Assembly (NCBI RefSeq): GCF_000215935.2
Contig: NZ_AFNU02000006.1
Span: 1-64,000 of the forward strand
DNA from: Haloplasma contractile SSD-17B
GTDB lineage: Bacteria; Bacillota_I; Bacilli_A; Haloplasmatales; Haloplasmataceae
Direction: 5' to 3'
DNA: 64,000 nucleotides
This document shows, piece by piece, positions 1 to 64,000 of the stretch (within the stretch, counting starts at the first letter, position 1; each line of letters starts with the position of its first letter). Position numbers and translations under genes: made by a program. The notes beneath the pieces are model-generated. The model saw nothing but the letters and a program-made list of their open reading frames with translations, had not been told where the DNA came from and searched no databases.

Positions 1-558
1 GGTAGATTTTGTAGAGCGGTTGTGGATTGGAACTTAGCATATGGTAGGGAAGACGGGAACTATTATAGTGAGATTGTTGAGCCATTTATGACATTCGGTG
101 TTAAGGAAGAAAATATCTCATGGTTAAATTATTATTTAGATTCAAAGAAAACCATGACTAAAAAAATAGCTAGCAGTGATTCAATCTTTTTTACGGGGGG
201 ATTACCAGAACAAGCGATTATAAGAATAAAAGAATTGGGTTTAGAATCTACCATTTATTACAGCGATAAACTGATCATTGGAGCCAGTGCAGGAGCCCTT
301 ATGCAACTACCTAACTATTTTATTTCGCCGGATGATGACTATGAACACTTCGGATATTATGAAGGGCTTAATTTAATTAATCTAAATTTCAACATCGAGG
401 TTCACTATGAAGGCCTAGACGTCCAAAATCATGCAATTAAACAATGTATAAGGGATAAAAAGACTACGGTGTATGCAATACGAGATAATGGTGCAATGAT
501 CATTGATGAAGGCAATATAAATTTAATAGGAGAGGTTATAACGTTTAATTTAAACTAG
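1..558 (+). CDS. Peptidase S51 (dipeptidase E / cyanophycinase-like), 5' partial
   Basis: Serine peptidase of the S51 family, a class-I-glutaminase-like fold that cleaves Asp dipeptides or related substrates. The frame is open to the left edge of the window, so the true start lies outside; the GTG at 22 is only the first possible internal start. Visible motifs are the FFTGG loop and the nucleophile elbow GASAGA, with the Ser codon at 286-288. About 186 residues are visible against the usual 200-240, so roughly 20-40 N-terminal residues are missing. The downstream GNAT gene begins 15 bases after the stop and probably shares the transcript. The exact substrate cannot be read from the sequence. 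Confidence 0.8.
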   Translation, partial: GRFCRAVVDWNLAYGREDGNYYSEIVEPFMTFGVKEENISWLNYYLDSKKTMTKKIASSDSIFFTGGLPEQAIIRIKELGLESTIYYSDKLIIGASAGALMQLPNYFISPDDDYEHFGYYEGLNLINLNFNIEVHYEGLDVQNHAIKQCIRDKKTTVYAIRDNGAMIIDEGNINLIGEVITFNLN

Positions 559-572
559 TAGGAGGAATAACG

Positions 573-1091
573 ATGGAATTAAGGTTAGTAAAACCAAGAA
601 TGGAATTAAGAGATAAACACTTAGATTTTATAAAAGAATGGAAAGAAAATGGAGAAGATATTACACCCTATTCAGTAAGGTTACTAGGTCAGAGATATGA
701 AAAGTGGTTAGAGAATAATAACAAACTTGAAAATAAAGACACGGCACCAGATGATTGGGTACCGGCTACAACTTATTTTTTGATGGATGAAGAATCAAAC
801 ATGTTAGGAGCAGTTAATATTAGACATGAGTTGAATGAATTTCTATTTAACTATGGTGGTCATATCGGTTATGGGATTCGTCCGAGTGAGAGACGAAAGG
901 GCTATGCATCTAAGATGTTAGAAATGGCATTAAACGTGTCTAGAAATGAAATTGGATTAAAAAAAGTGTTAATTGTTTGTAATCAAGTAAATCATGCCTC
1001 TTCTAAAACCATTCAAAAAAATGGTGGTGTATTAGAAAATGAAGTAGTTGAAGAGGGGAAACTTGTACAAAGATTTTGGATTGAATTGTAG
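573..1091 (+). CDS. GNAT family N-acetyltransferase
   Basis: Acetyl-CoA-dependent N-acetyltransferase of 172 residues. The acetyl-CoA pyrophosphate loop is visible as RRKGYASKML, at about residues 109-118, after a beta-strand ending GYGIRPSE. The C-terminal Asn-rich strand (CNQVNHASSKTI) is typical of the Acetyltransf_3-like group. The ATG is preceded by AGGAGGA at good spacing, which fixes the start. It lies 15 bases downstream of the S51 peptidase and is probably co-transcribed; a terminator follows about 160 bases after the stop. The substrate is unknown. Confidence 0.85.
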   Translation: MELRLVKPRMELRDKHLDFIKEWKENGEDITPYSVRLLGQRYEKWLENNNKLENKDTAPDDWVPATTYFLMDEESNMLGAVNIRHELNEFLFNYGGHIGYGIRPSERRKGYASKMLEMALNVSRNEIGLKKVLIVCNQVNHASSKTIQKNGGVLENEVVEEGKLVQRFWIEL

Positions 1092-1248
1092 CCATATATA
1101 TTCTGGATCTAAATTATAAAATGATTTTTATTTCCGTAAACCGTATGTTGTTATCATTATTAAAGTAACAATTCCTGTTTGATACAGAAATGATCTTCTA
1201 AATAATAGTGCATAAGACTTTTTATTTATGTCCTTGGCATAGGGTACT

Positions 1249-1276
1249 AGACACTCAAAATTGAGTGTCTTTTATT
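1249..1276 (+). terminator. Intrinsic terminator after the GNAT gene
   Basis: A perfect 10-bp inverted repeat (AGACACTCAA / TTGAGTGTCT) with a very short loop is followed by TTTATT. It ends the S51 peptidase-GNAT transcript. The rest of 1092-1412 is AT-rich with no other coding signal. Confidence 0.8.
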
Positions 1277-1412
1277 ATAAACAAGCAGATCTAATTATTT
1301 TTCTGGTTTTTCGACATATAAAAAACGTATAATTACCAACCATTTTATAAAAACTAATAAAATAATAATAATTGAATATAATACTTAAACCTATTAGGAA
1401 TAGAGGAATATT

Positions 1413-2855
1413 ATGAATGAGTTAATTATGTGGATTATAAAGTGTCTTATTTATAGCCTTGGGTTATATATGGTATATATACTAATATTTGGTGTAATTT
1501 TATTTAAGTTTCATAAGCCTCAGAGGACAAATTATGAAAAAAAGTACACGGTTGAACGATTTTATGGTAAAAAAATAAGTCAAGATCAGGTGCATTTAGT
1601 CGAAGATCGCTATTATGCGAACCAAGTTATGAACAATTTAGTTAATAATGCTGAAAAAAGTATAGATATTGCATACTTTATGCTAAATGATGGACTAGCA
1701 GCAAAAGCAATAACCTTTAACTTAATAAAAGCAGCTGATCGTGGTGTACAGGTACGAATACTATTAGATGGATTAGCAAATAGAGTCTTTAATTCAATAA
1801 AAGAGTATCTATACATATACGCTACACACCCTAATATAACAGTTAAATTTTATGAACCATTCAACCTCTTGAGACCATCAACATGGAATAACCGAATGCA
1901 CGATAAAATAATTATAATTGATGAGTACAACCTAGGGTTAATAGGTGGTCAAAATATAGATGATAAATATCTCACTAGAGATGGCGAAAAGAACATGAAG
2001 TTCAGTGACCGTGATGTAGTGATCGTAAATACTAATTCAAGTAATAAACAGGGTACAGTTATTAACGATATGAAGCACTACTTTGATGTGATTTTTAACC
2101 ATAAGTATTCTAAGGAACCAATTAAAAAATTGACAAATAAGGTTATTCAAAAAGGGAATAAGAAAAAAAGGCAGATTGTGAGCTTTGCAAAAAAGTTAAG
2201 GGTAACAAATCCTGAGCTTTTTAATCTAACGATTGATTGGAATCTACAATCAATTGAAACTAATGGTATTAAGTTTATTTATAATCCAATTACACGACTT
2301 AAAAAAGAGCCATGGTGTTTTATAGATATAGCACGGCTTATTGAGAATGCTAAAAAATCAGTATTAATAGAAAACCCGTTTGTAATTCCTATTAAGCAGA
2401 TGCTAGCAAACCTCTATAAAAATAATGAAAAACATGAAATGACTATATTAACGAATTCATTAGCAACAAATTCGCATGTGTATGCGCATTCTGGCTATAA
2501 AAAATTTAGACAATATATGATAGATAAGGGAACAAAACTCTATGAATATCAGGGAAAGGATATTATCCATGCTAAATCATTTGTTATCGATCAAAGACTT
2601 AGTATTGTGGGTGCCTACAATCTAGATGCAAGAAGTACATACTTGAGTACAGAATCTATGATTGTAATCGATAGCGAAGAATTCGCACAGAAATTAGAAG
2701 ATAAGATTATGAAAAAGATCAATAATAGTCTACAGGTTACCAAGGGAGGATACTCTAAGCATCAAACAGTCAATAAGAAAAAAGTTCCTATATATAAAAA
2801 AGTATTGTCTATTATTTTATATCCCATCTCGTACGTTTTGGATTATATGCTTTAA
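1413..2855 (+). CDS. Phospholipase D-like / cardiolipin synthase family protein
   Basis: A 480-residue membrane-anchored protein of the PLD superfamily. An N-terminal transmembrane helix (about residues 6-30) precedes two HKD catalytic motifs. The first is HDKIIIID near residue 163, followed by GLIGGQN. The second is HAKSFVID near residue 386, followed by GAYNLDARS. Both keep the His, Lys and Asp of HxKxxxxD. The layout matches bacterial cardiolipin synthases (phosphatidyl transfer between two phosphatidylglycerols), but the protein has one rather than two N-terminal helices and an unusually long basic C-terminal tail, so another phospholipase or phosphatidyltransferase activity is possible. 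ATG is preceded by AGAGGAAT. It stands alone and ends at a bidirectional terminator. Confidence 0.8.
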   Translation: MNELIMWIIKCLIYSLGLYMVYILIFGVILFKFHKPQRTNYEKKYTVERFYGKKISQDQVHLVEDRYYANQVMNNLVNNAEKSIDIAYFMLNDGLAAKAITFNLIKAADRGVQVRILLDGLANRVFNSIKEYLYIYATHPNITVKFYEPFNLLRPSTWNNRMHDKIIIIDEYNLGLIGGQNIDDKYLTRDGEKNMKFSDRDVVIVNTNSSNKQGTVINDMKHYFDVIFNHKYSKEPIKKLTNKVIQKGNKKKRQIVSFAKKLRVTNPELFNLTIDWNLQSIETNGIKFIYNPITRLKKEPWCFIDIARLIENAKKSVLIENPFVIPIKQMLANLYKNNEKHEMTILTNSLATNSHVYAHSGYKKFRQYMIDKGTKLYEYQGKDIIHAKSFVIDQRLSIVGAYNLDARSTYLSTESMIVIDSEEFAQKLEDKIMKKINNSLQVTKGGYSKHQTVNKKKVPIYKKVLSIILYPISYVLDYML

Positions 2856-2883
2856 TATACTAAGAGATTTAATATTAATTTTA

Positions 2884-2936
2884 AACAAAAAGAGGTATTC
2901 TCAGTTAAGATAAGATTACCTCTTTTTGTTCGATTT
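2884..2936. terminator. Bidirectional terminator between convergent genes
   Basis: A 14-bp inverted repeat (arms 2884-2897 and 2917-2930) has an A-run on one side and a T-run on the other. It serves both the PLD-like gene on + and the MFS gene on -, whose stop is at 2938. Confidence 0.85.
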
Positions 2937-2937
2937 T

Positions 2938-4302
2938 TTATACAGATATAGCTTCACCAATAGTTGAATCATCATTTACAGGTTTCAAATCATCTTCAGT
3001 CTTAACATCCTGTATTTCCGTTTCAAGATTTCGAAGTCTTGGGTGTAGGTAAAATAATAGACTAGATAGTGACCAAAGTAACCCAATGATGATGAACATG
3101 AGTCCAATTCCTCTACCTTCACCGGTACCTATGACTGAACCTACTGTAGTTGCAAGTCTACCACCATCTACCATCATGGGTTCAAATACATACTCAGCCA
3201 AAGGTCCTACAAATGCATAACTGATTGGCGATAATGACATGGCTACCATGCCAATTAATGAGAAAACACGGCCCTGAACATGTGGTTCAACCTTTGACTG
3301 AAATATAGTTGTACTAATTGCATTAATAATTGGCAAAGTCATAAAGCCTAGACATAGCATAAGGGTTATATAGATAATATTAGAACTTACTCCTGATAAA
3401 GCAAGGAATAAACCACTAATAGATGAAATCATAATTAACCATTTTATACGTTTTTTTGGTGCACCTAAAATACCAATTAGAATGCCACCTAAAACCATTG
3501 CACTCCCGATTATTGCAAAATAAATACCTATAATCGTCTTATTATCTGTGTTTGCCAGGATGTAAGGGGTTATTAATAGGTCGAATGATCCTATTAGTAG
3601 GTTAGTGACTGCAAACAATAATAGCAACCATATTAGTCCAGCACGTTTTGATAAATAGATAAAACCATAACTAATATTTTTAAAGAATACATTAGCAGTT
3701 AATGGTTCTACATTAGGATCTCGTTTAAGTTCTGGGAGCTTAATAATTGCTAGTGTGATGATGGCAAATAAGAAAGTAGCCAAATCAATAATAATTAGAG
3801 GCTTTAATCCAGATGTAAAGAACAGTGCACCTGCAACTAAAGGAGCAATAATAATTCCTATAGCATTCGATAATTGATTAAGACCGTTCGCTCTTGCTAA
3901 CATCTTTTTAGGAACTAAAAGTGGAATTGTAGAATTGTATGCAGGCGATTGAAAAGTACCGAACATAGCCGATATAGCACCGGTGATATAGATATGCCAA
4001 AGCTCAAATTGTCCCGTATATAAAAGCAACAATATAATGGCAGTACATACCGAAGACATACTATCACTTAGGATTAGGATCTGTTTTCTTTTAAAACGGT
4101 CAACTATAACGCCTGCAAAAGGAGATATGATAATTGCTGGTATTGTTGTAGCAATAAAAAAGATTGAGAAACTAAAGATTGATTCAGTATCTTTAAGAAC
4201 CCAAAAACCAATCCCAATTAGTGTTATTTTAGATCCAATTAATGACAATAATTGTCCAAACCATATGAATAAAAATTTAAAAAAATACTGTTCTTGTTTC
4301 AT
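2938..4302 (-). CDS. MFS transporter, MFS_3 / EntS-MefA-like drug or siderophore exporter
   Basis: A 454-residue polytopic protein with about 12 transmembrane segments. The loop between TM2 and TM3 carries the MFS signature GVIVDRFKRKQILILSD. The overall arrangement (NGLNQLSNAIGIIIAP in TM5, long C-terminal cytoplasmic acidic tail) fits the MFS_3 family, which includes macrolide efflux MefA and enterobactin exporter EntS. It probably exports a small molecule by proton antiport; the substrate cannot be assigned. The ATG at 4302 is preceded on the minus strand by GGGGAGGAAT. The gene is monocistronic, with a shared terminator downstream. Confidence 0.85.
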   Translation of the reverse strand: MKQEQYFFKFLFIWFGQLLSLIGSKITLIGIGFWVLKDTESIFSFSIFFIATTIPAIIISPFAGVIVDRFKRKQILILSDSMSSVCTAIILLLLYTGQFELWHIYITGAISAMFGTFQSPAYNSTIPLLVPKKMLARANGLNQLSNAIGIIIAPLVAGALFFTSGLKPLIIIDLATFLFAIITLAIIKLPELKRDPNVEPLTANVFFKNISYGFIYLSKRAGLIWLLLLFAVTNLLIGSFDLLITPYILANTDNKTIIGIYFAIIGSAMVLGGILIGILGAPKKRIKWLIMISSISGLFLALSGVSSNIIYITLMLCLGFMTLPIINAISTTIFQSKVEPHVQGRVFSLIGMVAMSLSPISYAFVGPLAEYVFEPMMVDGGRLATTVGSVIGTGEGRGIGLMFIIIGLLWSLSSLLFYLHPRLRNLETEIQDVKTEDDLKPVNDDSTIGEAISV

Positions 4303-4465
4303 ATTTAATTATTCCTCCCCAAAGTGACACTAACTATCTATAACTGTATGAATCCATTCTCCTGTATATAACCATTTTAGTATAAAAGTGCGCTATAAAT
4401 TCTCGTATTGTGTTGATTTTTCGCAAATAAATAATAAAATTCAAGTGCTTTTTTTATAAAGATGT

Positions 4466-4498
4466 AGAAAAAAAGATGATTCAAATTTAAATCACCTT
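4466..4498 (-). terminator. Intrinsic terminator (minus) of the DUF421 gene
   Basis: Read on the minus strand, AGGTGATT and AATCATCT form an 8-bp stem with one G-U pair, followed by a run of T (the A-run at 4467-4474 on +). It lies just beyond the stop of the YetF-like gene. Confidence 0.65.
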
Positions 4499-4517
4499 AA
4501 TAACTTAAAGCCAAGAT

Positions 4518-5222
4518 TTAATTCTTTGGGTAATCGTCGTACTTTTGTAAATGAAATCCGTATTGTTCTGACCATTCTGCATATAAGACGGTTTTAACAT
4601 TAGTGATATCACGTTGTTGCAAAAGTTTCATGAGCCATTCTCTAGACCGGTTATTTAACGTTTTTAAATGGTCATCTACAATCTGTCCATCGAGTATCAC
4701 GGGTAAATTAATAGATGATTTAGTGTCATCCTCGGAATTGTTATTTTGACTAGTGAAGGCTGATTTTTTCTTAACCGTAATGACACCACTGTTTTCTAAT
4801 ATAGCGTAGTCAACCTCTCTAATCGAAAAGGCATTTTTGTCACGTAACAATCCTAGAAATTCAGTGAAATCTAGTTTTTGTTTAATTAAAACATCGAAGT
4901 TAATTAAACCATCTCTAACCACAAACTCAGGTGCACCTTGTATGATTTTCCGAGCTTTCAACGATTTTAAGGTAATCTTTTCGATCAATAACATTAGTAT
5001 GGTCCATATTGTCACACTATAAATTATATAATAAAAAGGTGTCTTTGGATCATAAATTGCATTACCAACGAGTTCACCTAAAACAAGTGCGGAAATAAAA
5101 TCAAAGGGTGTAATTTGTGACAGTTGCCGATTTCCTATTAGTCTGACACTAATTAACAATAGAACGAATCCTACTGTTAACTCAACTGTTAACTGTCCAA
5201 TAAGAGAATTGAAAAAATTCAT
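4518..5222 (-). CDS. DUF421 / YetF-family membrane protein
   Basis: A 234-residue protein with three N-terminal transmembrane helices followed by a cytoplasmic YetF C-terminal domain. The hallmark N-terminal segment (RLIGNRQLSQITPFDF, then GELVGNAIYD) is clear, and the cytoplasmic domain contains EFLGLLRDKNAFSIREVDYA, typical of the family. An upstream in-frame ATG at 5312 exists, but the ATG at 5222 is preceded by AAGAGGGA at proper spacing and matches the family start, so I chose 5222. Members such as B. subtilis YetF, YdfS and YrbG lack a settled biochemical role; links to spore germination and membrane stress have been proposed. It is a single-gene unit. Confidence 0.85.
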   Translation of the reverse strand: MNFFNSLIGQLTVELTVGFVLLLISVRLIGNRQLSQITPFDFISALVLGELVGNAIYDPKTPFYYIIYSVTIWTILMLLIEKITLKSLKARKIIQGAPEFVVRDGLINFDVLIKQKLDFTEFLGLLRDKNAFSIREVDYAILENSGVITVKKKSAFTSQNNNSEDDTKSSINLPVILDGQIVDDHLKTLNNRSREWLMKLLQQRDITNVKTVLYAEWSEQYGFHLQKYDDYPKN

Positions 5223-5715
5223 ACATACACCATCCCTCTTATATAGTCTATACAAATTGTTATTTTTAACTTTTTTAGGTAATTTTATACAATATGGAAG
5301 AAAAAAGCGCAAGTTAGAAGTAGAAAAGTGTATCTAAGAAAATAAAAGTTGAATATAAATCACTCCTTAATACACTTTTAGTGTCAGAGAAAGTAAACTG
5401 CTTTTAAAAGGAGAGATTTTTTTCTGATCATAACACATAAGTTTAGTGTAATATGTATTTTCTATTATTACGTTAGTGTCAACTATTCCTACTATTCAAG
5501 ATGGAGACATATATAGTTTACATTTAGTATCGCGATTTTTAGTGACAAGTTTATATGCTAGCATCAGTTGTATATGATGTTAAGGTTAGACTAGATATTC
5601 GAAAACAATGTATCTAAAAATTTGTATTAACATAAAAAATCACAGTATTCACCTAAGTGAAACTGAGATTTTTATATTCTAAAATTGAGATTAAGTTTTT
5701 AATTATCTCGCATCT
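5223..5715. other. Intergenic region, about 490 bases, mostly featureless
   Basis: No convincing open frame on either strand. It contains the presumed promoter of the DUF421 gene near 5240-5300 (minus) and the terminator of the coiled-coil gene at 5633-5675. A weak inverted repeat CTCCTT...AAGGAG (about 5363-5413) followed by a T-run on + could terminate a small + strand RNA, but no promoter or conserved RNA motif was recognised. Confidence 0.4.
5633..5675 (-). terminator. Intrinsic terminator (minus) of the coiled-coil gene
   Basis: A long hairpin has outer arms AAAAATC and GATTTTT, inner arms CAGT and ACTG, and a central ATTCAC...GTGAA. U-runs occur on both sides, so it can terminate the minus-strand transcript whose stop codon is at 5716. 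Confidence 0.6.
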
Positions 5716-6429
5716 TTATGAGTTAAATTGGTTTAATATTGTCAAGTACTGTTTAGTTTTTTCTAAATCGTTCCGCTTCTCTTTATACCGACTTAGCTTC
5801 GACTGAATTCCCTCATGCTCCTCTGTTAATGTTTTAATTTTTGATTCCATTGACTCTTTCTCTTCTTTATATGAGTTCAGCAGAGTTACTTTTTCCTCTA
5901 ACTGCTTTTTTAGTAATGCTAATTGCTCTTCTAATAAATTTTTTTCTTTCTCTTTCACTTCTTTCTCTTTTTTATCAACAAGATAATTTCTAAAAACAAA
6001 TATAAAATAACCACATGAAACAACCACAAAAGCGATAAAAAAATAAAAACTTATTAAGCATAGGGCAAATATAACACTTAAAATTGCAACAATTATTTTA
6101 AAATGTTTTGATTCAGTGATTGGCGCTTGATTATATTCATTTTTGATTCGCTTTTGAATTTGTTTTGCCTTATTTTGTAAATCAATTCCTTCATTGTTAA
6201 CGCCATTCATTTCATCTAATAGAAATTCAAGGTCAGTTCTTAAATCAATCTTATTCATCTTTAAATCGGCAATTGATTTTATCCATTGATCTTCGTGTTC
6301 CCAAAGGTCTTGCACTTCATCCTCTAAAGAATTACGTAGACCATGTAGATAGGTTAATTTTTGATTGATTGTCGAATCAGAGTAAAAGATCTCATCCGGG
6401 TTACTGTAGCCTAAGTTTTGTTCTGACAT
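5716..6429 (-). CDS. Coiled-coil protein with a central membrane hairpin, unknown function
   Basis: A 237-residue protein of unrecognised family. Residues about 1-100 are polar and partly helical. Residues about 109-147 form two closely spaced transmembrane segments (IIVAILSVIFALCLISFYFF and FIAFVVVSCGYFIFVFRNYL). Residues about 150-230 are a strongly charged heptad-rich coiled coil (for example EKEKNLLEEQLALLKKQLEE). Both termini are therefore probably cytoplasmic. This geometry resembles membrane-tethered scaffolds, but no function is implied. The ATG at 6429 follows GTGGGAGAGG on the minus strand. It is divergent from the his operon promoter about 260 bases away. Confidence 0.75.
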   Translation of the reverse strand: MSEQNLGYSNPDEIFYSDSTINQKLTYLHGLRNSLEDEVQDLWEHEDQWIKSIADLKMNKIDLRTDLEFLLDEMNGVNNEGIDLQNKAKQIQKRIKNEYNQAPITESKHFKIIVAILSVIFALCLISFYFFIAFVVVSCGYFIFVFRNYLVDKKEKEVKEKEKNLLEEQLALLKKQLEEKVTLLNSYKEEKESMESKIKTLTEEHEGIQSKLSRYKEKRNDLEKTKQYLTILNQFNS

Positions 6430-6686
6430 ACCTCTCCCACCTCATTTAGTACTATTCATTGAATTATATTCAAAAAAATAAAAATTATGCTAATCCCATT
6501 TAAATTATTCGATAGTTTTTTATAAGAATTATAGAAAGTGAATACCTAGTTGATCTATATAAATAATAATTCTTTATATCTTAAAAGAATACACCTTTTT
6601 TATATAATAAAGAGTGTTTAGCGTCTTATAGCTACCAACTCTATGTAATCAACACCATACTATGAACTATTATTTTCCATTTAAGG

Positions 6687-6715
6687 TTGTCAAATCATAA
6701 ATTCAGTGTTATACT
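6687..6715 (+). promoter_or_regulatory. Sigma-A promoter of the histidine operon
   Basis: TTGTCA (6687-6692) and TATACT (6710-6715) are separated by exactly 17 bases. Transcription would start near 6722, about 65 bases before the leader peptide. A 7-bp inverted repeat (TACTTTA 6730-6736 / TAAAGTA 6743-6749) just after the predicted start might be an operator; that part is speculative. Confidence 0.75.
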
Positions 6716-6786
6716 AATTATAGTCACTTTACTTTAGTTAAATAAAGTACAATGAGAAAGTAAGGAAAATGAAGGTGTGATTGATT

Positions 6787-6834
6787 ATGAAAATACAATT
6801 ACAAGAACAAGTTCATTGGCATCATCATTTCTAA
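6787..6834 (+). CDS. hisL: His operon leader peptide (MKIQLQEQVHWHHHF)
   Basis: A 15-codon reading frame starts at ATG 6787 with an AAGGTG ribosome site at 6772-6777 and ends at TAA 6832-6834. Its last six codons read His-Trp-His-His-His-Phe, so four of six are CAT. It lies between the operon promoter and an intrinsic terminator upstream of hisZ, which is the defining arrangement of ribosome-mediated attenuation: low His-tRNA stalls the ribosome on the CAT run. The peptide itself probably has no other function. I found no T-box sequence in this leader, which is the more familiar mechanism for amino-acid operons in Firmicutes. Confidence 0.85.
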   Translation: MKIQLQEQVHWHHHF

Positions 6835-6955
6835 GGGTTTGATTTATGAGTAAAGTCATAGAAACAAGCCCTGTTTCTGATGAGTAAAAATGGACTTGTA
6901 TCTATACGGCATTAATTTTAAGCCATGTAGTATAAGTCTGCATGGCTTTTTTTTA
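6834..6955 (+). promoter_or_regulatory. Histidine attenuator with alternative RNA structures
   Basis: The terminator is AAGCCATG (6920-6927) pairing with CATGGCTT (6941-6948), followed by eight T. A competing helix pairs 6892-6900 with 6931-6939 (9 bp with two G-U); it encloses one terminator arm and uses its loop, so it excludes the terminator and acts as an antiterminator. Upstream, AGGGTTTG (6834-6841) can pair with CAAGCCCT (6865-6872), and AGAAACA/TGTTTCT (6860-6878) form a local hairpin. Segment 6864-6871 can also pair partly with 6892-6899. A ribosome finishing the leader would cover 6834-6841; one stalled on the first CAT codons would leave it free. The pairings are seen directly; the switching order is inference. 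Confidence 0.75.
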
Positions 6956-7583
6956 GTGTGCCGGGCAAGCATAACAACTAGGTGATGAAAGTTCACTGTA
7001 GGGGTTAACCGTGCCAACTACTAGCCGAATGCAAGGGTGTCCATCGCGAGGTGGAATCTGAAGGAAGCGCTAGGCAAAACTCTGGTCCGAGGGATACGAA
7101 TCACATATAAGGCTAGCATAGTTTGGATAAGTCTGCTAAACAAGATGAAGTCCAAAACGGTTCGAAGACTATGAGAGTAAATGTGGCGGATAGATGGAGT
7201 GAAAGTGGTTATGCTTACCCCGGGAGGTCTCATTATTTATACCAAACTCTTATAGTAATATAAGACTGAATAATGAGAAGTCAGCAGATGCCATAGTACT
7301 ATACAATAGTATAGGAAGGGCTGAACGTTAAGTAAGTACATTAATAATACATTCGATGGTATATGTAAAACTACTGACAGACTAGTAAAAGGATGCCTTA
7401 GTATAAATAATGGATGGAATCCTAAAACAACTAAGGATCGTATCAATATACCACGGCATTATTATTAAAGATTGTACGGAAGTCTAGAATAGTCAATGCT
7501 TAATGAACCGCCGAGTACGTGACCCGTATGCTCGGTGGTGTGAGAGGACGACATTCAAATTAATTGAATGTCTCCTACTCGAT
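6956..7583 (+). mobile_element. Group IIC intron without an intron-encoded protein
   Basis: It begins with the GTGTG consensus immediately after the U-run of the his attenuator and ends in CTCCTACTCGAT. Internal landmarks match the bacterial IIC class as I recall it from the Oceanobacillus iheyensis intron: GCAAGGGTGTCC and GGAATCTGAAGGAAGC in domain I, CCCGGGAGGTCT near its end, then GAAGTCAGCAGA and GGAAGGGCTGAACG. Domain V (7505-7540) keeps a CGC triad in AACCGCCGAG pairing with CTCGGTGGT. Domain VI is a 9-bp hairpin (7550-7558/7564-7572). Domain IV (about 7328-7504) is only about 175 bases, with no reverse transcriptase. The ribozyme core looks intact. The exact 3' junction is uncertain by a base or two. 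Confidence 0.85.
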
Positions 7584-7603
7584 TAAAAAAAGGGAGGTAC
7601 TAT

Positions 7604-8584
7604 ATGTTTAAAAAAATTAACGATGAACTCAATTTTATGCAACAAAAGTATGCTTTAGAGCGAGAGTTAGAAGATTTATTCTTAAAAGAGGGATTTAGTC
7701 CGGTAGAGACTTCTTTCTTTGAGGATTATGAATCGTTTAGTTCAATCAACAAAAAATTTAAAAAAGAATCACTAGTTAAGATATTAAATGGCTATGGAGA
7801 TATCATGATTGTACGACCCGATGTAACATCTAATCTTATTAAACGTTATATTCCTCGGTTTAAGGAAGGGTTGAAATTAAAATTATTCTACAATGCAACT
7901 GTCTTTTCAAATAAGATTGGTTTTAATATTCATGAACATAAACAGCTTGGAATTGAGTACCTGGGCGAGAAAAGTGAGCAAGCGAATCATGAAGTGATTC
8001 GTTTAGCACTAAATATTTTAAACCGGTATAATAAAGACTTTATTCTTGAGGTAGGGAATAGCAAGTTTTTATCAAGCCTATTAGAAAAGTTAAATCTTTC
8101 TGAAACGGATGAAGCCTACCTTAGTCAACTATACAATCAAAAAAATAAATATGAACTTGAACAGTTTATTGAGAACCAAAATTTTGATTCTAATGAAAAA
8201 TTATTATTAAAAAGTATCACAAACTTACAGGGAGAATTATATAATTTAGACTCTTTGATCAAACAGCTAAATCAGTTTGAGATAAATGAACAGATGCGTG
8301 AATCTATTGACGAGTTGTTTGCATTAAAAACATACATAAAAGAACAAGGTGAGGACTTACTTAAACATATTTATGTAGACCTAACAATGGTACCTAGATT
8401 CGATTATTATGAGGGGATTGTGTTTAAAGGATTATTTAAACAAGTAAATGAACCAATTCTAACAGGAGGGCGTTATGATGCTTTAACTAGCTACTATGGC
8501 AAAAAAGTTCCAGCCATGGGATTTTCAATCGATCTAGATGAGTTAATGAAATCGGTATACAAGGGGGATCAAGACTATGAATAA
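7604..8584 (+). CDS. hisZ: ATP phosphoribosyltransferase regulatory subunit HisZ
   Basis: A 326-residue paralogue of the histidyl-tRNA synthetase catalytic domain that lacks synthetase activity and forms the hetero-octamer with short HisG, giving it histidine feedback control. Class II landmarks are visible: IMIVRPDVTSNLIKRY (motif 2 region), EHKQLGIEYLG, and the C-terminal LTGGRYDAL with PAMGFSIDLDEL. The start chosen is ATG 7604, preceded by GGGAGG at 7592-7597. An in-frame ATG at 7568 lies inside the end of the intron and would add 12 residues. First structural gene of the operon; it overlaps hisG by 8 bases. Confidence 0.93.
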   Translation: MFKKINDELNFMQQKYALERELEDLFLKEGFSPVETSFFEDYESFSSINKKFKKESLVKILNGYGDIMIVRPDVTSNLIKRYIPRFKEGLKLKLFYNATVFSNKIGFNIHEHKQLGIEYLGEKSEQANHEVIRLALNILNRYNKDFILEVGNSKFLSSLLEKLNLSETDEAYLSQLYNQKNKYELEQFIENQNFDSNEKLLLKSITNLQGELYNLDSLIKQLNQFEINEQMRESIDELFALKTYIKEQGEDLLKHIYVDLTMVPRFDYYEGIVFKGLFKQVNEPILTGGRYDALTSYYGKKVPAMGFSIDLDELMKSVYKGDQDYE

Positions 8585-9218
8585 TGAGATATTAACCATT
8601 GCACTTGCAAAAGGACGATTAGGGAAAGAAGCGTATAAATTATTAAATAAAACAAATCTTGCAAATAATGTTGATTTAAAATCTAGAAAGTTAATTTTTA
8701 ACGATGAATTAAATAGGATTCGTTATTTTTACGTTAAACCAACAGATGTTGTAACGTATGTTTTACAAGGTGTTGCAGATTTAGGGATTGTAGGAAAAGA
8801 TAATATCCTAGAAGAAGCCGGTGATCTATATGAGCTGTTAGACTTAGAGATGGGGGCCTGTAAGTTTTCAATCGCAGGAAAGAAAGGACAACGTGTTTAC
8901 CGTGATGAGGCTTTGAAGGTAGCAACTAAATATCCAAATATAGCAAAAAATTACTTTAAAGAAAAGCAACAGAAAATAGAAGTGATCAAGCTCAATGGTT
9001 CCGTAGAACTTGCTCCATTAGTGGGGTTATCCGATGTTATTGTCGATATTGTAGAGACGGGTAATACATTACGAGCAAATGGTCTAGAAGTACTTGAGGA
9101 TATGTATTCTATTAGTGCGAAATTAATTGCAAATAGAACCAGTTATCGCTTTAAAAAACAAGAAATAGAACTAGTTATGAAACTAATAGCGATTGGAAAG
9201 GGTGAGAGTTGTGATTGA
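8577..9218 (+). CDS. hisG: ATP phosphoribosyltransferase catalytic subunit, short form
   Basis: Catalyses the first step of histidine synthesis, joining ATP and PRPP. At 213 residues it is the short form that lacks the C-terminal histidine-binding domain, which agrees with the adjacent HisZ. Visible features include LTIALAKGRLGKEA at the N-terminus, GVADLGIVGKDN, and the PRPP loop region VELAPLVGLSDVIVDIVETG near residues 140-160. It starts with ATG 8577, overlapping the end of hisZ, and its TGA stop overlaps the start of hisD, indicating translational coupling. The TGA stop also shows that this genome does not use the Mycoplasma code. Confidence 0.95.
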   Translation: MNNEILTIALAKGRLGKEAYKLLNKTNLANNVDLKSRKLIFNDELNRIRYFYVKPTDVVTYVLQGVADLGIVGKDNILEEAGDLYELLDLEMGACKFSIAGKKGQRVYRDEALKVATKYPNIAKNYFKEKQQKIEVIKLNGSVELAPLVGLSDVIVDIVETGNTLRANGLEVLEDMYSISAKLIANRTSYRFKKQEIELVMKLIAIGKGESCD

Positions 9219-10500
9219 AATTATTGAATTAAACAATAACAGCTACTTAATGGAAAAACTAACGAATCGTACTCAATTTGAGTATAAGGAAGTTAATCAG
9301 GTAGTGGAGGATATTATAGAGGAAGTAAAAAATAAACAAGATCAGGCAGTTCGTTATTATACTGAAAAATTTGACTCTGTATCAATAGATGATTTTCTTG
9401 TAGGTGAACGTGAGATAAAACAGGCATTTAAATCAATATGTCCGAAGTTAAAAAGTGATTTGGAACGTGCAAGAGATAATATTCTACTGTACCATAAAGA
9501 GCAACTAACAGAATCTTATACAATTACAAAGGAGAATGCTACTTTATCCCAACGCGTTAGACCTATAGAGAAGGTAGGTATTTACGTACCTGGCGGTAGT
9601 GCGTCGTATCCTTCAACTGTTTTAATGAACGCTATTCCAGCAAAATTGGCAGGGGTTAGCGAACGGATCATGATCACACCACCAAGTAGCGACGGAACCA
9701 TCAAAGACTCAATCCTAGTAGCTGCCAGTTTAGCAGGGGTGACTAAAATTTATAAAATTGGTGGTGCACAGGGAATTGCAGCACTAGCATATGGAACTGA
9801 AACCATTCCTAAAGTATCAAAGATTGTAGGTCCGGGTAATATTTATGTTGCCATGGCAAAGAAAAAGGTTTCGGGCTATGTAGGAATTGACATGGTAGCA
9901 GGACCAAGCGAGATCTTAATCATTGCTGATGAGACGGCTAATCCTGATTATGTAGCGGCAGATTTAATGTCACAGGCCGAGCACGATCCATTAGCAGCAG
10001 CAATCTTAGTTACCGATTCAAATGAATTAGCACTAAAGGTACAAGCGTCACTCAATAGACAAGTCGAAACCTTAGAACGAACCGATATTATTAAACAATC
10101 GTTAAGAGACTATGGTGCTATTGTTGTAACGAAAAATATTACAGAGGCTGTCGATTTAGCAAATGAAATTGCACCAGAACATTTAGAGTTATTGACAAAA
10201 GATCCGTTTACACTTTCCTCAGATATTGTAAATGCAGGGGCTATTTTTATCGGTGAATATACACCAGAGCCCGTTGGTGACTATTTTGCAGGACCTAATC
10301 ATACGTTACCTACTAGTGGTACTGCAAAATTTTCATCGCCTCTCTCTGTTACAGACTTTATTAAGAAGACATCTGTCATTTATTATGATCGTCAGACATT
10401 AGTAGATGCGAAGGACTCAATTATTCGTATTGCGCGTGACGAAGGGTTAACAGCACATGCTAATGCAATAGAAATCCGTTTTAGAAATGAGTTGGAGTAG
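9211..10500 (+). CDS. hisD: Histidinol dehydrogenase
   Basis: NAD-dependent, zinc-requiring enzyme that oxidises histidinol to histidine in two steps. The protein is 429 residues. Diagnostic segments are GIYVPGGSASYPS, GGAQGIAALAYGTE, KIVGPGNIYVAMAKK, DMVAGPSEILIIAD, AEHDPLAAA, APEHLELL and GPNHTLPTSGTA, which carry the zinc and catalytic Gln, His and Glu residues. The start is GTG 9211, with GGTGAG at 9201-9206 upstream; an in-frame TTG at 9193 is further upstream without a better ribosome site. It overlaps hisG by 8 bases, and hisC follows 4 bases after the stop. Confidence 0.95.
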   Translation: MIEIIELNNNSYLMEKLTNRTQFEYKEVNQVVEDIIEEVKNKQDQAVRYYTEKFDSVSIDDFLVGEREIKQAFKSICPKLKSDLERARDNILLYHKEQLTESYTITKENATLSQRVRPIEKVGIYVPGGSASYPSTVLMNAIPAKLAGVSERIMITPPSSDGTIKDSILVAASLAGVTKIYKIGGAQGIAALAYGTETIPKVSKIVGPGNIYVAMAKKKVSGYVGIDMVAGPSEILIIADETANPDYVAADLMSQAEHDPLAAAILVTDSNELALKVQASLNRQVETLERTDIIKQSLRDYGAIVVTKNITEAVDLANEIAPEHLELLTKDPFTLSSDIVNAGAIFIGEYTPEPVGDYFAGPNHTLPTSGTAKFSSPLSVTDFIKKTSVIYYDRQTLVDAKDSIIRIARDEGLTAHANAIEIRFRNELE

Positions 10501-10504
10501 GTTT

Positions 10505-11578
10505 ATGGAGCGTTTAATTAAAAAGAGAGAACCAATCAGCTTAACAAAGAAATCGATTCAAAACTTAATTGCGTATAAACCTAATACGCTACCATACAGG
10601 ATAAAACTAGATGCAAATGAATCAAATCAGTTTTTATTTAATGAAGATCTAAAGATTAATACAAGTAGAATTAATATGTATCCTGATAATTACGCAACTG
10701 ATTTGCGTAATGCAATTAGTCACTATATCGGTGAATCAGCTGATCATATTATAGCAGGTAACGGGTCGAGTGAAATGATTGAATTATTATTCAAGACGTA
10801 CGTGGATAAGAATGATGTTGTGTTTAGTTTCGATCCTAGTTTTAGTATGTACGGCGTCTATAGCCAAATCTATAATGCAGAGTTAGTTAGGATAAAGGCT
10901 AACACTGATTTTAGCGTAAATATTGATGATCTAATTGAACAACTAGAGCGATATACACCAAAGTTAATCTTTATATGTACACCTAATAATCCGACAGGAA
11001 CAGTCGTTAATAAAGTAGATATTAAAAAGTTATTAGATAAAACGGACGCTATAGTGGTAGTTGATGAAGCATATATGGAATTTTTTGACGAATCGGAGTC
11101 AATGGTGTCTGAAATAAAGCAGTATTCGAATCTTGTAGTATTAAGAACATTATCAAAGGCATTTGGTCTCGCTGCGATAAGAGTCGGTTATATGGTTGCG
11201 AGTGCTGAATTAATAGAGATCGCTTACAGAGTTAAATCACCGTACAACATTAACACACTATCACAACTTGTAGCAATAGAAGCATTAAATCAAACCGAAA
11301 AAGTAAAACAGCATGTAAATGACATTATAGTAAGGCGTAATCACTTGTATCGTCAAATGAAAGAACTTGGCATCACTGTGTATCCATCTCATGGTAACTT
11401 TTTATTCTTTAAATATGAATGCGATCAGCTGTATAAGGGTTTAATTAATAAAGGCATTATTATTCGAAAGTTTTCAGGAGAGTTAAATAACCATTACCGT
11501 GTTACGGTTGGTAATGCGTACGAAACGAAACTGTTTATTCAATGTGTAGAGGAGATTTTAAATGATGAGACAATCTAA
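10505..11578 (+). CDS. hisC: Histidinol-phosphate aminotransferase
   Basis: PLP-dependent class I/II aminotransferase that makes histidinol phosphate from imidazole-acetol phosphate and glutamate. The protein is 357 residues. Motifs in order: KLDANES (substrate loop), AGNGSSEMI, CTPNNPTG, VVDEAYMEF (PLP-binding Asp), RTLSKAFGLA (Schiff-base Lys), RVGYMVAS, and the C-terminal HYRVTVGN Arg. ATG 10505 is preceded by TTGGAGTAGG; an in-frame ATG at 10487 inside the end of hisD would add six residues and is less well placed. The 3' end overlaps hisB by 17 bases. Confidence 0.94.
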   Translation: MERLIKKREPISLTKKSIQNLIAYKPNTLPYRIKLDANESNQFLFNEDLKINTSRINMYPDNYATDLRNAISHYIGESADHIIAGNGSSEMIELLFKTYVDKNDVVFSFDPSFSMYGVYSQIYNAELVRIKANTDFSVNIDDLIEQLERYTPKLIFICTPNNPTGTVVNKVDIKKLLDKTDAIVVVDEAYMEFFDESESMVSEIKQYSNLVVLRTLSKAFGLAAIRVGYMVASAELIEIAYRVKSPYNINTLSQLVAIEALNQTEKVKQHVNDIIVRRNHLYRQMKELGITVYPSHGNFLFFKYECDQLYKGLINKGIIIRKFSGELNNHYRVTVGNAYETKLFIQCVEEILNDETI

Positions 11579-12143
11579 AATAGAAAGGAAAACAACAGAG
11601 ACAGAGATTAAAATAAATTTCAACTTGGACGGGAGTGGTCGTGCATCGATAAAGACAGGGATTGGATTTTTAGATCACATGCTTACCTTATTTGCATTCC
11701 ATGGAAACTTTGATTTAGACGTTTATTGTAATGGGGACTTACAGGTCGATGATCACCATACAGTAGAGGACATCGCATTATCTTTAGGTCAGGCATTTAA
11801 ACAAGCATTAGGGGATAAAATAGGAATCAAGCGGTACTCATCTTTATATATACCGATGGATGAGTGTTTGTGTCGAACGGTAATAGATATTAGTAACCGT
11901 CCTCATTTTGTGTACAAGGTTGACTATTCAAGAGAAAGAGTTGGAACGTTAGATACTCAGAATGTTGCTGAATTTTTCAAATCCTTTGTAAACGAGGCAC
12001 GAATCACATTACATATAGAATTATTATATGGTGGGAATGATCATCATAAGGTAGAAGCTATTTTTAAATCATTTGCTAGATGTCTTAATGAAGCGACGAT
12101 GATTGATTCAAATCAAATTCGTTCTACTAAGGGGGTTCTGTAA
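11562..12143 (+). CDS. hisB: Imidazoleglycerol-phosphate dehydratase
   Basis: Dehydrates imidazole-glycerol phosphate to imidazole-acetol phosphate using two manganese ions. At 193 residues it is the monofunctional form with no fused phosphatase, consistent with a separate HisJ at the end of the operon. Metal-binding motifs are visible: TGIGFLDHMLTLFAFHGNFD, DDHHTVEDIALSLG, and in the second half GGNDHHKVEAIFKSFAR. Tandem ATGs at 11562 and 11565 follow AGAGGAGA; I used the first. The stop overlaps the hisH start (TAATG). Confidence 0.95.
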   Translation: MMRQSKIERKTTETEIKINFNLDGSGRASIKTGIGFLDHMLTLFAFHGNFDLDVYCNGDLQVDDHHTVEDIALSLGQAFKQALGDKIGIKRYSSLYIPMDECLCRTVIDISNRPHFVYKVDYSRERVGTLDTQNVAEFFKSFVNEARITLHIELLYGGNDHHKVEAIFKSFARCLNEATMIDSNQIRSTKGVL

Positions 12144-12754
12144 TGGTCACAATTATCGACTATGGAGTCGGGAATCTAGATTCAATAGAGCGTGGATTTG
12201 AACGAGTGGGTATTAAGACAGTAATTTCAAGCGATCATGACGTCATTAAAAATGCTAGTTCACTTGTATTACCGGGCGTTGGTGCATTTAGCGATGCAAT
12301 TGCTGCATTAGAGTCAACAGGGCTGATTCCGCTCATAAAAGAGCACGTAAGACAGAAAAAATATATACTTGGGATTTGTCTTGGTATGCAGTTACTCTAT
12401 GAAACAAGTCATGAATATGGGAAACATAAAGGGTTAGGGTTTATAAAAGGAAGTGTTGACCAATTAACTAGTAATTTAAAGGTACCACATATGGGATGGA
12501 ACTGTTTAGAGATTACAGCCAAGGGAAAAGGAGATCCTTTTTTAAAGTATATAGAAACGGGAGATTATGTTTACTATGTCCATTCATACTACGTAAATTC
12601 AACAAATGAAGAATTACTAGCAAGTACTAAATATGGTGTGAACGTGCCTGGCATAGTAAGAAGTGGTACTGTTTATGGAACGCAATTTCATCCAGAAAAA
12701 AGTGGAGAAGTTGGACTAAAACTACTAAAAGCATACGGGGAGTTGATCAAATGA
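12143..12754 (+). CDS. hisH: Imidazole glycerol phosphate synthase, glutaminase subunit
   Basis: Class I glutamine amidotransferase that supplies ammonia to HisF. The protein is 203 residues. The catalytic Cys lies in GICLGMQLLYE, the His and Glu in GTQFHPEKSG, and the oxyanion strand region in VLPGVGAF. Start and stop overlap its neighbours by 1 base (hisB) and 4 bases (ATGA with hisA), consistent with coupled translation. It works with HisF to make IGP plus AICAR, which is relevant to purH at the end of this operon. Confidence 0.95.
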   Translation: MVTIIDYGVGNLDSIERGFERVGIKTVISSDHDVIKNASSLVLPGVGAFSDAIAALESTGLIPLIKEHVRQKKYILGICLGMQLLYETSHEYGKHKGLGFIKGSVDQLTSNLKVPHMGWNCLEITAKGKGDPFLKYIETGDYVYYVHSYYVNSTNEELLASTKYGVNVPGIVRSGTVYGTQFHPEKSGEVGLKLLKAYGELIK

Positions 12755-13482
12755 TTCTATTACCAGCAATCGATTTATTAGAAAATCAATGTGTCAGACT
12801 GAAACAAGGTGATTACGAGGCTGTGACGGTCTACTCAAATCATCCCGAGGAAATGGCTTTACAATGGGAGCGTGCTGGTGCCGACTACCTACATGTTGTA
12901 GATTTAAATGGAGCAGATCAAGATTTCATTAAAAATAAAGACTCAATTAAAACTATTGTTGAGGCTAGTAATTGTCCTGTACAAGTAGGTGGTGGCATAA
13001 GGGATGAAGCCAGAGTAAAAGAATTATTGGATCTAGGTGTTTCTCGTATTATAGTGGGAACAATCGCGGTTAAAAATCCTGACCTTCTACAAGAACTTGT
13101 AGATAAATACCGCGACCGAATTGTTGTTGGAGTTGATGCTAAAAGAGGTAAAGTAGCAACTCATGGATGGAAGGAAGTCAGTAACTATGAAGCAATTGAT
13201 TTTTGTAAGGATCTCGAATCAATGGGAGTAAAAACAATTGTCTATACCGATATTTCAAAAGATGGTATGTTAAGTGGACCTAATATTAGTGTTTATAAAC
13301 GATTAATAGACGAAACATCGCTAAAAATTATTGCCTCAGGAGGAGTCAGTTCTGTAGAGGACTTATTAACATTACAATCAGTAGGTGTATATGGTGCGAT
13401 AGTAGGGAAGGCATTGTATGAAAACAAACTGAACTTAGAGGAGGTAAAATCATGCTTACAAAGCGAATTATCCCCTGTTTAG
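12751..13482 (+). CDS. hisA: ProFAR isomerase
   Basis: A (beta-alpha)8-barrel isomerase that converts ProFAR to PRFAR by an Amadori rearrangement. The protein is 243 residues. The catalytic Asp in [13 protein letters not shown] and the second Asp in [15 protein letters not shown] are present, as are the phosphate-binding loops [13 protein letters not shown] and IIASGGVSS. The final ten residues extend past the usual end and overlap hisF by 31 bases, a longer overlap than elsewhere in the operon. Confidence 0.95.
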
Positions 13483-14210
13483 ATGTCCTTAACGGTCGAG
13501 TGGTAAAAGGGAAACAATTCACTAATATTATAGATGTAGATGCTCCTGAGAAATTGGGAAAGTTTTATAGTGATAGTGGTGCCGATGAATTGGTGTTCTA
13601 TGATATAACAGCTTCAAATGAAGAGCGTAAGACGTCTTTAGATTTTGTAGGGAAGGTAGCAAGAGAGATTAATATACCATTTTGTGTAGGCGGAGGCATT
13701 CGTTCCGTACAAGATTTCAAGGAGATATTACGAAGGGGTGCTGACAAGGTATCCGTAAACTCTGCAGCCGTAAAAAATCCATCTTTAATAAGAAATGCAG
13801 CATTACGATTTGGTTCTCAGTGTGTCGTGTTATCAATTGATGCAAAGAAAAATGAGAATGGTAACTATGATGTATATGTAAAAGGGGGAAGAGAGAACAC
13901 GGAGCTAGATGCAGTGTCGTGGGCAATAGAAGGTGTTCGATTAGGAGCAGGAGAAATAGTTGTGAATAGTATTGATGAAGATGGTATGAAAGAAGGATAT
14001 AGTATTGATTTATTAAAAAGAATATCAGAACGCGTATCGGTACCGGTTATTGCATCTGGGGGAGCTGGAAAATTAGAGGATTTCTACAGTGTAATTCGAG
14101 ACGCAAATGTAGACGGTGTTTTAGCTGCTTCTGTCTTTCACTTTGGAGAGATTAAGATAAAAGATTTAAAACAATATTTATTTAATAAAGGTGTAAGTAT
14201 ACGAATCTAA
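13452..14210 (+). CDS. hisF: Imidazole glycerol phosphate synthase, cyclase subunit
   Basis: A 252-residue (beta-alpha)8 barrel that uses ammonia from HisH to convert PRFAR into IGP and AICAR. The catalytic Asp residues are in [15 protein letters not shown] and in [13 protein letters not shown]; phosphate loops include [12 protein letters not shown] and VIASGGAGK. The [12 protein letters not shown] start is the standard HisF N-terminus, so the 31-base overlap with hisA is genuine. Its ribosome site GAGGAGG lies inside hisA. A 22-base gap precedes hisI. Confidence 0.95.
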
Positions 14211-14232
14211 AAAATAAAAAAGAGGTGATTTT

Positions 14233-14877
14233 ATGAATTTTGATTTAAAAATTTTAAAATGGAATGAACAGGGGCTAATCCCTGCCATTGTTCAGGAATA
14301 TGACTCAAGAGAGGTACTAATGCTTGCTTATATGAATGAGGAGGCATTAACAAAGACACTATCATCAAAGGTGGCTCATTATTATAGTCGTAGCAGGAAA
14401 GAACTGTGGAAAAAAGGAGAAACATCAGGAAATTTTCAGTTTGTAAAAGAACTCACTTACGATTGTGATGCCGATACAATCCTTCTAAAGGTAAATCAGG
14501 TAGGAGTAGCTTGTCACACAGGTAGTAAAACGTGTTTCTTTAATACTATACCGCTTGAACTAAACGAAGAACCAGAGACGAATATAAAAAAAACACAACT
14601 AAATATATTAGATGATTTATATGAAGTAATTAAATACCGTAAAGGCAATCCGTTAGAGGGCTCATACACCTCTTATCTCTTTGAAAAAGGAATTGATAAG
14701 ATTTTAAAGAAAGTAGGGGAAGAAACAAGTGAAGTCATTATTGGTGCTAAAAATAATGATGAGTCAGAACTTGTTTATGAAATCAGCGACTTAGTTTATC
14801 ATTTACTCGTATTAATGGTCAACCAAAACGTCACACTAGATACAATCGAACAGGAATTAAAGAAGAGGCGAAGTTAA
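14233..14877 (+). CDS. hisI: Bifunctional phosphoribosyl-AMP cyclohydrolase / phosphoribosyl-ATP pyrophosphatase
   Basis: Carries out steps 2 and 3 of the pathway in one chain (hisI-hisE fusion, 214 residues). The N-terminal cyclohydrolase domain (about 1-115) shows [23 protein letters not shown], the zinc ligands in [11 protein letters not shown], and [13 protein letters not shown]. The C-terminal pyrophosphatase domain (about 125-214) shows [12 protein letters not shown] and [15 protein letters not shown] followed by [14 protein letters not shown], the MazG-like metal site. The ATG follows AAAGAGGTG. hisJ follows after two bases. Confidence 0.95.
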
Positions 14878-14879
14878 TT

Positions 14880-15695
14880 ATGTCTACTATAAAACAATTA
14901 ATTGACCATCATGTCCACAGTAATTATTCACCAGACTCTAACACTAGTATGGAACAGATGATTGACAGATGTAAGACGTTAGGTGGTAAAGGAATTATGT
15001 TTACGGACCACGTGGATTATGATTATCCGGATCCACTATTTAAAGATCACGAGATAAACTATAATAAATACACAGAACAGATCAAATCTCTCAAAGAACA
15101 ACATAATATTGACATTCAAATGGGTGTAGAGATTGGCTATCAAAACCACTTAAATGATAAACTAAATCAATTTTTAAAGAAACACCCATTCGATTTTGTT
15201 ATATGTTCACTCCATATGTGTAACAAACTTGATTTTTATAACGGAGATTTCTTTAAAAACAAGACAAAAAAAGATAGTTATATGGAGTATTTACAAGCAG
15301 TTAAAAAAGCAGTATTAATGTATGATAATTATGATGTATATGGTCATCTAGATTATTTGGTTCGATATGCACCCTATAAAAGGAATGAGCTTGAGATTGA
15401 AGAGTTTAGAGAAGCGTTTGACGAGATTTTAAAATTAATTATTGAGAAAGGGAAAGGAATCGAGATTAACACATCAGGTATTCGATATGGTTTAGATGCT
15501 ATGCATCCTAACCGTTCAATTATTAAACGTTACCGAAAACTAGGAGGAGAGATTATTACGATTGGTTCTGATGCACATATCGCTACCGACTTGTATTCTA
15601 ATTTTGATGATGCAATTGAATTACTAAAAGAACTAGGATTTAAAGCAGTAGCACAGTTTAAGAATCGCAAGGTATCCTTTGTCGATTTAAAATAG
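14880..15695 (+). CDS. hisJ: Histidinol-phosphatase, PHP family
   Basis: Hydrolyses histidinol phosphate to histidinol, the missing activity of the monofunctional HisB. The protein is 271 residues of the PHP superfamily, as in B. subtilis HisJ and Lactococcus HisK. Metal-binding motifs are DHHVHSNYSPDS at the N-terminus, FTDHVDYDYPD, a Glu in MGVEIGY, CSLHM, YGHLDYLVRY, and C-terminal GSDAH. Together with HisZG, HisI, HisA, HisHF, HisB, HisC and HisD it completes the pathway. purH follows 66 bases later with no terminator between. Confidence 0.93.
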   Translation: MSTIKQLIDHHVHSNYSPDSNTSMEQMIDRCKTLGGKGIMFTDHVDYDYPDPLFKDHEINYNKYTEQIKSLKEQHNIDIQMGVEIGYQNHLNDKLNQFLKKHPFDFVICSLHMCNKLDFYNGDFFKNKTKKDSYMEYLQAVKKAVLMYDNYDVYGHLDYLVRYAPYKRNELEIEEFREAFDEILKLIIEKGKGIEINTSGIRYGLDAMHPNRSIIKRYRKLGGEIITIGSDAHIATDLYSNFDDAIELLKELGFKAVAQFKNRKVSFVDLK

Positions 15696-15761
15696 AGAGA
15701 ATAACCGAACTTGTCTATAGGATCATTAATATTAGAGCTTAGAGGGAGAAGGTATAGCAAC

Positions 15762-17288
15762 ATGAAGAGAAGAGCATTAATTAGTGTCTATGATAAAACA
15801 AATATTGTTTCATTCGCAAAAGCGTTAATTAAGCATGACTTTGAGATTATTTCAACTGGAGGAACTTATAGTGTATTAAAAGAGGCTGGTATCAAGGTAA
15901 TACCTGTTATGCAGGTTACAGATAGCAAAGAGATTTTGAATGGTCGAGTAAAAACGCTACATCCTGCAATTCACGGAGGAATACTAGCAGTACGTAATGA
16001 CGACCATCACATGGCACAATTAAACGAAGAAAGTATTCACCCTATAGACTTAGTTTGTGTCAACCTATACCCGTTCAGTGAAACAGTTAATAAGGAGAGC
16101 ACCTCATTTAATGAGGCTATAGAGCAAATAGATATAGGAGGACCTACCTTATTACGAGCAGCAGCCAAAAATCATAAGTATGTTACTGTTATTACGGACA
16201 CGAATGACTATCAAAGTGTAATTACGGAACTTAATCAATGTGGAGAAACAACACCTGATACAAGAAGAAGGTTAGCTACAACCGTTTTTTTTCATACTGC
16301 TGATTATGACAGTAAGATTGCAAGCTATCTAAACCAAGAGGAGTTTCCTGAGACGATTACACTCTCATATAAACGAAAGCAAATACTTAGATATGGAGAA
16401 AATCCACATCAGAAAGCTGCACTTTACTCAGATAGTCATATAAATAACACGTTAATTCTTAGGACAAAACAGTTACATGGAAAAGATCTTTCCTATAATA
16501 ACATAAAAGATGCAAACACAGCATCAGATATTATAAATGAATATAGTGCCCCTACTGTGGTGGCACTTAAACACATGAATCCATGTGGTATTGGTTCTGC
16601 TAAAACTATTTATGATGCATGGATAAAGGCATATGATGGCGATCAGATATCTATTTTCGGGGGAATTATAGCAACCAATCAGGTGATCGACCATCAAACA
16701 GCAATAGAAATGGGTAAACTGTTTTTAGAGCTAATCATTGCACCTGGATTTACAGAAGAGGCACTACAACTATTAAAGAAGAGAAAAAATACACGTCTTT
16801 TAGAACTAATTGATGAAAGAAAAGACGAACAATGCTTTAATATTACAACAGTAACTGATGGATTATTGATGCAAGAACAGGATCAAAAGAAAGTCAATTT
16901 AAATCAGTTAGAAATACCAACCAAGAAAAAACCATGTAATGAAGAGTTTGAGCAACTTCTTTTTGCATGGAAAGCAGTTAAACATGTCAAATCTAACGCG
17001 ATAGTTATTGCAAAGGATTCGCAAACGATTGGAATAGGTGCAGGTCAAATGAATCGTGTCGGTGCTGCGGAGATTGCGCTTAGACAGGCAGGAGATAAAT
17101 GTAGAGGGGCGGTATTAGCATCTGATGGATTCTTTCCAATGCCTGATACAGTAGAACTTGCCGTCAAATATGGCATATCATCCATTATACAACCCGGAGG
17201 ATCGATACGAGATCAAGACTCTATAGATGCCTGTAATAAACATGGAATATCGATGGTGTTGACAAAAACACGTCATTTTAAACACTAA
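15762..17288 (+). CDS. purH: Bifunctional AICAR transformylase / IMP cyclohydrolase
   Basis: Final two steps of purine synthesis, AICAR to FAICAR to IMP. The protein is 508 residues. The N-terminal IMPCH domain shows ISVYDKTNIV, STGGT, GRVKTLHPAIHGGIL and IDIGGPTLLRAAAKN. The transformylase domain shows LRYGENPHQKAALY, the catalytic LKHMNPCGIG, FGGIIATN and QPGGSIRDQDS. ATG 15762 is preceded by AGAGGGAGAAGG; an in-frame upstream start at 15711 is not supported. No terminator or promoter separates it from hisJ, so it probably belongs to the his transcript. That makes sense because HisHF releases one AICAR per histidine made. No other pur gene is in the window. Confidence 0.95.
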   Translation: MKRRALISVYDKTNIVSFAKALIKHDFEIISTGGTYSVLKEAGIKVIPVMQVTDSKEILNGRVKTLHPAIHGGILAVRNDDHHMAQLNEESIHPIDLVCVNLYPFSETVNKESTSFNEAIEQIDIGGPTLLRAAAKNHKYVTVITDTNDYQSVITELNQCGETTPDTRRRLATTVFFHTADYDSKIASYLNQEEFPETITLSYKRKQILRYGENPHQKAALYSDSHINNTLILRTKQLHGKDLSYNNIKDANTASDIINEYSAPTVVALKHMNPCGIGSAKTIYDAWIKAYDGDQISIFGGIIATNQVIDHQTAIEMGKLFLELIIAPGFTEEALQLLKKRKNTRLLELIDERKDEQCFNITTVTDGLLMQEQDQKKVNLNQLEIPTKKKPCNEEFEQLLFAWKAVKHVKSNAIVIAKDSQTIGIGAGQMNRVGAAEIALRQAGDKCRGAVLASDGFFPMPDTVELAVKYGISSIIQPGGSIRDQDSIDACNKHGISMVLTKTRHFKH

Positions 17289-17549
17289 CATTAGAATAAA
17301 AAAGGAACTCGTATGACCTCTTAACATCACCGTGAACAATAGGTGAGAGTTGCGCACTAAAGTATATACCTCCGATACATGTATTTATCCTTAGAATATG
17401 AAGGTAGTTTTAATTGTCGATTGAATTGAGCAAGTTATTTTTGTGTAAGAAGAGTAATAAATAGGTCTAAAACTCATGAACATGACCCAACCACCCCTAT
17501 AGTGGAACACATACTCTAATTATGAAATACTATGAAAGGGCTGGGTAAA

Positions 17550-17915
17550 ATGAGGAAAGAGAGTCTATATCGATTTCATGATGATGTTCATTCTCATGAG
17601 GTAGAAATACGGTTTAATAACGGCGACTCCGTTCATGATCATCGTATGACCGGAGCAACTTCTTATGATTTAGGTCATGAGCATAAGTATGATACATCAA
17701 CTGATATGAGTGCTAATGTAACAGGGCACACGCATCAATACTTTGGTGTCACAACTGTTGATGCTAAACACCAACATGAGATGAGAGGACAAACAGGACC
17801 TGCTATCTATAATTCGAATGGAAGCCATTATCACGAGTATATTGGAGAGACATCGACTAATGGTAGTAGACCCCATGTTCATCAATATATGGGTAAAACT
17901 AAGTCTAGAAAATAA
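17550..17915 (+). CDS. ymaF: Histidine-rich YmaF-family protein
   Basis: A small protein of 121 residues with 15 histidines arranged mostly as HxH pairs in repeats of the form HxHxY-x-G-x-T (for example GHTHQYFGVTT, SHYHEYIGET, PHVHQYMGKT). This is the pattern of the YmaF family, whose role is unsettled; metal binding is plausible from the composition. I chose ATG 17550 because GAAAGGG lies at good spacing; an ATG at 17532 lacks a ribosome site. It follows the his-purH operon by about 260 bases and ends at a strong terminator. Confidence 0.8.
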   Translation: MRKESLYRFHDDVHSHEVEIRFNNGDSVHDHRMTGATSYDLGHEHKYDTSTDMSANVTGHTHQYFGVTTVDAKHQHEMRGQTGPAIYNSNGSHYHEYIGETSTNGSRPHVHQYMGKTKSRK

Positions 17916-17925
17916 GTATAACGAT

Positions 17926-17976
17926 ACAAAAAGACTTGTCTTATTATGAACATAAAAGACAAGTCTTTTTGTATTT
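17926..17976 (+). terminator. Strong intrinsic terminator after ymaF
   Basis: A 15-bp inverted repeat (ACAAAAAGACTTGTC / GACAAGTCTTTTTGT) has a 17-base loop and T-run. Its A-rich 5' arm makes it potentially bidirectional. Confidence 0.85.
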
Positions 17977-18172
17977 ATATAAATCATTTAATGATAGTTG
18001 ATTAGGGATTTCTATAATAATTTTTATAATTCATACATAAATACGGTTTTATTATGTCGTTGGTATGAATAGACTATATTAACACAATCATTTTATTCAA
18101 TTAATTACGTAGATAAATAAAAGAAGATTTAGTATAAAATGATATAAAAGAGGAGTAGGGAGATGAACTATT

Positions 18173-18880
18173 ATGAGTGCAAAACAGTGGCTGTATGCTA
18201 ATCTTGCAAATGCCATTACAATTGTTAATCTCATCTCTGGAATTTGTGCAATTATATTAATCATGGATGATCAACTAAAAGCAGCTTGTATTTTCATTTT
18301 AATAGGCATGGTCGCTGATGGACTAGATGGTAAAGTGGCTTATCTACTAAATACATCAAGTGAAATAGGTAAACAACTTGACTCACTTTGTGATGTAATT
18401 ACGTTTGGATTAGCTCCGTCATTGTTAATTTATAAGTTCTATTTTGTAGACATTGGAATTGTTGCCATATCTGTAAGCTGTATATTTGTAGTTGCAAGTG
18501 TAGTACGCTTAGCACGCTATAACGTAATGGAAGCCAGTGATCACTTTAAAGGGTTGCCCATTACAATAGCGGGTGGGTTCTTAATTTCATTAGTATTAGT
18601 AGATCGTAGTATAAATGATTATATGGTGATGATTATTGTTAGCTTATTAGCTATATTAATGGTAAGTTCAATTACTTATAATAATTTTAAACAATGCATA
18701 AAACATTTGAATCCTAAAATAGTTGCAGTACTCTTATTATTTATAGTACTAGGTGGAAGCCTATTTAGGGGGAAATGGCTAATTGCTTTATTGTTTGTGT
18801 ATATCATACATGGAATAGTGATAACGGTGTTCAATAAGATGATGATTCTATTGAATCAAGTAAAAAACTATAAAGTTTGA
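18173..18880 (+). CDS. pssA: CDP-alcohol phosphatidyltransferase, probable phosphatidylserine synthase
   Basis: A 235-residue integral membrane protein with about 6-8 transmembrane segments. The CDP-alcohol phosphotransferase motif is at about residues 49-74: DGLDGKVAY followed by GKQLDSLCD and VITFGLAPS. The LDSLxDxxTFGxAPS continuation is characteristic of PssA rather than PgsA. The normally invariant Arg of DGxxAR is Tyr here (DGKVAY). It probably transfers phosphatidyl groups from CDP-diacylglycerol to serine, with the altered motif a caution. ATG 18173 is preceded by GAGGAGTAGGGAG. Monocistronic, with a terminator downstream. Confidence 0.8.
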   Translation: MSAKQWLYANLANAITIVNLISGICAIILIMDDQLKAACIFILIGMVADGLDGKVAYLLNTSSEIGKQLDSLCDVITFGLAPSLLIYKFYFVDIGIVAISVSCIFVVASVVRLARYNVMEASDHFKGLPITIAGGFLISLVLVDRSINDYMVMIIVSLLAILMVSSITYNNFKQCIKHLNPKIVAVLLLFIVLGGSLFRGKWLIALLFVYIIHGIVITVFNKMMILLNQVKNYKV

Positions 18881-18895
18881 ACTTGACCTTAATTC

Positions 18896-18934
18896 AAAAG
18901 GAGCGGATCTATAAAGTACAGACTGCTCCTTTTT
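18896..18934 (+). terminator. Intrinsic terminator after pssA
   Basis: AAAAGGAGC pairs with GCTCCTTTT, followed by T. The loop is about 20 bases. It ends the pssA transcript. Confidence 0.75.
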
Positions 18935-19062
18935 AGTGTTTAATATTATAATTAAAACGGTATATACTTATGATTATTATTTTGCACATAGTCAAATATA
19001 GAAGATAGTGTCAAAAGGGATGAATACTTTATTTATAAAAAACTAGTTGATTTCCCATTTCT

Positions 19063-19866
19063 CTAGATTAAAAAAAGTAAGATAATAATAGAAGCTGTAC
19101 AGGCACTAGTAAAGTTAACGACGTCATTCGTGACTAGACGAATCCCACTTTTGAGTTCAGTTTTATGATTATGGTGATGTTTGTGTTCAGTTATTTTAAG
19201 ACAAATGGGACACTTATATCTTGCTTGGATTGTAGCACCTAAATAACTATCTATAAAGCAACCGATGACACCTCCAAGTGTTATTATTACGAAAATTGGA
19301 ATAGCTGATTGTAATGATGTTATTCCGAATAGATATAGCATTAAACTATAAATGAGGGCTATAAACGTAGCCCCTGAGAAGGAAGCAAGAGTACCTAATA
19401 AACTGATACCACCTGATAATCCCCTTTGTATGGGTTGTAAATTTAGAATTGACCATGTTTTCCCCTGACTTAAAACCCCTAACTCTGAGGCCCACGTATC
19501 TGAGTTACTAGTGGCGATTGTTACTGCAGAAGCGACGCCAAAGTGAATATAATTAGTAAAATAATAAATTATAGCGAACAGAACGGGTAGAAAGCCATTA
19601 GCAAGTACTTGAAGGTAATCCCTCCTCCCTCCATTTACATTTACAGCCATATGGACTTTTTTCTGCGATTCCTTATACTTTGTTAAAAGACTGGATGAGA
19701 CGAAGAAAGCCATCAACGTAATCCAAAGAATGAATGAACCAAAAAAGAATAAAAGAGTTGATACTATAATTGCCGCATAGAATCCACTTATCGATAATGA
19801 ATCCTTTTTATAAGCACCATAAGCTAACATAAAGCTTAATATAAGCCCATATAATAAATTAATCAT
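19063..19866 (-). CDS. DUF92 / TMEM19-family membrane protein, VTE6-like isoprenyl-phosphate kinase candidate
   Basis: A 267-residue protein with about seven transmembrane helices. Conserved DUF92 signatures are GRRDYLQVLANG, the cytoplasmic segment ATSNSDTWASELGVLS, and PIQRGLSGGISLLGT, followed by CFIDSYLGATIQ. Plant VTE6, the phytyl-phosphate kinase, belongs to this family, so a role phosphorylating an isoprenyl phosphate to the diphosphate is a reasonable hypothesis; the bacterial activity is not established here. A His-rich cytoplasmic loop (KHHHNH) follows a CPIC motif. The ATG at 19866 follows GGAGGTG on the minus strand. It is second in a two-gene operon behind a SEC59/VTE5-like kinase. 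Confidence 0.75.
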   Translation of the reverse strand: MINLLYGLILSFMLAYGAYKKDSLSISGFYAAIIVSTLLFFFGSFILWITLMAFFVSSSLLTKYKESQKKVHMAVNVNGGRRDYLQVLANGFLPVLFAIIYYFTNYIHFGVASAVTIATSNSDTWASELGVLSQGKTWSILNLQPIQRGLSGGISLLGTLASFSGATFIALIYSLMLYLFGITSLQSAIPIFVIITLGGVIGCFIDSYLGATIQARYKCPICLKITEHKHHHNHKTELKSGIRLVTNDVVNFTSACTASIIILLFLI

Positions 19867-19879
19867 TGTTTCACCTCCA

Positions 19880-20536
19880 CTAGATCACGGTTAATAGGTA
19901 GTAAAAACATGATGTCAGAATTGGAACGGTTAGATTATCTAGACCTTTCTTAGAGAAAAGTTCAAGAATCGTTGCCACAGTTGAAATTAAAAATACATTT
20001 AAAACTAATTGGACTGGATTATAACAAGAAAGTATTATAATGGCTACAATTGTTGAAGAAATAAACATGACTGCACTTCCAATCACTGATTTATCTTGAT
20101 AGAGTTTTCGTTTACCAAACTTCTTACCAAATACGGCTGCTAAACCATCACCATACCCCATAATTAATATACCTAATGCACCGATATAAGGCTGGTTGAG
20201 GTACAAAAACGTAAACAAAACAAGGACAAGTAATGAGATTGGAAAATAGACTGTTCCTAGATTTGAATCATCGTTTCGCTCCATGGCAGATATAACATTA
20301 AATTTATACGATATAGAGTTAATAATGATGAATACAATAGGAACGATAGAAGCTATTAGGTAATCATCAAAAAAAAGCATAGCAATAATCCACCAATTAC
20401 TAACACCAATATGAATGAATTTACGGCTACCTTCCTCACTTAATCGTGTCCACCTACTAAGTAAAGTGGACATAAAAATAATAAAAAAAACAAATGCAAA
20501 TGAAATAATTAATCCAATAATATTAGGATTACTCAA
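19880..20536 (-). CDS. Dolichol/phytol kinase-like membrane protein (SEC59/VTE5/CDP-DAG synthase-like family)
   Basis: A protein of 218 residues with about six to seven transmembrane helices. Features of the CTP-dependent polyprenol/phytol kinase family are EEGSRKFIHIGVSNWW near the N-terminus and GYGDGLAAVFGKKFGKRK followed by KSVIGSAVMF (CTP/metal-binding loop with G-D-G and basic residues). The likely start is TTG 20536, because AAGGTGG sits 6 bases upstream and contains the alternative GTG at 20545. Together with the DUF92 gene 13 bases downstream it recreates the plant VTE5-VTE6 pair, suggesting an isoprenoid-alcohol salvage or activation pathway. The substrate is unknown. Confidence 0.75.
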   Translation of the reverse strand: MSNPNIIGLIISFAFVFFIIFMSTLLSRWTRLSEEGSRKFIHIGVSNWWIIAMLFFDDYLIASIVPIVFIIINSISYKFNVISAMERNDDSNLGTVYFPISLLVLVLFTFLYLNQPYIGALGILIMGYGDGLAAVFGKKFGKRKLYQDKSVIGSAVMFISSTIVAIIILSCYNPVQLVLNVFLISTVATILELFSKKGLDNLTVPILTSCFYYLLTVI

Positions 20537-20633
20537 AATAACCACCTTCTAAATTAAAATTGTTTTATACTGATTGACTAAATTTATTGTGACACACGAT
20601 CGGTTACTTAGTTTTGTTTGAATTGAATAAACA

Positions 20634-21038
20634 TTATAATTTTCTTCCCTGCTTAAATTGCTCGTTAAAGTATTGCAAATACTCAAATGACTTTTGCCAA
20701 TCAATAGGGAAGAGATGAAAATCACGAACTTCCTATTTAAAAAATAACTCTACCTTAACAGCTAAGTGTTCGAACAAGTTAATGAATGAATCAATAATAA
20801 TATATTGTTTAAGTTCTTGTTCTGTGTAGCAATCCTGTTTCATAAGTTCTTTAGGTATATAAAATCTACCGTGACCTAAATCTTTCCCTATATCACCTAA
20901 TATATTAGTGAGTTGCATTGCATATCCTAATTTTATGGAATATTTTTGTAAATGTAGATAATTTTTTGGTAATAACAGTGGTATAATCATCAATAAGACA
21001 TTACTCGTCACGATGTAACAGTATGGAGAACTCATCAT
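20634..21038 (-). pseudogene. Remnant of a squalene/phytoene (dehydrosqualene) synthase
   Basis: About 100 codons on the minus strand carry the second catalytic region of trans-isoprenyl head-to-head synthases: LGYAMQLTNILGDIGKDL followed by GHGRFYIPKELM, resembling the Asp-rich LTNILRDVGEDxxxGRxYLPxE motif. A shortened YCYIV segment precedes it. The N-terminal half with the first Asp-rich motif is absent, the frame upstream is stopped, and a TAG at 20733-20735 interrupts a further 32 open codons (20634-20732). The gene is therefore decayed. It lies directly upstream of the VTE5/VTE6-like pair, on the same strand. Confidence 0.75.
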
Positions 21039-21330
21039 AGGTTTAATAATTGTTTATTGTTTTTTCATTCTTTGACATATAATCTTATCGTAAATCCAGT
21101 TTATTCATATCATAAGATTACTAAAATCAGATTACTTAAAACAAGGTCTTATTTTAGAATAAGAATAAAAGCATAAAATACAAATGTTAGATACAAAAAT
21201 TGGAAATAAGGTTGACTAATTAAAGTATTTGAATTATATTAATAGACGTAAGGTCATTATTAAGGAGGTTGTTTGTTTGAAAGTCATTGTTCTTAAATAA
21301 GAAGATTGAATGAACTTAATAGGTTAAATT

Positions 21331-21353
21331 CAGATCTTGAAGGATCTGTTTTT
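21331..21353 (+). terminator. Intrinsic terminator after the 7-codon frame
   Basis: CAGATC (21331-21336) pairs with GATCTG (21343-21348) and is followed by five T. It lies about 30 bases after the short MKVIVLK frame. Confidence 0.65.
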
Positions 21354-21443
21354 AAGCAATCTTAAATTTGAGAATAACGATTTTAAAACTTGATACCTGA
21401 ATCAATACATGCTGATGCATGGTGACCTTGCAAAGAGGAATTG

Positions 21444-21482
21444 GGTAAAGAGATGACTATGAGTCGTTTCTTTACCTTTTTT
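21444..21482 (+). terminator. Intrinsic terminator upstream of the methyltransferase gene
   Basis: GGTAAAG pairs with CTTTACC, followed by a T-run (21477-21482). It lies in the leader of the methyltransferase gene, so it could either end an upstream RNA or act as an attenuator; no alternative antiterminator fold was identified by eye. Confidence 0.6.
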
Positions 21483-21544
21483 GTTTTATACCAAAAAAAT
21501 AAAGCTAGAATCAATTAGCTTTAATAAAAAAGGAGAATTAAGCA

Positions 21545-22279
21545 ATGAATTTCTTTGATTTAGTGAATATTTCAGAAAAAGAGATGAAAATATTGAACCC
21601 CATGTTTAAAGAGAAGTTTGAACAGTTAGGTAATAATATGGGGTTAAACGAACAAAAAGCGGTACTTGATTTAGCCTGTGGATTCGGTGAAATACTGGCT
21701 ATATGGGGTACAAAGTTTGGTGTAACAGGAACGGGTGTAGAAATTAGAGAGTACGCTTGTGAAAAAGCACGTAAACGGTTAGAGGAGTTAAATTTAAATA
21801 ATCTAGCAATAGAATGTCAAAATGCTTCTAATTACACTACGAAAAGTAAGTATGATATCGTTTCTGTTATTGGAGCAAGTTTCATTTACAATGGGTTTCA
21901 AAATAGCATTAAGAATATGAAAGCAATGATGAAAGAAGATGGAAAACTTGTTATTGGTGAGCCGTATTTAATTAAAGAGCCTATGAATCAAGATGTAAAA
22001 CAGTTCATCGAAGACGAGGGTGTATTAAATGAGTTTGAATTACTCGAAATCATTCGAAATGAAGGGTTTGAACTTGAATACATGGTTAGGTCAAGTCAAG
22101 ATGAATGGGATTATTATGAATCACAAAATTGGATAGGGTTAAATAAATGGTTAGTGGAAAACCCCTGTCATCCAGATTGGGATACAGTGAAAAATCATTT
22201 GAGAGAAAGTCAAGACAACTACTTTAAGTATGGGAGAGAGTATATAGGCTGGGCAGTTTATGTGTTAAGAGAACAATAA
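21545..22279 (+). CDS. Class I SAM-dependent methyltransferase
   Basis: A 244-residue soluble methyltransferase. Motif I is VLDLACGFGEIL (about residues 39-50) and the acidic ribose-binding residue lies in GTGVEIREYACEKAR; motif IV region is YDIVSVIGASFIYNG. The C-terminal 80 residues (DEWDYYESQNWIGLNKWLVENP) are Trp/Tyr-rich and probably form the substrate pocket. Small-molecule methylation is likely, with an unknown substrate. The ATG follows AAGGAG. A small hairpin (AAAGCTA/TAGCTTT, 21501-21522) precedes the ribosome site. Monocistronic, with a terminator downstream. Confidence 0.8.
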   Translation: MNFFDLVNISEKEMKILNPMFKEKFEQLGNNMGLNEQKAVLDLACGFGEILAIWGTKFGVTGTGVEIREYACEKARKRLEELNLNNLAIECQNASNYTTKSKYDIVSVIGASFIYNGFQNSIKNMKAMMKEDGKLVIGEPYLIKEPMNQDVKQFIEDEGVLNEFELLEIIRNEGFELEYMVRSSQDEWDYYESQNWIGLNKWLVENPCHPDWDTVKNHLRESQDNYFKYGREYIGWAVYVLREQ

Positions 22280-22306
22280 TACAGTAAAAAATATCTATAT
22301 TATAAA

Positions 22307-22337
22307 AAGGATTGAGGGAGCCATCCTCAATCCTTAA
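22307..22337 (+). terminator. Intrinsic terminator after the methyltransferase gene
   Basis: AAGGATTGAGG (22307-22317) pairs with CCTCAATCCTT (22325-22335), an 11-bp perfect stem. The following T-rich tract is weak. Confidence 0.75.
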
Positions 22338-22496
22338 ATATTTTTGTTTAGTATATGGTTTTTTGAAATCATATTTCTCTTTGATTAAGAACTAGTGACA
22401 ATACCTCGATTCCTAACTAGATAAAAATAGATCTTATATTCTCGTTTATTGATAAAATAAACGAACTAAAATAACTATAAACTATATTGTAATTTA

Positions 22497-22505
22497 TGCT
22501 ATAAT
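22497..22505 (+). promoter_or_regulatory. Extended -10 promoter of the CPBP/ABC-2 group
   Basis: TG-C-TATAAT, with no good -35 at 17 bases. It lies about 50 bases before the start of the CPBP-like gene. Confidence 0.55.
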
Positions 22506-22556
22506 GAACATATAATTCCATATAATGGATATATAAATAATTAGTGGAGGTAAATA

Positions 22557-23285
22557 ATGATAAAAAAACAAAAGTATATAAACTGGAGTATGGTAGTTTC
22601 AAGGTTAATATTATTTATAAGTATCCAGTCTTTTATTGCATTTATATTTAATTTATTAGGTAAAGATGAACCATGGATTGAATCTACAAAGTGGTGGCCT
22701 GTTGTGGTACTAATTGCAAATATAATAGGTATAATACTCTTGAGTAAATTATTTAGACAAGAAGGAAAATCCTTTTGGAGTTTATTTCGAATTCAAACAG
22801 ATACGTTGAAAAAAGATTTGATTAATAGTTTAGTGATTATTATATTACTAGGACCTATTGCGTTTATACCGAACGTGTTATTAGCGACAATAATGTTTGA
22901 TGATCCTATGATCGCAATGGAACGATTAATTCATCCTTTACCGCTAATGGTAGCAATCATAAGTGGTATTCTATTTTCCATTACTCAGGGACTAGCTGAA
23001 ATACCAGTTTATTTTTCATATGTAATGCCTAAGTTAAGAGAAAGAGGCTATTCAAAGTGGACCGCCATTATTATTCCGTCTTTGTTTTTAGGAATTCAGC
23101 ATATAGGTGTCCCTTTGATGTTTGATTTAAATTACTTGGTTTGGAGAGGATTTATGTATCTACCATTAGCTTTATTTTTTGGAATTATTATGTATAGAAA
23201 ACCTAGATTGTTACCCTATTTAGCGATTATACATGTATTAATGGATTTATCGTTTGCTATGATGCTAATTGCAGAATCTTATTAA
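22557..23285 (+). CDS. CPBP-family intramembrane protein (motif 1 degenerate)
   Basis: A 242-residue protein with about six to eight transmembrane segments. Motifs 2 and 3 of the CPBP (CAAX protease/bacteriocin-processing) family are recognisable as FLGIQH and HVLMDL, but motif 1 is reduced to LAEIPVYF instead of EExxxR, so a catalytic glutamate is missing and it may be a non-proteolytic paralogue. The ATG follows GTGGAGGT. It sits 73 bases before an ABC-2 ATPase/permease pair, suggesting a shared envelope or export function, though no bacteriocin-like precursor was seen nearby. Confidence 0.65.
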   Translation: MIKKQKYINWSMVVSRLILFISIQSFIAFIFNLLGKDEPWIESTKWWPVVVLIANIIGIILLSKLFRQEGKSFWSLFRIQTDTLKKDLINSLVIIILLGPIAFIPNVLLATIMFDDPMIAMERLIHPLPLMVAIISGILFSITQGLAEIPVYFSYVMPKLRERGYSKWTAIIIPSLFLGIQHIGVPLMFDLNYLVWRGFMYLPLALFFGIIMYRKPRLLPYLAIIHVLMDLSFAMMLIAESY

Positions 23286-23358
23286 ATAGATATATTCTAT
23301 GTTCTATACGAGATACTATATTGTATAAAATTTATAAAAAATAAACTGGAGGCTTAAT

Positions 23359-24258
23359 ATGATTGAAGTTAAAAATCTAACTGTAAAGTATGGAGATAAA
23401 ATGGCTGTTGATGATATATCCTTTAGTGTAAATAAAAATGAAATCTTTGGAATTATAGGAGAAAATGGAGCGGGAAAAACAACCATTACTGAATGTATAG
23501 AAGGGATAAGGACATTTAATAAAGGAACCATCACTATAAAAGGTATGGATCCCGTAAAACAAAAAAAAGAAATCCAACACATAATCGGAGTTCAATTACA
23601 GGAAACAACCTATCCAAAGCGAATTAAAGTCAAAGAACTATGTGAACTATTCGCCTCTTTTTATGTTGATACAAAAGATTATAAGGAATTAATCGCTGAG
23701 TTCAAATTAAATGATCAATTGAATCAGTATGTTGAAAAACTAAGCGGTGGACAGCGCCAAAGGTTATCGATTATATTAGCACTGCTTCATAATCCTGAAG
23801 TAGTTTTCTTGGATGAACTAACAACAGGACTTGACCCAAGGTCGCGAAGAGATATGTGGGACTATATTTTACATCTTAAAGAAAAAGGTGTCACGGTAGT
23901 AATGACTACCCACTTTATGGATGAAGCAGAATATTTATGTGATCGATTAGCCATTTTTAATAAAGGAAGGTTAGTAGAACTTGATACAGTTCCAAACCTA
24001 ATAAAAAAACTTGACTATAAAGAGAAAATAAGCTTTATGGTAAAAGGAGATTTTGATGAATCAATTCTAAATAACGTACATGTTTTAAAGGTTAGAAAAC
24101 GAAAGGTAGAGTACATTTTATATGGAACAAAAGGTCTAAGTGATTTTATAAAAGATGTTCTTGATAAAAATCAGACGAAATACTTTAACTTAAAAGTAAC
24201 TCAACCGAACATAGAAGATGTTTTTTTTGAGTTTACAGATCGAGAGGTCAACTACTAA
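23359..24258 (+). CDS. ABC-2 type exporter ATP-binding protein
   Basis: A 299-residue ATPase of the CcmA/DrrA type. Walker A is GENGAGKTT (about residues 34-42), the signature is LSGGQRQRL, Walker B is VVFLDELTTGLDP and the switch His lies in TTHFMDEAE. The C-terminal 80 residues form the regulatory extension typical of this group. The ATG follows GGAGGC. Its stop overlaps the start of the permease by one base (TAATG). It energises export by the partner; the substrate is unknown. Confidence 0.93.
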   Translation: MIEVKNLTVKYGDKMAVDDISFSVNKNEIFGIIGENGAGKTTITECIEGIRTFNKGTITIKGMDPVKQKKEIQHIIGVQLQETTYPKRIKVKELCELFASFYVDTKDYKELIAEFKLNDQLNQYVEKLSGGQRQRLSIILALLHNPEVVFLDELTTGLDPRSRRDMWDYILHLKEKGVTVVMTTHFMDEAEYLCDRLAIFNKGRLVELDTVPNLIKKLDYKEKISFMVKGDFDESILNNVHVLKVRKRKVEYILYGTKGLSDFIKDVLDKNQTKYFNLKVTQPNIEDVFFEFTDREVNY

Positions 24259-25025
24259 TGAAAATATCTAGGTTATTTTTGCTAATAAAATATGAATTTA
24301 AATTGTACTTTAGAGAATTTATGGCGTTCTTCTTTACCTTAATTTTTCCTATCATGATTTTCTTATTATTTGGGACTGTTTACGCGGATTCAATTGATCC
24401 ATTTTGGAGCAATGAAATAAGTGAGGATGTACGTTATATTGATACATTTACACCTAACCTCATGTTTTTAGTGATATTAACATCAGGAATCATGTCACTT
24501 CCGATTGGAATTGCTGAATACAGAGAACATAAAATTCTAAAGCGGTATAGAGCGACACCGATATCGCCACTATACTTACTAGGAGCTAAGGCTCTTATGT
24601 TAATGTCGCTTGTTATCATTGGTGGTGGTCTTGTTTTTTTGCTAGGTCAGTTTCTATACAACGTTCAAATAATAGGCTCATTTATACCAATTATGGGATC
24701 ACTAATAATAGCCATGATTGCAATCTATTCATTAGGATTGTTAATGGCTAGCTTAGTGAGCAGTGCACGCTCTGCAAATGCAGCAGCTAATTTAATCTAT
24801 TTTCCGTTTATGTTTTTATCAGGGACATTATTTCCTCTTAGTATGTTACCTGATGCTGTAAGAGCCGCAACGAATATAGTTCCTGCTAAGCATGCTGTTA
24901 CACTCCTTCAAGCTGCCTGGGTTGGAGAATCACTTTCGAATTATATATTGGAAATTGTAGTATTAATTATGATTACTATTGTATCAATCTTTATAACAAT
25001 CGTAACCTTTAAGTGGGAGAGTTAG
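24258..25025 (+). CDS. ABC-2 type exporter permease
   Basis: A 255-residue membrane protein with six transmembrane segments, of the DrrB/ABC2_membrane group. It contains IAEYREHKILKRYRATPISP, the conserved cytoplasmic coupling segment, and FLSGTLFPLSMLPDAVR near TM5-6. It overlaps the ATPase gene by one base, so the two form a complete exporter. A weak hairpin follows the stop. Confidence 0.92.
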   Translation: MKISRLFLLIKYEFKLYFREFMAFFFTLIFPIMIFLLFGTVYADSIDPFWSNEISEDVRYIDTFTPNLMFLVILTSGIMSLPIGIAEYREHKILKRYRATPISPLYLLGAKALMLMSLVIIGGGLVFLLGQFLYNVQIIGSFIPIMGSLIIAMIAIYSLGLLMASLVSSARSANAAANLIYFPFMFLSGTLFPLSMLPDAVRAATNIVPAKHAVTLLQAAWVGESLSNYILEIVVLIMITIVSIFITIVTFKWES

Positions 25026-25039
25026 TATCATTAATATCT

Positions 25040-25070
25040 TAACCCTAGATGAAAGTAATTAGGGTTATTT
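25040..25070 (+). terminator. Weak hairpin terminator after the ABC-2 permease
   Basis: AACCCTA (25041-25047) pairs with TAGGGTT (25060-25066), followed by ATTT. The U-run is poor, so readthrough into the GNAT gene is possible. Confidence 0.4.
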
Positions 25071-25102
25071 AAATTTAAAGTGAGAAAAGAGGAGAAATTG
25101 AA

Positions 25103-25582
25103 ATGTGTATTGAAATTATAGAAGTTAAAAAGAAAAATTACTCAGAATTTATGGATATGATAAACTGGAGACAATCAGGAGTAAGAGCTAAAGAACTACG
25201 AAAAGAAGATAAGTTAAATCCTTATTCAATACAACAATTAAGTTATGGAGACTGTTTAACTAGTAATCATTTTTTCATATATGCAGCAAAAGTTAATAAC
25301 GAAATGGTAGGGTATATCAATGCTTGTGTAATACCTAAACCAGATCGTAGGAAAGGAACTTTATTTATAGATGAAGTGTGGACACAACCCTCTTATCGAA
25401 ATAGAGGTATAGCAAGAACTTTATTAAATAGAGTAATAGAACTTGGAGAAGAACTAAATCTGTGGGAATGTCGCTTGACGTTTGATTTAACCAATAAAGC
25501 GTCAACAAAGATTTATAGAGAAGCGGGATTTAAGGAAAAATCATGTATGTTTGGACGTTTGTCGCTAAATGACAAAGAATAG
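25103..25582 (+). CDS. GNAT family N-acetyltransferase
   Basis: A 159-residue acetyltransferase. The acetyl-CoA loop is QPSYRNRGIARTLL (about residues 94-107), preceded by FIDEVWT, and the late strand is LTFDLTNKASTKIYREAGF. The ATG follows AAGAGGAGA. It is followed by an aminoglycoside-phosphotransferase-like gene after 29 bases, so the two may be co-transcribed small-molecule modifying enzymes. Confidence 0.85.
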   Translation: MCIEIIEVKKKNYSEFMDMINWRQSGVRAKELRKEDKLNPYSIQQLSYGDCLTSNHFFIYAAKVNNEMVGYINACVIPKPDRRKGTLFIDEVWTQPSYRNRGIARTLLNRVIELGEELNLWECRLTFDLTNKASTKIYREAGFKEKSCMFGRLSLNDKE

Positions 25583-25611
25583 ATCGTAATAAAAAGAGCG
25601 TGGTGATAGAA

Positions 25612-26640
25612 ATGTGTACTCATTTATTCAAAGTAGAGCCTAAGTACGTGTTAACAAAGGAACATGAAGAAGATGTATTAAATCAAATAATAACTATTGC
25701 AAATGAAGAGGAATCAATGCATATTACAAACTATGAACGAATTATTACAGGACAAAATATCATTTATAAACTAATATCAAAAAAAACAAATTGTAGCTAT
25801 CAGTTAAAGATAATAGCACGAAAAGGATATCCCTGTATAGAAACCCTAAACGCCTGTTATGAATACTTGGAAATGATCAATATTAATAAACCAAAAATAA
25901 TCTACTATGATACAAAAGATTACATTGTTCCTTATGGTTATATTATTCAATCATGGATTGAAGGAGAAGTATATAGTCATAAAGATAAGGATGATACAGA
26001 ATGGATAGTGGATTTTGCTAGTCATTTAAGGGATGTACATAAAATAAAATTAAATGGATTTGGATACCTTGGAAAGGGTCCTGTTTATCCTACTTTAAAA
26101 GAGTATTTTTATAATATGGATCAAATAGTAGATCATTCCTTTGGTGAAATATTTAAAGATTACTATTCAATCTGGGATTTACAGAAATATGAACTAATAT
26201 CGGACGGCTTTTTAGAAACTACTTTTGCCAATGTTAAGTATTTAGCTAACCAAATTAAAATAGATCCTGAACCAATTTTGTTACATGGTGATATGTTACC
26301 AAATAATCTAATTCAAACGGAAAACGGTACTGCACTAATTGACTGGGATGAATCTAAATCTGGTTGGTGGGTATATGAAATTGCAAGAACTTTATTCTAT
26401 ATAGATAATAAAAAAGAACATTTAAAATCATTTTTAAAGGCATATAACGATACACAAACACCTCTTCTTGATATTTACAATGGAATTAGACTTGAACACA
26501 TTAGACAATTATTAAGAAAACTGTTCATGTCAGCATTTACATTTAATACAACAAACTTAGCTGAAATACGATTACGTATACGTTATATAGAGTTAAAAAT
26601 AAATGAATTACTTGACTCACCTTTATTAGATGAGATTTAA
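25612..26640 (+). CDS. Aminoglycoside phosphotransferase (APH) family kinase
   Basis: A 342-residue protein of the kinase-like APH/choline kinase superfamily. The catalytic loop is LLHGDMLPNNLI (catalytic Asp plus Asn), and the metal-binding motif is ALIDWDESKSG, corresponding to the DFG position. The N-terminal lobe carries a plausible ATP Lys in YQLKIIARKG. The ATG at 25612 is preceded by GGTGAT; GTG codons at 25600 and 25603 are in frame but overlap that site. It phosphorylates a hydroxyl of a small molecule (aminoglycoside, homoserine, sugar or choline); the real substrate cannot be told. Confidence 0.8.
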   Translation: MCTHLFKVEPKYVLTKEHEEDVLNQIITIANEEESMHITNYERIITGQNIIYKLISKKTNCSYQLKIIARKGYPCIETLNACYEYLEMININKPKIIYYDTKDYIVPYGYIIQSWIEGEVYSHKDKDDTEWIVDFASHLRDVHKIKLNGFGYLGKGPVYPTLKEYFYNMDQIVDHSFGEIFKDYYSIWDLQKYELISDGFLETTFANVKYLANQIKIDPEPILLHGDMLPNNLIQTENGTALIDWDESKSGWWVYEIARTLFYIDNKKEHLKSFLKAYNDTQTPLLDIYNGIRLEHIRQLLRKLFMSAFTFNTTNLAEIRLRIRYIELKINELLDSPLLDEI

Positions 26641-26753
26641 TATTGAGAAAATGAGGGTATATTATTAAGGGACTAGAGGTGTAAAAATAAAGAATAGTAT
26701 AGTATAATGGAGCCATTGTTAATATAATCATAAAAAAGGTGGAGGAAGTACGT

Positions 26754-27416
26754 GTGATTTATGTAATAGAAGATCTAAAAAAAATACCAATTCTATTAGT
26801 TGGATTTGCTTTTTTAGCATTTGGGTTATTTTTAATGAAAGAGTCATTACTGGGATTAAGTTCATGGGGGGTATTTCACTTAGGGATCTCAAAAGCAACG
26901 GGTATATCATTTGGTCGTGTTATTCAGATTGTAGGAATTATTATATTAGTACTATCAGTTGCACTAAAAATCTATCCGGGAATTGGTACCATTTTAAATA
27001 TCGTATTTATAGGAATGTTTGTTGATTGGTTTGATCAATTCATTCCTCAAGAAACAGATCATATAATCATTCAGTACGCATTATTACTACTTGGAATGGT
27101 AATCACCTCATATGGTCGAGCTCTCTATATTATGTGTGAAATTGGAAAAGGACCTCGAGATGGTTTATTCATAGGTCTAACTAGGATGACAGGCATAAGT
27201 GTTAAGTATATGAAACCTATGATCGAGATTCTAGTCCTACTGATTGGCTTTTTAATGGGAGGGATCGTAAGGGAAGGGACCTTAATCGTAACATTATGCT
27301 CAGGTTATGTACTTCATTTTTTCTTTAAGATACACCGATATGATCCTAAGACAGCAAAACAAAGACAATTTAAAGACTATTTCAAATCAAGTCGACTGAT
27401 TAAAGGGAGGAGTTAA
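26754..27416 (+). CDS. YczE/YitT-like integral membrane protein
   Basis: A 220-residue protein with five to six transmembrane segments. The architecture and phrases such as LGLSSWGVFHLGIS and GKGPRDGLFIGLTRMTG fit the YczE family (DUF161/YitT relatives); in Bacillus, YczE influences surfactin production post-transcriptionally. The start is GTG 26754, because GGAGG (26741-26745) is 8 bases upstream and overlaps the earlier GTG at 26739. A TATAAT at 26703-26708 may be its -10. It is followed after 2 bases by a Nudix hydrolase. Confidence 0.75.
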   Translation: MIYVIEDLKKIPILLVGFAFLAFGLFLMKESLLGLSSWGVFHLGISKATGISFGRVIQIVGIIILVLSVALKIYPGIGTILNIVFIGMFVDWFDQFIPQETDHIIIQYALLLLGMVITSYGRALYIMCEIGKGPRDGLFIGLTRMTGISVKYMKPMIEILVLLIGFLMGGIVREGTLIVTLCSGYVLHFFFKIHRYDPKTAKQRQFKDYFKSSRLIKGRS

Positions 27417-27418
27417 TT

Positions 27419-27856
27419 GTGAGTGACATCTGGTATATGGTAAACGTAGAGGCGGCAATTTATAAAGCGGACAAATGGTTAATTATTCAGAGAGGGTTAA
27501 ATGAGGATCACGCTCCCGGTATGTTATCTTTAGTAGGTGGAAAAGTTGAAAACGCTGGAATCGATCAAAATATACTAGAGAAAACATTAGTTAGAGAGGT
27601 ACGAGAGGAAGTCTTACTTGAAATTCAGAATCTGAATTACTTAGAAAGTAAGTCATTCAAAACAGATGATGGAAAATTGGTAGTAGACATTGTACTTACA
27701 TGCGAACATAAAAGTGGAACAGCCACACCGGTAAGTAAAAATGAAGTAGAAGCGGTAGTATGGATGACTGCTGATGAGATTATTGCTTGTGATCAGGTGC
27801 CGGGTTACCTGAAAGAAACGATTAAACGTGCAGATAAAATACGTTTATCACTATAG
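27419..27856 (+). CDS. Nudix hydrolase
   Basis: A 145-residue pyrophosphohydrolase. The Nudix box is visible as GGKVENAG followed by LVREVREEVLLEI (REVREEV core), at about residues 40-72. Substrates of the family are nucleoside diphosphates linked to another moiety; the specific one here is unknown. The GTG start follows AAAGGGAGGAG. Tight spacing to the YczE gene (2 bases) implies one operon, and an HD hydrolase follows 60 bases later. Confidence 0.88.
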   Translation: MSDIWYMVNVEAAIYKADKWLIIQRGLNEDHAPGMLSLVGGKVENAGIDQNILEKTLVREVREEVLLEIQNLNYLESKSFKTDDGKLVVDIVLTCEHKSGTATPVSKNEVEAVVWMTADEIIACDQVPGYLKETIKRADKIRLSL

Positions 27857-27916
27857 ACAGTTTTAAGCCATTATAATATAAAAAGTGTTTATATTATTAG
27901 GATTGGAGACGATGGT

Positions 27917-28555
27917 TTGAATAAAGAAATTCGTACTAGTTTAATTAAAAAAGCTAAAGTTCTAAGTAAAAATAATGATTCCTCTCATGACTTTTCACAT
28001 GCAAAGAGAGTGTTAATGAATGCAGAATATATAGCACAAAGTGAAAATGCTGATTTTGACATAATTATACCTGCAGCACTGTTTCATGACATAGTTTGTT
28101 ACCCTAAAAATGATGTCCGTTCAAATACTTCCTCAGATGAAAGTGCAGAAGTTGCAAGACATGTATTAAAATTACTTGATGGATATCCAACTTACAAAAT
28201 TTCTATAGTAGAAGAAGTCATAAAACAATGTTCATACCGTAAAGGCATTATACCTGATTTATTAGAATCTAAAGTCATACAAGACGCAGATCGCTTAGAA
28301 GCAACTGGAGCGATTTCGATAATGAGAACATTTAGTTCTGTTGGGTCAATGAATAAACAACTTTATAATGAGGAAGACCCTTTTTGTCTCGAAAGAGAAC
28401 CAAATAGCATCGAATATGGATTAGACCTATTCTTTACACGTTTATTAAAGGTCGAAGAACAAATGCATACAGTGGCTGCAAAAATGATGGCTAGAAAACG
28501 CACTAAGATTCTAAACAAATTCATTGATGCGTTTAAAGAAGAAATAGCAATATAA
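27917..28555 (+). CDS. HD-domain metal-dependent phosphohydrolase
   Basis: A 212-residue soluble hydrolase of the HD superfamily, closest in pattern to YedJ/YpgQ. Metal ligands are HDFSHAKRV (first His), ALFHDIVCYP (His-Asp) and QDADRLEATG (final Asp). The conserved tail with HTVAAKMMARKRT also fits that group. The start is TTG 27917, preceded by GGAG. YpgQ-like proteins hydrolyse nucleoside triphosphates or related phosphates, and the neighbouring Nudix gene suggests nucleotide clean-up; this is inference. A terminator follows at once. Confidence 0.85.
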   Translation: MNKEIRTSLIKKAKVLSKNNDSSHDFSHAKRVLMNAEYIAQSENADFDIIIPAALFHDIVCYPKNDVRSNTSSDESAEVARHVLKLLDGYPTYKISIVEEVIKQCSYRKGIIPDLLESKVIQDADRLEATGAISIMRTFSSVGSMNKQLYNEEDPFCLEREPNSIEYGLDLFFTRLLKVEEQMHTVAAKMMARKRTKILNKFIDAFKEEIAI

Positions 28556-28597
28556 AAAACCCATGATTAAACGAATTGAGTTTATTCATGGGTTTTG
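28556..28597 (+). terminator. Intrinsic terminator after the HD hydrolase gene
   Basis: AAACCCATGA pairs with TCATGGGTTT, with a loop of about 19 bases and a TTTTG tail. It also lies 22 bases beyond the stop of the small minus-strand ORF, so it may be bidirectional. Confidence 0.75.
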
Positions 28598-28619
28598 TGA
28601 TGATTTTAACTATAACTAA

Positions 28620-28730
28620 TTAATTAGCGAGACTAAACAAAACAATAATAAATAAAATAATGTTTACAACTATTCCTAATATTGCAAGACCACAGTATTG
28701 CTTAACTCCTTTACGTGTTAACGTAATCAT
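28620..28730 (-). CDS. Small single-span membrane protein, 36 residues
   Basis: A short frame on the minus strand begins at ATG 28730 with AAAAAGGAAAG immediately upstream and ends at TAA 28620-28622. The product starts MITLTRKGVKQYCGLAILG and continues into a hydrophobic helix VVNIILFIIVLFSLAN. It has a basic N-terminus followed by one transmembrane segment, a common layout for small membrane proteins. It lies between a convergent terminator and the divergent recQ. Function unknown; the coding call rests on the ribosome site and composition. Confidence 0.6.
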   Translation of the reverse strand: MITLTRKGVKQYCGLAILGIVVNIILFIIVLFSLAN

Positions 28731-28839
28731 CTTTCCTTTTTATGAAAACATTTAAAAAAAGACTGTTTTCTGATAAAATACTAAGGGTATAGCGTATAAA
28801 AAGTATGAATAATTAAATTTGACATAAAGGTAGGATACT

Positions 28840-30990
28840 ATGAGAAGAATACTAGATGTACTAAAACAGTATTATGGGTATGAGTCATTTCGTAAAGGTC
28901 AGGAAGAGTTAATTAACAATATATTAAATGGCAGAGATGTACTTGGAATTATGCCAACTGGTGGAGGGAAATCAATTTGTTATCAGATACCAGCTCAACT
29001 TCTTGATGGGATTACAATTGTGATTTCACCACTAATCTCTTTAATGAAAGATCAAGTTGATACGTTAACAGATATGGGAATCAAAGCCGCGTATATAAAC
29101 AGTACTTTAAGTAGTGAGGAATTTGATCGCGTGTTAAAAAATGCAAAGTCTGGTGACTATAAATTGATTTATGTTGCTCCAGAACGATTAGAGACACGTA
29201 GCTTCATTGATTTCTTAGAACATGTTAATATATCAATGGTTGCTGTTGATGAGGCGCATTGTGTTTCTCAGTGGGGACATGACTTTAGACCGAGTTATAG
29301 GCGAATTTCAGAATTAATTGATCGTTTAACTATAAGGCCGATCATAGCTGCATATACGGCTACCGCTACTGAAGAAGTAAAACAGGATATTATAAAGTTA
29401 CTTAATCTTACAGATGCATTTGTTCTCACGACAGGTTTTAACCGTGAAAATTTATATTTTGAAGTAGAAAAGCCCCAGAATAAGTTTAGAACTCTCAGAA
29501 AATATTTGAATCAACACAAGAAAGAATCAGGGATTATCTATTGCTCAACTCGAAAAACAGTTGAATCTGTAACTGATAAACTAAATTTATTAGGATTTAA
29601 CGCGACAAAGTATCATGCGGGCGTACCTGAACATGAACGTACTGCAAATCAAGAAGATTTTATATATGATCGAAAACAGATTATGGTAGCAACCAATGCA
29701 TTTGGTATGGGGATTGATAAATCAAACATACGATATGTCGTTCATTACAATATGCCAAAGAATATGGAAGCTTACTATCAGGAGGCAGGTCGTGCAGGTC
29801 GAGATGGACTTGAGTCAGAGTGTGTCCTATTGTTTAGTGCATCGGATATAGTTACAAATAAATTTTTAATCTCAAATATGAATGAACAGAACCAAGAACA
29901 TGCATATAAAAAATTAAATGAAATGACAGATTATTGCAATACCGATAAATGTTTGAGAAGTTACATCTTAATTTACTTTGGAGACACGGATACGGAAAAA
30001 GAATGTAATCATTGTTCAAATTGTAATAATGATATAGAACTAACCGATATAACAGTGGAAAGTCAAAAAATCATGTCGTGTGTAAAACGCATGAACGAAC
30101 GATATGGAGCTAACATAGTAGCTAGTGTATTAAAAGGTTCGAAGGCAAAAAAAGTACGTGATTTTGGATTAGAAGAATTGTCAACACATGGGATTATGAA
30201 GGAATATCATGCTGATAGTATTAAAGAAATTATCTCGTTCTTAATAGCGGAAGATTACCTAGGAACACGAGGAACAAAGTATCCCACTCTAGCGCTAACA
30301 ACTAAATCTAAAGATGTGTTATTTGGTAATGAAAAAGTGCTAATTAAACGAGTAATTGATAAGCATAAGGAAGAAAAGGATTCGCACTATGTGGAGGCAT
30401 ACGATGAAACATTGTTTGAAAAATTACGCTCACTTCGAACAGGGTTATCAGGTGAACAGGGAGTACCCCCTTTTGTTATTTTTTCGGATGCTGCACTGCA
30501 AGATATGTGCCGAAAGTTTCCTAAGACAGATAATGAGTTTCTATCGGTATCAGGTGTAGGTGAGCATAAATTATCAAAATACGGTCAACTCTTCATGGAT
30601 ATTATTAAAGACTATACAAATGCACATGATATCAATGTGGATCAGTATCAAACGACAGAATCATTAGAAACTAAAAAAAAGAGTAAATCCACAACTACCA
30701 AAGAGTCAAAATTAGAAACATATGACTTGTATAAAGAAGGCTTATCGATTGATGAAATTAAAACAAAGAGAGGTCTATCACAAACAACGATTGAAAATCA
30801 CCTATTTGAATGCTTTAAGGAAGGTTATGAAATCGATTTTGATCGATTCATAAATAAAGACTTTGAGACTGAAATTGTTGATGTTATTAAAGAAGTCGGT
30901 GGAGCAAAACTTAAGCCTATTAAAGAAGCCTTACCTGATGAAGTTACCTATACAGATATTAAATTTACTATTTCTAAATATAATCTATAA
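28840..30990 (+). CDS. recQ: ATP-dependent DNA helicase RecQ
   Basis: A 716-residue superfamily 2 helicase that unwinds 3'-5' in recombination and fork repair. Motifs in order: Walker A MPTGGGKSICYQIP (about 43-56), DEAH box VDEAHCVSQWGHDFRP, TATATEEV, GIIYCSTR, and ATNAFGMGIDKSNIRYVVH with QEAGRAGRDG. The zinc-binding Cys set follows (CNTDKC and CNHCSNC), then an RQC winged helix, an HRDC domain (about 525-600, with FSDAALQDMC) and a C-terminal helix-turn-helix (LYKEGLSIDEIKTKRGLS) found in RecQ of Firmicutes. The ATG follows AAAGGTAGGA. Confidence 0.96.
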   Translation: MRRILDVLKQYYGYESFRKGQEELINNILNGRDVLGIMPTGGGKSICYQIPAQLLDGITIVISPLISLMKDQVDTLTDMGIKAAYINSTLSSEEFDRVLKNAKSGDYKLIYVAPERLETRSFIDFLEHVNISMVAVDEAHCVSQWGHDFRPSYRRISELIDRLTIRPIIAAYTATATEEVKQDIIKLLNLTDAFVLTTGFNRENLYFEVEKPQNKFRTLRKYLNQHKKESGIIYCSTRKTVESVTDKLNLLGFNATKYHAGVPEHERTANQEDFIYDRKQIMVATNAFGMGIDKSNIRYVVHYNMPKNMEAYYQEAGRAGRDGLESECVLLFSASDIVTNKFLISNMNEQNQEHAYKKLNEMTDYCNTDKCLRSYILIYFGDTDTEKECNHCSNCNNDIELTDITVESQKIMSCVKRMNERYGANIVASVLKGSKAKKVRDFGLEELSTHGIMKEYHADSIKEIISFLIAEDYLGTRGTKYPTLALTTKSKDVLFGNEKVLIKRVIDKHKEEKDSHYVEAYDETLFEKLRSLRTGLSGEQGVPPFVIFSDAALQDMCRKFPKTDNEFLSVSGVGEHKLSKYGQLFMDIIKDYTNAHDINVDQYQTTESLETKKKSKSTTTKESKLETYDLYKEGLSIDEIKTKRGLSQTTIENHLFECFKEGYEIDFDRFINKDFETEIVDVIKEVGGAKLKPIKEALPDEVTYTDIKFTISKYNL

Positions 30991-31004
30991 GGTTAAAAGA
31001 TTAG

Positions 31005-31038
31005 GGGTTGAAATATTCAAATACCCTGGTCTTTTTTT
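31005..31038 (+). terminator. Intrinsic terminator after recQ
   Basis: AAAGATTAGGGGT pairs imperfectly with ACCCTGGTCTTT, with G-U pairs, and is followed by seven T. Confidence 0.6.
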
Positions 31039-31135
31039 ATGTTAGGGAATAATTGACCAGTTGAACCATATATATTATAATTGATATAAATACCATATAT
31101 TGGAGTATTACATTAAAAATCTGGGAGGGGTAAGA

Positions 31136-31984
31136 ATGAATGACTTAAGGAGAAAGACAGTACGTAATTTAGTTATCTTTATAGTAGTAGTAGTTCTAAG
31201 TGGATGGATTGGTCGAGGTATTGATGTATTATTAGGAGAGCCATCAAATGAAGAAAGCCTTGGAATATTAATTTGGCTTGTAACCCCCTTAATTGCAACG
31301 ATCATATTACGCACATTTTTAGGAAGTGGATGGAAAGACGTTGGTTTAAGACCTTATTTCAAAAGAAATGCAAAATGGTTTTTAGTAGCCGCCTTAATTT
31401 TTCCAACTGTAACAAGTGTTGATTTATTGATTGGGCATAGTTTTGGATGGATTGATGCGTCTGGCTTCAGTTTCAGCATGTTTTTACCTTTATTTATAGG
31501 AAGTATAGTGTTTAATTTCTTTAAAAATATACCTGAAGAGTTTGTGTGGCAAGGGTACCTTACACCAAAGTTATTATCACTTAAATTGAAGGATCTGTAC
31601 CTGTACTTATCTGTAGGTTTAGTATGGGCTACTTGGCATATACCTTATTATTTATATTTTTTAGATCGAGAAACCTTTGAAAATTTCACATCACAAAGTG
31701 TTCCTGTTTTTATTGTATTAGCATTCATTGTTATGTTATTTTGGTCAATTACCTTTGTAGAGTTACGTCGCTTAACGAAATCTGTTTGGCCACTTGTACT
31801 CCTACACACATTAGAAGATGCCTTTAACTTATTGTTTATAGGTGGTTTTATTACGATTGCACAAGGAAAAGATCTCATCATCTCGCCAGTCTACGGTGTA
31901 GTCGGTATTGTGCTCCATGTATCAATTGGATTAACATTAAGACATTTTAGAAAGAAACGGGATAAACACTCACTCGATGCCTAA
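31136..31984 (+). CDS. CPBP-family intramembrane metalloprotease
   Basis: A 282-residue protein with about eight transmembrane segments. CPBP/Rce1-like motifs: PEEFVWQGYL (motif 1 with both Glu), WATWHIPYYL (motif 2 His) and LHTLEDAFN (motif 3 His). The catalytic residues are present, unlike the CPBP protein at 22557. The ATG at 31136 follows GGGAGGGG; an upstream in-frame start at 31100 is not supported. The substrate is unknown; such proteins cleave prenylated or peptide substrates or act in bacteriocin immunity. Monocistronic. Confidence 0.8.
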   Translation: MNDLRRKTVRNLVIFIVVVVLSGWIGRGIDVLLGEPSNEESLGILIWLVTPLIATIILRTFLGSGWKDVGLRPYFKRNAKWFLVAALIFPTVTSVDLLIGHSFGWIDASGFSFSMFLPLFIGSIVFNFFKNIPEEFVWQGYLTPKLLSLKLKDLYLYLSVGLVWATWHIPYYLYFLDRETFENFTSQSVPVFIVLAFIVMLFWSITFVELRRLTKSVWPLVLLHTLEDAFNLLFIGGFITIAQGKDLIISPVYGVVGIVLHVSIGLTLRHFRKKRDKHSLDA

Positions 31985-32007
31985 ATAGATATAATAGTCA
32001 ATTAAAC

Positions 32008-32037
32008 GCCTTTAGTTTAGATACTAGAGGCTTTTTC
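32008..32037 (+). terminator. Intrinsic terminator after the CPBP gene
   Basis: GCCTTTAGT (32008-32016) pairs with ACTAGAGGC (32023-32031, one G-U pair), followed by TTTTT. Confidence 0.8.
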
Positions 32038-32062
32038 CTACTCGAAATTAGCTGTTAACATA

Positions 32063-32071
32063 TGTTATACT
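32063..32071 (+). promoter_or_regulatory. Extended -10 promoter of the GNAT gene at 32106
   Basis: TG-T-TATACT lies about 35 bases upstream of the start codon, with no clear -35 hexamer at 17 bases. Confidence 0.5.
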
Positions 32072-32105
32072 ATTAAAACAATACAGTTTAGAAAGGTGAC
32101 TCAAT

Positions 32106-32681
32106 TTGAAGAAAATAATAGATATCGTTATTAATAATATGAGGGAAGATTATATTTCTGAAGTCGTAGATTTATCTGATCGGGAATTCGGAACAGGATA
32201 TATTAGTCGAAAAGATGTAATGAATAGCATTAATTACTCTAAGCATACGCTAAAAGTTGCAATCTTAAATCAAGAAGTAATTGGATTTTACTTAGGATGG
32301 GTCGTGGAAAAAAATAATATTCCTAGTAAGTTAAACATTCCAAGTAATCTGTTGCCATTAGAATTTAAAGAAACTAAACAGATTGCAGTGTTAAAATCCA
32401 TTGTCGTGAGTGAGAAGTTTCAGGGACTAGGTGTCGGATCAAAGTTAATAAAGTCATGTATAGATGACTTTTATGATAAAGGAATTCAAACAATTAGTAC
32501 AGTCGCTTGGAAAAGCAAGATGGGGATCAATATTGAAGGACCAATTTCTCGGTTAAACTTTAAGCCAGTACTTGAGATTAAAGACTACTGGAAAGACGTA
32601 AGCAAGAATTATAGTTGCCCTGAATGTAAGACTCCTCCGTGTAGGTGTAGTGCAGTTATTTATGTTACAAAGAAACTATAG
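32106..32681 (+). CDS. GNAT acetyltransferase with C-terminal Cys-rich extension
   Basis: A 191-residue protein. The GNAT core carries LKSIVVSEKFQGLGVGSKLI, with the acetyl-CoA loop Q-G-L-G-V-G. A C-terminal tail reads CPECKTPPCRCSA, i.e. C-x2-C-x4-C-x-C, which could bind zinc and is not part of the usual GNAT fold. The start is TTG 32106 preceded by AAAGGTGA; no better in-frame ATG exists upstream. Substrate unknown. Confidence 0.8.
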   Translation: MKKIIDIVINNMREDYISEVVDLSDREFGTGYISRKDVMNSINYSKHTLKVAILNQEVIGFYLGWVVEKNNIPSKLNIPSNLLPLEFKETKQIAVLKSIVVSEKFQGLGVGSKLIKSCIDDFYDKGIQTISTVAWKSKMGINIEGPISRLNFKPVLEIKDYWKDVSKNYSCPECKTPPCRCSAVIYVTKKL

Positions 32682-33040
32682 AATATGTCACATAATTTTT
32701 TGAAAATGCTAAAGTATATATGCCCTAGGTTTTATTGGGCAAAGTTTATTTTCAATGTTAGTAGTGAATTCACAAAAGGCACTCTAAGATATTCAACCAC
32801 CAAAATTAAACTTTATAAAAGAAACCAATTACAAAGGATATTATCTATATGTTGAACTTTATTGTTAAATAACTGTACAATGATAACTGATTGCGTATGT
32901 CATATAACACCTCAATTTAGGATGTGGTTAGGGAATAACTAGAATATTATATTTCTACATTTATCATACAGTTATTATAATAGAATAGATGGTATAAAAC
33001 AGTTAACTCAATTTTAACTGAATGAAATGAGGAACGTCTA
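32682..33040. other. Intergenic region, about 360 bases
   Basis: AT-rich and non-coding on both strands as far as I can see. A small hairpin GCCC...GGGC near 32722-32741 lacks a U-run. A TG-G-TATAAA element at about 32990-32998 may be the -10 of the following gene. Confidence 0.4.
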
Positions 33041-33460
33041 GTGAGTAAAATAAATAAACAGGTACTAATGCTCCATATCACAATTTTTTTTCTAGCAATT
33101 TTTATTGTGATTTATCCCTACATTGTACCATTTTTTTATAAGACGATACCATTTTGGGGTGATCATACTGAACGGGTGACAGGTGCACCGTCTGCATATG
33201 ATGGAATTACAGGAGATGTCAAACGTTTTAATTATTCAGTCACTCATTTTAAAACTGTCCGTTTTTATAATCCATCCTCATTTATCGTTTTACATACAAC
33301 CTATGCCAATTTACTCTATCGTCCGACCATTATTGCTTTATTTAGAAAAATTAAAAATCATGAACGGTTAGTGAAGATTGATTTAATGATTAATACGTTA
33401 TTAGCTCTGTTATTCATGATCCGTGCGTTCTCAATTTGGTATACAACCTATTACGGGTAA
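33041..33460 (+). CDS. Hypothetical membrane protein
   Basis: A 139-residue protein of no family I recognise. It has a hydrophobic N-terminal segment (about residues 8-32, LHITIFFLAIFIVIYPYIVPFF), a polar middle with aromatic residues (about 35-95), and a C-terminal transmembrane segment (about 112-130, DLMINTLLALLFMIRAF). The GTG start follows TGAGGAAC. It is monocistronic and flanked by roughly 350-base non-coding regions. Confidence 0.65.
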   Translation: MSKINKQVLMLHITIFFLAIFIVIYPYIVPFFYKTIPFWGDHTERVTGAPSAYDGITGDVKRFNYSVTHFKTVRFYNPSSFIVLHTTYANLLYRPTIIALFRKIKNHERLVKIDLMINTLLALLFMIRAFSIWYTTYYG

Positions 33461-33810
33461 TTATTGAAGAAGTGTTATAGGAGAATATAAGCCGTAATAG
33501 TACAGAATAAAGATAACACTAAAATGAACACATTTATATAGCATCATGAATTATGATTGTGGGAGAGAACTAAGGTCAGTTGCTTTAGTGTTAGGTATTA
33601 TTTCATTTCTATAGTGATTTTTTCCATTCTGTTATATACTTTCGTTCGCTCCGACATTTGTAGGATTTGGGTTTTCTATAGGTAGAAACGTCAGTTAATA
33701 AAATGTAATATAGATCTACTACTTGCGACATATACTTTAAAGTAGTAGAATAAAGAGTAAATATTTATAAAATAGAGAACTGTATATACTATTATTAGGA
33801 GGTATTATCA
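33461..33810. other. Intergenic region with two inverted repeats
   Basis: A perfect 10-bp inverted repeat (TAACACTAAA 33514-33523 / TTTAGTGTTA 33584-33593) encloses 60 bases that contain a smaller ATCAT...ATGAT hairpin. A second 9-bp repeat (CTACTACTT 33716-33724 / AAGTAGTAG 33740-33748) lies just before the rhomboid gene. Neither has a U-run. These could be a structured RNA and a leader element; no known family was recognised. Confidence 0.4.
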
Positions 33811-34455
33811 ATGTCAATTCTACAACGTCGAGGAAACTGGAAACAATTTTTGAAGCAATACCCCATTTGCTCATTTCTTATTGTGTTAAATGTTCTTGTG
33901 TTTATCATTATGATGATAAATCGTTATACGAATCTCTTAACTGATCTATTAAACGGGTATACATTAATTCAGCTAGGAGCCATACAAACGTATACGATTG
34001 ATGCTACAGGGCAATTTTATAGGTTCTTAACTGCAATGTTTTTACATGGTAATTTTTTACATATATTGTTTAATATGTTTTTTGGTCTTATAATCCTAGG
34101 TGCAGCTCTTGAAGGATTAATTGGGTCAACACGATTTTTTATCGTCTACTTTTTAACGGGAATAGCATCTAGTTATGGCGTTTACTTATTATCTGGACCT
34201 TATACAGTAACAGTTGGTGCATCAGGTGCTATATATGGTATACTTGGTGTCCTTCTATTTATGATTGTGTTCAAGAAAACATTAGTACCGTATAACGACA
34301 GGAAATTGATTGCGCAACTAATTATATTAAATGTTATTTTATCATTTGTATTATCAGGAATAAGTCTAGAAGGCCATCTTAGTGGACTAATCGCAGGATT
34401 TCTAATCGCACCACTGCTTATGATTAAAGAACCAGAACATCCATCCTACTTATAA
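33811..34455 (+). CDS. Rhomboid-family intramembrane serine protease
   Basis: A 214-residue protein with six transmembrane segments. The catalytic Ser lies in GASGAIYGILG (GxSG, about residues 142-152) and the catalytic His in EGHLSGLIAGF (about 191-201). The conserved FLHGNFLHILFNMFFG in TM2 gives the oxyanion-hole and structural His/Asn residues. It cleaves transmembrane substrates at the membrane surface; the substrate is unknown. It lacks the long cytoplasmic extensions of GluP/YqgP. The ATG follows TAGGAGG. A terminator follows. Confidence 0.93.
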   Translation: MSILQRRGNWKQFLKQYPICSFLIVLNVLVFIIMMINRYTNLLTDLLNGYTLIQLGAIQTYTIDATGQFYRFLTAMFLHGNFLHILFNMFFGLIILGAALEGLIGSTRFFIVYFLTGIASSYGVYLLSGPYTVTVGASGAIYGILGVLLFMIVFKKTLVPYNDRKLIAQLIILNVILSFVLSGISLEGHLSGLIAGFLIAPLLMIKEPEHPSYL

Positions 34456-34464
34456 AAAAGTAGT

Positions 34465-34512
34465 ACTCAATAAAGTTAGAGAGATAATCTTTAATTTTAT
34501 TGAGTTTTTTAT
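34465..34512 (+). terminator. Intrinsic terminator after the rhomboid gene
   Basis: ACTCAATAAA (34465-34474) pairs with TTTATTGAGT (34496-34505), followed by TTTTT. Confidence 0.8.
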
Positions 34513-34661
34513 TTCTCTATTATTAATTCCAAATTATGTAAATCTAATTGCTAATGTATACGATTTTTAGTATTATAAAAAGAGAGAGAATCTAACATTT
34601 TATAGCATCTAATTTGACAGTTTGGTCATATAATAGAGTAAATTTAAAAAAGGAGACACTT

Positions 34662-35579
34662 ATGAAAAAAATAATAGTATTGGTTTTAATTCTAATGGGT
34701 ATTTCATTTTTATCTGGTTGTGAAGAGATGACAGAAGAACAACAAATGGAAGTAGGAGAACAAATCGAGAAAACATTGTCGACTATAAAAGGAGATGAAA
34801 GCGTCATTCTACATTTCGATGTTCAGTATAATGAGGACGAAACGCAACAATACGATATTTACATTAATAAAAATAAGCATTATGCTAGTTTGCAAATGCC
34901 TAAACAAGATCAGCCCTCATTACGTGACTATCGCTACGTCTTTTACAATGAAGATGGGACATTAAGAGCTTATTATGAATATAATGATCGTGAAGAATCA
35001 TTTGGTACTTCAGGTAGCGTAGTAGGAAAAGAAGGCTACATCTTTAAAAAATTAAGTTATCAACAATATGAAATACCAAATTTAACATTATCGGTAGAAC
35101 ATATTATATCTATGATTAACTCAGAGTCCGTTACATTAAATGAAGTTAATACGACAGATGAAGAATTAGAAGACTTTACTTTATATCAAGCAACATTTAA
35201 GTTAAATTACTTTATAGAAAATAATCCCTCTGTTCTATCAGGCCTTTATGGAGAAAAAGTAACGTCTAATGATTACGAGAGTTTAAAGGATACCGAACAA
35301 ACTATGTTGTTCGGATATGATGAAAAAACGGATGAAATAAGGTATGTATCCTATAATCAGGAGTCGGTTCTTGATGTTATTAATGGAGACTTTAAAGATA
35401 TTAAGTTAGAGATATTTATTAATGCAGTATCAGAAGGTGCAGAAGAAAAGATGCTAGAATTAGAAAACTCATCATTCTTTCCGGAATTAGAAAAAGAAGA
35501 TCAAGAACAGGGTAGTGAGACAAATCCGAATCAAGACAGTTCACATACTGAGCAAGACAATGAAACCACTACGGAATAA
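34662..35579 (+). CDS. Predicted lipoprotein, unknown function
   Basis: A 305-residue protein with a typical lipoprotein signal peptide: MKK, hydrophobic IIVLVLILMGIS, and lipobox LSGC with the Cys near residue 19. The mature protein is acidic, with short beta-rich phrases (SVILHFDVQYNEDETQQYDI) and an acidic, Gln/Thr-rich tail. I recognise no domain. The start is ATG 34662 behind AAAGGAG; an in-frame upstream codon at 34614 would spoil the signal peptide. Another lipoprotein of similar style lies downstream. Confidence 0.75.
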   Translation: MKKIIVLVLILMGISFLSGCEEMTEEQQMEVGEQIEKTLSTIKGDESVILHFDVQYNEDETQQYDIYINKNKHYASLQMPKQDQPSLRDYRYVFYNEDGTLRAYYEYNDREESFGTSGSVVGKEGYIFKKLSYQQYEIPNLTLSVEHIISMINSESVTLNEVNTTDEELEDFTLYQATFKLNYFIENNPSVLSGLYGEKVTSNDYESLKDTEQTMLFGYDEKTDEIRYVSYNQESVLDVINGDFKDIKLEIFINAVSEGAEEKMLELENSSFFPELEKEDQEQGSETNPNQDSSHTEQDNETTTE

Positions 35580-36035
35580 ACTTGCAACGAAAATAGGACA
35601 TTTATGCACAGCTAATGCATCTATCTTTTTAGAGGCTCCATTAAACATGCTGAATAAATAAATAGTACCATTATATCGATTAGTAGGTTATTTATTATAA
35701 TTTATTTTATTACTGTCGTAGTGCAAGAAATCATGACCTCAGACTATAATAACTTAAACTATAAGGTTAATAAAAAATCACAAATAAGATTAAGTATTAC
35801 TAGTTATATTGTTTGATTTTAAGGTATGATGTCTTCAGAGAAAAATAATTAAATAAGTATACTATATGAGCATAAAACTACATTAACTATATATATATTA
35901 GTAGGGAGCGGCTAGGTTCTAATACCAAAACGAACTCATAGGGGATATTAAATAATTAGAAACAACAGAACAAAATTTACCAAAATTTCCGAGTTATGGT
36001 ATAATAATTCATGTAAAAATTAGGAGGGATTGTTT
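35580..36035. other. Intergenic region, about 455 bases
   Basis: AT-rich, with stops in all frames and no strong terminator. The only clear signal is an extended -10 promoter at 35997-36005 for the next lipoprotein. Confidence 0.4.
35997..36005 (+). promoter_or_regulatory. Extended -10 promoter
   Basis: TG-G-TATAAT lies about 30 bases before the lipoprotein start at 36036; no consensus -35 is seen. Confidence 0.5.
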
Positions 36036-37172
36036 ATGAAAAAAATACTTTTACTAATGCTTGTAAGTTTTGCATTCTTACTAGCTTCATGTGAATCGGC
36101 TCTGGATTCTTTAGTAGAAACAAATACTACCACGGGTGATCAAGATGATATAACAGACACATTATCAAATGAGATAATTTCTAATGCATTGAATGAACTG
36201 ATGCACATGGAAAGCTATGAAACAACGCTTCATTTCAGATTAGTAACTGAAGAAATGAACTTAGAGGTAAACCCAGCATTAAAGTATCAAGTGTATACCA
36301 AAGAAGATGGACGAATCATGAAAGTTGATTATAATAACAAAATTATGGAAGGTTTAGGGTTACAGCCATTTGAACTAATCATAGATGAATCAACTGAAAC
36401 ACTATACCTAAATGATACACAAACTTGGTATCAATCAACTTTTACAGAAATAGAACAACAACTCGGATTAGACGACATAACTGGAATGCCTGAACCAACG
36501 GACCCAGCATTAATTGAGAAAATTGACCAAGCGAATACAATTTTAATTGACGCAGTACAAAACTTTAATAAAGCTACGTATATAGAGACTGTTAATAATG
36601 GAGACCGTGAACTTGCACATTTTGTTCTTGAATATAATGTCCGTAACATTTTAAAAGATCTTTTCGACTTATATAATCAAAATAATGAATTAGGGTTTGA
36701 AGACTTTAATTCACTAATACAAACTCTTGAATTAGAGGATCTTGCATTATTGTTTGAAACGTTTGATGTAGATGTGTATTTCGATACAACCACATTACAG
36801 GTCGCAAGAGTAGAATTAGAATTAGCTAATCTGTTAAAGGATGTTTATTCTATAATGGAAGAGCAAATCAATACATCAATCAGTGATGAGAATATAGATG
36901 TTGAGACTGTATTAGACTATCTTGAACATTTAGAGATTGGTGTTAATATCTATAATGTCAATTCATTAGATGAAATAATAATACCAGAAGGAGCCAAAAA
37001 CGGAGCTACTTTAGACCTATATTCATGGTTTATGGAGAGTACAAATGGTGGTTATGATCCTTATGATGGATCTGATGATTGGTCAGGAGCATCCGGAACA
37101 ACTGATGATAATGATACTAATACTGAAGATTCAACAGATGACTCATCTGGAGCCTCTGAAGATTGGACTTAA
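36036..37172 (+). CDS. Predicted lipoprotein with acidic Ser/Thr/Asp-rich tail
   Basis: A 378-residue protein. The signal peptide MKKILLLMLVSFAFLLASC places the lipid-modified Cys at residue 19. The central part (about 50-330) has alternating strands and helices and shares a style with the lipoprotein at 34662: a short HFRL/HFDV strand after the leader and an L-rich middle. The last 35 residues are low complexity (Gly, Ser, Thr, Asp). I recognise no catalytic motif. ATG 36036 follows AGGAGGG. A long terminator hairpin lies about 90 bases downstream. Confidence 0.75.
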   Translation: MKKILLLMLVSFAFLLASCESALDSLVETNTTTGDQDDITDTLSNEIISNALNELMHMESYETTLHFRLVTEEMNLEVNPALKYQVYTKEDGRIMKVDYNNKIMEGLGLQPFELIIDESTETLYLNDTQTWYQSTFTEIEQQLGLDDITGMPEPTDPALIEKIDQANTILIDAVQNFNKATYIETVNNGDRELAHFVLEYNVRNILKDLFDLYNQNNELGFEDFNSLIQTLELEDLALLFETFDVDVYFDTTTLQVARVELELANLLKDVYSIMEEQINTSISDENIDVETVLDYLEHLEIGVNIYNVNSLDEIIIPEGAKNGATLDLYSWFMESTNGGYDPYDGSDDWSGASGTTDDNDTNTEDSTDDSSGASEDWT

Positions 37173-37259
37173 ATAAAATAGTAATTCAAAGAGATAATAG
37201 TTAAACATAAAATACAAATTATAATAACTAAACAATAAACAATATACATTTTTTAATAT

Positions 37260-37325
37260 GAATCAACTACCTCTAATGTACATCCCGAAATAGGATGAAT
37301 AGAGTAGTAGTTGATTCTTTTTTGA
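37260..37325 (+). terminator. Long tripartite terminator hairpin
   Basis: The outer stem GAATCAACTAC/GTAGTTGATTC (11 bp) continues as CTCT/AGAG and an inner CATCC/GGATG, with a six-T run after it. It is unusually long for an intrinsic terminator. Confidence 0.75.
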
Positions 37326-37392
37326 TTAATACATTCTGTAAAGGATTACTTACTAGTAAAGTTTAAAATCCGACAAAATTTTCAATTATAAA

Positions 37393-37401
37393 TGTTATAA
37401 T
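37393..37401 (+). promoter_or_regulatory. Extended -10 promoter
   Basis: TG-T-TATAAT, about 73 bases before the TTG start at 37474. Confidence 0.5.
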
Positions 37402-37473
37402 GATACTAGGGAAATTTGTGAAAAAAGAGTTCGATATAAACAACTAATTGTAGCTATAGGGTATGGTGATAGT

Positions 37474-38112
37474 TTGATAAGTATCAATAATTTAAGCGTT
37501 AAGGTATTGAAACAAGTGGGGAGTATAGGTTTAGTTTTGTTAAGTCTTTGTATAATGCTATTACACTGGTTGATGAATGACCATGAACCTGAATTCTTAA
37601 GTCTTTTGAGTGAATATGGTATAAGAAATAACCATTACTATTTATTCACATCATTTCCGTTCTTTTTACTATCAATTATGTTTCTAAACTATTATAGAGC
37701 ACACAGATGTAAGTCACTTAGAATGATTAATATGATTGCCTTTATGGTAATGTCTATTAATTGGTTGTATTATTTGATTGTTGGATTGCAGTCTACTTTA
37801 TTATTTTCTATTTTTGGCATGTGGTTTAGTGACTTTCTAGTAAATGATGCTCCTACACTATTGAACATAATACTTATAATAGTATTGATTGCAATTGTAC
37901 TATTATTTTTGATTTTTTATAAATGTTCATTAATAGCGACTCTAATTGGTTTGTTGGCACTGGCGTCGTATATTTACACATTTAGTGATTTTATATTTAA
38001 GATTGTTCATGATCTTTCAGAATATCCTGAGTTTGCTATTACTAGGTCGTTCACACTATCAAACATATTGTTTGCACTTATGATTCAGTTCAGTAGTGAA
38101 AAGATAGAATAG
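37474..38112 (+). CDS. Hypothetical six-span membrane protein
   Basis: A 212-residue protein with about six predicted transmembrane helices and short polar loops; the most conserved-looking part is a loop with HEPEFLSLLSEYGIRNNHYY after TM1. No family is recognised. The start is TTG 37474 with GGTGAT upstream; that is not a strong site and the first Met inside the hydrophobic region is further on, so the N-terminus is uncertain. Terminator downstream. Confidence 0.65.
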   Translation: MISINNLSVKVLKQVGSIGLVLLSLCIMLLHWLMNDHEPEFLSLLSEYGIRNNHYYLFTSFPFFLLSIMFLNYYRAHRCKSLRMINMIAFMVMSINWLYYLIVGLQSTLLFSIFGMWFSDFLVNDAPTLLNIILIIVLIAIVLLFLIFYKCSLIATLIGLLALASYIYTFSDFIFKIVHDLSEYPEFAITRSFTLSNILFALMIQFSSEKIE

Positions 38113-38156
38113 ATATAGAATTTTAAGAGAGTAATCCCATAATATTAAAAATTCAA

Positions 38157-38182
38157 ACTGCTATCTTTTTAGCAGTTTTTTT
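38157..38182 (+). terminator. Intrinsic terminator
   Basis: AACTGCTA (38157-38164) pairs with TAGCAGTT (38170-38177), followed by TTTTT. Confidence 0.8.
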
Positions 38183-38276
38183 AAAATACAAAATAATTTT
38201 GATGAAATAGAGCATTAAACAAATAATATAATGATAGTGTTTCTTAATCTTATAACATAAAAAAGGAGTAAGTAAT

Positions 38277-38489
38277 ATGACTTTGAAACTACTAGCCATT
38301 TCATTAATTGTTTTATCAATTATTAGTTTATTTATTTCATTTTATGTGGGCGTATATGAAACTGTGGATTTACTTGGAAATAAAATCCAAACCAATAGAG
38401 TCAATGATGAGTTTATCTTGTTTATGGTACTATCGATTTTCTTATTTATAATAGGAATTATAGTGTTAATCATTAAACGAAACGATTAA
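38277..38489 (+). CDS. Small two-span membrane protein, 70 residues
   Basis: Two transmembrane helices (about residues 5-27 and 47-66) are joined by a short polar loop containing ETVDLLGNKIQTNRVNDE; the tail is basic (KRND). The ATG follows AAAAAAGGAG. It is bracketed by terminators at 38157 and 38511, so it is its own transcription unit. Function unknown. Confidence 0.7.
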   Translation: MTLKLLAISLIVLSIISLFISFYVGVYETVDLLGNKIQTNRVNDEFILFMVLSIFLFIIGIIVLIIKRND

Positions 38490-38510
38490 TAGTAAAAACT
38501 GAGTAATGTG

Positions 38511-38537
38511 AAGATGGCTTTTTGCCATCTTTTTTAA
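38511..38537 (+). terminator. Intrinsic terminator
   Basis: AAGATGGC pairs with GCCATCTT (8 bp, loop TTTTT), followed by TTTT. Confidence 0.85.
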
Positions 38538-38825
38538 TTTTTAGACTAAAACATTAAGCAGGATTAAGGAACTAAAAAAAAGAGATTAAAACGAAAAAAT
38601 ATACTGACCACTAAACTACAAAAACCGAAAAAAATATGACTGATATGATCTATAATATGCAACTAGTAAAATCAAGCACATAATGCACTATAATAACATA
38701 GAATTACAGTAACTATCACGTAATGATTTAATCTAGGCCATTATCTATTATAGTAAAAATTAACACGTTCTAGGAAGATTGAACTGATTTTTATCCCGGA
38801 AGTATTTTACCAATATATGTAATTA

Positions 38826-38834
38826 TGCTATAAT
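38826..38834 (+). promoter_or_regulatory. Extended -10 promoter
   Basis: TG-C-TATAAT lies upstream of the lipoprotein at 38989; no consensus -35. Confidence 0.45.
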
Positions 38835-38988
38835 TATATAAAATAAATAATTAGTGATTGGTTAAACCAGAATGAGATTACTTTATTAAATAATTGTATT
38901 TTTATATGAGAATTAATATACGTCATTATATGACAATTATTTTATAAAATTAACGATAAATTCTGTGTTTTTAGAAAGAGGTGAGATG

Positions 38989-39771
38989 ATGAACTATAAA
39001 CATTTATTATATTTATTAATATTAATTATGACACTGACTCTTTCGGGATGTGCTGTTAATCAAGAAAAACCAGCTCGAATTACTCCGCCAATATTCACTA
39101 AGGTACTTGTAACGAATACATCAGCACATGCCGGTGGAATCAGTAGTAACAAAAGACTAGATATAAATAGATGGGGAATTGTAAAAGACCCAAAGTATTT
39201 CTTTAATAAAAATGAGGGACTTCATTTAAGTATTTATTTAATCAACCCAGATGATGCAAAAATCTCGTCTCTTACGATTAACGGAACCAATTATAAAAAT
39301 TTAACGTTTGAAAAAGAGTCAACAAATAAAAAAATTAAACTTACACTAGATACGGGGACTTCAGCAGGAGAAAAAATTTTAAACATTGATCAGATCAGAT
39401 ACGAGGATGGTAGTAGACTAAAAAACGTTGATATGAAAGGTAACCCTAATATTAGTATACATATAAAGAAAGAAGCACCTCTTTTAACTGATGTAGATTA
39501 TAACAATGTATTTTACGATAATGATAAAAAAATAAAAATAACATTAACATTTGAGAATAATGATGAAGCAAAAATTGTATCATTAACGATTAATGGAGTC
39601 CATTATACTGGATTAATGATGAATAAAGAAAACACAATAATCACAATAGATCTAGAACCTGATTTTTATGGAGATTCAGACAGCGTGACAATTAATGATA
39701 TCACGTTTGATAACTTATATAATACTGAAACAGTCGTTCTCAATTATAAATTTGATACGAATGTCATATAA
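38989..39771 (+). CDS. Predicted lipoprotein with two Ig-like/beta repeats
   Basis: A 260-residue protein with a signal peptide ending LTLSGC. The mature part contains two related segments of about 85 residues, each with a SLTINGxxY core: KISSLTINGTNYKNLTFEKE and KIVSLTINGVHYTGLMMNKE, each followed by acidic strands. The pattern suggests tandem beta-sandwich domains on the cell surface. The start is ATG 38989 (or the ATG at 38986) behind AGAGGTGA; the GTG at 38965 is part of the leader. Function unknown, adhesion or binding likely. Confidence 0.75.
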   Translation: MNYKHLLYLLILIMTLTLSGCAVNQEKPARITPPIFTKVLVTNTSAHAGGISSNKRLDINRWGIVKDPKYFFNKNEGLHLSIYLINPDDAKISSLTINGTNYKNLTFEKESTNKKIKLTLDTGTSAGEKILNIDQIRYEDGSRLKNVDMKGNPNISIHIKKEAPLLTDVDYNNVFYDNDKKIKITLTFENNDEAKIVSLTINGVHYTGLMMNKENTIITIDLEPDFYGDSDSVTINDITFDNLYNTETVVLNYKFDTNVI

Positions 39772-39889
39772 AGAAAGCATGAGAATAAGCACCAGTATGG
39801 GAAGACTAGGTAAGCGGTTATTAGACTATAGAGATAGATAATATTAAAACATTATTATCTATAAATTAACATAATATAATCAATGTTTA

Positions 39890-39898
39890 TGATATAAT
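39890..39898 (+). promoter_or_regulatory. Extended -10 promoter
   Basis: TG-A-TATAAT, about 35 bases before the DUF1189-like gene. Confidence 0.5.
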
Positions 39899-39932
39899 TA
39901 ACTATAATATATTATTTTAGGAGGGGAACAGA

Positions 39933-40721
39933 ATGTCATTTTTTCGTTTTGCATTTAGACAATCTGAAAAAGGTTTAGGACGAACATTTTTGTTTGCATT
40001 ACTACTATCGTTTATTTTTTCATTATCTGTTTTAATAGTATTATTAAAAGGTATTAACACGATTAAAGGAGAAGGATTGGAACCGTTTAATAAGGATTTA
40101 CAATGTGAGATTATTGAATATGAATTAACTTGTGATCAAGATTACTTTCGTGAAGATGACTTTATTATTGATTTAGACTTTGATGAAGATACTGAAATTT
40201 ATGGGGATGCACTTATTTTAACAAAGGATCGAGCAATCACCCCAGATGGTTCTGTGTCATATAAGCAACTACTATCGATGATTGGTCATGATGATTCATC
40301 GTTTACTATGGATGATTTAGAGGATTTAATTGGTCCAATGTTAGTAGTAATCGAATTAGTTGTTTTCTTTGTGACTTTGATTGGTTTATTTATCTGGTAT
40401 CTATTAGCCAATATTATCTTAGCATTAGTAATGAAATTATTGGTTAATGGAATTATGAAAACATCATTCAGCTTTGAACAAATGTATAAAATGGCTATGA
40501 TAGCTATCTTACCGTATGTGTTAGTCAATGCCATATCTAGAATGGTCTTTGATGAAGTGCTTACTGGATTTATTACATCTGTTATGCCATATGGTGGGGG
40601 AGTATTAAGGGTTGTACTAGACTATGCCATTATATTTGGTCTCATGTACCTTACTGTTAAGAAGGGTTCAGAAGATGTTTCACTGAGTATGAATACAAAT
40701 CAGGATGTAATAAATGAGTAA
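39933..40721 (+). CDS. DUF1189-like membrane protein
   Basis: A 262-residue protein. One N-terminal transmembrane helix (about 18-40) is followed by an extracytoplasmic domain of about 90 residues with two cysteines (LQCEIIEYELTCDQ), then about four further helices (from residue 132 on). This order matches DUF1189 proteins of Firmicutes, whose function is not known to me. The ATG follows TAGGAGGGG. The two cysteines, 10 residues apart, are placed to form a disulfide outside the cell. Confidence 0.6.
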   Translation: MSFFRFAFRQSEKGLGRTFLFALLLSFIFSLSVLIVLLKGINTIKGEGLEPFNKDLQCEIIEYELTCDQDYFREDDFIIDLDFDEDTEIYGDALILTKDRAITPDGSVSYKQLLSMIGHDDSSFTMDDLEDLIGPMLVVIELVVFFVTLIGLFIWYLLANIILALVMKLLVNGIMKTSFSFEQMYKMAMIAILPYVLVNAISRMVFDEVLTGFITSVMPYGGGVLRVVLDYAIIFGLMYLTVKKGSEDVSLSMNTNQDVINE

Positions 40722-40751
40722 TAAGAATTTGGACTTATAATTATGAATAAG

Positions 40752-40786
40752 GCACTTCCTTTCTTATGGGAGGTGTTTTGTTTTTA
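40752..40786 (+). terminator. Intrinsic terminator
   Basis: CACTTCC (40754-40760) pairs with GGAGGTG (40770-40776, one G-U), followed by TTTTGTTTTT. Confidence 0.7.
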
Positions 40787-40891
40787 GAGGGTTTTGTTAG
40801 TGAAAATTATTACTGTATAGATAATCATAATCTCTAATGTTCTGCAAAATCTTAACCACCTAAAACGTTATTATATAATTTTAACAATATT

Positions 40892-40900
40892 TGGTACAAT
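40892..40900 (+). promoter_or_regulatory. Extended -10 promoter
   Basis: TG-G-TACAAT, about 46 bases before the thioesterase start. Confidence 0.45.
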
Positions 40901-40945
40901 AATATAGTAGAAATAATCTAAATGGGACAGGGAGTGCAATATTAA

Positions 40946-41710
40946 ATGAAGGTTTATAAATCATTGTATAAAAAGAAGTATCACGTTGGGCTGAGTGATG
41001 TTGACTTTAAGAAAAAGTTAAAATTGAGTGCGCTATTTGACTATTTTCAAGATCTTGCAAGCGTAGCAGCTGATGAACTTGGATATGGGATCAATCAACT
41101 AGGAAATCAGTATAATGTTATATGGGTATTGATTAGAATGCGTGTTGATATTGAACGAATGCCTGCTTGGGATGAAGACATTATAATTGAAACTTGGCCA
41201 AGAAAACCAAAAACAATTGAATTCGGACGTGATTTTATTGTAAGAGATCATTCCGGTAAGATCATTGCGAAGGCAATATCTTCTTGGGTGTTATTAGATA
41301 TGGATTCTAGGCAAATACAAAAGAGTAAACGTTTTAATATCGATTATCCAGACTTATTTGAAGAAAAGGCGATTGACTGCAGGTTAAAGAAATTAAATGC
41401 AACAGAAAAGATGAGGATAAGCTATGAGAAGGTGATCAGTTATAGTGATATAGATGTCAATGGACATGTTAATAATACAAAATATATAGAGTATGTGATG
41501 GATAGTTTTTCGTATGAAGAACATAAGAGTTATACAGTGTGTTCAATCCAAGTGAATTTTATTAACGAGGCTTTACCAGGAGATACACTACTACTTTGTA
41601 AAAGTAATGCAGATCAGGACGAAGGGTGTGTTTATATCGAAGGTATAGGTAAGAAGGATGAGGAAACGGTATTTTCTTCAAAATTGTTATTTAAAAAGAT
41701 AAAGGAATAA
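40946..41710 (+). CDS. Acyl-ACP thioesterase (FatA/FatB-type, double hotdog)
   Basis: A 254-residue thioesterase that releases fatty acids from acyl carrier protein. The N-terminal hotdog begins LSALFDYFQDLASVAADELG; the second half carries the catalytic region YSDIDVNGHVNNTKYIEYVMD (about residues 168-188), the Asp/Asn/His pattern of plant and bacterial acyl-ACP thioesterases. The ATG follows GGGAG at somewhat long spacing. Monocistronic with a terminator downstream. It may trim membrane acyl chains or feed fatty acid salvage. Confidence 0.87.
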   Translation: MKVYKSLYKKKYHVGLSDVDFKKKLKLSALFDYFQDLASVAADELGYGINQLGNQYNVIWVLIRMRVDIERMPAWDEDIIIETWPRKPKTIEFGRDFIVRDHSGKIIAKAISSWVLLDMDSRQIQKSKRFNIDYPDLFEEKAIDCRLKKLNATEKMRISYEKVISYSDIDVNGHVNNTKYIEYVMDSFSYEEHKSYTVCSIQVNFINEALPGDTLLLCKSNADQDEGCVYIEGIGKKDEETVFSSKLLFKKIKE

Positions 41711-41727
41711 TATTAAAAAAGCAAAGT

Positions 41728-41764
41728 AAACGAGACAGAGTAACAATTTGTTTCGTTTTTTATT
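41728..41764 (+). terminator. Intrinsic terminator
   Basis: AAACGAGAC (41728-41736) pairs with GTTTCGTTT (41750-41758, one G-U), followed by TT-ATTTT. Confidence 0.75.
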
Positions 41765-41852
41765 TTATAAAAACCACACAATATAGAATATGAAGACATT
41801 TGTCTAAATACACTATATTATCAGGAAAAATAACGTAAGGGGTGGTAAACGT

Positions 41853-43217
41853 ATGGGTCTAAGTTGGCTTATGCGATTGAATATGAAAGATCAGTCATTT
41901 TTACAAAAGTCAATGTTACTAATTGTTTCAACATTGATAACTGGAATTCTTGGTTTTTCATTTACGATTGTTTTATCGAGAGAAATCGGGCCAGAGGGAA
42001 TGGGATTATTCAGTTTGGTATTTCCAATAAATAGCCTTCTGTTAAGTATTATAAGTGGTGGAATGATGATTGCAATTTCCAAAATTGTAGCAGAATATGT
42101 GGCCAAAGATGAGTATAACAATGTGAGGAAATGTATGAATACTGCCCTCTTTTTTAATTTGATAACCTCAATGTTTGTTATTGGGATTGGGTATCTACTA
42201 TCATTTCATATTAGTAAGTATGTCATTAACGATGTAAGGACACTGCATGCTTTTCGACTAGTATTGTTAGCTAGTATTTTTATGACACTATCAAACACGT
42301 ATAAGGGGTATTTCTTTGGAACAATGAAAGTGACGACTCCTGCCTACATTGATATATTTGAAAAATTACTCAGAATATTATTGATTTTGATTATATTTAG
42401 ACGTTATTCGTTGGCAGATGTGACATCCTATGTTACTGTAGCGTTTTTAGTGTTTTGTATTGGTGAGTTAGCATCATTAATATTCTTCTTCATTTATTAT
42501 CGGTTAGATCTAAGGGAGTATGATAATGATACTAGCGAAAAAACAAAAACAGTCCTTCAATATTTAGGGAATATATTTGCAATATCTATTCCATTAATGA
42601 TTACGGAGTTAATTGCATCATCATTATATACGGTATCTGCATTAATGATCCCTAGACGTTTAGTAGCAGCTAACTTTGATTACAATGCTGCACTCGAACT
42701 GATTGGTAAATTCATTAGTATGTCTATGCAAATAGTATTTTTTCCTATGATTATAATAGGAGCCATATCAACGATCTTAATTCCTGACTTATCGAGTAGT
42801 ATTAGTAAAAAAGATAATAAATCAATTGAATTGAGAATCAGATCAGTCATGCGTGCGGCAATTGTGATTGGGGTCATTGTTTTAGTCCTGTTTATGTTGT
42901 TTGGAAATTCAATTGGTGAACTGATCTATAAACGCGATGATCTAGGAATCTATATAAAATTCCTTGCACTATGTGCCCCTCCATTATATGTCTCAGCTAT
43001 TACAAGAAGTATTTTAAACGGATTAGGTAAACAAAAAATCATTTTAAGAAATGCTTTGGTTATATCTGTTATACAGGTTGTATTACTTTATACGTTGATT
43101 GGAATTCCTAGTATTCATATTTTTGGTTTTGGATTTACAATCATTATCACATCGTTTATAGCAATTTTTATTAATGTGCGTGAAATTAAAAAGGATATAC
43201 AGGTTCGGATTCTTTAA
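41853..43217 (+). CDS. Polysaccharide/lipid flippase of the SpoVB-MurJ (MVF/MATE-like) group
   Basis: A 454-residue protein with 12-14 transmembrane helices. The N-terminal LTGILGFSFTIVLSREIGPEG pattern (here STLITGILGFSF...) and SGGMMIAISKIVAEYVAKDE are typical of the Firmicute oligosaccharide flippase group that includes SpoVB, YtgP and related lipid II flippases. It probably moves undecaprenyl-linked or other lipid-linked saccharides outward. The start ATG 41853 follows GGGGTGG; an in-frame ATG at 41883 is an alternative. No sporulation or wall genes lie next to it. Confidence 0.8.
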   Translation: MGLSWLMRLNMKDQSFLQKSMLLIVSTLITGILGFSFTIVLSREIGPEGMGLFSLVFPINSLLLSIISGGMMIAISKIVAEYVAKDEYNNVRKCMNTALFFNLITSMFVIGIGYLLSFHISKYVINDVRTLHAFRLVLLASIFMTLSNTYKGYFFGTMKVTTPAYIDIFEKLLRILLILIIFRRYSLADVTSYVTVAFLVFCIGELASLIFFFIYYRLDLREYDNDTSEKTKTVLQYLGNIFAISIPLMITELIASSLYTVSALMIPRRLVAANFDYNAALELIGKFISMSMQIVFFPMIIIGAISTILIPDLSSSISKKDNKSIELRIRSVMRAAIVIGVIVLVLFMLFGNSIGELIYKRDDLGIYIKFLALCAPPLYVSAITRSILNGLGKQKIILRNALVISVIQVVLLYTLIGIPSIHIFGFGFTIIITSFIAIFINVREIKKDIQVRIL

Positions 43218-43287
43218 TACAGTGTATTTTTAATAATTTTCATTAATGAATTAAATATACACAGAGTATCTTTTCATTGAATATATA

Positions 43288-43296
43288 TGATATAAT
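43288..43296 (+). promoter_or_regulatory. Extended -10 promoter of the 25-residue peptide
   Basis: TG-A-TATAAT, 36 bases before the small ORF start. Confidence 0.55.
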
Positions 43297-43332
43297 ATAC
43301 GTAAATTAGCTTATACAGGAGAGGTATATAAT

Positions 43333-43410
43333 ATGGGCAAATCGAGACAGAAAAATTCTGGTTGTTTATTTGCGTTATTTGAATTATTTTTTGCAATATT
43401 TGATCGATAA
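43333..43410 (+). CDS. Tiny hydrophobic peptide, 25 residues
   Basis: An ATG at 43333 preceded by AGGAGAGG opens a frame ending at TAA 43408-43410. The product is a basic, polar N-terminus (MGKSRQKNSG) followed by a Cys and an aromatic/aliphatic helix (CLFALFELFFAIFDR). It has its own -10 element and is followed by a hairpin. Such peptides occur as membrane-active toxins, small regulators or signal peptides, but no family is recognised. The call rests on the ribosome site and promoter. Confidence 0.6.
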   Translation: MGKSRQKNSGCLFALFELFFAIFDR

Positions 43411-43444
43411 AACATTTACTAAAATTAGATGATTTTAATATAAA

Positions 43445-43492
43445 AAGCACCTCTTACGTATAAACTAACGGTATAAACGTAAAGAGGTGTTT
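43445..43492 (+). promoter_or_regulatory. Hairpin that buries the adh ribosome-binding site
   Basis: AAGCACCTCTT (about 43445-43455) pairs with AAGAGGTGTTT (43482-43492), and ACGT pairs with ACGT inside. The 3' arm is the AAAGAGGTG ribosome site of the dehydrogenase that starts at 43498. The U-rich tail (TTTCTT) also makes it terminator-like for the upstream peptide transcript. It may thus act as terminator, translational lock, or both. Confidence 0.65.
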
Positions 43493-43497
43493 CTTAT

Positions 43498-44628
43498 ATG
43501 AAGGCAGTTACCTATCAAGGTTTTAAAAATATTAAGGTCAAAAAAGTAAAAGACCCAATAATAGAGCAGGATGATGATGTCATTATAAAGGTCACATCTA
43601 CCTCAATATGTGGATCTGACTTACATATCTATCACGGCTTAATTCCTGGTGTCAATAAGGGTCATGTAATTGGACATGAGACGATGGGGATTATTGTAGC
43701 AACTGGTAAGGAAGTTAACCATATAAAAAAAGGTGATCGGATTATTGTTCCGTTTCCTGTTTCATGTGGACATTGTTACTATTGTGAACATGAATTATGG
43801 AGTCAGTGTGATGATTCGAATGTAAATGGAGAAGTTGGTGCTGTCTTTGGGTATGGAAAACTACTTGGAGGGTATGATGGAGGACAAGCAGAATATTTGA
43901 GGGTACCCTATGCAAATGTGGGACCTACTATTGTACCTGAGTATTTATCGGATGAAGAAGCATTATTTTTAACTGATGCACTTACAACTGCATATTGGGG
44001 AGCAGAACAAGCTAATGTTAGAGTAGGCGATACGGTTGTAGTCTTAGGAAGCGGACCTATCGGCTTATTAACTCAAAAGTGTGCAGCCTATATGGGAGCA
44101 GGTCGAATTATTGCAGTCGACCATGTTGATTATAGGTTGAATCACGCAAAAACAAGTAATGGAGTAGAGGTAGTTAATTTTAATGACTATAAAAACACTG
44201 GTGAGTATATTAAAGAGATTACTAATGGGGGAGCCGATGCTGTAATTGATTGTGTAGGATTAAGTGGTAAAATGTCTTTTGTTGAGAAGCTAGAGACAGC
44301 TTTAAAAATTCAAGGTGGTTCTAAGTCAGCTATTGAAATTGCCTCTCAGGCTGTAAGAAAAGGTGGTAATGTTTCTCTTGTAGGTGTCTATGGTGCTAGA
44401 TATAATAACTTTCCATTAGGTGACTTCTTTTCGCGGAATATCACACTAAAGATGGGACAGTGTCCTGTTCACTCCTATGTGGATCCTCTTATGAATCTAG
44501 TAAAAGAAAAGAAAATTGATCCAACTGATATCATTACTCACAAACTTCCTCTTTATAAAAGTGAGCAAGCTTATAAACTGTTTAATAACAAAGAAGAAGA
44601 TTGTATTAAAGTCATTTTAAAACCCTAA
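43498..44628 (+). CDS. Zinc-dependent alcohol dehydrogenase, formaldehyde-dehydrogenase-like
   Basis: A 376-residue medium-chain dehydrogenase. Catalytic zinc ligands lie in TSICGSDLHIY and GHVIGHETMG. The structural zinc site is CGHCYYCEHELWSQC, with four Cys. The NAD-binding glycine motif is VLGSGPIGLL followed by an acidic residue in IIAVDHVDYRL. Length and the long insert before the cofactor motif resemble glutathione-independent formaldehyde dehydrogenases and threonine-dehydrogenase-like enzymes. Its ATG lies 9 bases after a ribosome site sequestered in a hairpin, suggesting translational control. Confidence 0.85.
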   Translation: MKAVTYQGFKNIKVKKVKDPIIEQDDDVIIKVTSTSICGSDLHIYHGLIPGVNKGHVIGHETMGIIVATGKEVNHIKKGDRIIVPFPVSCGHCYYCEHELWSQCDDSNVNGEVGAVFGYGKLLGGYDGGQAEYLRVPYANVGPTIVPEYLSDEEALFLTDALTTAYWGAEQANVRVGDTVVVLGSGPIGLLTQKCAAYMGAGRIIAVDHVDYRLNHAKTSNGVEVVNFNDYKNTGEYIKEITNGGADAVIDCVGLSGKMSFVEKLETALKIQGGSKSAIEIASQAVRKGGNVSLVGVYGARYNNFPLGDFFSRNITLKMGQCPVHSYVDPLMNLVKEKKIDPTDIITHKLPLYKSEQAYKLFNNKEEDCIKVILKP

Positions 44629-44651
44629 TATTAGTTGTACAAGGATATTGA

Positions 44652-44690
44652 AAGCGGACTAACTTTGCAGTTAGCCCGCTTATTTTATAA
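44652..44690 (+). terminator. Intrinsic terminator after the dehydrogenase gene
   Basis: AAGCGG plus CTAAC pair with GTTAG plus CCGCTT, with one mismatch between, followed by ATTTTA. Confidence 0.75.
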
Positions 44691-44782
44691 TTTGATCCAT
44701 AGAGCATTCATAATATTATCCAAATTTCACAGTTTTCAACGCACATTACATGTGGAAAAGTTATCTAACTATAGTTGAAGCT

Positions 44783-44811
44783 TTGCAAGTCAACACGTAA
44801 TTGAGTATAAT
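44783..44811 (+). promoter_or_regulatory. Sigma-A promoter of the Nmad3 gene
   Basis: TTGCAA (44783-44788), 17-base spacer, TATAAT (44806-44811). Transcription would start near 44818, giving a short leader before ATG 44846. Confidence 0.75.
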
Positions 44812-44845
44812 GGACATAGTTAAATATGAAGGGAGTACTCTGACA

Positions 44846-45691
44846 ATGAAGATAATATTAAGTCGTAAAGGTTTCGATTCAGGTTCAGGTGGCTTCCCTA
44901 GTCCGATTTTGCCAAACGGGGACCTGCTTTCGTTACCTATTCCATGTAAGAATGACTTGTTTAAATACAGTAAACTAAAACATCGGAAATATGGTTCTTA
45001 TTATAAAATTATGAAGCAACTTACATCGCGCAAGCTAAAAGAAGGAAAACAAACCTATAAACTAACTCAAAATACGACTTGTCATCTCGATCCTGACCTA
45101 GATTTGAATGTGATTGAACGCAAAGAAGGGTGGCGCCCATTATTTGGACAATCAGGCGCAGCACTGACACATCTCAGAAATCAAGCTGTTGGTAAGGGGG
45201 ACTTATTTATTCAGTTTGGTTGGTTTCGAAAAACAATTATGAAAGACAGGAAATTAATGTTTGACCCTGAAGATAAGACAGGTAGGCATATCATCTTCGG
45301 TTATCTACAAGTTGGTGATATCATCGATCACACCTCTACTAATGTTCCTGATTTTGTATATGATCATCCACACTATCAAGATGAAGAGCGAAGAAAATCT
45401 CTAAGAAATGCGATCTATATGGCGTGTGAATCGGTATCATGGAATAACCTAATTCCTGGTGCAGGAGTATTTAAGTACGATGATTCATTAGTTTTAACTA
45501 AAGTTGGATACAAGAAAAGTCATTGGGAGCTGCCATCATTTTTTATGGACGCAACGATTAGTTTTCATAATGAAAATAGTTTCAAAGATGATCATTTTAA
45601 GTGTGTAGATAGAGGGCAGGAATTTGTGATTCAAGATCATAAATCTGTAGTTAAATGGGCGCGAGAACTGATTGAAAAGAATATTACATAA
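44846..45691 (+). CDS. Nmad3 (nucleotide modification-associated domain 3) protein
   Basis: A 281-residue soluble protein. The opening MKIILSRKGFDSGSGGFPSP followed by LPNGDLLSLPIP is the signature, as I recall it, of the Nmad3 domain, which was described in phage and bacterial loci predicted to make modified nucleotides. Further on, GRHIIFGYLQVGDII and an aromatic-rich C-terminal half are consistent with that family. The start ATG 44846 lies behind GGGAG; an in-frame ATG at 44801 lies within the promoter. It stands alone here, with no phage genes or DNA-modification partners nearby, so its present role is unclear. Confidence 0.75.
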   Translation: MKIILSRKGFDSGSGGFPSPILPNGDLLSLPIPCKNDLFKYSKLKHRKYGSYYKIMKQLTSRKLKEGKQTYKLTQNTTCHLDPDLDLNVIERKEGWRPLFGQSGAALTHLRNQAVGKGDLFIQFGWFRKTIMKDRKLMFDPEDKTGRHIIFGYLQVGDIIDHTSTNVPDFVYDHPHYQDEERRKSLRNAIYMACESVSWNNLIPGAGVFKYDDSLVLTKVGYKKSHWELPSFFMDATISFHNENSFKDDHFKCVDRGQEFVIQDHKSVVKWARELIEKNIT

Positions 45692-45843
45692 TGTGATTAA
45701 AAGTATAGGATAAATAACTAGAATTTTAAATCAGAAGTGTATTAAAAAATTATGAACTAACTACATGAGGACTATTATGATAACAATCTAATGGTCTATA
45801 GAGGGAACTATAGAAGGTAAAAAAAATTATACAAATTGTTGTA

Positions 45844-45872
45844 TTGACAATATATGGATATATTTGTACAAT
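45844..45872 (+). promoter_or_regulatory. Near-perfect sigma-A promoter
   Basis: TTGACA (45844-45849), 17-base spacer, TACAAT (45867-45872): the best -35/-10 match in the window. It drives a short transcript whose only ribosome site (AGGAGGG, about 45891-45897) precedes a five-codon frame. Confidence 0.8.
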
Positions 45873-45906
45873 AATATATGTAAAAAACTAAGGAGGGATC
45901 TATTCT

Positions 45907-46052
45907 ATGAAAACAACTTACTAGTGGCTATAATCAAGTTTTATTTGATTAAAAAAGGAATTAACACGAAAAAAATATACGATACCCCTATTTATGTAGG
46001 TTTTTTAAGTGTGCTTCTTTTCATTAGTAAGAGGAATGGATCATTTTTATAG
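45907..46052 (+). pseudogene. Small membrane protein gene with a probable -1 frameshift at codon 2-3
   Basis: ATG 45907, ideally placed after AGGAGGG, reads MKTTY then TAG. If the run of four A after the ATG had one more A, the frame would continue as MKNNLLVAIIKFYLIKKG, then a loop TKKIYDTPIY, and a hydrophobic VGFLSVLLFIS ending SKRNGSFL at TAG 46050-46052, giving about 48 residues. The strong promoter and ribosome site fit an expressed small membrane protein. The change could be real decay, phase variation in an A-run or a sequencing error. The alternative in-frame start at 45864 lies inside the promoter and is unlikely. Confidence 0.5.
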
Positions 46053-46258
46053 AACTAAAATCGTTTTGTCATAATGATGAACCTATTTAATACGTAATAG
46101 GTAATAGCACGTCTCATCTTATAATAATCGATTATAGACTGTAGGGAGGATTATGCCTTTATGCAGTCTTTTTATATACTTAGAAACATTACTTTTTATG
46201 GGTCAAGAATGACTTAAAATAACTTAAATACACAAGGGGCAATTATGGAGGAATTTAA

Positions 46259-47146
46259 ATGAATAATCAATACCAATTAGTATGTGATTACAAACATAAT
46301 GATGAATTAAGATCGAGTTTTAATGAGTTATCAGAGAAAACATTTGGATTAAACTTTGAGAAATGGTATCAAGATGGATACTGGAACGACAGTTATATAT
46401 GCTATTCCTACAGGAACGAGGATAATAAAATTGTTAGCAATATTTCAATTCATCCGATGGACATAATGATGAACGGAGAACATAAGAAGGCCATTCAAAT
46501 CGGTACTGTCATGACAGATGAAAACCATAGGAAACAAGGACTAGCAAGAAAATTAATGGAACATATTATAAGCACTTATAAAGAGGATTATGATTTGTTC
46601 TACTTATCAGCTAATGAAACGGTATTAGATTTTTATCCACGATTCGGCTTTAAGTTAAAAGAAGAAACAAAATTCATTTTACCTGTTTCAACAAGCATCA
46701 TGCAAGTACGAAAAGGAGTTAGGCAGTTGGAACTTTCGAATGATGCTGATTTAGCAGTGTTGATCGATTTAACTGAGAATAGATATCCGGCATCCAATAC
46801 ATTAGATACATTTAATGACCATCATCTAGTCAGATTTTACTGTACAAATGTATTTACTGACTCCATTTATTATATAGAAAAAGAGAATTCAATTGTAGTA
46901 TTTAACATTGAGGGTAACACACTACATCTATTAGGAGTGATTAGTGACAGAGAGGTTGATCTCAATAAGTTGGTCACTTACCTAGTATCGAATAAAATAA
47001 AGCAGATTGAGTTTCACTTTACGCCTGATATAGATAGTAAGCAGTTAACTTTAAATAAAACATCGCAAAACGATCGTTTTATACTAAACTTAGCTAATAT
47101 AGAATTGCCACAAGACTACGTGTTTCCAAGTCTATCACAGGGTTAA
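46259..47146 (+). CDS. GNAT acetyltransferase, Eis-like two-domain type
   Basis: A 295-residue protein. The N-terminal GNAT domain contains IGTVMTDENHRKQGLARKLM (acetyl-CoA loop RKQGLA, about residues 82-101) and YLSANETVLDFYPRFGF. The C-terminal ~140 residues form a second domain, probably a degenerate GNAT or sterol-carrier-like part as in Eis-type proteins. The ATG follows ATGGAGGAAT. Substrate unknown. Terminator downstream. Confidence 0.8.
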   Translation: MNNQYQLVCDYKHNDELRSSFNELSEKTFGLNFEKWYQDGYWNDSYICYSYRNEDNKIVSNISIHPMDIMMNGEHKKAIQIGTVMTDENHRKQGLARKLMEHIISTYKEDYDLFYLSANETVLDFYPRFGFKLKEETKFILPVSTSIMQVRKGVRQLELSNDADLAVLIDLTENRYPASNTLDTFNDHHLVRFYCTNVFTDSIYYIEKENSIVVFNIEGNTLHLLGVISDREVDLNKLVTYLVSNKIKQIEFHFTPDIDSKQLTLNKTSQNDRFILNLANIELPQDYVFPSLSQG

Positions 47147-47157
47147 AGCGCTAATAA

Positions 47158-47195
47158 AGAGGCCTATATCTAAATACGATGTAGGGCCTCTCTTA
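47158..47195 (+). terminator. Intrinsic terminator
   Basis: AGAGGCC (47158-47164) pairs with GGCCTCT (47185-47191), followed by CTTAATT; the U-run is weak. Confidence 0.6.
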
Positions 47196-47318
47196 ATTGA
47201 TATAGGTACAATTCAACTTATTATAGTGTAAATCAGGTACGTTATAATGTAATATATGAAGAAACTATGTTCTTAAAATCCAATCTGAGTATAATTATAG
47301 TATAAAGGCGGTGAGGGA

Positions 47319-47765
47319 ATGAAAGTCAAGATAATCTGTCGTAAAGAAAACTATGATCACTATGAAAAGATGCTAACAGTGGGTGGGTTTACAATAAGTG
47401 AGGATGCTGCCTTAATTTTTAAAGAAGAAAACTATCAGCAGGATTCAATTGCAGGAATGTATAATAATAGATATGAACTTATACACTATCCCGATATTGT
47501 TTATATCGAAAGCTTCGGACATGATATTATGCTTCATACACGTGATAAAGAATACAGTATTAAAGAAAAACTGTATGAAATTGAAGGGTTATTTGAAAAC
47601 AAGGGGTTTGTAAGAATCAATCGTTCCTGTGTCGTGAATAAAAAACAAATTAAAGAAATAATACCGACCTTTAATACCAAGTTTATCCTTACAATGAGAA
47701 ACAATCAAAAAGTAGAAGTAACGCGCAGTTACTACACAAAGTTTAAAGAATATATTGGATTATAG
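47319..47765 (+). CDS. LytTR-domain transcriptional regulator
   Basis: A 148-residue protein. The C-terminal LytTR DNA-binding domain (about residues 45-145) is clear: YPDIVYIESFGHDIMLHT, then YSIKEKLYEIEGLF, FVRINRSCVVNKKQIKEI and a final VEVTRSYYTKFKEYI. The N-terminal 45 residues are short and lack a receiver phosphorylation site, so this is a stand-alone regulator. It is followed after 11 bases by a membrane protein, the same order as LytTR regulatory pairs where a membrane protein restrains the regulator. ATG follows GGCGGTGAGGG. Confidence 0.88.
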   Translation: MKVKIICRKENYDHYEKMLTVGGFTISEDAALIFKEENYQQDSIAGMYNNRYELIHYPDIVYIESFGHDIMLHTRDKEYSIKEKLYEIEGLFENKGFVRINRSCVVNKKQIKEIIPTFNTKFILTMRNNQKVEVTRSYYTKFKEYIGL

Positions 47766-47776
47766 GAGATGATTCT

Positions 47777-48778
47777 ATGGAAACGCCTGGATTTCTATAT
47801 GTAATAATTGTTTTGGAGTGTCTTGCTATCTTAACTGCAATCGTATTTTTATATCGTTTTTTTTATAAACGCCACCTTAACAAAAAATTAAATGGCGAAC
47901 CAAGCCGCTTCACCTTAATCGATCCGTTTAATTTCATTCTAGTTGTATTAATGATTGTGATTATTGTCATTGGTGTAGTAGGGAATGGAAAACTGAACGA
48001 TTTAGAAGACACTGTTAGTGATTTAAGAAGTCAAAATTCTTACCTTCAACACAAGTTGAATAATGTAAACTCAAACATCAATAGTGTGGAACAACAATTT
48101 AAACAATTTAAAGAACAGATGATACAGGATGCTAAGTGGATTCAGAATAGTAGTTATAAATTTATAGATCAAACTGAAGATGAATCTAGAGTGGTTACAA
48201 AAATTAATTTTGATTTTAAAGAATTAGATACAAATCAAACCATTTACTTGTTAATTTCGAATAAAGCAGATGAAAGTGACGTACAAAGAGTAGAAGTTAT
48301 ACCAGAAGACTTTAAATATGAAGCGACAGTTGAACTTGAATGGTCTAACAATTATAAACTAGAAGTTGTGGGAGAAACGAACTCAGTGGTAAAGAAAGAA
48401 GCATTATTTGATATCGATGTTGCTGACAAGTTTAACAATGAAACGATTATATATTATATTGAGGGGGTAATTGACCCTGAAAACAAAGACTATGACGATC
48501 TATTTCTCGGATTAAAATATTACCATGGTGGAATAGAGTCGCTTAAGGTTGATCGTGTTATGTTGATAACAACTAAAGACGGTAACAAAACTGAAACAGA
48601 TATAACAGAAACAATAAAAGTAAACGATACGCCAACATACTACGGTGCAAAAGTTATTTTCTCGGAAATAGGTATCGAACCAGATCAGTTTAATTCATTT
48701 GAAGTTATCATTATAGATCGAATGGGAAATGAATATATATCAGGAGAATATACTGATACAGAAGATTTTGGAAAGTAA
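47777..48778 (+). CDS. Membrane protein with coiled coil and extracytoplasmic beta domains, LytTR partner candidate
   Basis: A 333-residue protein. Two transmembrane segments (about 6-28 and 50-70) are followed by a coiled coil (about 74-125: NDLEDTVSDLRSQNSYLQHK...) and two beta-rich domains, probably outside the cell. No family recognised. The ATG follows TAGGAGA and is 11 bases after the LytTR gene, so the two are almost surely co-transcribed. By analogy with LytTR regulatory systems it could sense an external cue and control the regulator; that role is inferred from gene order only. Confidence 0.65.
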   Translation: METPGFLYVIIVLECLAILTAIVFLYRFFYKRHLNKKLNGEPSRFTLIDPFNFILVVLMIVIIVIGVVGNGKLNDLEDTVSDLRSQNSYLQHKLNNVNSNINSVEQQFKQFKEQMIQDAKWIQNSSYKFIDQTEDESRVVTKINFDFKELDTNQTIYLLISNKADESDVQRVEVIPEDFKYEATVELEWSNNYKLEVVGETNSVVKKEALFDIDVADKFNNETIIYYIEGVIDPENKDYDDLFLGLKYYHGGIESLKVDRVMLITTKDGNKTETDITETIKVNDTPTYYGAKVIFSEIGIEPDQFNSFEVIIIDRMGNEYISGEYTDTEDFGK

Positions 48779-48929
48779 CGGAATAAGTGTGAAAGTTTAG
48801 ACTAATTAGTTACTTAAATTGACTCATCAAAATTTAAATGAGGAGTTTTGTATTTATATTTCATTACTGTTTGTTATTGATTATTAATAAACTAATCCTA
48901 TTTCTATTTGTTCATTTTGAAGTGATGAC

Positions 48930-49190
48930 ATGAAAAAATAATTGAAATAAATGCTATGAAAGCGTACTTTAGTGAAGAACCTCTTTACCATTCAAAAGCA
49001 TTCAAAAATAAGGGCGATTCAATCAGATGAAAGCATGTTTAGATCGTCATGCCATTGAAAAAAAGCGTGGGATAACGAGCAGATCAATTATAGGGTCATA
49101 GTCGAACGTGACGATACTATGAAAAGGTAGCGTTATTACGACAGAGATGTAGAAAAAAATCATTATTTATCGAATTTTAACCTTCAACTT
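48930..49190 (+). pseudogene. Highly decayed 5' fragment of a TetM-like translational GTPase
   Basis: Piecewise translation across frameshifts recovers the N-terminus of a ribosomal-protection-type GTPase. MKK-IIEINAMKAYFSEEPLYHS replaces a family pattern like HVDAGKTTFSE-LLYH; KAFKNKG then shifts frame to GRFNQMKACLDRHAIEKKRG-IT, matching the G2 region (xFLDxHxIEKxRGIT). Further on, GSVITTEM-stop-KKII matches GHVDFSTEMERxI after the DTPG motif. At least two frameshifts, three stops and a deletion of about five codons between G2 and G3 are present, and nothing of the remaining 550 or so residues survives. It is certainly non-functional. Confidence 0.7.
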
Positions 49191-49224
49191 ATTACTTATG
49201 TATCTATAATTTTCAGGAAAAATA

Positions 49225-49233
49225 TGGTATAAT
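49225..49233 (+). promoter_or_regulatory. Extended -10 promoter of the ANT(6)-like gene
   Basis: TG-G-TATAAT, about 50 bases before ATG 49284; no consensus -35. Confidence 0.55.
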
Positions 49234-49283
49234 ATTCTAGGAAAATCGTTGTTACTGATTAATATTTGAGTAGGGGGCTAAAT

Positions 49284-50144
49284 ATGCGTAGTGAAGAAGA
49301 AGTGTTTGAACAGATTTTAGATTTTGCAAAAGAAGATGATCGAATTCGGGCGGTAATGCTGAATGGATCACGTTTAAATCCAAATGCACCAGACGATATT
49401 ATGCAGGACTATGACATTGTTTATTTTATTAAAGACTTGGATCCATCATATAAGAATAATCAGGACTGGATTAATACCTTTGGTGATTTAGTGATGATGC
49501 AACAAAATGATTTTGAAAATGGTTATATCTTTTTGATGCAGTTCAAAGATAATGTCCGAATTGACTTATCGTTTAGCGATGTATCAACAATAAAAGAAGC
49601 TGCGAAAGAAGACTCACTTACAAAAATTTTATTAGACAAAGATGAAGTTTTTGAAAAAGGAGAACTTGATAAACCGAATGAGTCAATTCATTGTGTATCT
49701 AAACCAACTGAACAAGAGTTTAATGAGGTTTTAAATGAATTTTGGTGGATTCAAGTGAATATAGCAAAAGGAATTTGGAGAGATGAATTATCTTATGCAA
49801 AATACATGTATGATGTTATTCTAATTGGATGCATCCGTAAGATCATCTCGTGGAAAATCGGTAGTGAAAATGATTGGAATGTAAATACCGGAAAGTTAGG
49901 TAAATGGTTTAAGAACTACATGTCAAATAGTTTATACAAAAAATATTTAGAAATCTATCCTGGGAATGACTACTATGAAATGTGGGCTTCTCTATTATTA
50001 GCTGGAAAGTTTGTCAGAACGCTTGCAATAGAACTAGCTGAAGACTTAGGATTTACTTATCCAGAGGAAGATGATGAAAACACAACGACCTATGTTAAAA
50101 AGGTAAGAGATTTACCAAAAGACTCAAGAGTGTTTCGATGGTAA
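49284..50144 (+). CDS. Aminoglycoside 6-adenylyltransferase-like protein (AadE/ANT(6) family)
   Basis: A 286-residue nucleotidyltransferase. The nucleotidyltransferase signature is AVMLNGSRLNPNAPDDIMQD, with DYDIVYFI carrying the metal-binding Asp pair and RIDLSFSD the third acidic residue. The C-terminal helical half (AKYMYDVILIGCIRKIISWKIG) fits AadE. Such enzymes adenylylate streptomycin; chromosomal homologues need not confer resistance. The start ATG 49284 follows AGGGGGC. It lies just downstream of a decayed TetM-like gene. Strong terminator after the stop. Confidence 0.88.
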   Translation: MRSEEEVFEQILDFAKEDDRIRAVMLNGSRLNPNAPDDIMQDYDIVYFIKDLDPSYKNNQDWINTFGDLVMMQQNDFENGYIFLMQFKDNVRIDLSFSDVSTIKEAAKEDSLTKILLDKDEVFEKGELDKPNESIHCVSKPTEQEFNEVLNEFWWIQVNIAKGIWRDELSYAKYMYDVILIGCIRKIISWKIGSENDWNVNTGKLGKWFKNYMSNSLYKKYLEIYPGNDYYEMWASLLLAGKFVRTLAIELAEDLGFTYPEEDDENTTTYVKKVRDLPKDSRVFRW

Positions 50145-50446
50145 CGAACAAAACGTTACGTAATAATTAAAAACGACAGAAAAGACAACCACGTGGTTGT
50201 CTTTTTGTTATCTTAAATAAAATGCTGTGTTAGTGAAACGTGTTGTTAATAAACATCTTATAAACAGAACGTATACACCTAATAGTAAGGGCATTATTAT
50301 TAATTAGTTAAGCATTTAAGACAGATTTTTCACTTTAGATTTAATCAAGGCTACCATTCTATATGAAAAGTTGAGAATAAATGCGTCTTATAGCAACAAG
50401 GTCCCCTAACAGAGCCAAATAAAAAAAGCATCAGAATTTCTGATGC
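50145..50446. other. Intergenic region between convergent genes
   Basis: 302 bases with a + strand terminator at 50181-50207 and a - strand terminator at 50415-50448. No coding or RNA signal in between. Confidence 0.5.
50181..50207 (+). terminator. Strong intrinsic terminator
   Basis: AAAGACAACC (50181-50190) pairs with GGTTGTCTTT, loop ACGT, followed by a T-run. Confidence 0.9.
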
Positions 50447-50448
50447 TT
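50415..50448 (-). terminator. Intrinsic terminator (minus) overlapping the 88-residue gene
   Basis: AAGCATCAGAA and TTCTGATGCTT form an 11-bp perfect stem; on the minus strand it is followed by seven T. The stop codon of the upstream gene lies at the base of the stem. Confidence 0.85.
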
Positions 50449-50713
50449 ACTGGTTAGATTCAATGTCAATCACTTCATTGTTTAAAGTAAAACAGGTATC
50501 CTCTATAATCCGTTTATAGAAGTAGGGTAGTTTTTCCATTAAATAATTGAGGATGTGCTCAGAGGATTGAAGGTCTAATAGCTTGTCTAATGAATCGAAC
50601 TGTTCACTATAACATTCATAACGCGCGTCAAAGATTTTAAATCCATACTTAATTACATTACCATGAACGTCATTGTTTAATTCAGTAATTTTTAACCACT
50701 TAACAGTTACCAA
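50447..50713 (-). CDS. Hypothetical small soluble protein, 88 residues
   Basis: Unrecognised protein, mixed charged and aromatic (for example VKWLKITELNNDVHG and SEHILNYLMEKLPYFYKR). No signal peptide or transmembrane segment. The start is TTG 50713, with GGAGGGTGAG 9 bases upstream on the minus strand; no ATG is available in a better place. It is a single-gene unit with a strong terminator, oriented away from the large ABC operon. Confidence 0.65.
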   Translation of the reverse strand: MVTVKWLKITELNNDVHGNVIKYGFKIFDARYECYSEQFDSLDKLLDLQSSEHILNYLMEKLPYFYKRIIEDTCFTLNNEVIDIESNQ

Positions 50714-50873
50714 CTGAACTCACCCTCCTTACTATAAACTAAGCATTAATTGCTTTATTATTAATATATGATTCTATTGAACAAGATATAACAATTTTAG
50801 TTATAATTAAGTCTGAATAAAATTAAGCATTGCTTAGATTATCAAATAAATTATGGGATTACGTCGCTATTTT

Positions 50874-50882
50874 TGGTATAAT
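50874..50882 (+). promoter_or_regulatory. Extended -10 promoter of the ABC transporter operon
   Basis: TG-G-TATAAT lies about 75 bases before the first gene, with no good -35 at 17 bases. No other promoter or terminator is seen from here to the end of the window, consistent with one operon of at least eight genes. Confidence 0.6.
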
Positions 50883-50954
50883 GGAATAAAAACAGATAAA
50901 AAATTCATTAGAGTAATAAAAAGAGAATTTTAATATTGTTTGGGGGCCATTACT

Positions 50955-52859
50955 ATGGGACTATTTGACGGAATTATTAACTTTTCATTATTTTTTATTA
51001 TACTTTTAGTTGGTTATAATTTGATAAGAACGTATAGAAAATCACAAAAAGCACTATTGTTTCGAACATTGGTAAGTTTAGCAAGTCTTATCGTGTGTAC
51101 TTATTTAATTTTTGATGTCGAACAGGTATTTAGACTACATGATGTTTTAACCTTATATAATTTGCCGATGCCTATTCTAATCATTATAGTAGCATTTATT
51201 TTTTGTTACTTGAGTGGCTATCTTTTAATTGGTCGCTTGTTAAAGTTTATTTTAAAACTAATGAATGGATTAAAATATTTTAGAAAGCATTCACCATTTC
51301 ATCAAAAACTTAACTTTTTTTTAATTTTTATTAGAAAACTAATCTTTATTTCGTTCATTATAACAATCGCCTCCGTTATATATAACCCCCTTTATACAAG
51401 TGGGATCACAAAACCTATTGTGGATCTACCTATTGTGACGGGAACACAGACAGAATTGATTCATGATCTTGACTATATAAATAATAAAAATAAAGAAATC
51501 GATACATTCTTATCTTTATTTTCATCCGATGACCTCAAGGAAAGTATAAGAAAGACAGCCGACATTTCAAGAGAAATAAAAGCATATGAAGATTTATTTA
51601 TGAACAATGTATTTCCTAATTTAACTAAAGAACAAAAGTCAGAAATTGATCAAGCGTTCTATAAGACATATGAACGAGATCGTGTTGATGATTACAGTGG
51701 TATTCTTACTGTGATTAGCAACGAGAAGATCTTTTCTGCTATATTTGAAAACAATGAAATAGAGCCTAAAGGTTTTAAACAATATGTTAAGTTTTTATCT
51801 ACTGTTATGTTTATTAATGATCTACTGTTTGAGGAAAAGGAAATCGCTTATTTAGAGTGTAAGAATTATGTAAAAGACAATAAAGAATTAATCCGCTTTA
51901 TTAACAATGAACAATACCTTATTGAAGAGTTAGATGCAGTAAAAGACTCTAACCAGGAAGATGAAGTAGTAGAAGCGTTAGTGAAACATTTTAGTGAACA
52001 TCAAACTAAGCTTCAAACGACCACTTATAAAAAAAATAGACAGTACATTGATGACATAGCGAACGAAATTAACCACTATTATTTTATGACGGATTGGGCT
52101 ACAAAACAGATATCTGAAATCTCTGGTACTATGAATACAGGAGCCGAATATTCATTAATTGATGTAGACGTATATGAGGCCATGAGGGACGCTAAAACCT
52201 TAGATTATTTAATTGAAAATTATAATAAAGACTATCAAGAAAATCACTTCAAAAAACTAAGTAATCGGCGTGAACTTAAAACTTCCTACCAATACACAAA
52301 CGATTACCTTGATCAGTATAGAATCTATAGTAAGTCGTTAAACGTTGAAATTGATCCTGATACAAGGTTAAAAGCAGCGATTATCCATGAGGATATAAAT
52401 ATAGAGAACTATCTCTATAATCAAGTAGGACTTGAACTATTACTGAATGAAATAAATGCAAATGAGGGATGTAAATCAGTAACAATCAATTATCAGACAG
52501 ACAGTGCAACAATTTGTAGGAATGAAAAAGTATATGATACAATGGATGCATTTTTATGGGGCTACCTTATTACCTATGATGATGTCAATGAGCAATACCG
52601 TGTTAGCAATGAGAAAGTATCGATGCTGTTTAGAAATATAGAAAAAATGAGTCCAGACAAACAAAGTATGATTGAAAGTGAGTTAAAGGAGTTAAATAAT
52701 CAGTTACTGTTTTCAAATTCTGCTGATAGTAGTGATTCTTATATAGAGATGTATTATGAGCAATCTATTATTGGATATGATGTGATGAAGCTACTATATA
52801 AAAACGAAACGTACACAAGTGGTATGTTCAATGAAAAAATAGAAGACATAATTAAGTAG
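50955..52859 (+). CDS. Large membrane protein with four N-terminal helices and an extracytoplasmic helical domain, novel
   Basis: A 634-residue protein. Four transmembrane segments (about 8-26, 36-54, 72-95, 122-145) precede a helical domain of about 490 residues with many Glu, Lys and Asp. The first 100 residues loosely resemble CvpA-like proteins, but I would not assign them there. Two cysteines 15 residues apart (EGCKSVTINY and SATICRNEK) suggest the large domain is outside the cell and disulfide-bonded. ATG 50955 follows a G-rich site (TTTGGGGGCC); a TTG at 50940 is in frame. First gene of the ABC operon; the next gene begins almost immediately. Confidence 0.7.
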   Translation: MGLFDGIINFSLFFIILLVGYNLIRTYRKSQKALLFRTLVSLASLIVCTYLIFDVEQVFRLHDVLTLYNLPMPILIIIVAFIFCYLSGYLLIGRLLKFILKLMNGLKYFRKHSPFHQKLNFFLIFIRKLIFISFIITIASVIYNPLYTSGITKPIVDLPIVTGTQTELIHDLDYINNKNKEIDTFLSLFSSDDLKESIRKTADISREIKAYEDLFMNNVFPNLTKEQKSEIDQAFYKTYERDRVDDYSGILTVISNEKIFSAIFENNEIEPKGFKQYVKFLSTVMFINDLLFEEKEIAYLECKNYVKDNKELIRFINNEQYLIEELDAVKDSNQEDEVVEALVKHFSEHQTKLQTTTYKKNRQYIDDIANEINHYYFMTDWATKQISEISGTMNTGAEYSLIDVDVYEAMRDAKTLDYLIENYNKDYQENHFKKLSNRRELKTSYQYTNDYLDQYRIYSKSLNVEIDPDTRLKAAIIHEDINIENYLYNQVGLELLLNEINANEGCKSVTINYQTDSATICRNEKVYDTMDAFLWGYLITYDDVNEQYRVSNEKVSMLFRNIEKMSPDKQSMIESELKELNNQLLFSNSADSSDSYIEMYYEQSIIGYDVMKLLYKNETYTSGMFNEKIEDIIK

Positions 52860-52868
52860 GTGCTAATA

Positions 52869-53825
52869 TTGAAAAAGTATGAAAAGTTGATTTTATTATT
52901 AGAACAAGAGGGTGTAGATGTCTCCCCTTTTGTAAATATAAAGAAAAATGAAATAGCCTCAGAGGGGTGTGTAGATGTTCTATCACTAACAAATTACCAC
53001 GACATCATAGATAATAAACAACGCCTACATGATTCATCACTTAAACAAAGTAATCCGTTCTTTTTAGCATTAAAAAAGGAAACAAGGCCTAAATATGTAG
53101 GTGACATGAAAATGCGGTTAGATGACTCACTTATAACATTTGAAGATGTTTTTAATGATGAATCTAAAACAGAGACCGACAAACACACTATAGCGTACAA
53201 AGGGTTTCAACAATTAAGTAACGAATATAGGGTGTTTGTCAGGGAAATAGTTAATAATGAGATGCATTCAGTTAAACAATTTAAAAAGGTCCATAAGAAT
53301 GTATTAGTTCAAGACTTAAGAGAATCTGTAAAAAAACACATTAAGCTATTTTGGTTTTTAGACGTATTACTGATCTTATTGAATTTCATTTTTATTAAAG
53401 GAACACATCTTGAAGGGTATCGATTTTTTAGCATATTCTACAATATAATACTTAATTTATTACTGATTGCTCCGTTTTTTAAGCTGTGGTACCATCAAGT
53501 TCTTTTGAACAAGTTGGTTAGCGAGGATAAAGACTTTGGTAAACTAAAAGAGCAATGCAATGAGTTAATTGACCTTAATGATCAGTTGATTTCTCGACTT
53601 GAAAATGATTTATACGCCTATAGTAATAATAGTTCAAAAAAGAAAAGGATCCGTTACTTAGGTAAATCGAAGCGTAAAATGATGTGGATTCGATTCAATG
53701 TGAAACGGATTCTTAAACATCAAAACAGAAAGAAAACAATCATGTATAATGTTATGAATGGATTGAATAAGGGATTGTTATTATCCGTTCTACTACTTAT
53801 AATTATATTTTTAATTCTAATCTAG
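52869..53825 (+). CDS. Membrane protein with three helices and a cytoplasmic N-domain, novel
   Basis: A 318-residue protein, no family recognised. Residues 1-160 are polar and probably cytoplasmic; helices follow at about 162-180 (LFWFLDVLLILLNFIFI) and 189-210; a helical charged stretch (KLKEQCNELIDLNDQLIS) and a very basic segment (KKKRIRYLGKSKRKMMWIR) lead to a hydrophobic C-terminal anchor (GLLLSVLLLIIIFLILI). The TTG at 52869 follows AGTAGGTG and is preferred over the in-frame GTG at 52860. Second gene of the operon. Confidence 0.65.
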   Translation: MKKYEKLILLLEQEGVDVSPFVNIKKNEIASEGCVDVLSLTNYHDIIDNKQRLHDSSLKQSNPFFLALKKETRPKYVGDMKMRLDDSLITFEDVFNDESKTETDKHTIAYKGFQQLSNEYRVFVREIVNNEMHSVKQFKKVHKNVLVQDLRESVKKHIKLFWFLDVLLILLNFIFIKGTHLEGYRFFSIFYNIILNLLLIAPFFKLWYHQVLLNKLVSEDKDFGKLKEQCNELIDLNDQLISRLENDLYAYSNNSSKKKRIRYLGKSKRKMMWIRFNVKRILKHQNRKKTIMYNVMNGLNKGLLLSVLLLIIIFLILI

Positions 53826-53838
53826 GGTGGGATTCTAA

Positions 53839-54198
53839 ATGAAATTTGAAGAATCAAATAATGAACATGAAACAGTTGTAGATAAAGTAGAGGATCAACA
53901 AGGTAAAAATGAAAAAATAGAAAACTTTAAATTTGATAAAATTGTGAAAAAGAAAAAACAAGTAGTGAAAAAAAGGCAAGAAATTTCTGACAAGAAAAAG
54001 ATTGTATACAAACCATATAAATATGGAAGGGATCAATTCGATGATTTGGATGCACTAAGTCAATTTTTACTACGGGATTATCACAAAATCGAAGCGCATG
54101 CGAATAAGTTATTAAGTGACTCAAAATTCATTGAATGGCTAAGCATAAAGTCTAAGGACGAGGAACAATTTAACGAGTGGGTAGAAAACATCTTATAG
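53839..54198 (+). CDS. Small highly charged soluble protein, novel
   Basis: A 119-residue protein with an acidic first third, a basic middle (VKKKKQVVKKRQEISDKKK, about 36-54) and a more ordered C-terminal half containing DDLDALSQFLLRDYHKIEAH and SKFIEWLSIKSKDEEQFNEW, which may be a small helical domain. No membrane segment. The ATG follows TAGGGTGGG. Position between two membrane proteins and the transporters suggests a cytoplasmic adaptor; that is inference. Confidence 0.65.
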   Translation: MKFEESNNEHETVVDKVEDQQGKNEKIENFKFDKIVKKKKQVVKKRQEISDKKKIVYKPYKYGRDQFDDLDALSQFLLRDYHKIEAHANKLLSDSKFIEWLSIKSKDEEQFNEWVENIL

Positions 54199-54214
54199 TT
54201 TGTGAGGTAATAAT

Positions 54215-55663
54215 ATGGCAATGATATCTATTAGGGATTTAGTGAAATCATATGGCAAAGGTGATGAAAGACAGTCTGTTTTACGAGGTTTGAATATCGA
54301 TATCGATCATAATTCCTTCGTTTCAATTTTAGGGAGAAGTGGTAGTGGAAAAACGACCTTATTAAATGCGATTAGTACGTTAGATACATTTGATTCTGGA
54401 AAACTCTATATTGATGGATATGACGTGAAAAAGTTAACGAAAAGGACATTGAATCAACTAAGGAACCGCTATATAGGATTTGTTTTTCAAGACTTTAATT
54501 TAATAGAGGATGTCACAATATTAGATAATGTTGCCTTGCCTCTCGTGATTAATCAATATAGTTTAAAGGAAGCGCGAAAGAGGGCAGCAAAAGCTCTACA
54601 CGAAGTGGGACTTAATCAATTTTTAAAACTTAAGCCTTTAGAGTTATCCGGTGGTCAAAAGCAACGTGTAGCAATAGCACGTGCGATTGTAAATGATCAG
54701 AAGATTATATTGTGTGATGAACCGACAGGAGCACTTGATGATTATACATCCCTAGAAATTTTAAAAATTTTCAAAAAGTTAGCGCGTGATCGAACCATTA
54801 TTATGGTGACACATGATGAGGAATACGCTAAGATGTTTTCAGACAGGATCGTAGTCCTTAGTGATGGTGATGTCGTATATGATACAGACGAAGATGAACT
54901 GTATGAAGGAACTGAGAATGTAGAGGAAGGTCATCCTAATTTTAAACATAACTTGTTTCGATTTAAAAATATTCTTAGCCTATCTAAAGTAAGTTTTAGT
55001 TTTAAAAATAAGCATCTAAGAAAGGCAACGGGAAGCATTATTAACTCAGCTATATTATTTTTAATATCTGCATTTATTATCAAATATGTGTTTAAAATTC
55101 TTGGTTTATACTTTATTAGTTTTACAAATACACCTGTAATAAGAGCTATAATACAAAGGGGAGAGTTAAATCAGGAAACGTTCGTGCATCAAATTGTTCA
55201 TGGTGTGATCTATTTCATGCTGCTGTTTAGTTTTATCTCTTTCCTATTTATCTTTAACATGATTGTTCATGAGAAGCAAAAGGAGATTGCAGTTATTAAG
55301 GCATTTGGAGCCGATAAACGAACAATTCGTAGACTGTTTATAATTAAAACAGTTACCTATTCAGCTACGATCCTCAAACGGTTATCCATTCGATTATTTA
55401 TTCTATTAATTGTTGTAAATGGAATTTCAAGTATGACACATATTTTGAGAGCAGAATATGGTCAGTTTCTATATGAACTCTACCAAGTTGTTATTAAGAC
55501 ATTTACGAACCTAATTTTTGAAGACCCTAACTTCTTTGGTGTAAGTCTTCTACGACTACTTATAACCTTTGTTGCAATTGTACTATTATTAGTGTTTGAA
55601 GTGTTGGTTTCATCAATCTTTATGAGTAACAAAAATACAATACGAGTGCTAGCGAGGGAATAA
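54215..55663 (+). CDS. ABC ATPase-FtsX permease fusion 1, minimal form
   Basis: A 482-residue single-chain half transporter. The ATPase domain (about 1-235) has Walker A GRSGSGKTT (40-48), signature LSGGQKQRV, Walker B IILCDEPTGALD and switch His VTHDEE. The permease part has four transmembrane segments. The loop between TM1 and TM2, where MacB-type proteins carry a large outer domain, is only about 35 residues. The cytoplasmic coupling loop MIVHEKQKEIAVIKAFGADK is the FtsX/LolE hallmark. It is the smallest of four fusions in this operon and may be a common partner for them (inference). The next gene starts two bases after the stop. Confidence 0.88.
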   Translation: MAMISIRDLVKSYGKGDERQSVLRGLNIDIDHNSFVSILGRSGSGKTTLLNAISTLDTFDSGKLYIDGYDVKKLTKRTLNQLRNRYIGFVFQDFNLIEDVTILDNVALPLVINQYSLKEARKRAAKALHEVGLNQFLKLKPLELSGGQKQRVAIARAIVNDQKIILCDEPTGALDDYTSLEILKIFKKLARDRTIIMVTHDEEYAKMFSDRIVVLSDGDVVYDTDEDELYEGTENVEEGHPNFKHNLFRFKNILSLSKVSFSFKNKHLRKATGSIINSAILFLISAFIIKYVFKILGLYFISFTNTPVIRAIIQRGELNQETFVHQIVHGVIYFMLLFSFISFLFIFNMIVHEKQKEIAVIKAFGADKRTIRRLFIIKTVTYSATILKRLSIRLFILLIVVNGISSMTHILRAEYGQFLYELYQVVIKTFTNLIFEDPNFFGVSLLRLLITFVAIVLLLVFEVLVSSIFMSNKNTIRVLARE

Positions 55664-55665
55664 TT

Positions 55666-58600
55666 ATGATTAAAACAAAAAATCTAACAAGAGTATATGA
55701 AACGATTAATTATAATGTTGTAGCACTTAGTAACCTGAACTTTGAATTTGAGAAAGGTGAAGTAGTGGTTGTACTAGGGCGTAGTGGGTCAGGAAAATCA
55801 ACATTTTTAAATATATTAGGCGGCTTTGACCACGATTATTCAGGAAGTTACTATTTTGATGATTATGAGTTTAAAAGCATGGAAGATGGACTAGTAGACG
55901 AGCTAAGGAGTAAAAAAATTGGGTTTATTTTTCAACACCAAGTGTTATTTAATAATCTAACGGTTGTTGAAAATGTAGAGATGGCACTTAATGTATTAGG
56001 AGTAGGAAATAATCGAAAAAAACGCTTAAATGCGATGAAGGCATTAACATTAGTAGGATTAAGACGTCATGCTTTAAAAAAACCATGGCAATTATCAGGA
56101 GGAGAAAAGCAACGTGTTGCAATAGCACGGGCAATTGTTAAGGATCCTGACGTTATTATTTGTGATGAACCTACAGCAGCTCTCGATAGTGTTACAAGTA
56201 AAGAAATTTTAGACTTATTAGCAAGTGTATGTAAAAATAAATTGTTAATTATAGCAACTCACAACAAGTCAATTGTTAAGAACTATGGGACACGTCTTCT
56301 AGAACTTAAAAGTGGGTATGTCGTCCGTGATGAATTGATTAAAGAAGATAAGTCAAATATAGAACTAGATGAACTAGACAAACTCGTCGATGAAACGATT
56401 TATGAAGAAGAGTACGAGGATTATTTATCCTCTAATGTAAATGAAACGAAAGATACATCAAATGATTCAAAAATTTTAACTGATTTAAACCTATCTGGGT
56501 ACAAGAATAGAAAAGAAGAGACATTCATCATTGATGAAAACGAAAAAGGTGAAGTTTTAAAACGGAGACGTGAAAAAGTTAAAAAAGATGAACAATTCGA
56601 CTCATTCGATGGATTTAACCAATCAATGACGAATATAAAACGTTATGCTATGAGTTCACTTCTTAGTCAAAAAAGAATCTACATGTTTTTTGCGTTCTTT
56701 TTAGTAAGTTTTATGTTAGTGATGATTATTGGACTTAATTTATCCTCTCGTATTTTGCTCAAGACGGATAATACCCAAGAAATAAATATGCAGATTTTTG
56801 AACAAAACAAACTAATAAAATTCAGTGAAACCAACAAGACTAATTTGCTACTAGAGGGTTATGACTATGAGCAACCCCTTAGGTTATCTGATGATCTAAA
56901 AGATGACTTTACTACAAATACCAACCTCGACTATCATAGTAAAAAAGAAAATCCAGTGATTATTAACGATTCTTCCTTCTTGTTTAACTACCATTCCGAA
57001 TTATTCAATGAGATTGGTCAGTACTTAGATGAGAATGGGTATGAAAATTATTATTCACAATATTACGATTTAAATAATGTAGTCATAGGAAAAAGGAATA
57101 CGGATGTTATCTTTAACGATTTACAAATGGATTACACACCCTATAAAGTAGAAAATCCACTAATCGTAAAAAAAATTGCAGATCAAATTACGGATGTACA
57201 GATTTCATACATGTATATCGAAAATAACACTAGTCTTATTGAGGATAAATTAATTGGTCATAGTGTGGTACCTAAAAGGGATGATGAGGTACTGGTATCA
57301 TTTAAAACATTGATTGATTATGGGGTTGTAAACGATTCTAGTACAAACATAAAAAAATTATACAAACAATTTAACGCTTTAGAAGAGCATAAAAAAGTTA
57401 TAGAACTAGAAACGCCACTCATTACAATCACTGAAGATGCAGAAGGTAATTTAGTTACAACAGAAACAGTACAAATGAAACAGTTTAAAATTGTAGGTCT
57501 CTATCATGCAAGTGAACAAATTGAATCATTTTTTAAATACCCAGAGCATAATATGATGTTTTTCTCTAAAGAGGCGGCAAGTTTTCTAAATATCAATTTA
57601 GCAAATGAAATATCGAATGAAACTTATGACCTTCGTCTTATTCCTCTTTATATGGAATTAAATAAATCAATCTATAATGAAAAGTCTATTGATACTGTCA
57701 TAGACCAAAAACAGCAAGAAATTTTATCGACTTATTATAAGGGTATTAATACTAAGTTAGAAGAACTAAAAGTCCCTATTCAAACCTCTTTAAAATTAAT
57801 TAAGAATGATATAGATAAGGGTGACTATCTATCTGTTAATGGGCTAGTAGGTTCTAGCTATTATGTTAATTTATCCCATAAAGATGTGCTAAATGAATAC
57901 ATGGCTCGTTATCTAGAGGTATTAGATCACAATGAGTTAAGTGACTTATGCAACAATTGTGTGAGCCAAGATCAGTCACTGGGTCAAATTAAACAGTCAT
58001 TACCGTCACTACTAACTAAACTGAATCGAAACTCTGAAACGTATCAAAAGATGGTAGACAGTATGGGCGCAAACAAATCTTTGATTACGGAACAAACAAT
58101 TAATAGTATTATTTATGACCACTACTATGAACGGTTCAATAATACATATTACTCGATTTACAAACACAACCAAGTAGCAAGTTATAATGAACTGGCTTTA
58201 ACATACGAAAATGCATTAGAAAAAAGTAGTTACTATAACCTATCGACGACAGCGAGAAAATTAATAAATGAACAAACCCCGCTTACGATTGCAGAAGATT
58301 CGGATGGTTTTAATCATGTCATAATGGCAATGGGTAAACTGATTATAGACCATAACATGATTACAACTGTAATGGCTACGGTAGCATCAAGTGCGTTAAT
58401 TATTGTGCTTTTATATGTATTAGCATATATGGTTGCGAAACTGTTCGGGAATATTTATCAATTATTCTTTATGAATAGGCAAAAAGAGTTTATTAGTTTA
58501 AAAATACTAGGTGCGAAATTTGAAGATATAAAACGAATTATTAAATTAGAAGGCAATTTATTTGTAGTGATTACGTATGGATTTGTACTATTCTTACTGG

Positions 58601-58851
58601 TCTTATTCCATGTTTTAATGTATGCTACAAGACACTCTAACTCATTTATGATGTATCTATATGAAGCTTCTACAGAGATGTTTATTAACATTAATATTTT
58701 TGACTTTGTAGGGATCAATATCATTACACTTCTAAATGGATTAATACTGATGAAACTCTTATTTAAAAAACAGCTTATTGACAACAATATCGACCGAAAA
58801 TTCAAGTCAATTGATTCAATCGATTCGATAACAGATTGGGACGGTGAGTAA
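55666..58851 (+). CDS. ABC ATPase-FtsX permease fusion 2, with giant extracytoplasmic domain
   Basis: A 1061-residue protein. ATPase domain about 1-225: Walker A GRSGSGKST (38-46), LSGGEKQRV, VIICDEPTAALD, switch His in IATHNKS. An acidic/basic linker (about 230-330) leads to TM1 (about 342-365), then an extracytoplasmic region of roughly 530 residues, then three helices with the coupling segment MNRQKEFISLKILGAKFEDIKR. The outer domain contains LCNNC (Cys 762 and 765). This is far larger than MacB, about 650 residues overall. ATG 55666, two bases after the previous stop. Confidence 0.88.
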   Translation: MIKTKNLTRVYETINYNVVALSNLNFEFEKGEVVVVLGRSGSGKSTFLNILGGFDHDYSGSYYFDDYEFKSMEDGLVDELRSKKIGFIFQHQVLFNNLTVVENVEMALNVLGVGNNRKKRLNAMKALTLVGLRRHALKKPWQLSGGEKQRVAIARAIVKDPDVIICDEPTAALDSVTSKEILDLLASVCKNKLLIIATHNKSIVKNYGTRLLELKSGYVVRDELIKEDKSNIELDELDKLVDETIYEEEYEDYLSSNVNETKDTSNDSKILTDLNLSGYKNRKEETFIIDENEKGEVLKRRREKVKKDEQFDSFDGFNQSMTNIKRYAMSSLLSQKRIYMFFAFFLVSFMLVMIIGLNLSSRILLKTDNTQEINMQIFEQNKLIKFSETNKTNLLLEGYDYEQPLRLSDDLKDDFTTNTNLDYHSKKENPVIINDSSFLFNYHSELFNEIGQYLDENGYENYYSQYYDLNNVVIGKRNTDVIFNDLQMDYTPYKVENPLIVKKIADQITDVQISYMYIENNTSLIEDKLIGHSVVPKRDDEVLVSFKTLIDYGVVNDSSTNIKKLYKQFNALEEHKKVIELETPLITITEDAEGNLVTTETVQMKQFKIVGLYHASEQIESFFKYPEHNMMFFSKEAASFLNINLANEISNETYDLRLIPLYMELNKSIYNEKSIDTVIDQKQQEILSTYYKGINTKLEELKVPIQTSLKLIKNDIDKGDYLSVNGLVGSSYYVNLSHKDVLNEYMARYLEVLDHNELSDLCNNCVSQDQSLGQIKQSLPSLLTKLNRNSETYQKMVDSMGANKSLITEQTINSIIYDHYYERFNNTYYSIYKHNQVASYNELALTYENALEKSSYYNLSTTARKLINEQTPLTIAEDSDGFNHVIMAMGKLIIDHNMITTVMATVASSALIIVLLYVLAYMVAKLFGNIYQLFFMNRQKEFISLKILGAKFEDIKRIIKLEGNLFVVITYGFVLFLLVLFHVLMYATRHSNSFMMYLYEASTEMFININIFDFVGINIITLLNGLILMKLLFKKQLIDNNIDRKFKSIDSIDSITDWDGE

Positions 58852-58853
58852 TA

Positions 58854-61016
58854 ATGATTGAAATTAAGGGTCTCAATAAAATATACGATACGAAGGATGA
58901 AGAATTCGTTGCCTTAGACGATGTGAATCTCACGTTTAAAGAAGGCGAATTTATTGCAGTTTTAGGTGAAAGTGGAAGTGGAAAATCAACACTACTAAAT
59001 ATGATCAGTGGGATCGATACCTCTACACATGGCGAAATCATCATCGATGGTATATCTACTAAACGATTTGACGACCATAAATGGCGAAAATTTCGAAATC
59101 GACACATTGGATTTGTGTTTCAACGCTATAACTTAATCGAACACCTCACGGCTACTGAGAATGTTATGCTTCCTCTTATGTATGCAGGCGAAAAGAGAAG
59201 TAAGTACGAAAAGAAAGCAAAAGATATATTAACTGAACTAGGTCTTTCAAAAAGGGCTAAAACAACCGCGAGTAAGTTATCGGGTGGGGAAAAACAACGT
59301 GTAGCTATTGCAAGAAGTATGTTAATGAATCCCCATATACTGCTTTGCGATGAGCCAACGGGTGCTCTTGATACAGAATCAGCTGATCAAATCATGCATT
59401 TAATTAAAGATTATTCTCAGAAGAAAAATCGCATTGTAATATTAGTTACCCATGATGAAAAAATCGCTCATGAATTTGCTGATCGTATTGTACGAATTCA
59501 AGATGGAAAAATCACGGAAAATATTAAAAATACAAAAGGAATTCGTAATCAAGAGCAGATGAATGTACCGACTGATATTCCTGAAACTGAGACAGAGGAT
59601 AAAGACACGAACAAGATTCAAACAAGAGAACAAATTAAAAAGGGTAAGAAGGCGTTTAAAGAGAAGACACGTGACTATAAAAGTGTGAATCGAAAATTTA
59701 TAAACTTTATGGCAAAAAAGAACTATAAGCAAAACCTGGCGTCAAACCTTAAAATTGTATCCTCATTTGTATTAGGGCTGTCAATTCTACTCATTATTAA
59801 TCTGATTTTAAGCAATGTCATTAGCTACAATAAGGTAATGTTCCAGGCTAATCATGACTATAAGAAGTATTATATAACTGATTATGAAGATGGTACATCG
59901 ATTAATCGTTTAAGTAAGGAACAAGCAATAAGTGAAACGGGTTCTGAAAAACGGTACTTAATCGAATCGTCCTACTTAGACTATAATGGTAATTCATATC
60001 ACTCAAGTATCGTGAATACTGTGAATAATGTTCATAACCTTGAAGTCATTACTATGCCGGAAAGCAGGGATCATTTCTATTTAAATGAACTGCTAATTCA
60101 TCAATCTGACACCTCTGATGTTGAAAACGGTGTATTTGTATCATCGGAATTAATCTATGGACATTACTTAAATAAAAGTTTTAAGAAAATACAAGACAAA
60201 ACACAAACGAAAGAAATCGAATCGTTCATTAAATCGTATCCTTTAGAAACTTTTCTTAATCAATCTATTTATATATGTGGAGATACAGAGGCTGATGCTT
60301 GTTTTGAAACAAAAATAATAGGTATTTTAGATTCAAATTATAATGGTGTTAATTTTTCAAACAAGCTATTTATGAAAAATGAAACGTTCACTAAACTAAA
60401 GAATTATTTAAAAACGGATTTAGGGATTAAACATGTAGACACTTTGATAAAAGAAACTCCATACTTCTATTACAAGGACTTTAATAATGGAGATAACGAT
60501 GTGAAAAATCTTGAATCACAATATAAAATAAAAACTGTAAACACAAATTTAGAGACCTACAAGCAGGTAACAGATCTCGAACAATTTGCTAGTTATATAG
60601 TGATTGCAATAATTGTTGCAATATATGTGATATTTGGAACTGTCGTCATTAATATGATTTCGTTTAATATTAAGGCGCGAACACAAGATATAGGCGTTTA
60701 TACAAGTATTGGAGTGAGTCGCACAAGTATAAGACAAATCTTCATACGTGAAACACTTAAAGTCATCATTCGTTTAGTACTATTACTTCTGATCGTTTAT
60801 GGAACTATTTTAATGATTTTTAAACAGTTATATTCAAGAATTATCTCATTTAACGCAGATTTAATTAAAGAATTTTCAAGAATAAATCATATCGATTATG
60901 AAATAAACTTATTCTTAATGGTCATTGCTTTTACTACAGTCTTATACCTTATAAGTGTATACATACCCGCCTTCAAGGTATCGAGAAAAAAAGCAGTCGA
61001 CACATTAACATGGTAG
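58854..61016 (+). CDS. ABC ATPase-FtsX permease fusion 3
   Basis: A 720-residue protein. ATPase domain about 1-225 with Walker A GESGSGKST (38-46), LSGGEKQRV, ILLCDEPTGALD and VTHDEK. A linker rich in Thr, Glu and Lys follows, then TM1 (about 300-325), an outer domain of about 245 residues with Cys 475 and 483 (ICGDTEADAC), and three C-terminal helices. The coupling segment is ARTQDIGVYTSIGVSRTSIR, and the end PAFKVSRKKAVDTLTW resembles the FtsX C-terminal turn. It is closest in length to MacB. ATG 58854 lies two bases after the previous stop. Confidence 0.88.
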   Translation: MIEIKGLNKIYDTKDEEFVALDDVNLTFKEGEFIAVLGESGSGKSTLLNMISGIDTSTHGEIIIDGISTKRFDDHKWRKFRNRHIGFVFQRYNLIEHLTATENVMLPLMYAGEKRSKYEKKAKDILTELGLSKRAKTTASKLSGGEKQRVAIARSMLMNPHILLCDEPTGALDTESADQIMHLIKDYSQKKNRIVILVTHDEKIAHEFADRIVRIQDGKITENIKNTKGIRNQEQMNVPTDIPETETEDKDTNKIQTREQIKKGKKAFKEKTRDYKSVNRKFINFMAKKNYKQNLASNLKIVSSFVLGLSILLIINLILSNVISYNKVMFQANHDYKKYYITDYEDGTSINRLSKEQAISETGSEKRYLIESSYLDYNGNSYHSSIVNTVNNVHNLEVITMPESRDHFYLNELLIHQSDTSDVENGVFVSSELIYGHYLNKSFKKIQDKTQTKEIESFIKSYPLETFLNQSIYICGDTEADACFETKIIGILDSNYNGVNFSNKLFMKNETFTKLKNYLKTDLGIKHVDTLIKETPYFYYKDFNNGDNDVKNLESQYKIKTVNTNLETYKQVTDLEQFASYIVIAIIVAIYVIFGTVVINMISFNIKARTQDIGVYTSIGVSRTSIRQIFIRETLKVIIRLVLLLLIVYGTILMIFKQLYSRIISFNADLIKEFSRINHIDYEINLFLMVIAFTTVLYLISVYIPAFKVSRKKAVDTLTW

Positions 61017-61028
61017 GGGGGCTTACTT

Positions 61029-63656
61029 ATGTCTAGAGGAGATGTAATATTACGATTAGTAGAACTCTCTAAAGTTTTTAGAGGCGAAAAGAATGTTACT
61101 GCACTTAATAATATTTCCACCTCATTTAAACGTGGTGAATTTGTAGCCGTTGTAGGACGCTCGGGTTCCGGTAAGTCTACTCTAATTAATATACTAGGTG
61201 GACTCGACAGACCAACAAGTGGCGATTATTTCTGTGAGGGAAATAACGTGTCTAGATTAAATGAGGGACACTGGGATGCACTTCGAAACAAAAAAATTGG
61301 ATTTGTTTTTCAAAATTATTTCTTAATAGAATATTTGACTGTTTACCAAAATGTGGAGATTGCTTTACAATTTCAAAATGTACCGAAAACAATGAAGGAT
61401 GCTAAAATACGAGACATCATTGATAAAGTGGGATTAAAAAAACATATACATAAACGACCTTCTCAGTTATCTGGTGGGCAACGCCAGCGAGTAGCAATTG
61501 CCAGAGCATTAGTAAAGGATCCTGATATAATACTTGCTGATGAGCCAACAGGTGCACTTGATTATAAGACTGCTGATGAAGTCATCAAGATTTTAAAAGG
61601 TGAATCTGAGGATCGGTTAGTCGTGATGGTAACACATGACCGCTCGATTGCTAACAAGTATGCAAACAGAATTATAGAAATTGAAAATGGCGATTTTAAA
61701 CACGATTTAGTGAAAGAAGAAATTGAACAAACCTATCAAAATGTATTCAGGAAAATAAAACCTGTCAGCTTAAAAAAACGGGATAAGTTCAAGATGACCT
61801 TTAATAAGTTAAAGTCTAGTCTAATCAGAAACTTTTTTATTGCCTTTTCGCTAGCACTAGCATTTAGCTTTTCAATTATTTTTAATGGAATGGACCGTGG
61901 TATTAACGATGGGTATGAGAATTATTACGATGCACTCGAAAATACAGATAGTAATTCGTTTACTGTTGTAACAGAAGAAGGAATGATCGAACAGAGTGAG
62001 TTTCAAGCACTCTTATCTCGAATGAACAATAAGTTAACTACATCGAACGAAGAACTAAGCATAGTCGTAGGAAATTCAGCGGATGTCATTGTTTATAACG
62101 ATATGGTTTACAATACAAAAAACGACTTTAGTGACCCTGATTTATTTGCTGACCACAAACTTCGATTACTCGAATCAAATCTAAGAGACTATGAGTATGA
62201 TAAACTTCTATTAGGGGGATCTTCACTACCCAAAGGTTCGAATGCAATCATGGTAACCTCACAATTCATCAAAACATACTATGGTGCTATGTCAAAAGCG
62301 GAAATAAAATCATATGTAGGAAACGAAATCAGCGTTCCGAGGTATACATTTACAAAGCAACCGTCATTGCCTTTAGTAAAGCAATTGTTAAATAACAGTG
62401 TAGTTACGAGTGATGGGGTTATTCTTTTTAAAGATGATCCATCCATACAAGAAAATACACACGATATTAGATATATGGAGATAAAAGTACCGAACTATTG
62501 TTATAGTCAAGAAGAATTAACTGACTTTTACAAGGGAGAATGTAATACCTATTTTTCAAATGACTTAGATGATTCCTTTGCCACATATGAAGACTATAAG
62601 GCATATATCGACAAGTTAAAAAATGTAACAGGTTCGATTAGTGGTGATGATACGTATTACAATTTATTAAAACGCTCGAATGCACTCTATTATATTGACG
62701 ATTACAATAACTCTACTTATCTGACAGACGTTTATGAGTATATCTATCAGTACACTCAAAAAACTGATTTAATAGATGCATTTTATAAGGATATGAACCA
62801 ACGAACAACCTTTAGGATTGTTGGTATTGTTGATAACTTACATGAATCGATCATCTATATGCCAAAGGATCAATATAATGGGTTATTTCAAACAGAAGAT
62901 ACTTCACTTGAATTTGTATCAAGTTTTCATACCGTTCATTATAAGGGAACGGACCATGATGAAGTCGAACAGACAGAAGACTATAAACAATCCATTTTTT
63001 ATATATTAAGTGGAAGTAGTTATTTATTAGAAGGACTCAAAGTAACAAATACCGATCCGTTAAGTAAAACTAATTTGTGTAACCAAGATGTTATAGCGGA
63101 TGCAAAAACGAAAGAAGAGACCATCCTAGATAGTGTGTTCTATGTGAACAACTATAAGGGTTGTATGGAAGAGAAACGAGCGTCATCATACCTAGATATG
63201 TTAAATCTTTTATTCTCATCCTTCTTCAACATTCTAATGGTAGCAGCTATATTATTTTATTCAATGTTAATTAAGGTGATTTTTAAAGCAAGGATTAACG
63301 AAATTGGTGTGTTACGATCAGTAGGGTCAACTATAAAGGATATTAAACGCCTATTTTTCTACGAGGTTCTTTACATCTTTTTATTGGCAAGTATATTATC
63401 GCTACTATTAATTGTGGTATTAAAGTATGGTGCTGATTATTGGTTTATGACCCTTACAAATTCAGACTCACGTGTGATATCCTACGCAAATGTATCGTTG
63501 CTTCTTGGGAATAATCACTCAATCGTGAATATCTCATATATTAACTTACTTGTACAGATCATCATTGTTATTGCATTAATTATGTACTTAAGTAATAAAA
63601 ACGTCTCTAAGGTCGTTAATACAAATCCAATTGACATATTAAGGGAGGTAGTATAA
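61029..63656 (+). CDS. ABC ATPase-FtsX permease fusion 4
   Basis: An 875-residue protein. ATPase domain about 1-230: Walker A GRSGSGKST (43-51), LSGGQRQRV, IILADEPTGALD, VTHDRS. TM1 at about 260-283 (SLIRNFFIAFSLALAFSFSI) is followed by an outer domain of about 430 residues with four cysteines (YCYSQ, GECNTY, NLCNQ, KGCMEE), then three helices with coupling loop ARINEIGVLRSVGSTIKDIK and the terminal NPIDILREVV typical of FtsX/MacB proteins. The ATG follows GGTAGGGGGG. A lipoprotein gene follows after two bases. Confidence 0.88.
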   Translation: MSRGDVILRLVELSKVFRGEKNVTALNNISTSFKRGEFVAVVGRSGSGKSTLINILGGLDRPTSGDYFCEGNNVSRLNEGHWDALRNKKIGFVFQNYFLIEYLTVYQNVEIALQFQNVPKTMKDAKIRDIIDKVGLKKHIHKRPSQLSGGQRQRVAIARALVKDPDIILADEPTGALDYKTADEVIKILKGESEDRLVVMVTHDRSIANKYANRIIEIENGDFKHDLVKEEIEQTYQNVFRKIKPVSLKKRDKFKMTFNKLKSSLIRNFFIAFSLALAFSFSIIFNGMDRGINDGYENYYDALENTDSNSFTVVTEEGMIEQSEFQALLSRMNNKLTTSNEELSIVVGNSADVIVYNDMVYNTKNDFSDPDLFADHKLRLLESNLRDYEYDKLLLGGSSLPKGSNAIMVTSQFIKTYYGAMSKAEIKSYVGNEISVPRYTFTKQPSLPLVKQLLNNSVVTSDGVILFKDDPSIQENTHDIRYMEIKVPNYCYSQEELTDFYKGECNTYFSNDLDDSFATYEDYKAYIDKLKNVTGSISGDDTYYNLLKRSNALYYIDDYNNSTYLTDVYEYIYQYTQKTDLIDAFYKDMNQRTTFRIVGIVDNLHESIIYMPKDQYNGLFQTEDTSLEFVSSFHTVHYKGTDHDEVEQTEDYKQSIFYILSGSSYLLEGLKVTNTDPLSKTNLCNQDVIADAKTKEETILDSVFYVNNYKGCMEEKRASSYLDMLNLLFSSFFNILMVAAILFYSMLIKVIFKARINEIGVLRSVGSTIKDIKRLFFYEVLYIFLLASILSLLLIVVLKYGADYWFMTLTNSDSRVISYANVSLLLGNNHSIVNISYINLLVQIIIVIALIMYLSNKNVSKVVNTNPIDILREVV

Positions 63657-63658
63657 TT

Positions 63659-64000
63659 ATGTTTAGGAATAAATGGTTTAATAGTCTAATTTTGTTCATA
63701 GCTGTTTTAATACTATCTTCATGTAGCGACCGTGGAGAAAATGAATTTCTTCCCGAATACTGTAGTACGTATAATGAGTTTATCTATACGACAAGCGATG
63801 ATTTTTATGACTTGTTACTAGATAACGGATACACAATCGATAAAGATTCCTACTACGAATCAGTTGTTGATGTAAAAACGATTACGTATAACGAACAAAT
63901 AACACTAAAAGATGATGAAATGGACCTAAACGGAATAGAGTGCTTTCCTTACATTAAGAAAATTGAACTAGAAGGAAAGTCAATTAAGGACTTATCGCCA
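63659..64000 (+). CDS. Lipoprotein with possible leucine-rich repeats, 3' partial
   Basis: The first 114 codons are visible; the gene runs off the window. It starts at ATG 63659 after AAGGGAGGTAG. A lipoprotein signal peptide is clear (MFRNKWFNSLILFIAVLILS, then SSCSDR), with the modified Cys at residue 22. Later residues DLNGIECFPYIKKIELEGKS followed by IKDLSP look like the first turn of an internalin-type leucine-rich repeat. Being last in view after four transporters, it may be the surface-exposed or substrate-binding partner of the complex, which is inference. Confidence 0.7.
   Translation, partial: MFRNKWFNSLILFIAVLILSSCSDRGENEFLPEYCSTYNEFIYTTSDDFYDLLLDNGYTIDKDSYYESVVDVKTITYNEQITLKDDEMDLNGIECFPYIKKIELEGKSIKDLSP

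Follow-up and report, generated by a model that had tools for sequence, protein, structure and literature searches.

The interval 6956–7583 of the window (the whole 64,000-nt stretch analysed here, on contig C6 of a 3.4-Mb genome from the Haloplasma family) holds a group IIC intron that is ordinary in itself but unusually and informatively placed, directly behind the attenuator of a his operon. We consider it probable, at roughly three in four, that the intron landed at this attenuator, is transcribed on read-through at histidine shortage and is then either spliced or kept in the 5′ untranslated region (UTR). The intron and its immediate surroundings comprise the following features.

6952–6955, + strand: IBS1 (TTTA)
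6956–7583, + strand: ORF-less group IIC intron, 628 nt
7040–7214, + strand: main domain I–III match (RF02001, 143.9 bits)
7137–7140, + strand: EBS1 (TAAA), complementary to IBS1
7244–7321, + strand: RF01998 match (70.6 bits), interpreted as the portion of domain IV that binds the maturase
7507–7539, + strand: domain V, with CGC triad and G–U wobble, AT bulge and intact stem
7542–7583, + strand: domain VI, including the 3′ splice site and a candidate branch A (7577)
7592–7597, + strand: Shine–Dalgarno (SD) sequence of hisZ, outside the intron
7604–15695, + strand: hisZ-hisG-hisD-hisC-hisB-hisH-hisA-hisF-hisIE-PHP phosphatase operon

The boundaries given in the original prediction proved right to the base. 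The element opens with GTGTG at 6956 and closes with ..CTACTCGAT (..CGAT) at 7583, in agreement with the 5′ GUGYG and 3′ AY ends of group IIC introns, and both domain matches were returned by an Rfam scan of the window. The RF02001 score is the highest among the three copies in the genome, and domains I–III, which are of IIC type, could be aligned with those of other RF02001-type introns from Bacilli. We take the RF01998 match as a part of domain IV that was retained despite loss of the ORF. Beyond what had been predicted, 6956–7583 contains no ORF; a maturase remnant in domain IV was sought and rejected (tblastn best E = 1.7). Folding of the whole intron RNA beats that of shuffled sequences (z = −5.6). 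Exon recognition involves a short EBS1:IBS1 pairing only (UAAA:UUUA). The terminator hairpin (6920–6948) and U-run are followed by A6955 as the last exon base and then by the intron, which thus starts one base after the U-run, within the one or two bases anticipated.

Upstream of the intron, the leader is composed of these elements.

6687–6715, + strand: promoter-like site of the his leader, TTGTCA-17-TATACT, with an extended −10
6787–6834, + strand: leader peptide MKIQLQEQVHWHHHF plus stop, with four His codons (6814, 6820, 6823, 6826), identified by reading and by homologous leaders
6834–6841, + strand: segment A (AGGGTTTG), pairing with B (folding)
6864–6872, + strand: segment B (ACAAGCCCT), with near-invariant GATACAAGCC in relatives
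6890–6907, + strand: segment C (..GGACTTGTATCTAT..), 5′ strand of the antiterminator, with near-invariant CTTGTATCTAT
6920–6948, + strand: attenuator terminator hairpin, seven of eight pairs covarying across 18 leaders
6947–6954, + strand: terminator U-run

The peptide spans 15 codons from 6787 and includes the run HWHHHF. The 5′ arm and loop of the terminator (6921–6937) can alternatively pair with segment C to form the antiterminator, and by folding the two structures are mutually exclusive and set by ribosome position. With a ribosome at the first His codons, 9.0 antiterminator pairs were predicted versus 2.4 terminator pairs; with the ribosome at the leader stop, these values were 2.9 and 7.5; and the untranslated leader, free of ribosomes, formed the terminator only (10.0 pairs). 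Folding of the attenuator lies far above that of shuffles (z = −7.1). The attenuator is real, and chance is excluded for both it and the intron. Its type is not new, similar his attenuators having been described in Erysipelotrichales and Peptostreptococcaceae (PMC9413887). The leader had no match at E ≤ 5 to the proteobacterial His_leader family (RF00514), to which it is not assigned, and a scan of the window locus matched its type to no other Rfam family.

A genome-wide search with a pattern of the two conserved strands recovered the leader, complete with its His-codon peptide, both conserved helices and the covarying terminator, in 17 other genomes, distributed over Haloplasma, Acholeplasmataceae, Izimaplasma, Terrisporobacter, Clostridium, Fusobacteriaceae and Vulcanibacillus. 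Their peptides contain three to five His residues. In the alignment of all 18 leaders, 97% of cells pair. Seven of the eight terminator pairs show changes on either side of the helix, whereas helix B:C hardly varies, which would be expected were each of its strands to engage in further pairings. The leader with near-invariant GATACAAGCC...CTTGTATCTAT occurs across genomes of Bacillota and Fusobacteriaceae (window 6787–6954, loci L138–L155). An intron after the U-run was absent from all 17 other leaders, including that of a member of the same family, Haloplasma contractile MAG B5_bin.1; where sequence is available, only a short spacer separates the U-run from the following gene. As the original prediction had proposed, comparison with intron-free relatives defined the empty site: the spliced window, GGCTTTTTTTTA^TAAAAAAAGGGAGG, matches GGCTTTTTTTACTTAAAAAACAAGGAGG of this nearest relative. 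Since no other leader carries the intron and the empty site matches, the insertion is most simply read as a derived event in the lineage of the window.

These comparisons, together with EBS1/IBS1 complementarity, strongly support the claim that a his attenuator served as landing site. A group IIC retroelement would have used the attenuator DNA as its target, reading the terminator stem-loop as a structure while EBS1 (UAAA) paired with the four terminal bases of the exon (TTTA). The genome has two further introns of the IIC type, on contigs C5 and C1, and these share the geometry, all three copies reading hairpin + TTTA / GTGYG ... CTCGAT / T. Both lie directly behind a terminator. The C5 intron (1,890 nt) encodes an intact maturase of 424 amino acids (TIGR04416, 422.7 bits), while the C1 intron is ORF-less with a broken domain V. 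The latter (~5048–5660 of L036, G000:C1:3000–14000) follows the terminator of a pyruvate-oxidoreductase-like gene, which is split into two ORFs (1423–4155 and 4249–4998) and adjoins a second copy. A second group II-type reverse transcriptase, of a different type, was noted at L031 (G000:C2:412623 region; GIIM, 23.4 bits); its frame of 350 amino acids may be incomplete.

Group IIC (C-type) introns are known to insert behind terminators and to be rarely transcribed (PMC8919778). We surveyed 74 introns with a readable 5′ end from 395 genomes of the class Bacilli; a search at phylum level yielded members of this class only. A hairpin with T-tail preceded 70 of them, compared to 23 of 370 control positions, in agreement with published surveys (PMC8919778). 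EBS1:IBS1 pairing covaries across these introns and averaged 3.53 of four pairs versus 2.05 when EBS1 was redealt, with none of 2,000 shuffles as good. Most introns (61/74) lie ≤170 nt from the stop codon of a same-strand ORF; the other 13 are preceded by tRNA genes (three), a CRISPR-like array, an SRP RNA, sequence of unclear nature or, in two cases, a leader: that of the his operon, with its attenuator, and one located ahead of cysE in genome G030. Among these 13, the window intron and eleven others (all but L045) had no known riboswitch or T-box upstream at Rfam gathering scores. Landing behind a hairpin is therefore ordinary for group IIC; the attenuator context is not, and the his attenuator is the only well-supported regulatory attenuator among the 74 sites.

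The G030 leader is one further candidate for an intron behind a regulatory leader, although regulation by its terminator is not claimed. At L077 (G030:C1:452933–457800), a maturase-bearing IIC intron with its 5′ end at 1117 follows the leader terminator upstream of cysE. The conserved leader of ~130 nt comprises a promoter, a GGGGAAGA motif, a hairpin and the terminator; a second promoter before cysE is possible, as judged by eye. In seven congeneric relatives, leader and cysE are both present and the intron is absent. A T-box assignment was rejected (no Rfam T-box match at E ≤ 10), and the terminator matched no relevant Rfam family. G030 holds 20 further copies (26 in all) with the same geometry by inspection and no known riboswitch or T-box upstream at gathering scores; two of these without a near gene end, L188 and L193, were dismissed as additional leader cases, one having a transposase gene downstream and the other lying inside a coding sequence. 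In this 2.5-Mb genome, the 26 introns on G030:C1 lie mostly on the + strand in the first half and on the − strand in the second, suggesting a replication-strand bias.

In the window, the intron is followed by ten same-strand genes (hisZ, G, D, C, B, H, A, F, IE and a gene for a PHP-family phosphatase), as predicted, with exactly 20 bases (7584–7603) between its end and the hisZ ATG at 7604. The leader promoter-like site is the last one on the + strand before 7823: a promoter scan, which does not extend to other sigma factors, found none on that strand between 6716 and 7822. With no such site from the leader promoter up to hisZ, read-through is the expected source of intron RNA, and gating of its production by histidine shortage is the best reading of the sequence. 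The anatomy and folding of the leader lend support to the original inference that the intron is transcribed only under these conditions; given leaky termination, the gate need not be tight. The leader would operate by ribosome-position attenuation. With histidine available, the terminator would form and transcription would stop ahead of the intron. A ribosome stalled at the first His codons would instead let segment C pair with the terminator 5′ arm, and polymerase, freed by this antiterminator, would continue through the intron into hisZ. The precursor would then splice or persist with a 628-nt insert in its 5′ UTR. That the operon mRNA carries a ribozyme, as had been proposed, accordingly holds for unspliced but not for spliced RNA. 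The operon would be expressible either way: the hisZ ribosome-binding site lies outside the intron and the predicted SD accessibility is 0.55 unspliced versus 0.25 spliced, so that expression need not depend on splicing. Further downstream, a purH-like gene lies within ~16–60 bases of the operon end (window 15695–17288) with no terminator-like site between, and the transcript may therefore hold eleven genes. A gene for a short histidine-rich protein is located at 17532–17915.

Whether the intron splices bears on a possible, if somewhat unlikely, alternative, namely that it landed but no longer splices or moves and is an inert 5′ UTR spacer, tolerated because the hisZ ribosome-binding site lies outside. 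The lack of both ORF and maturase remnant would fit such a relic, and the higher SD accessibility of unspliced RNA means that selection for splicing may be weak. The ORF-less sister on C1 with its broken domain V demonstrates that decay does occur in this genome. Close inspection of domain V, degeneration of which would have spoken against the original prediction, yielded a more favourable picture: the stem, CGC triad, G–U wobble and 2-nt bulge are intact, and relative to C5 the stem shows compensated changes (TA/TA to AG/CT), an argument for selection on the RNA. The domain V–VI model RF00029 gave no match to the his-leader copy at E ≤ 5, against 43.5 bits for the C5 copy, and the domain V loop is one base longer than in introns of other genomes, both of which count towards decay, but the maturase-bearing C5 copy has the same longer loop. 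Also retained are the 5′ end, EBS1, the RF01998 part, domain VI and the 3′ end, in addition to the strong RF02001 score. In bacteria, introns that lack an ORF are usually accompanied by a maturase, which may act in trans (PMC4424553). A class-C maturase is missing from the his-leader copy and encoded intact by the C5 intron; its product, for which the closest solved chain is the IIC retroelement protein 7uim, could be the candidate acting in trans, and the inserted copy would probably rely on it. From these sequence features, the his-leader intron appears likelier able to splice than not.

Splicing after read-through poses a conflict, since IIC introns use the terminator stem-loop for 5′ splice site recognition (PMC7161350) and the same stem-loop must be melted for polymerase to pass. 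Intron bases 3–8 (GUGCCG, 6958–6963) are complementary to leader positions 6907–6912 (CGGCAU), enclosing the terminator hairpin, and in folding this pairing favours the stem-loop by ~3–8 kcal/mol once the intron is being transcribed. With ~10 intron bases made, the terminator conformer is favoured at equilibrium even with a stalled ribosome. Equilibrium folding thus resolves the conflict in the model; the strong form of this conflict, in which antiterminator formation would remove the exon stem-loop and thereby prevent splicing, was not supported at equilibrium, and a kinetic effect of the antiterminator on splicing may still exist. The same complementarity could be taken to mean that the intron was co-opted, its 5′ end or splicing modulating the leader and the ribozyme forming part of the his switch. 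We consider this very improbable: a six-base match can arise by chance, intron bases 3–8 emerge only after polymerase is beyond the termination point, and with the intron in one genome only there is no conservation to draw on. Least probable of all is that the intron or its flank supplies a promoter by which operon or intron escapes attenuation; domain IV is AT-rich, but the scan described above found no + strand promoter-like site.

The persistence of class-C introns has been attributed to terminators that all but silence them (PMC8919778). An attenuator-landed intron transcribed on read-through would be a natural exception, as its gate opens on a known signal. One stem-loop would then act as a terminator, as a landing site in the DNA and as the element by which the 5′ exon is recognized, and the splicing rate could in addition depend on the attenuator state. 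This single locus makes it testable whether retroelement transcription and mobility are tied to amino-acid shortage, and whether a stem-loop melted for read-through is also the 5′ exon recognition element for splicing. That IIC introns occasionally land behind regulatory terminators and become nutrient-responsive retroelements, with RNA, splicing and mobility on demand when the attenuator opens, is a speculative generalization that we regard as rather unlikely; the intron-occupied cysE leader of G030, intron-free in seven relatives, would suggest that such landings recur.

The literature searched, with partial coverage, yielded no description of a group II intron located downstream of an amino-acid attenuator. 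In Clostridioides difficile, a c-di-GMP riboswitch is coupled to a group I intron, which as here places a ribozyme intron in a regulated leader. That system involves a group I intron and allosteric coupling of aptamer and splice site; such coupling is not claimed for the his-leader intron. Firmicutes His leader-peptide attenuators (PMC9413887, PMC2965389) share the His-codon peptide and alternative antiterminator and terminator hairpins before his genes; the present leader differs by its intron, absent from 17 homologous leaders, and belongs to a type without Rfam match in our scans. The Eubacterium rectale IIC intron–maturase retroelement (7uim; PMC10190682), nearest to the C5 maturase among solved chains, likewise recognizes a DNA stem-loop located 5′ to where it inserts, whereas the his copy itself encodes no maturase. 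Closest are the group IIC introns behind intrinsic terminators (PMC8919778, PMC4424553; Robart et al. 2007, cited there), which represent the same ribozyme class with GTGYG/CTCGAT ends, likewise inserted one to a few bases after the U-run and with a four-base EBS1/IBS1 pairing. Compared to their usual sites, the terminator used by the ORF-less his copy is not that of a gene end but a regulated attenuator in an operon leader.
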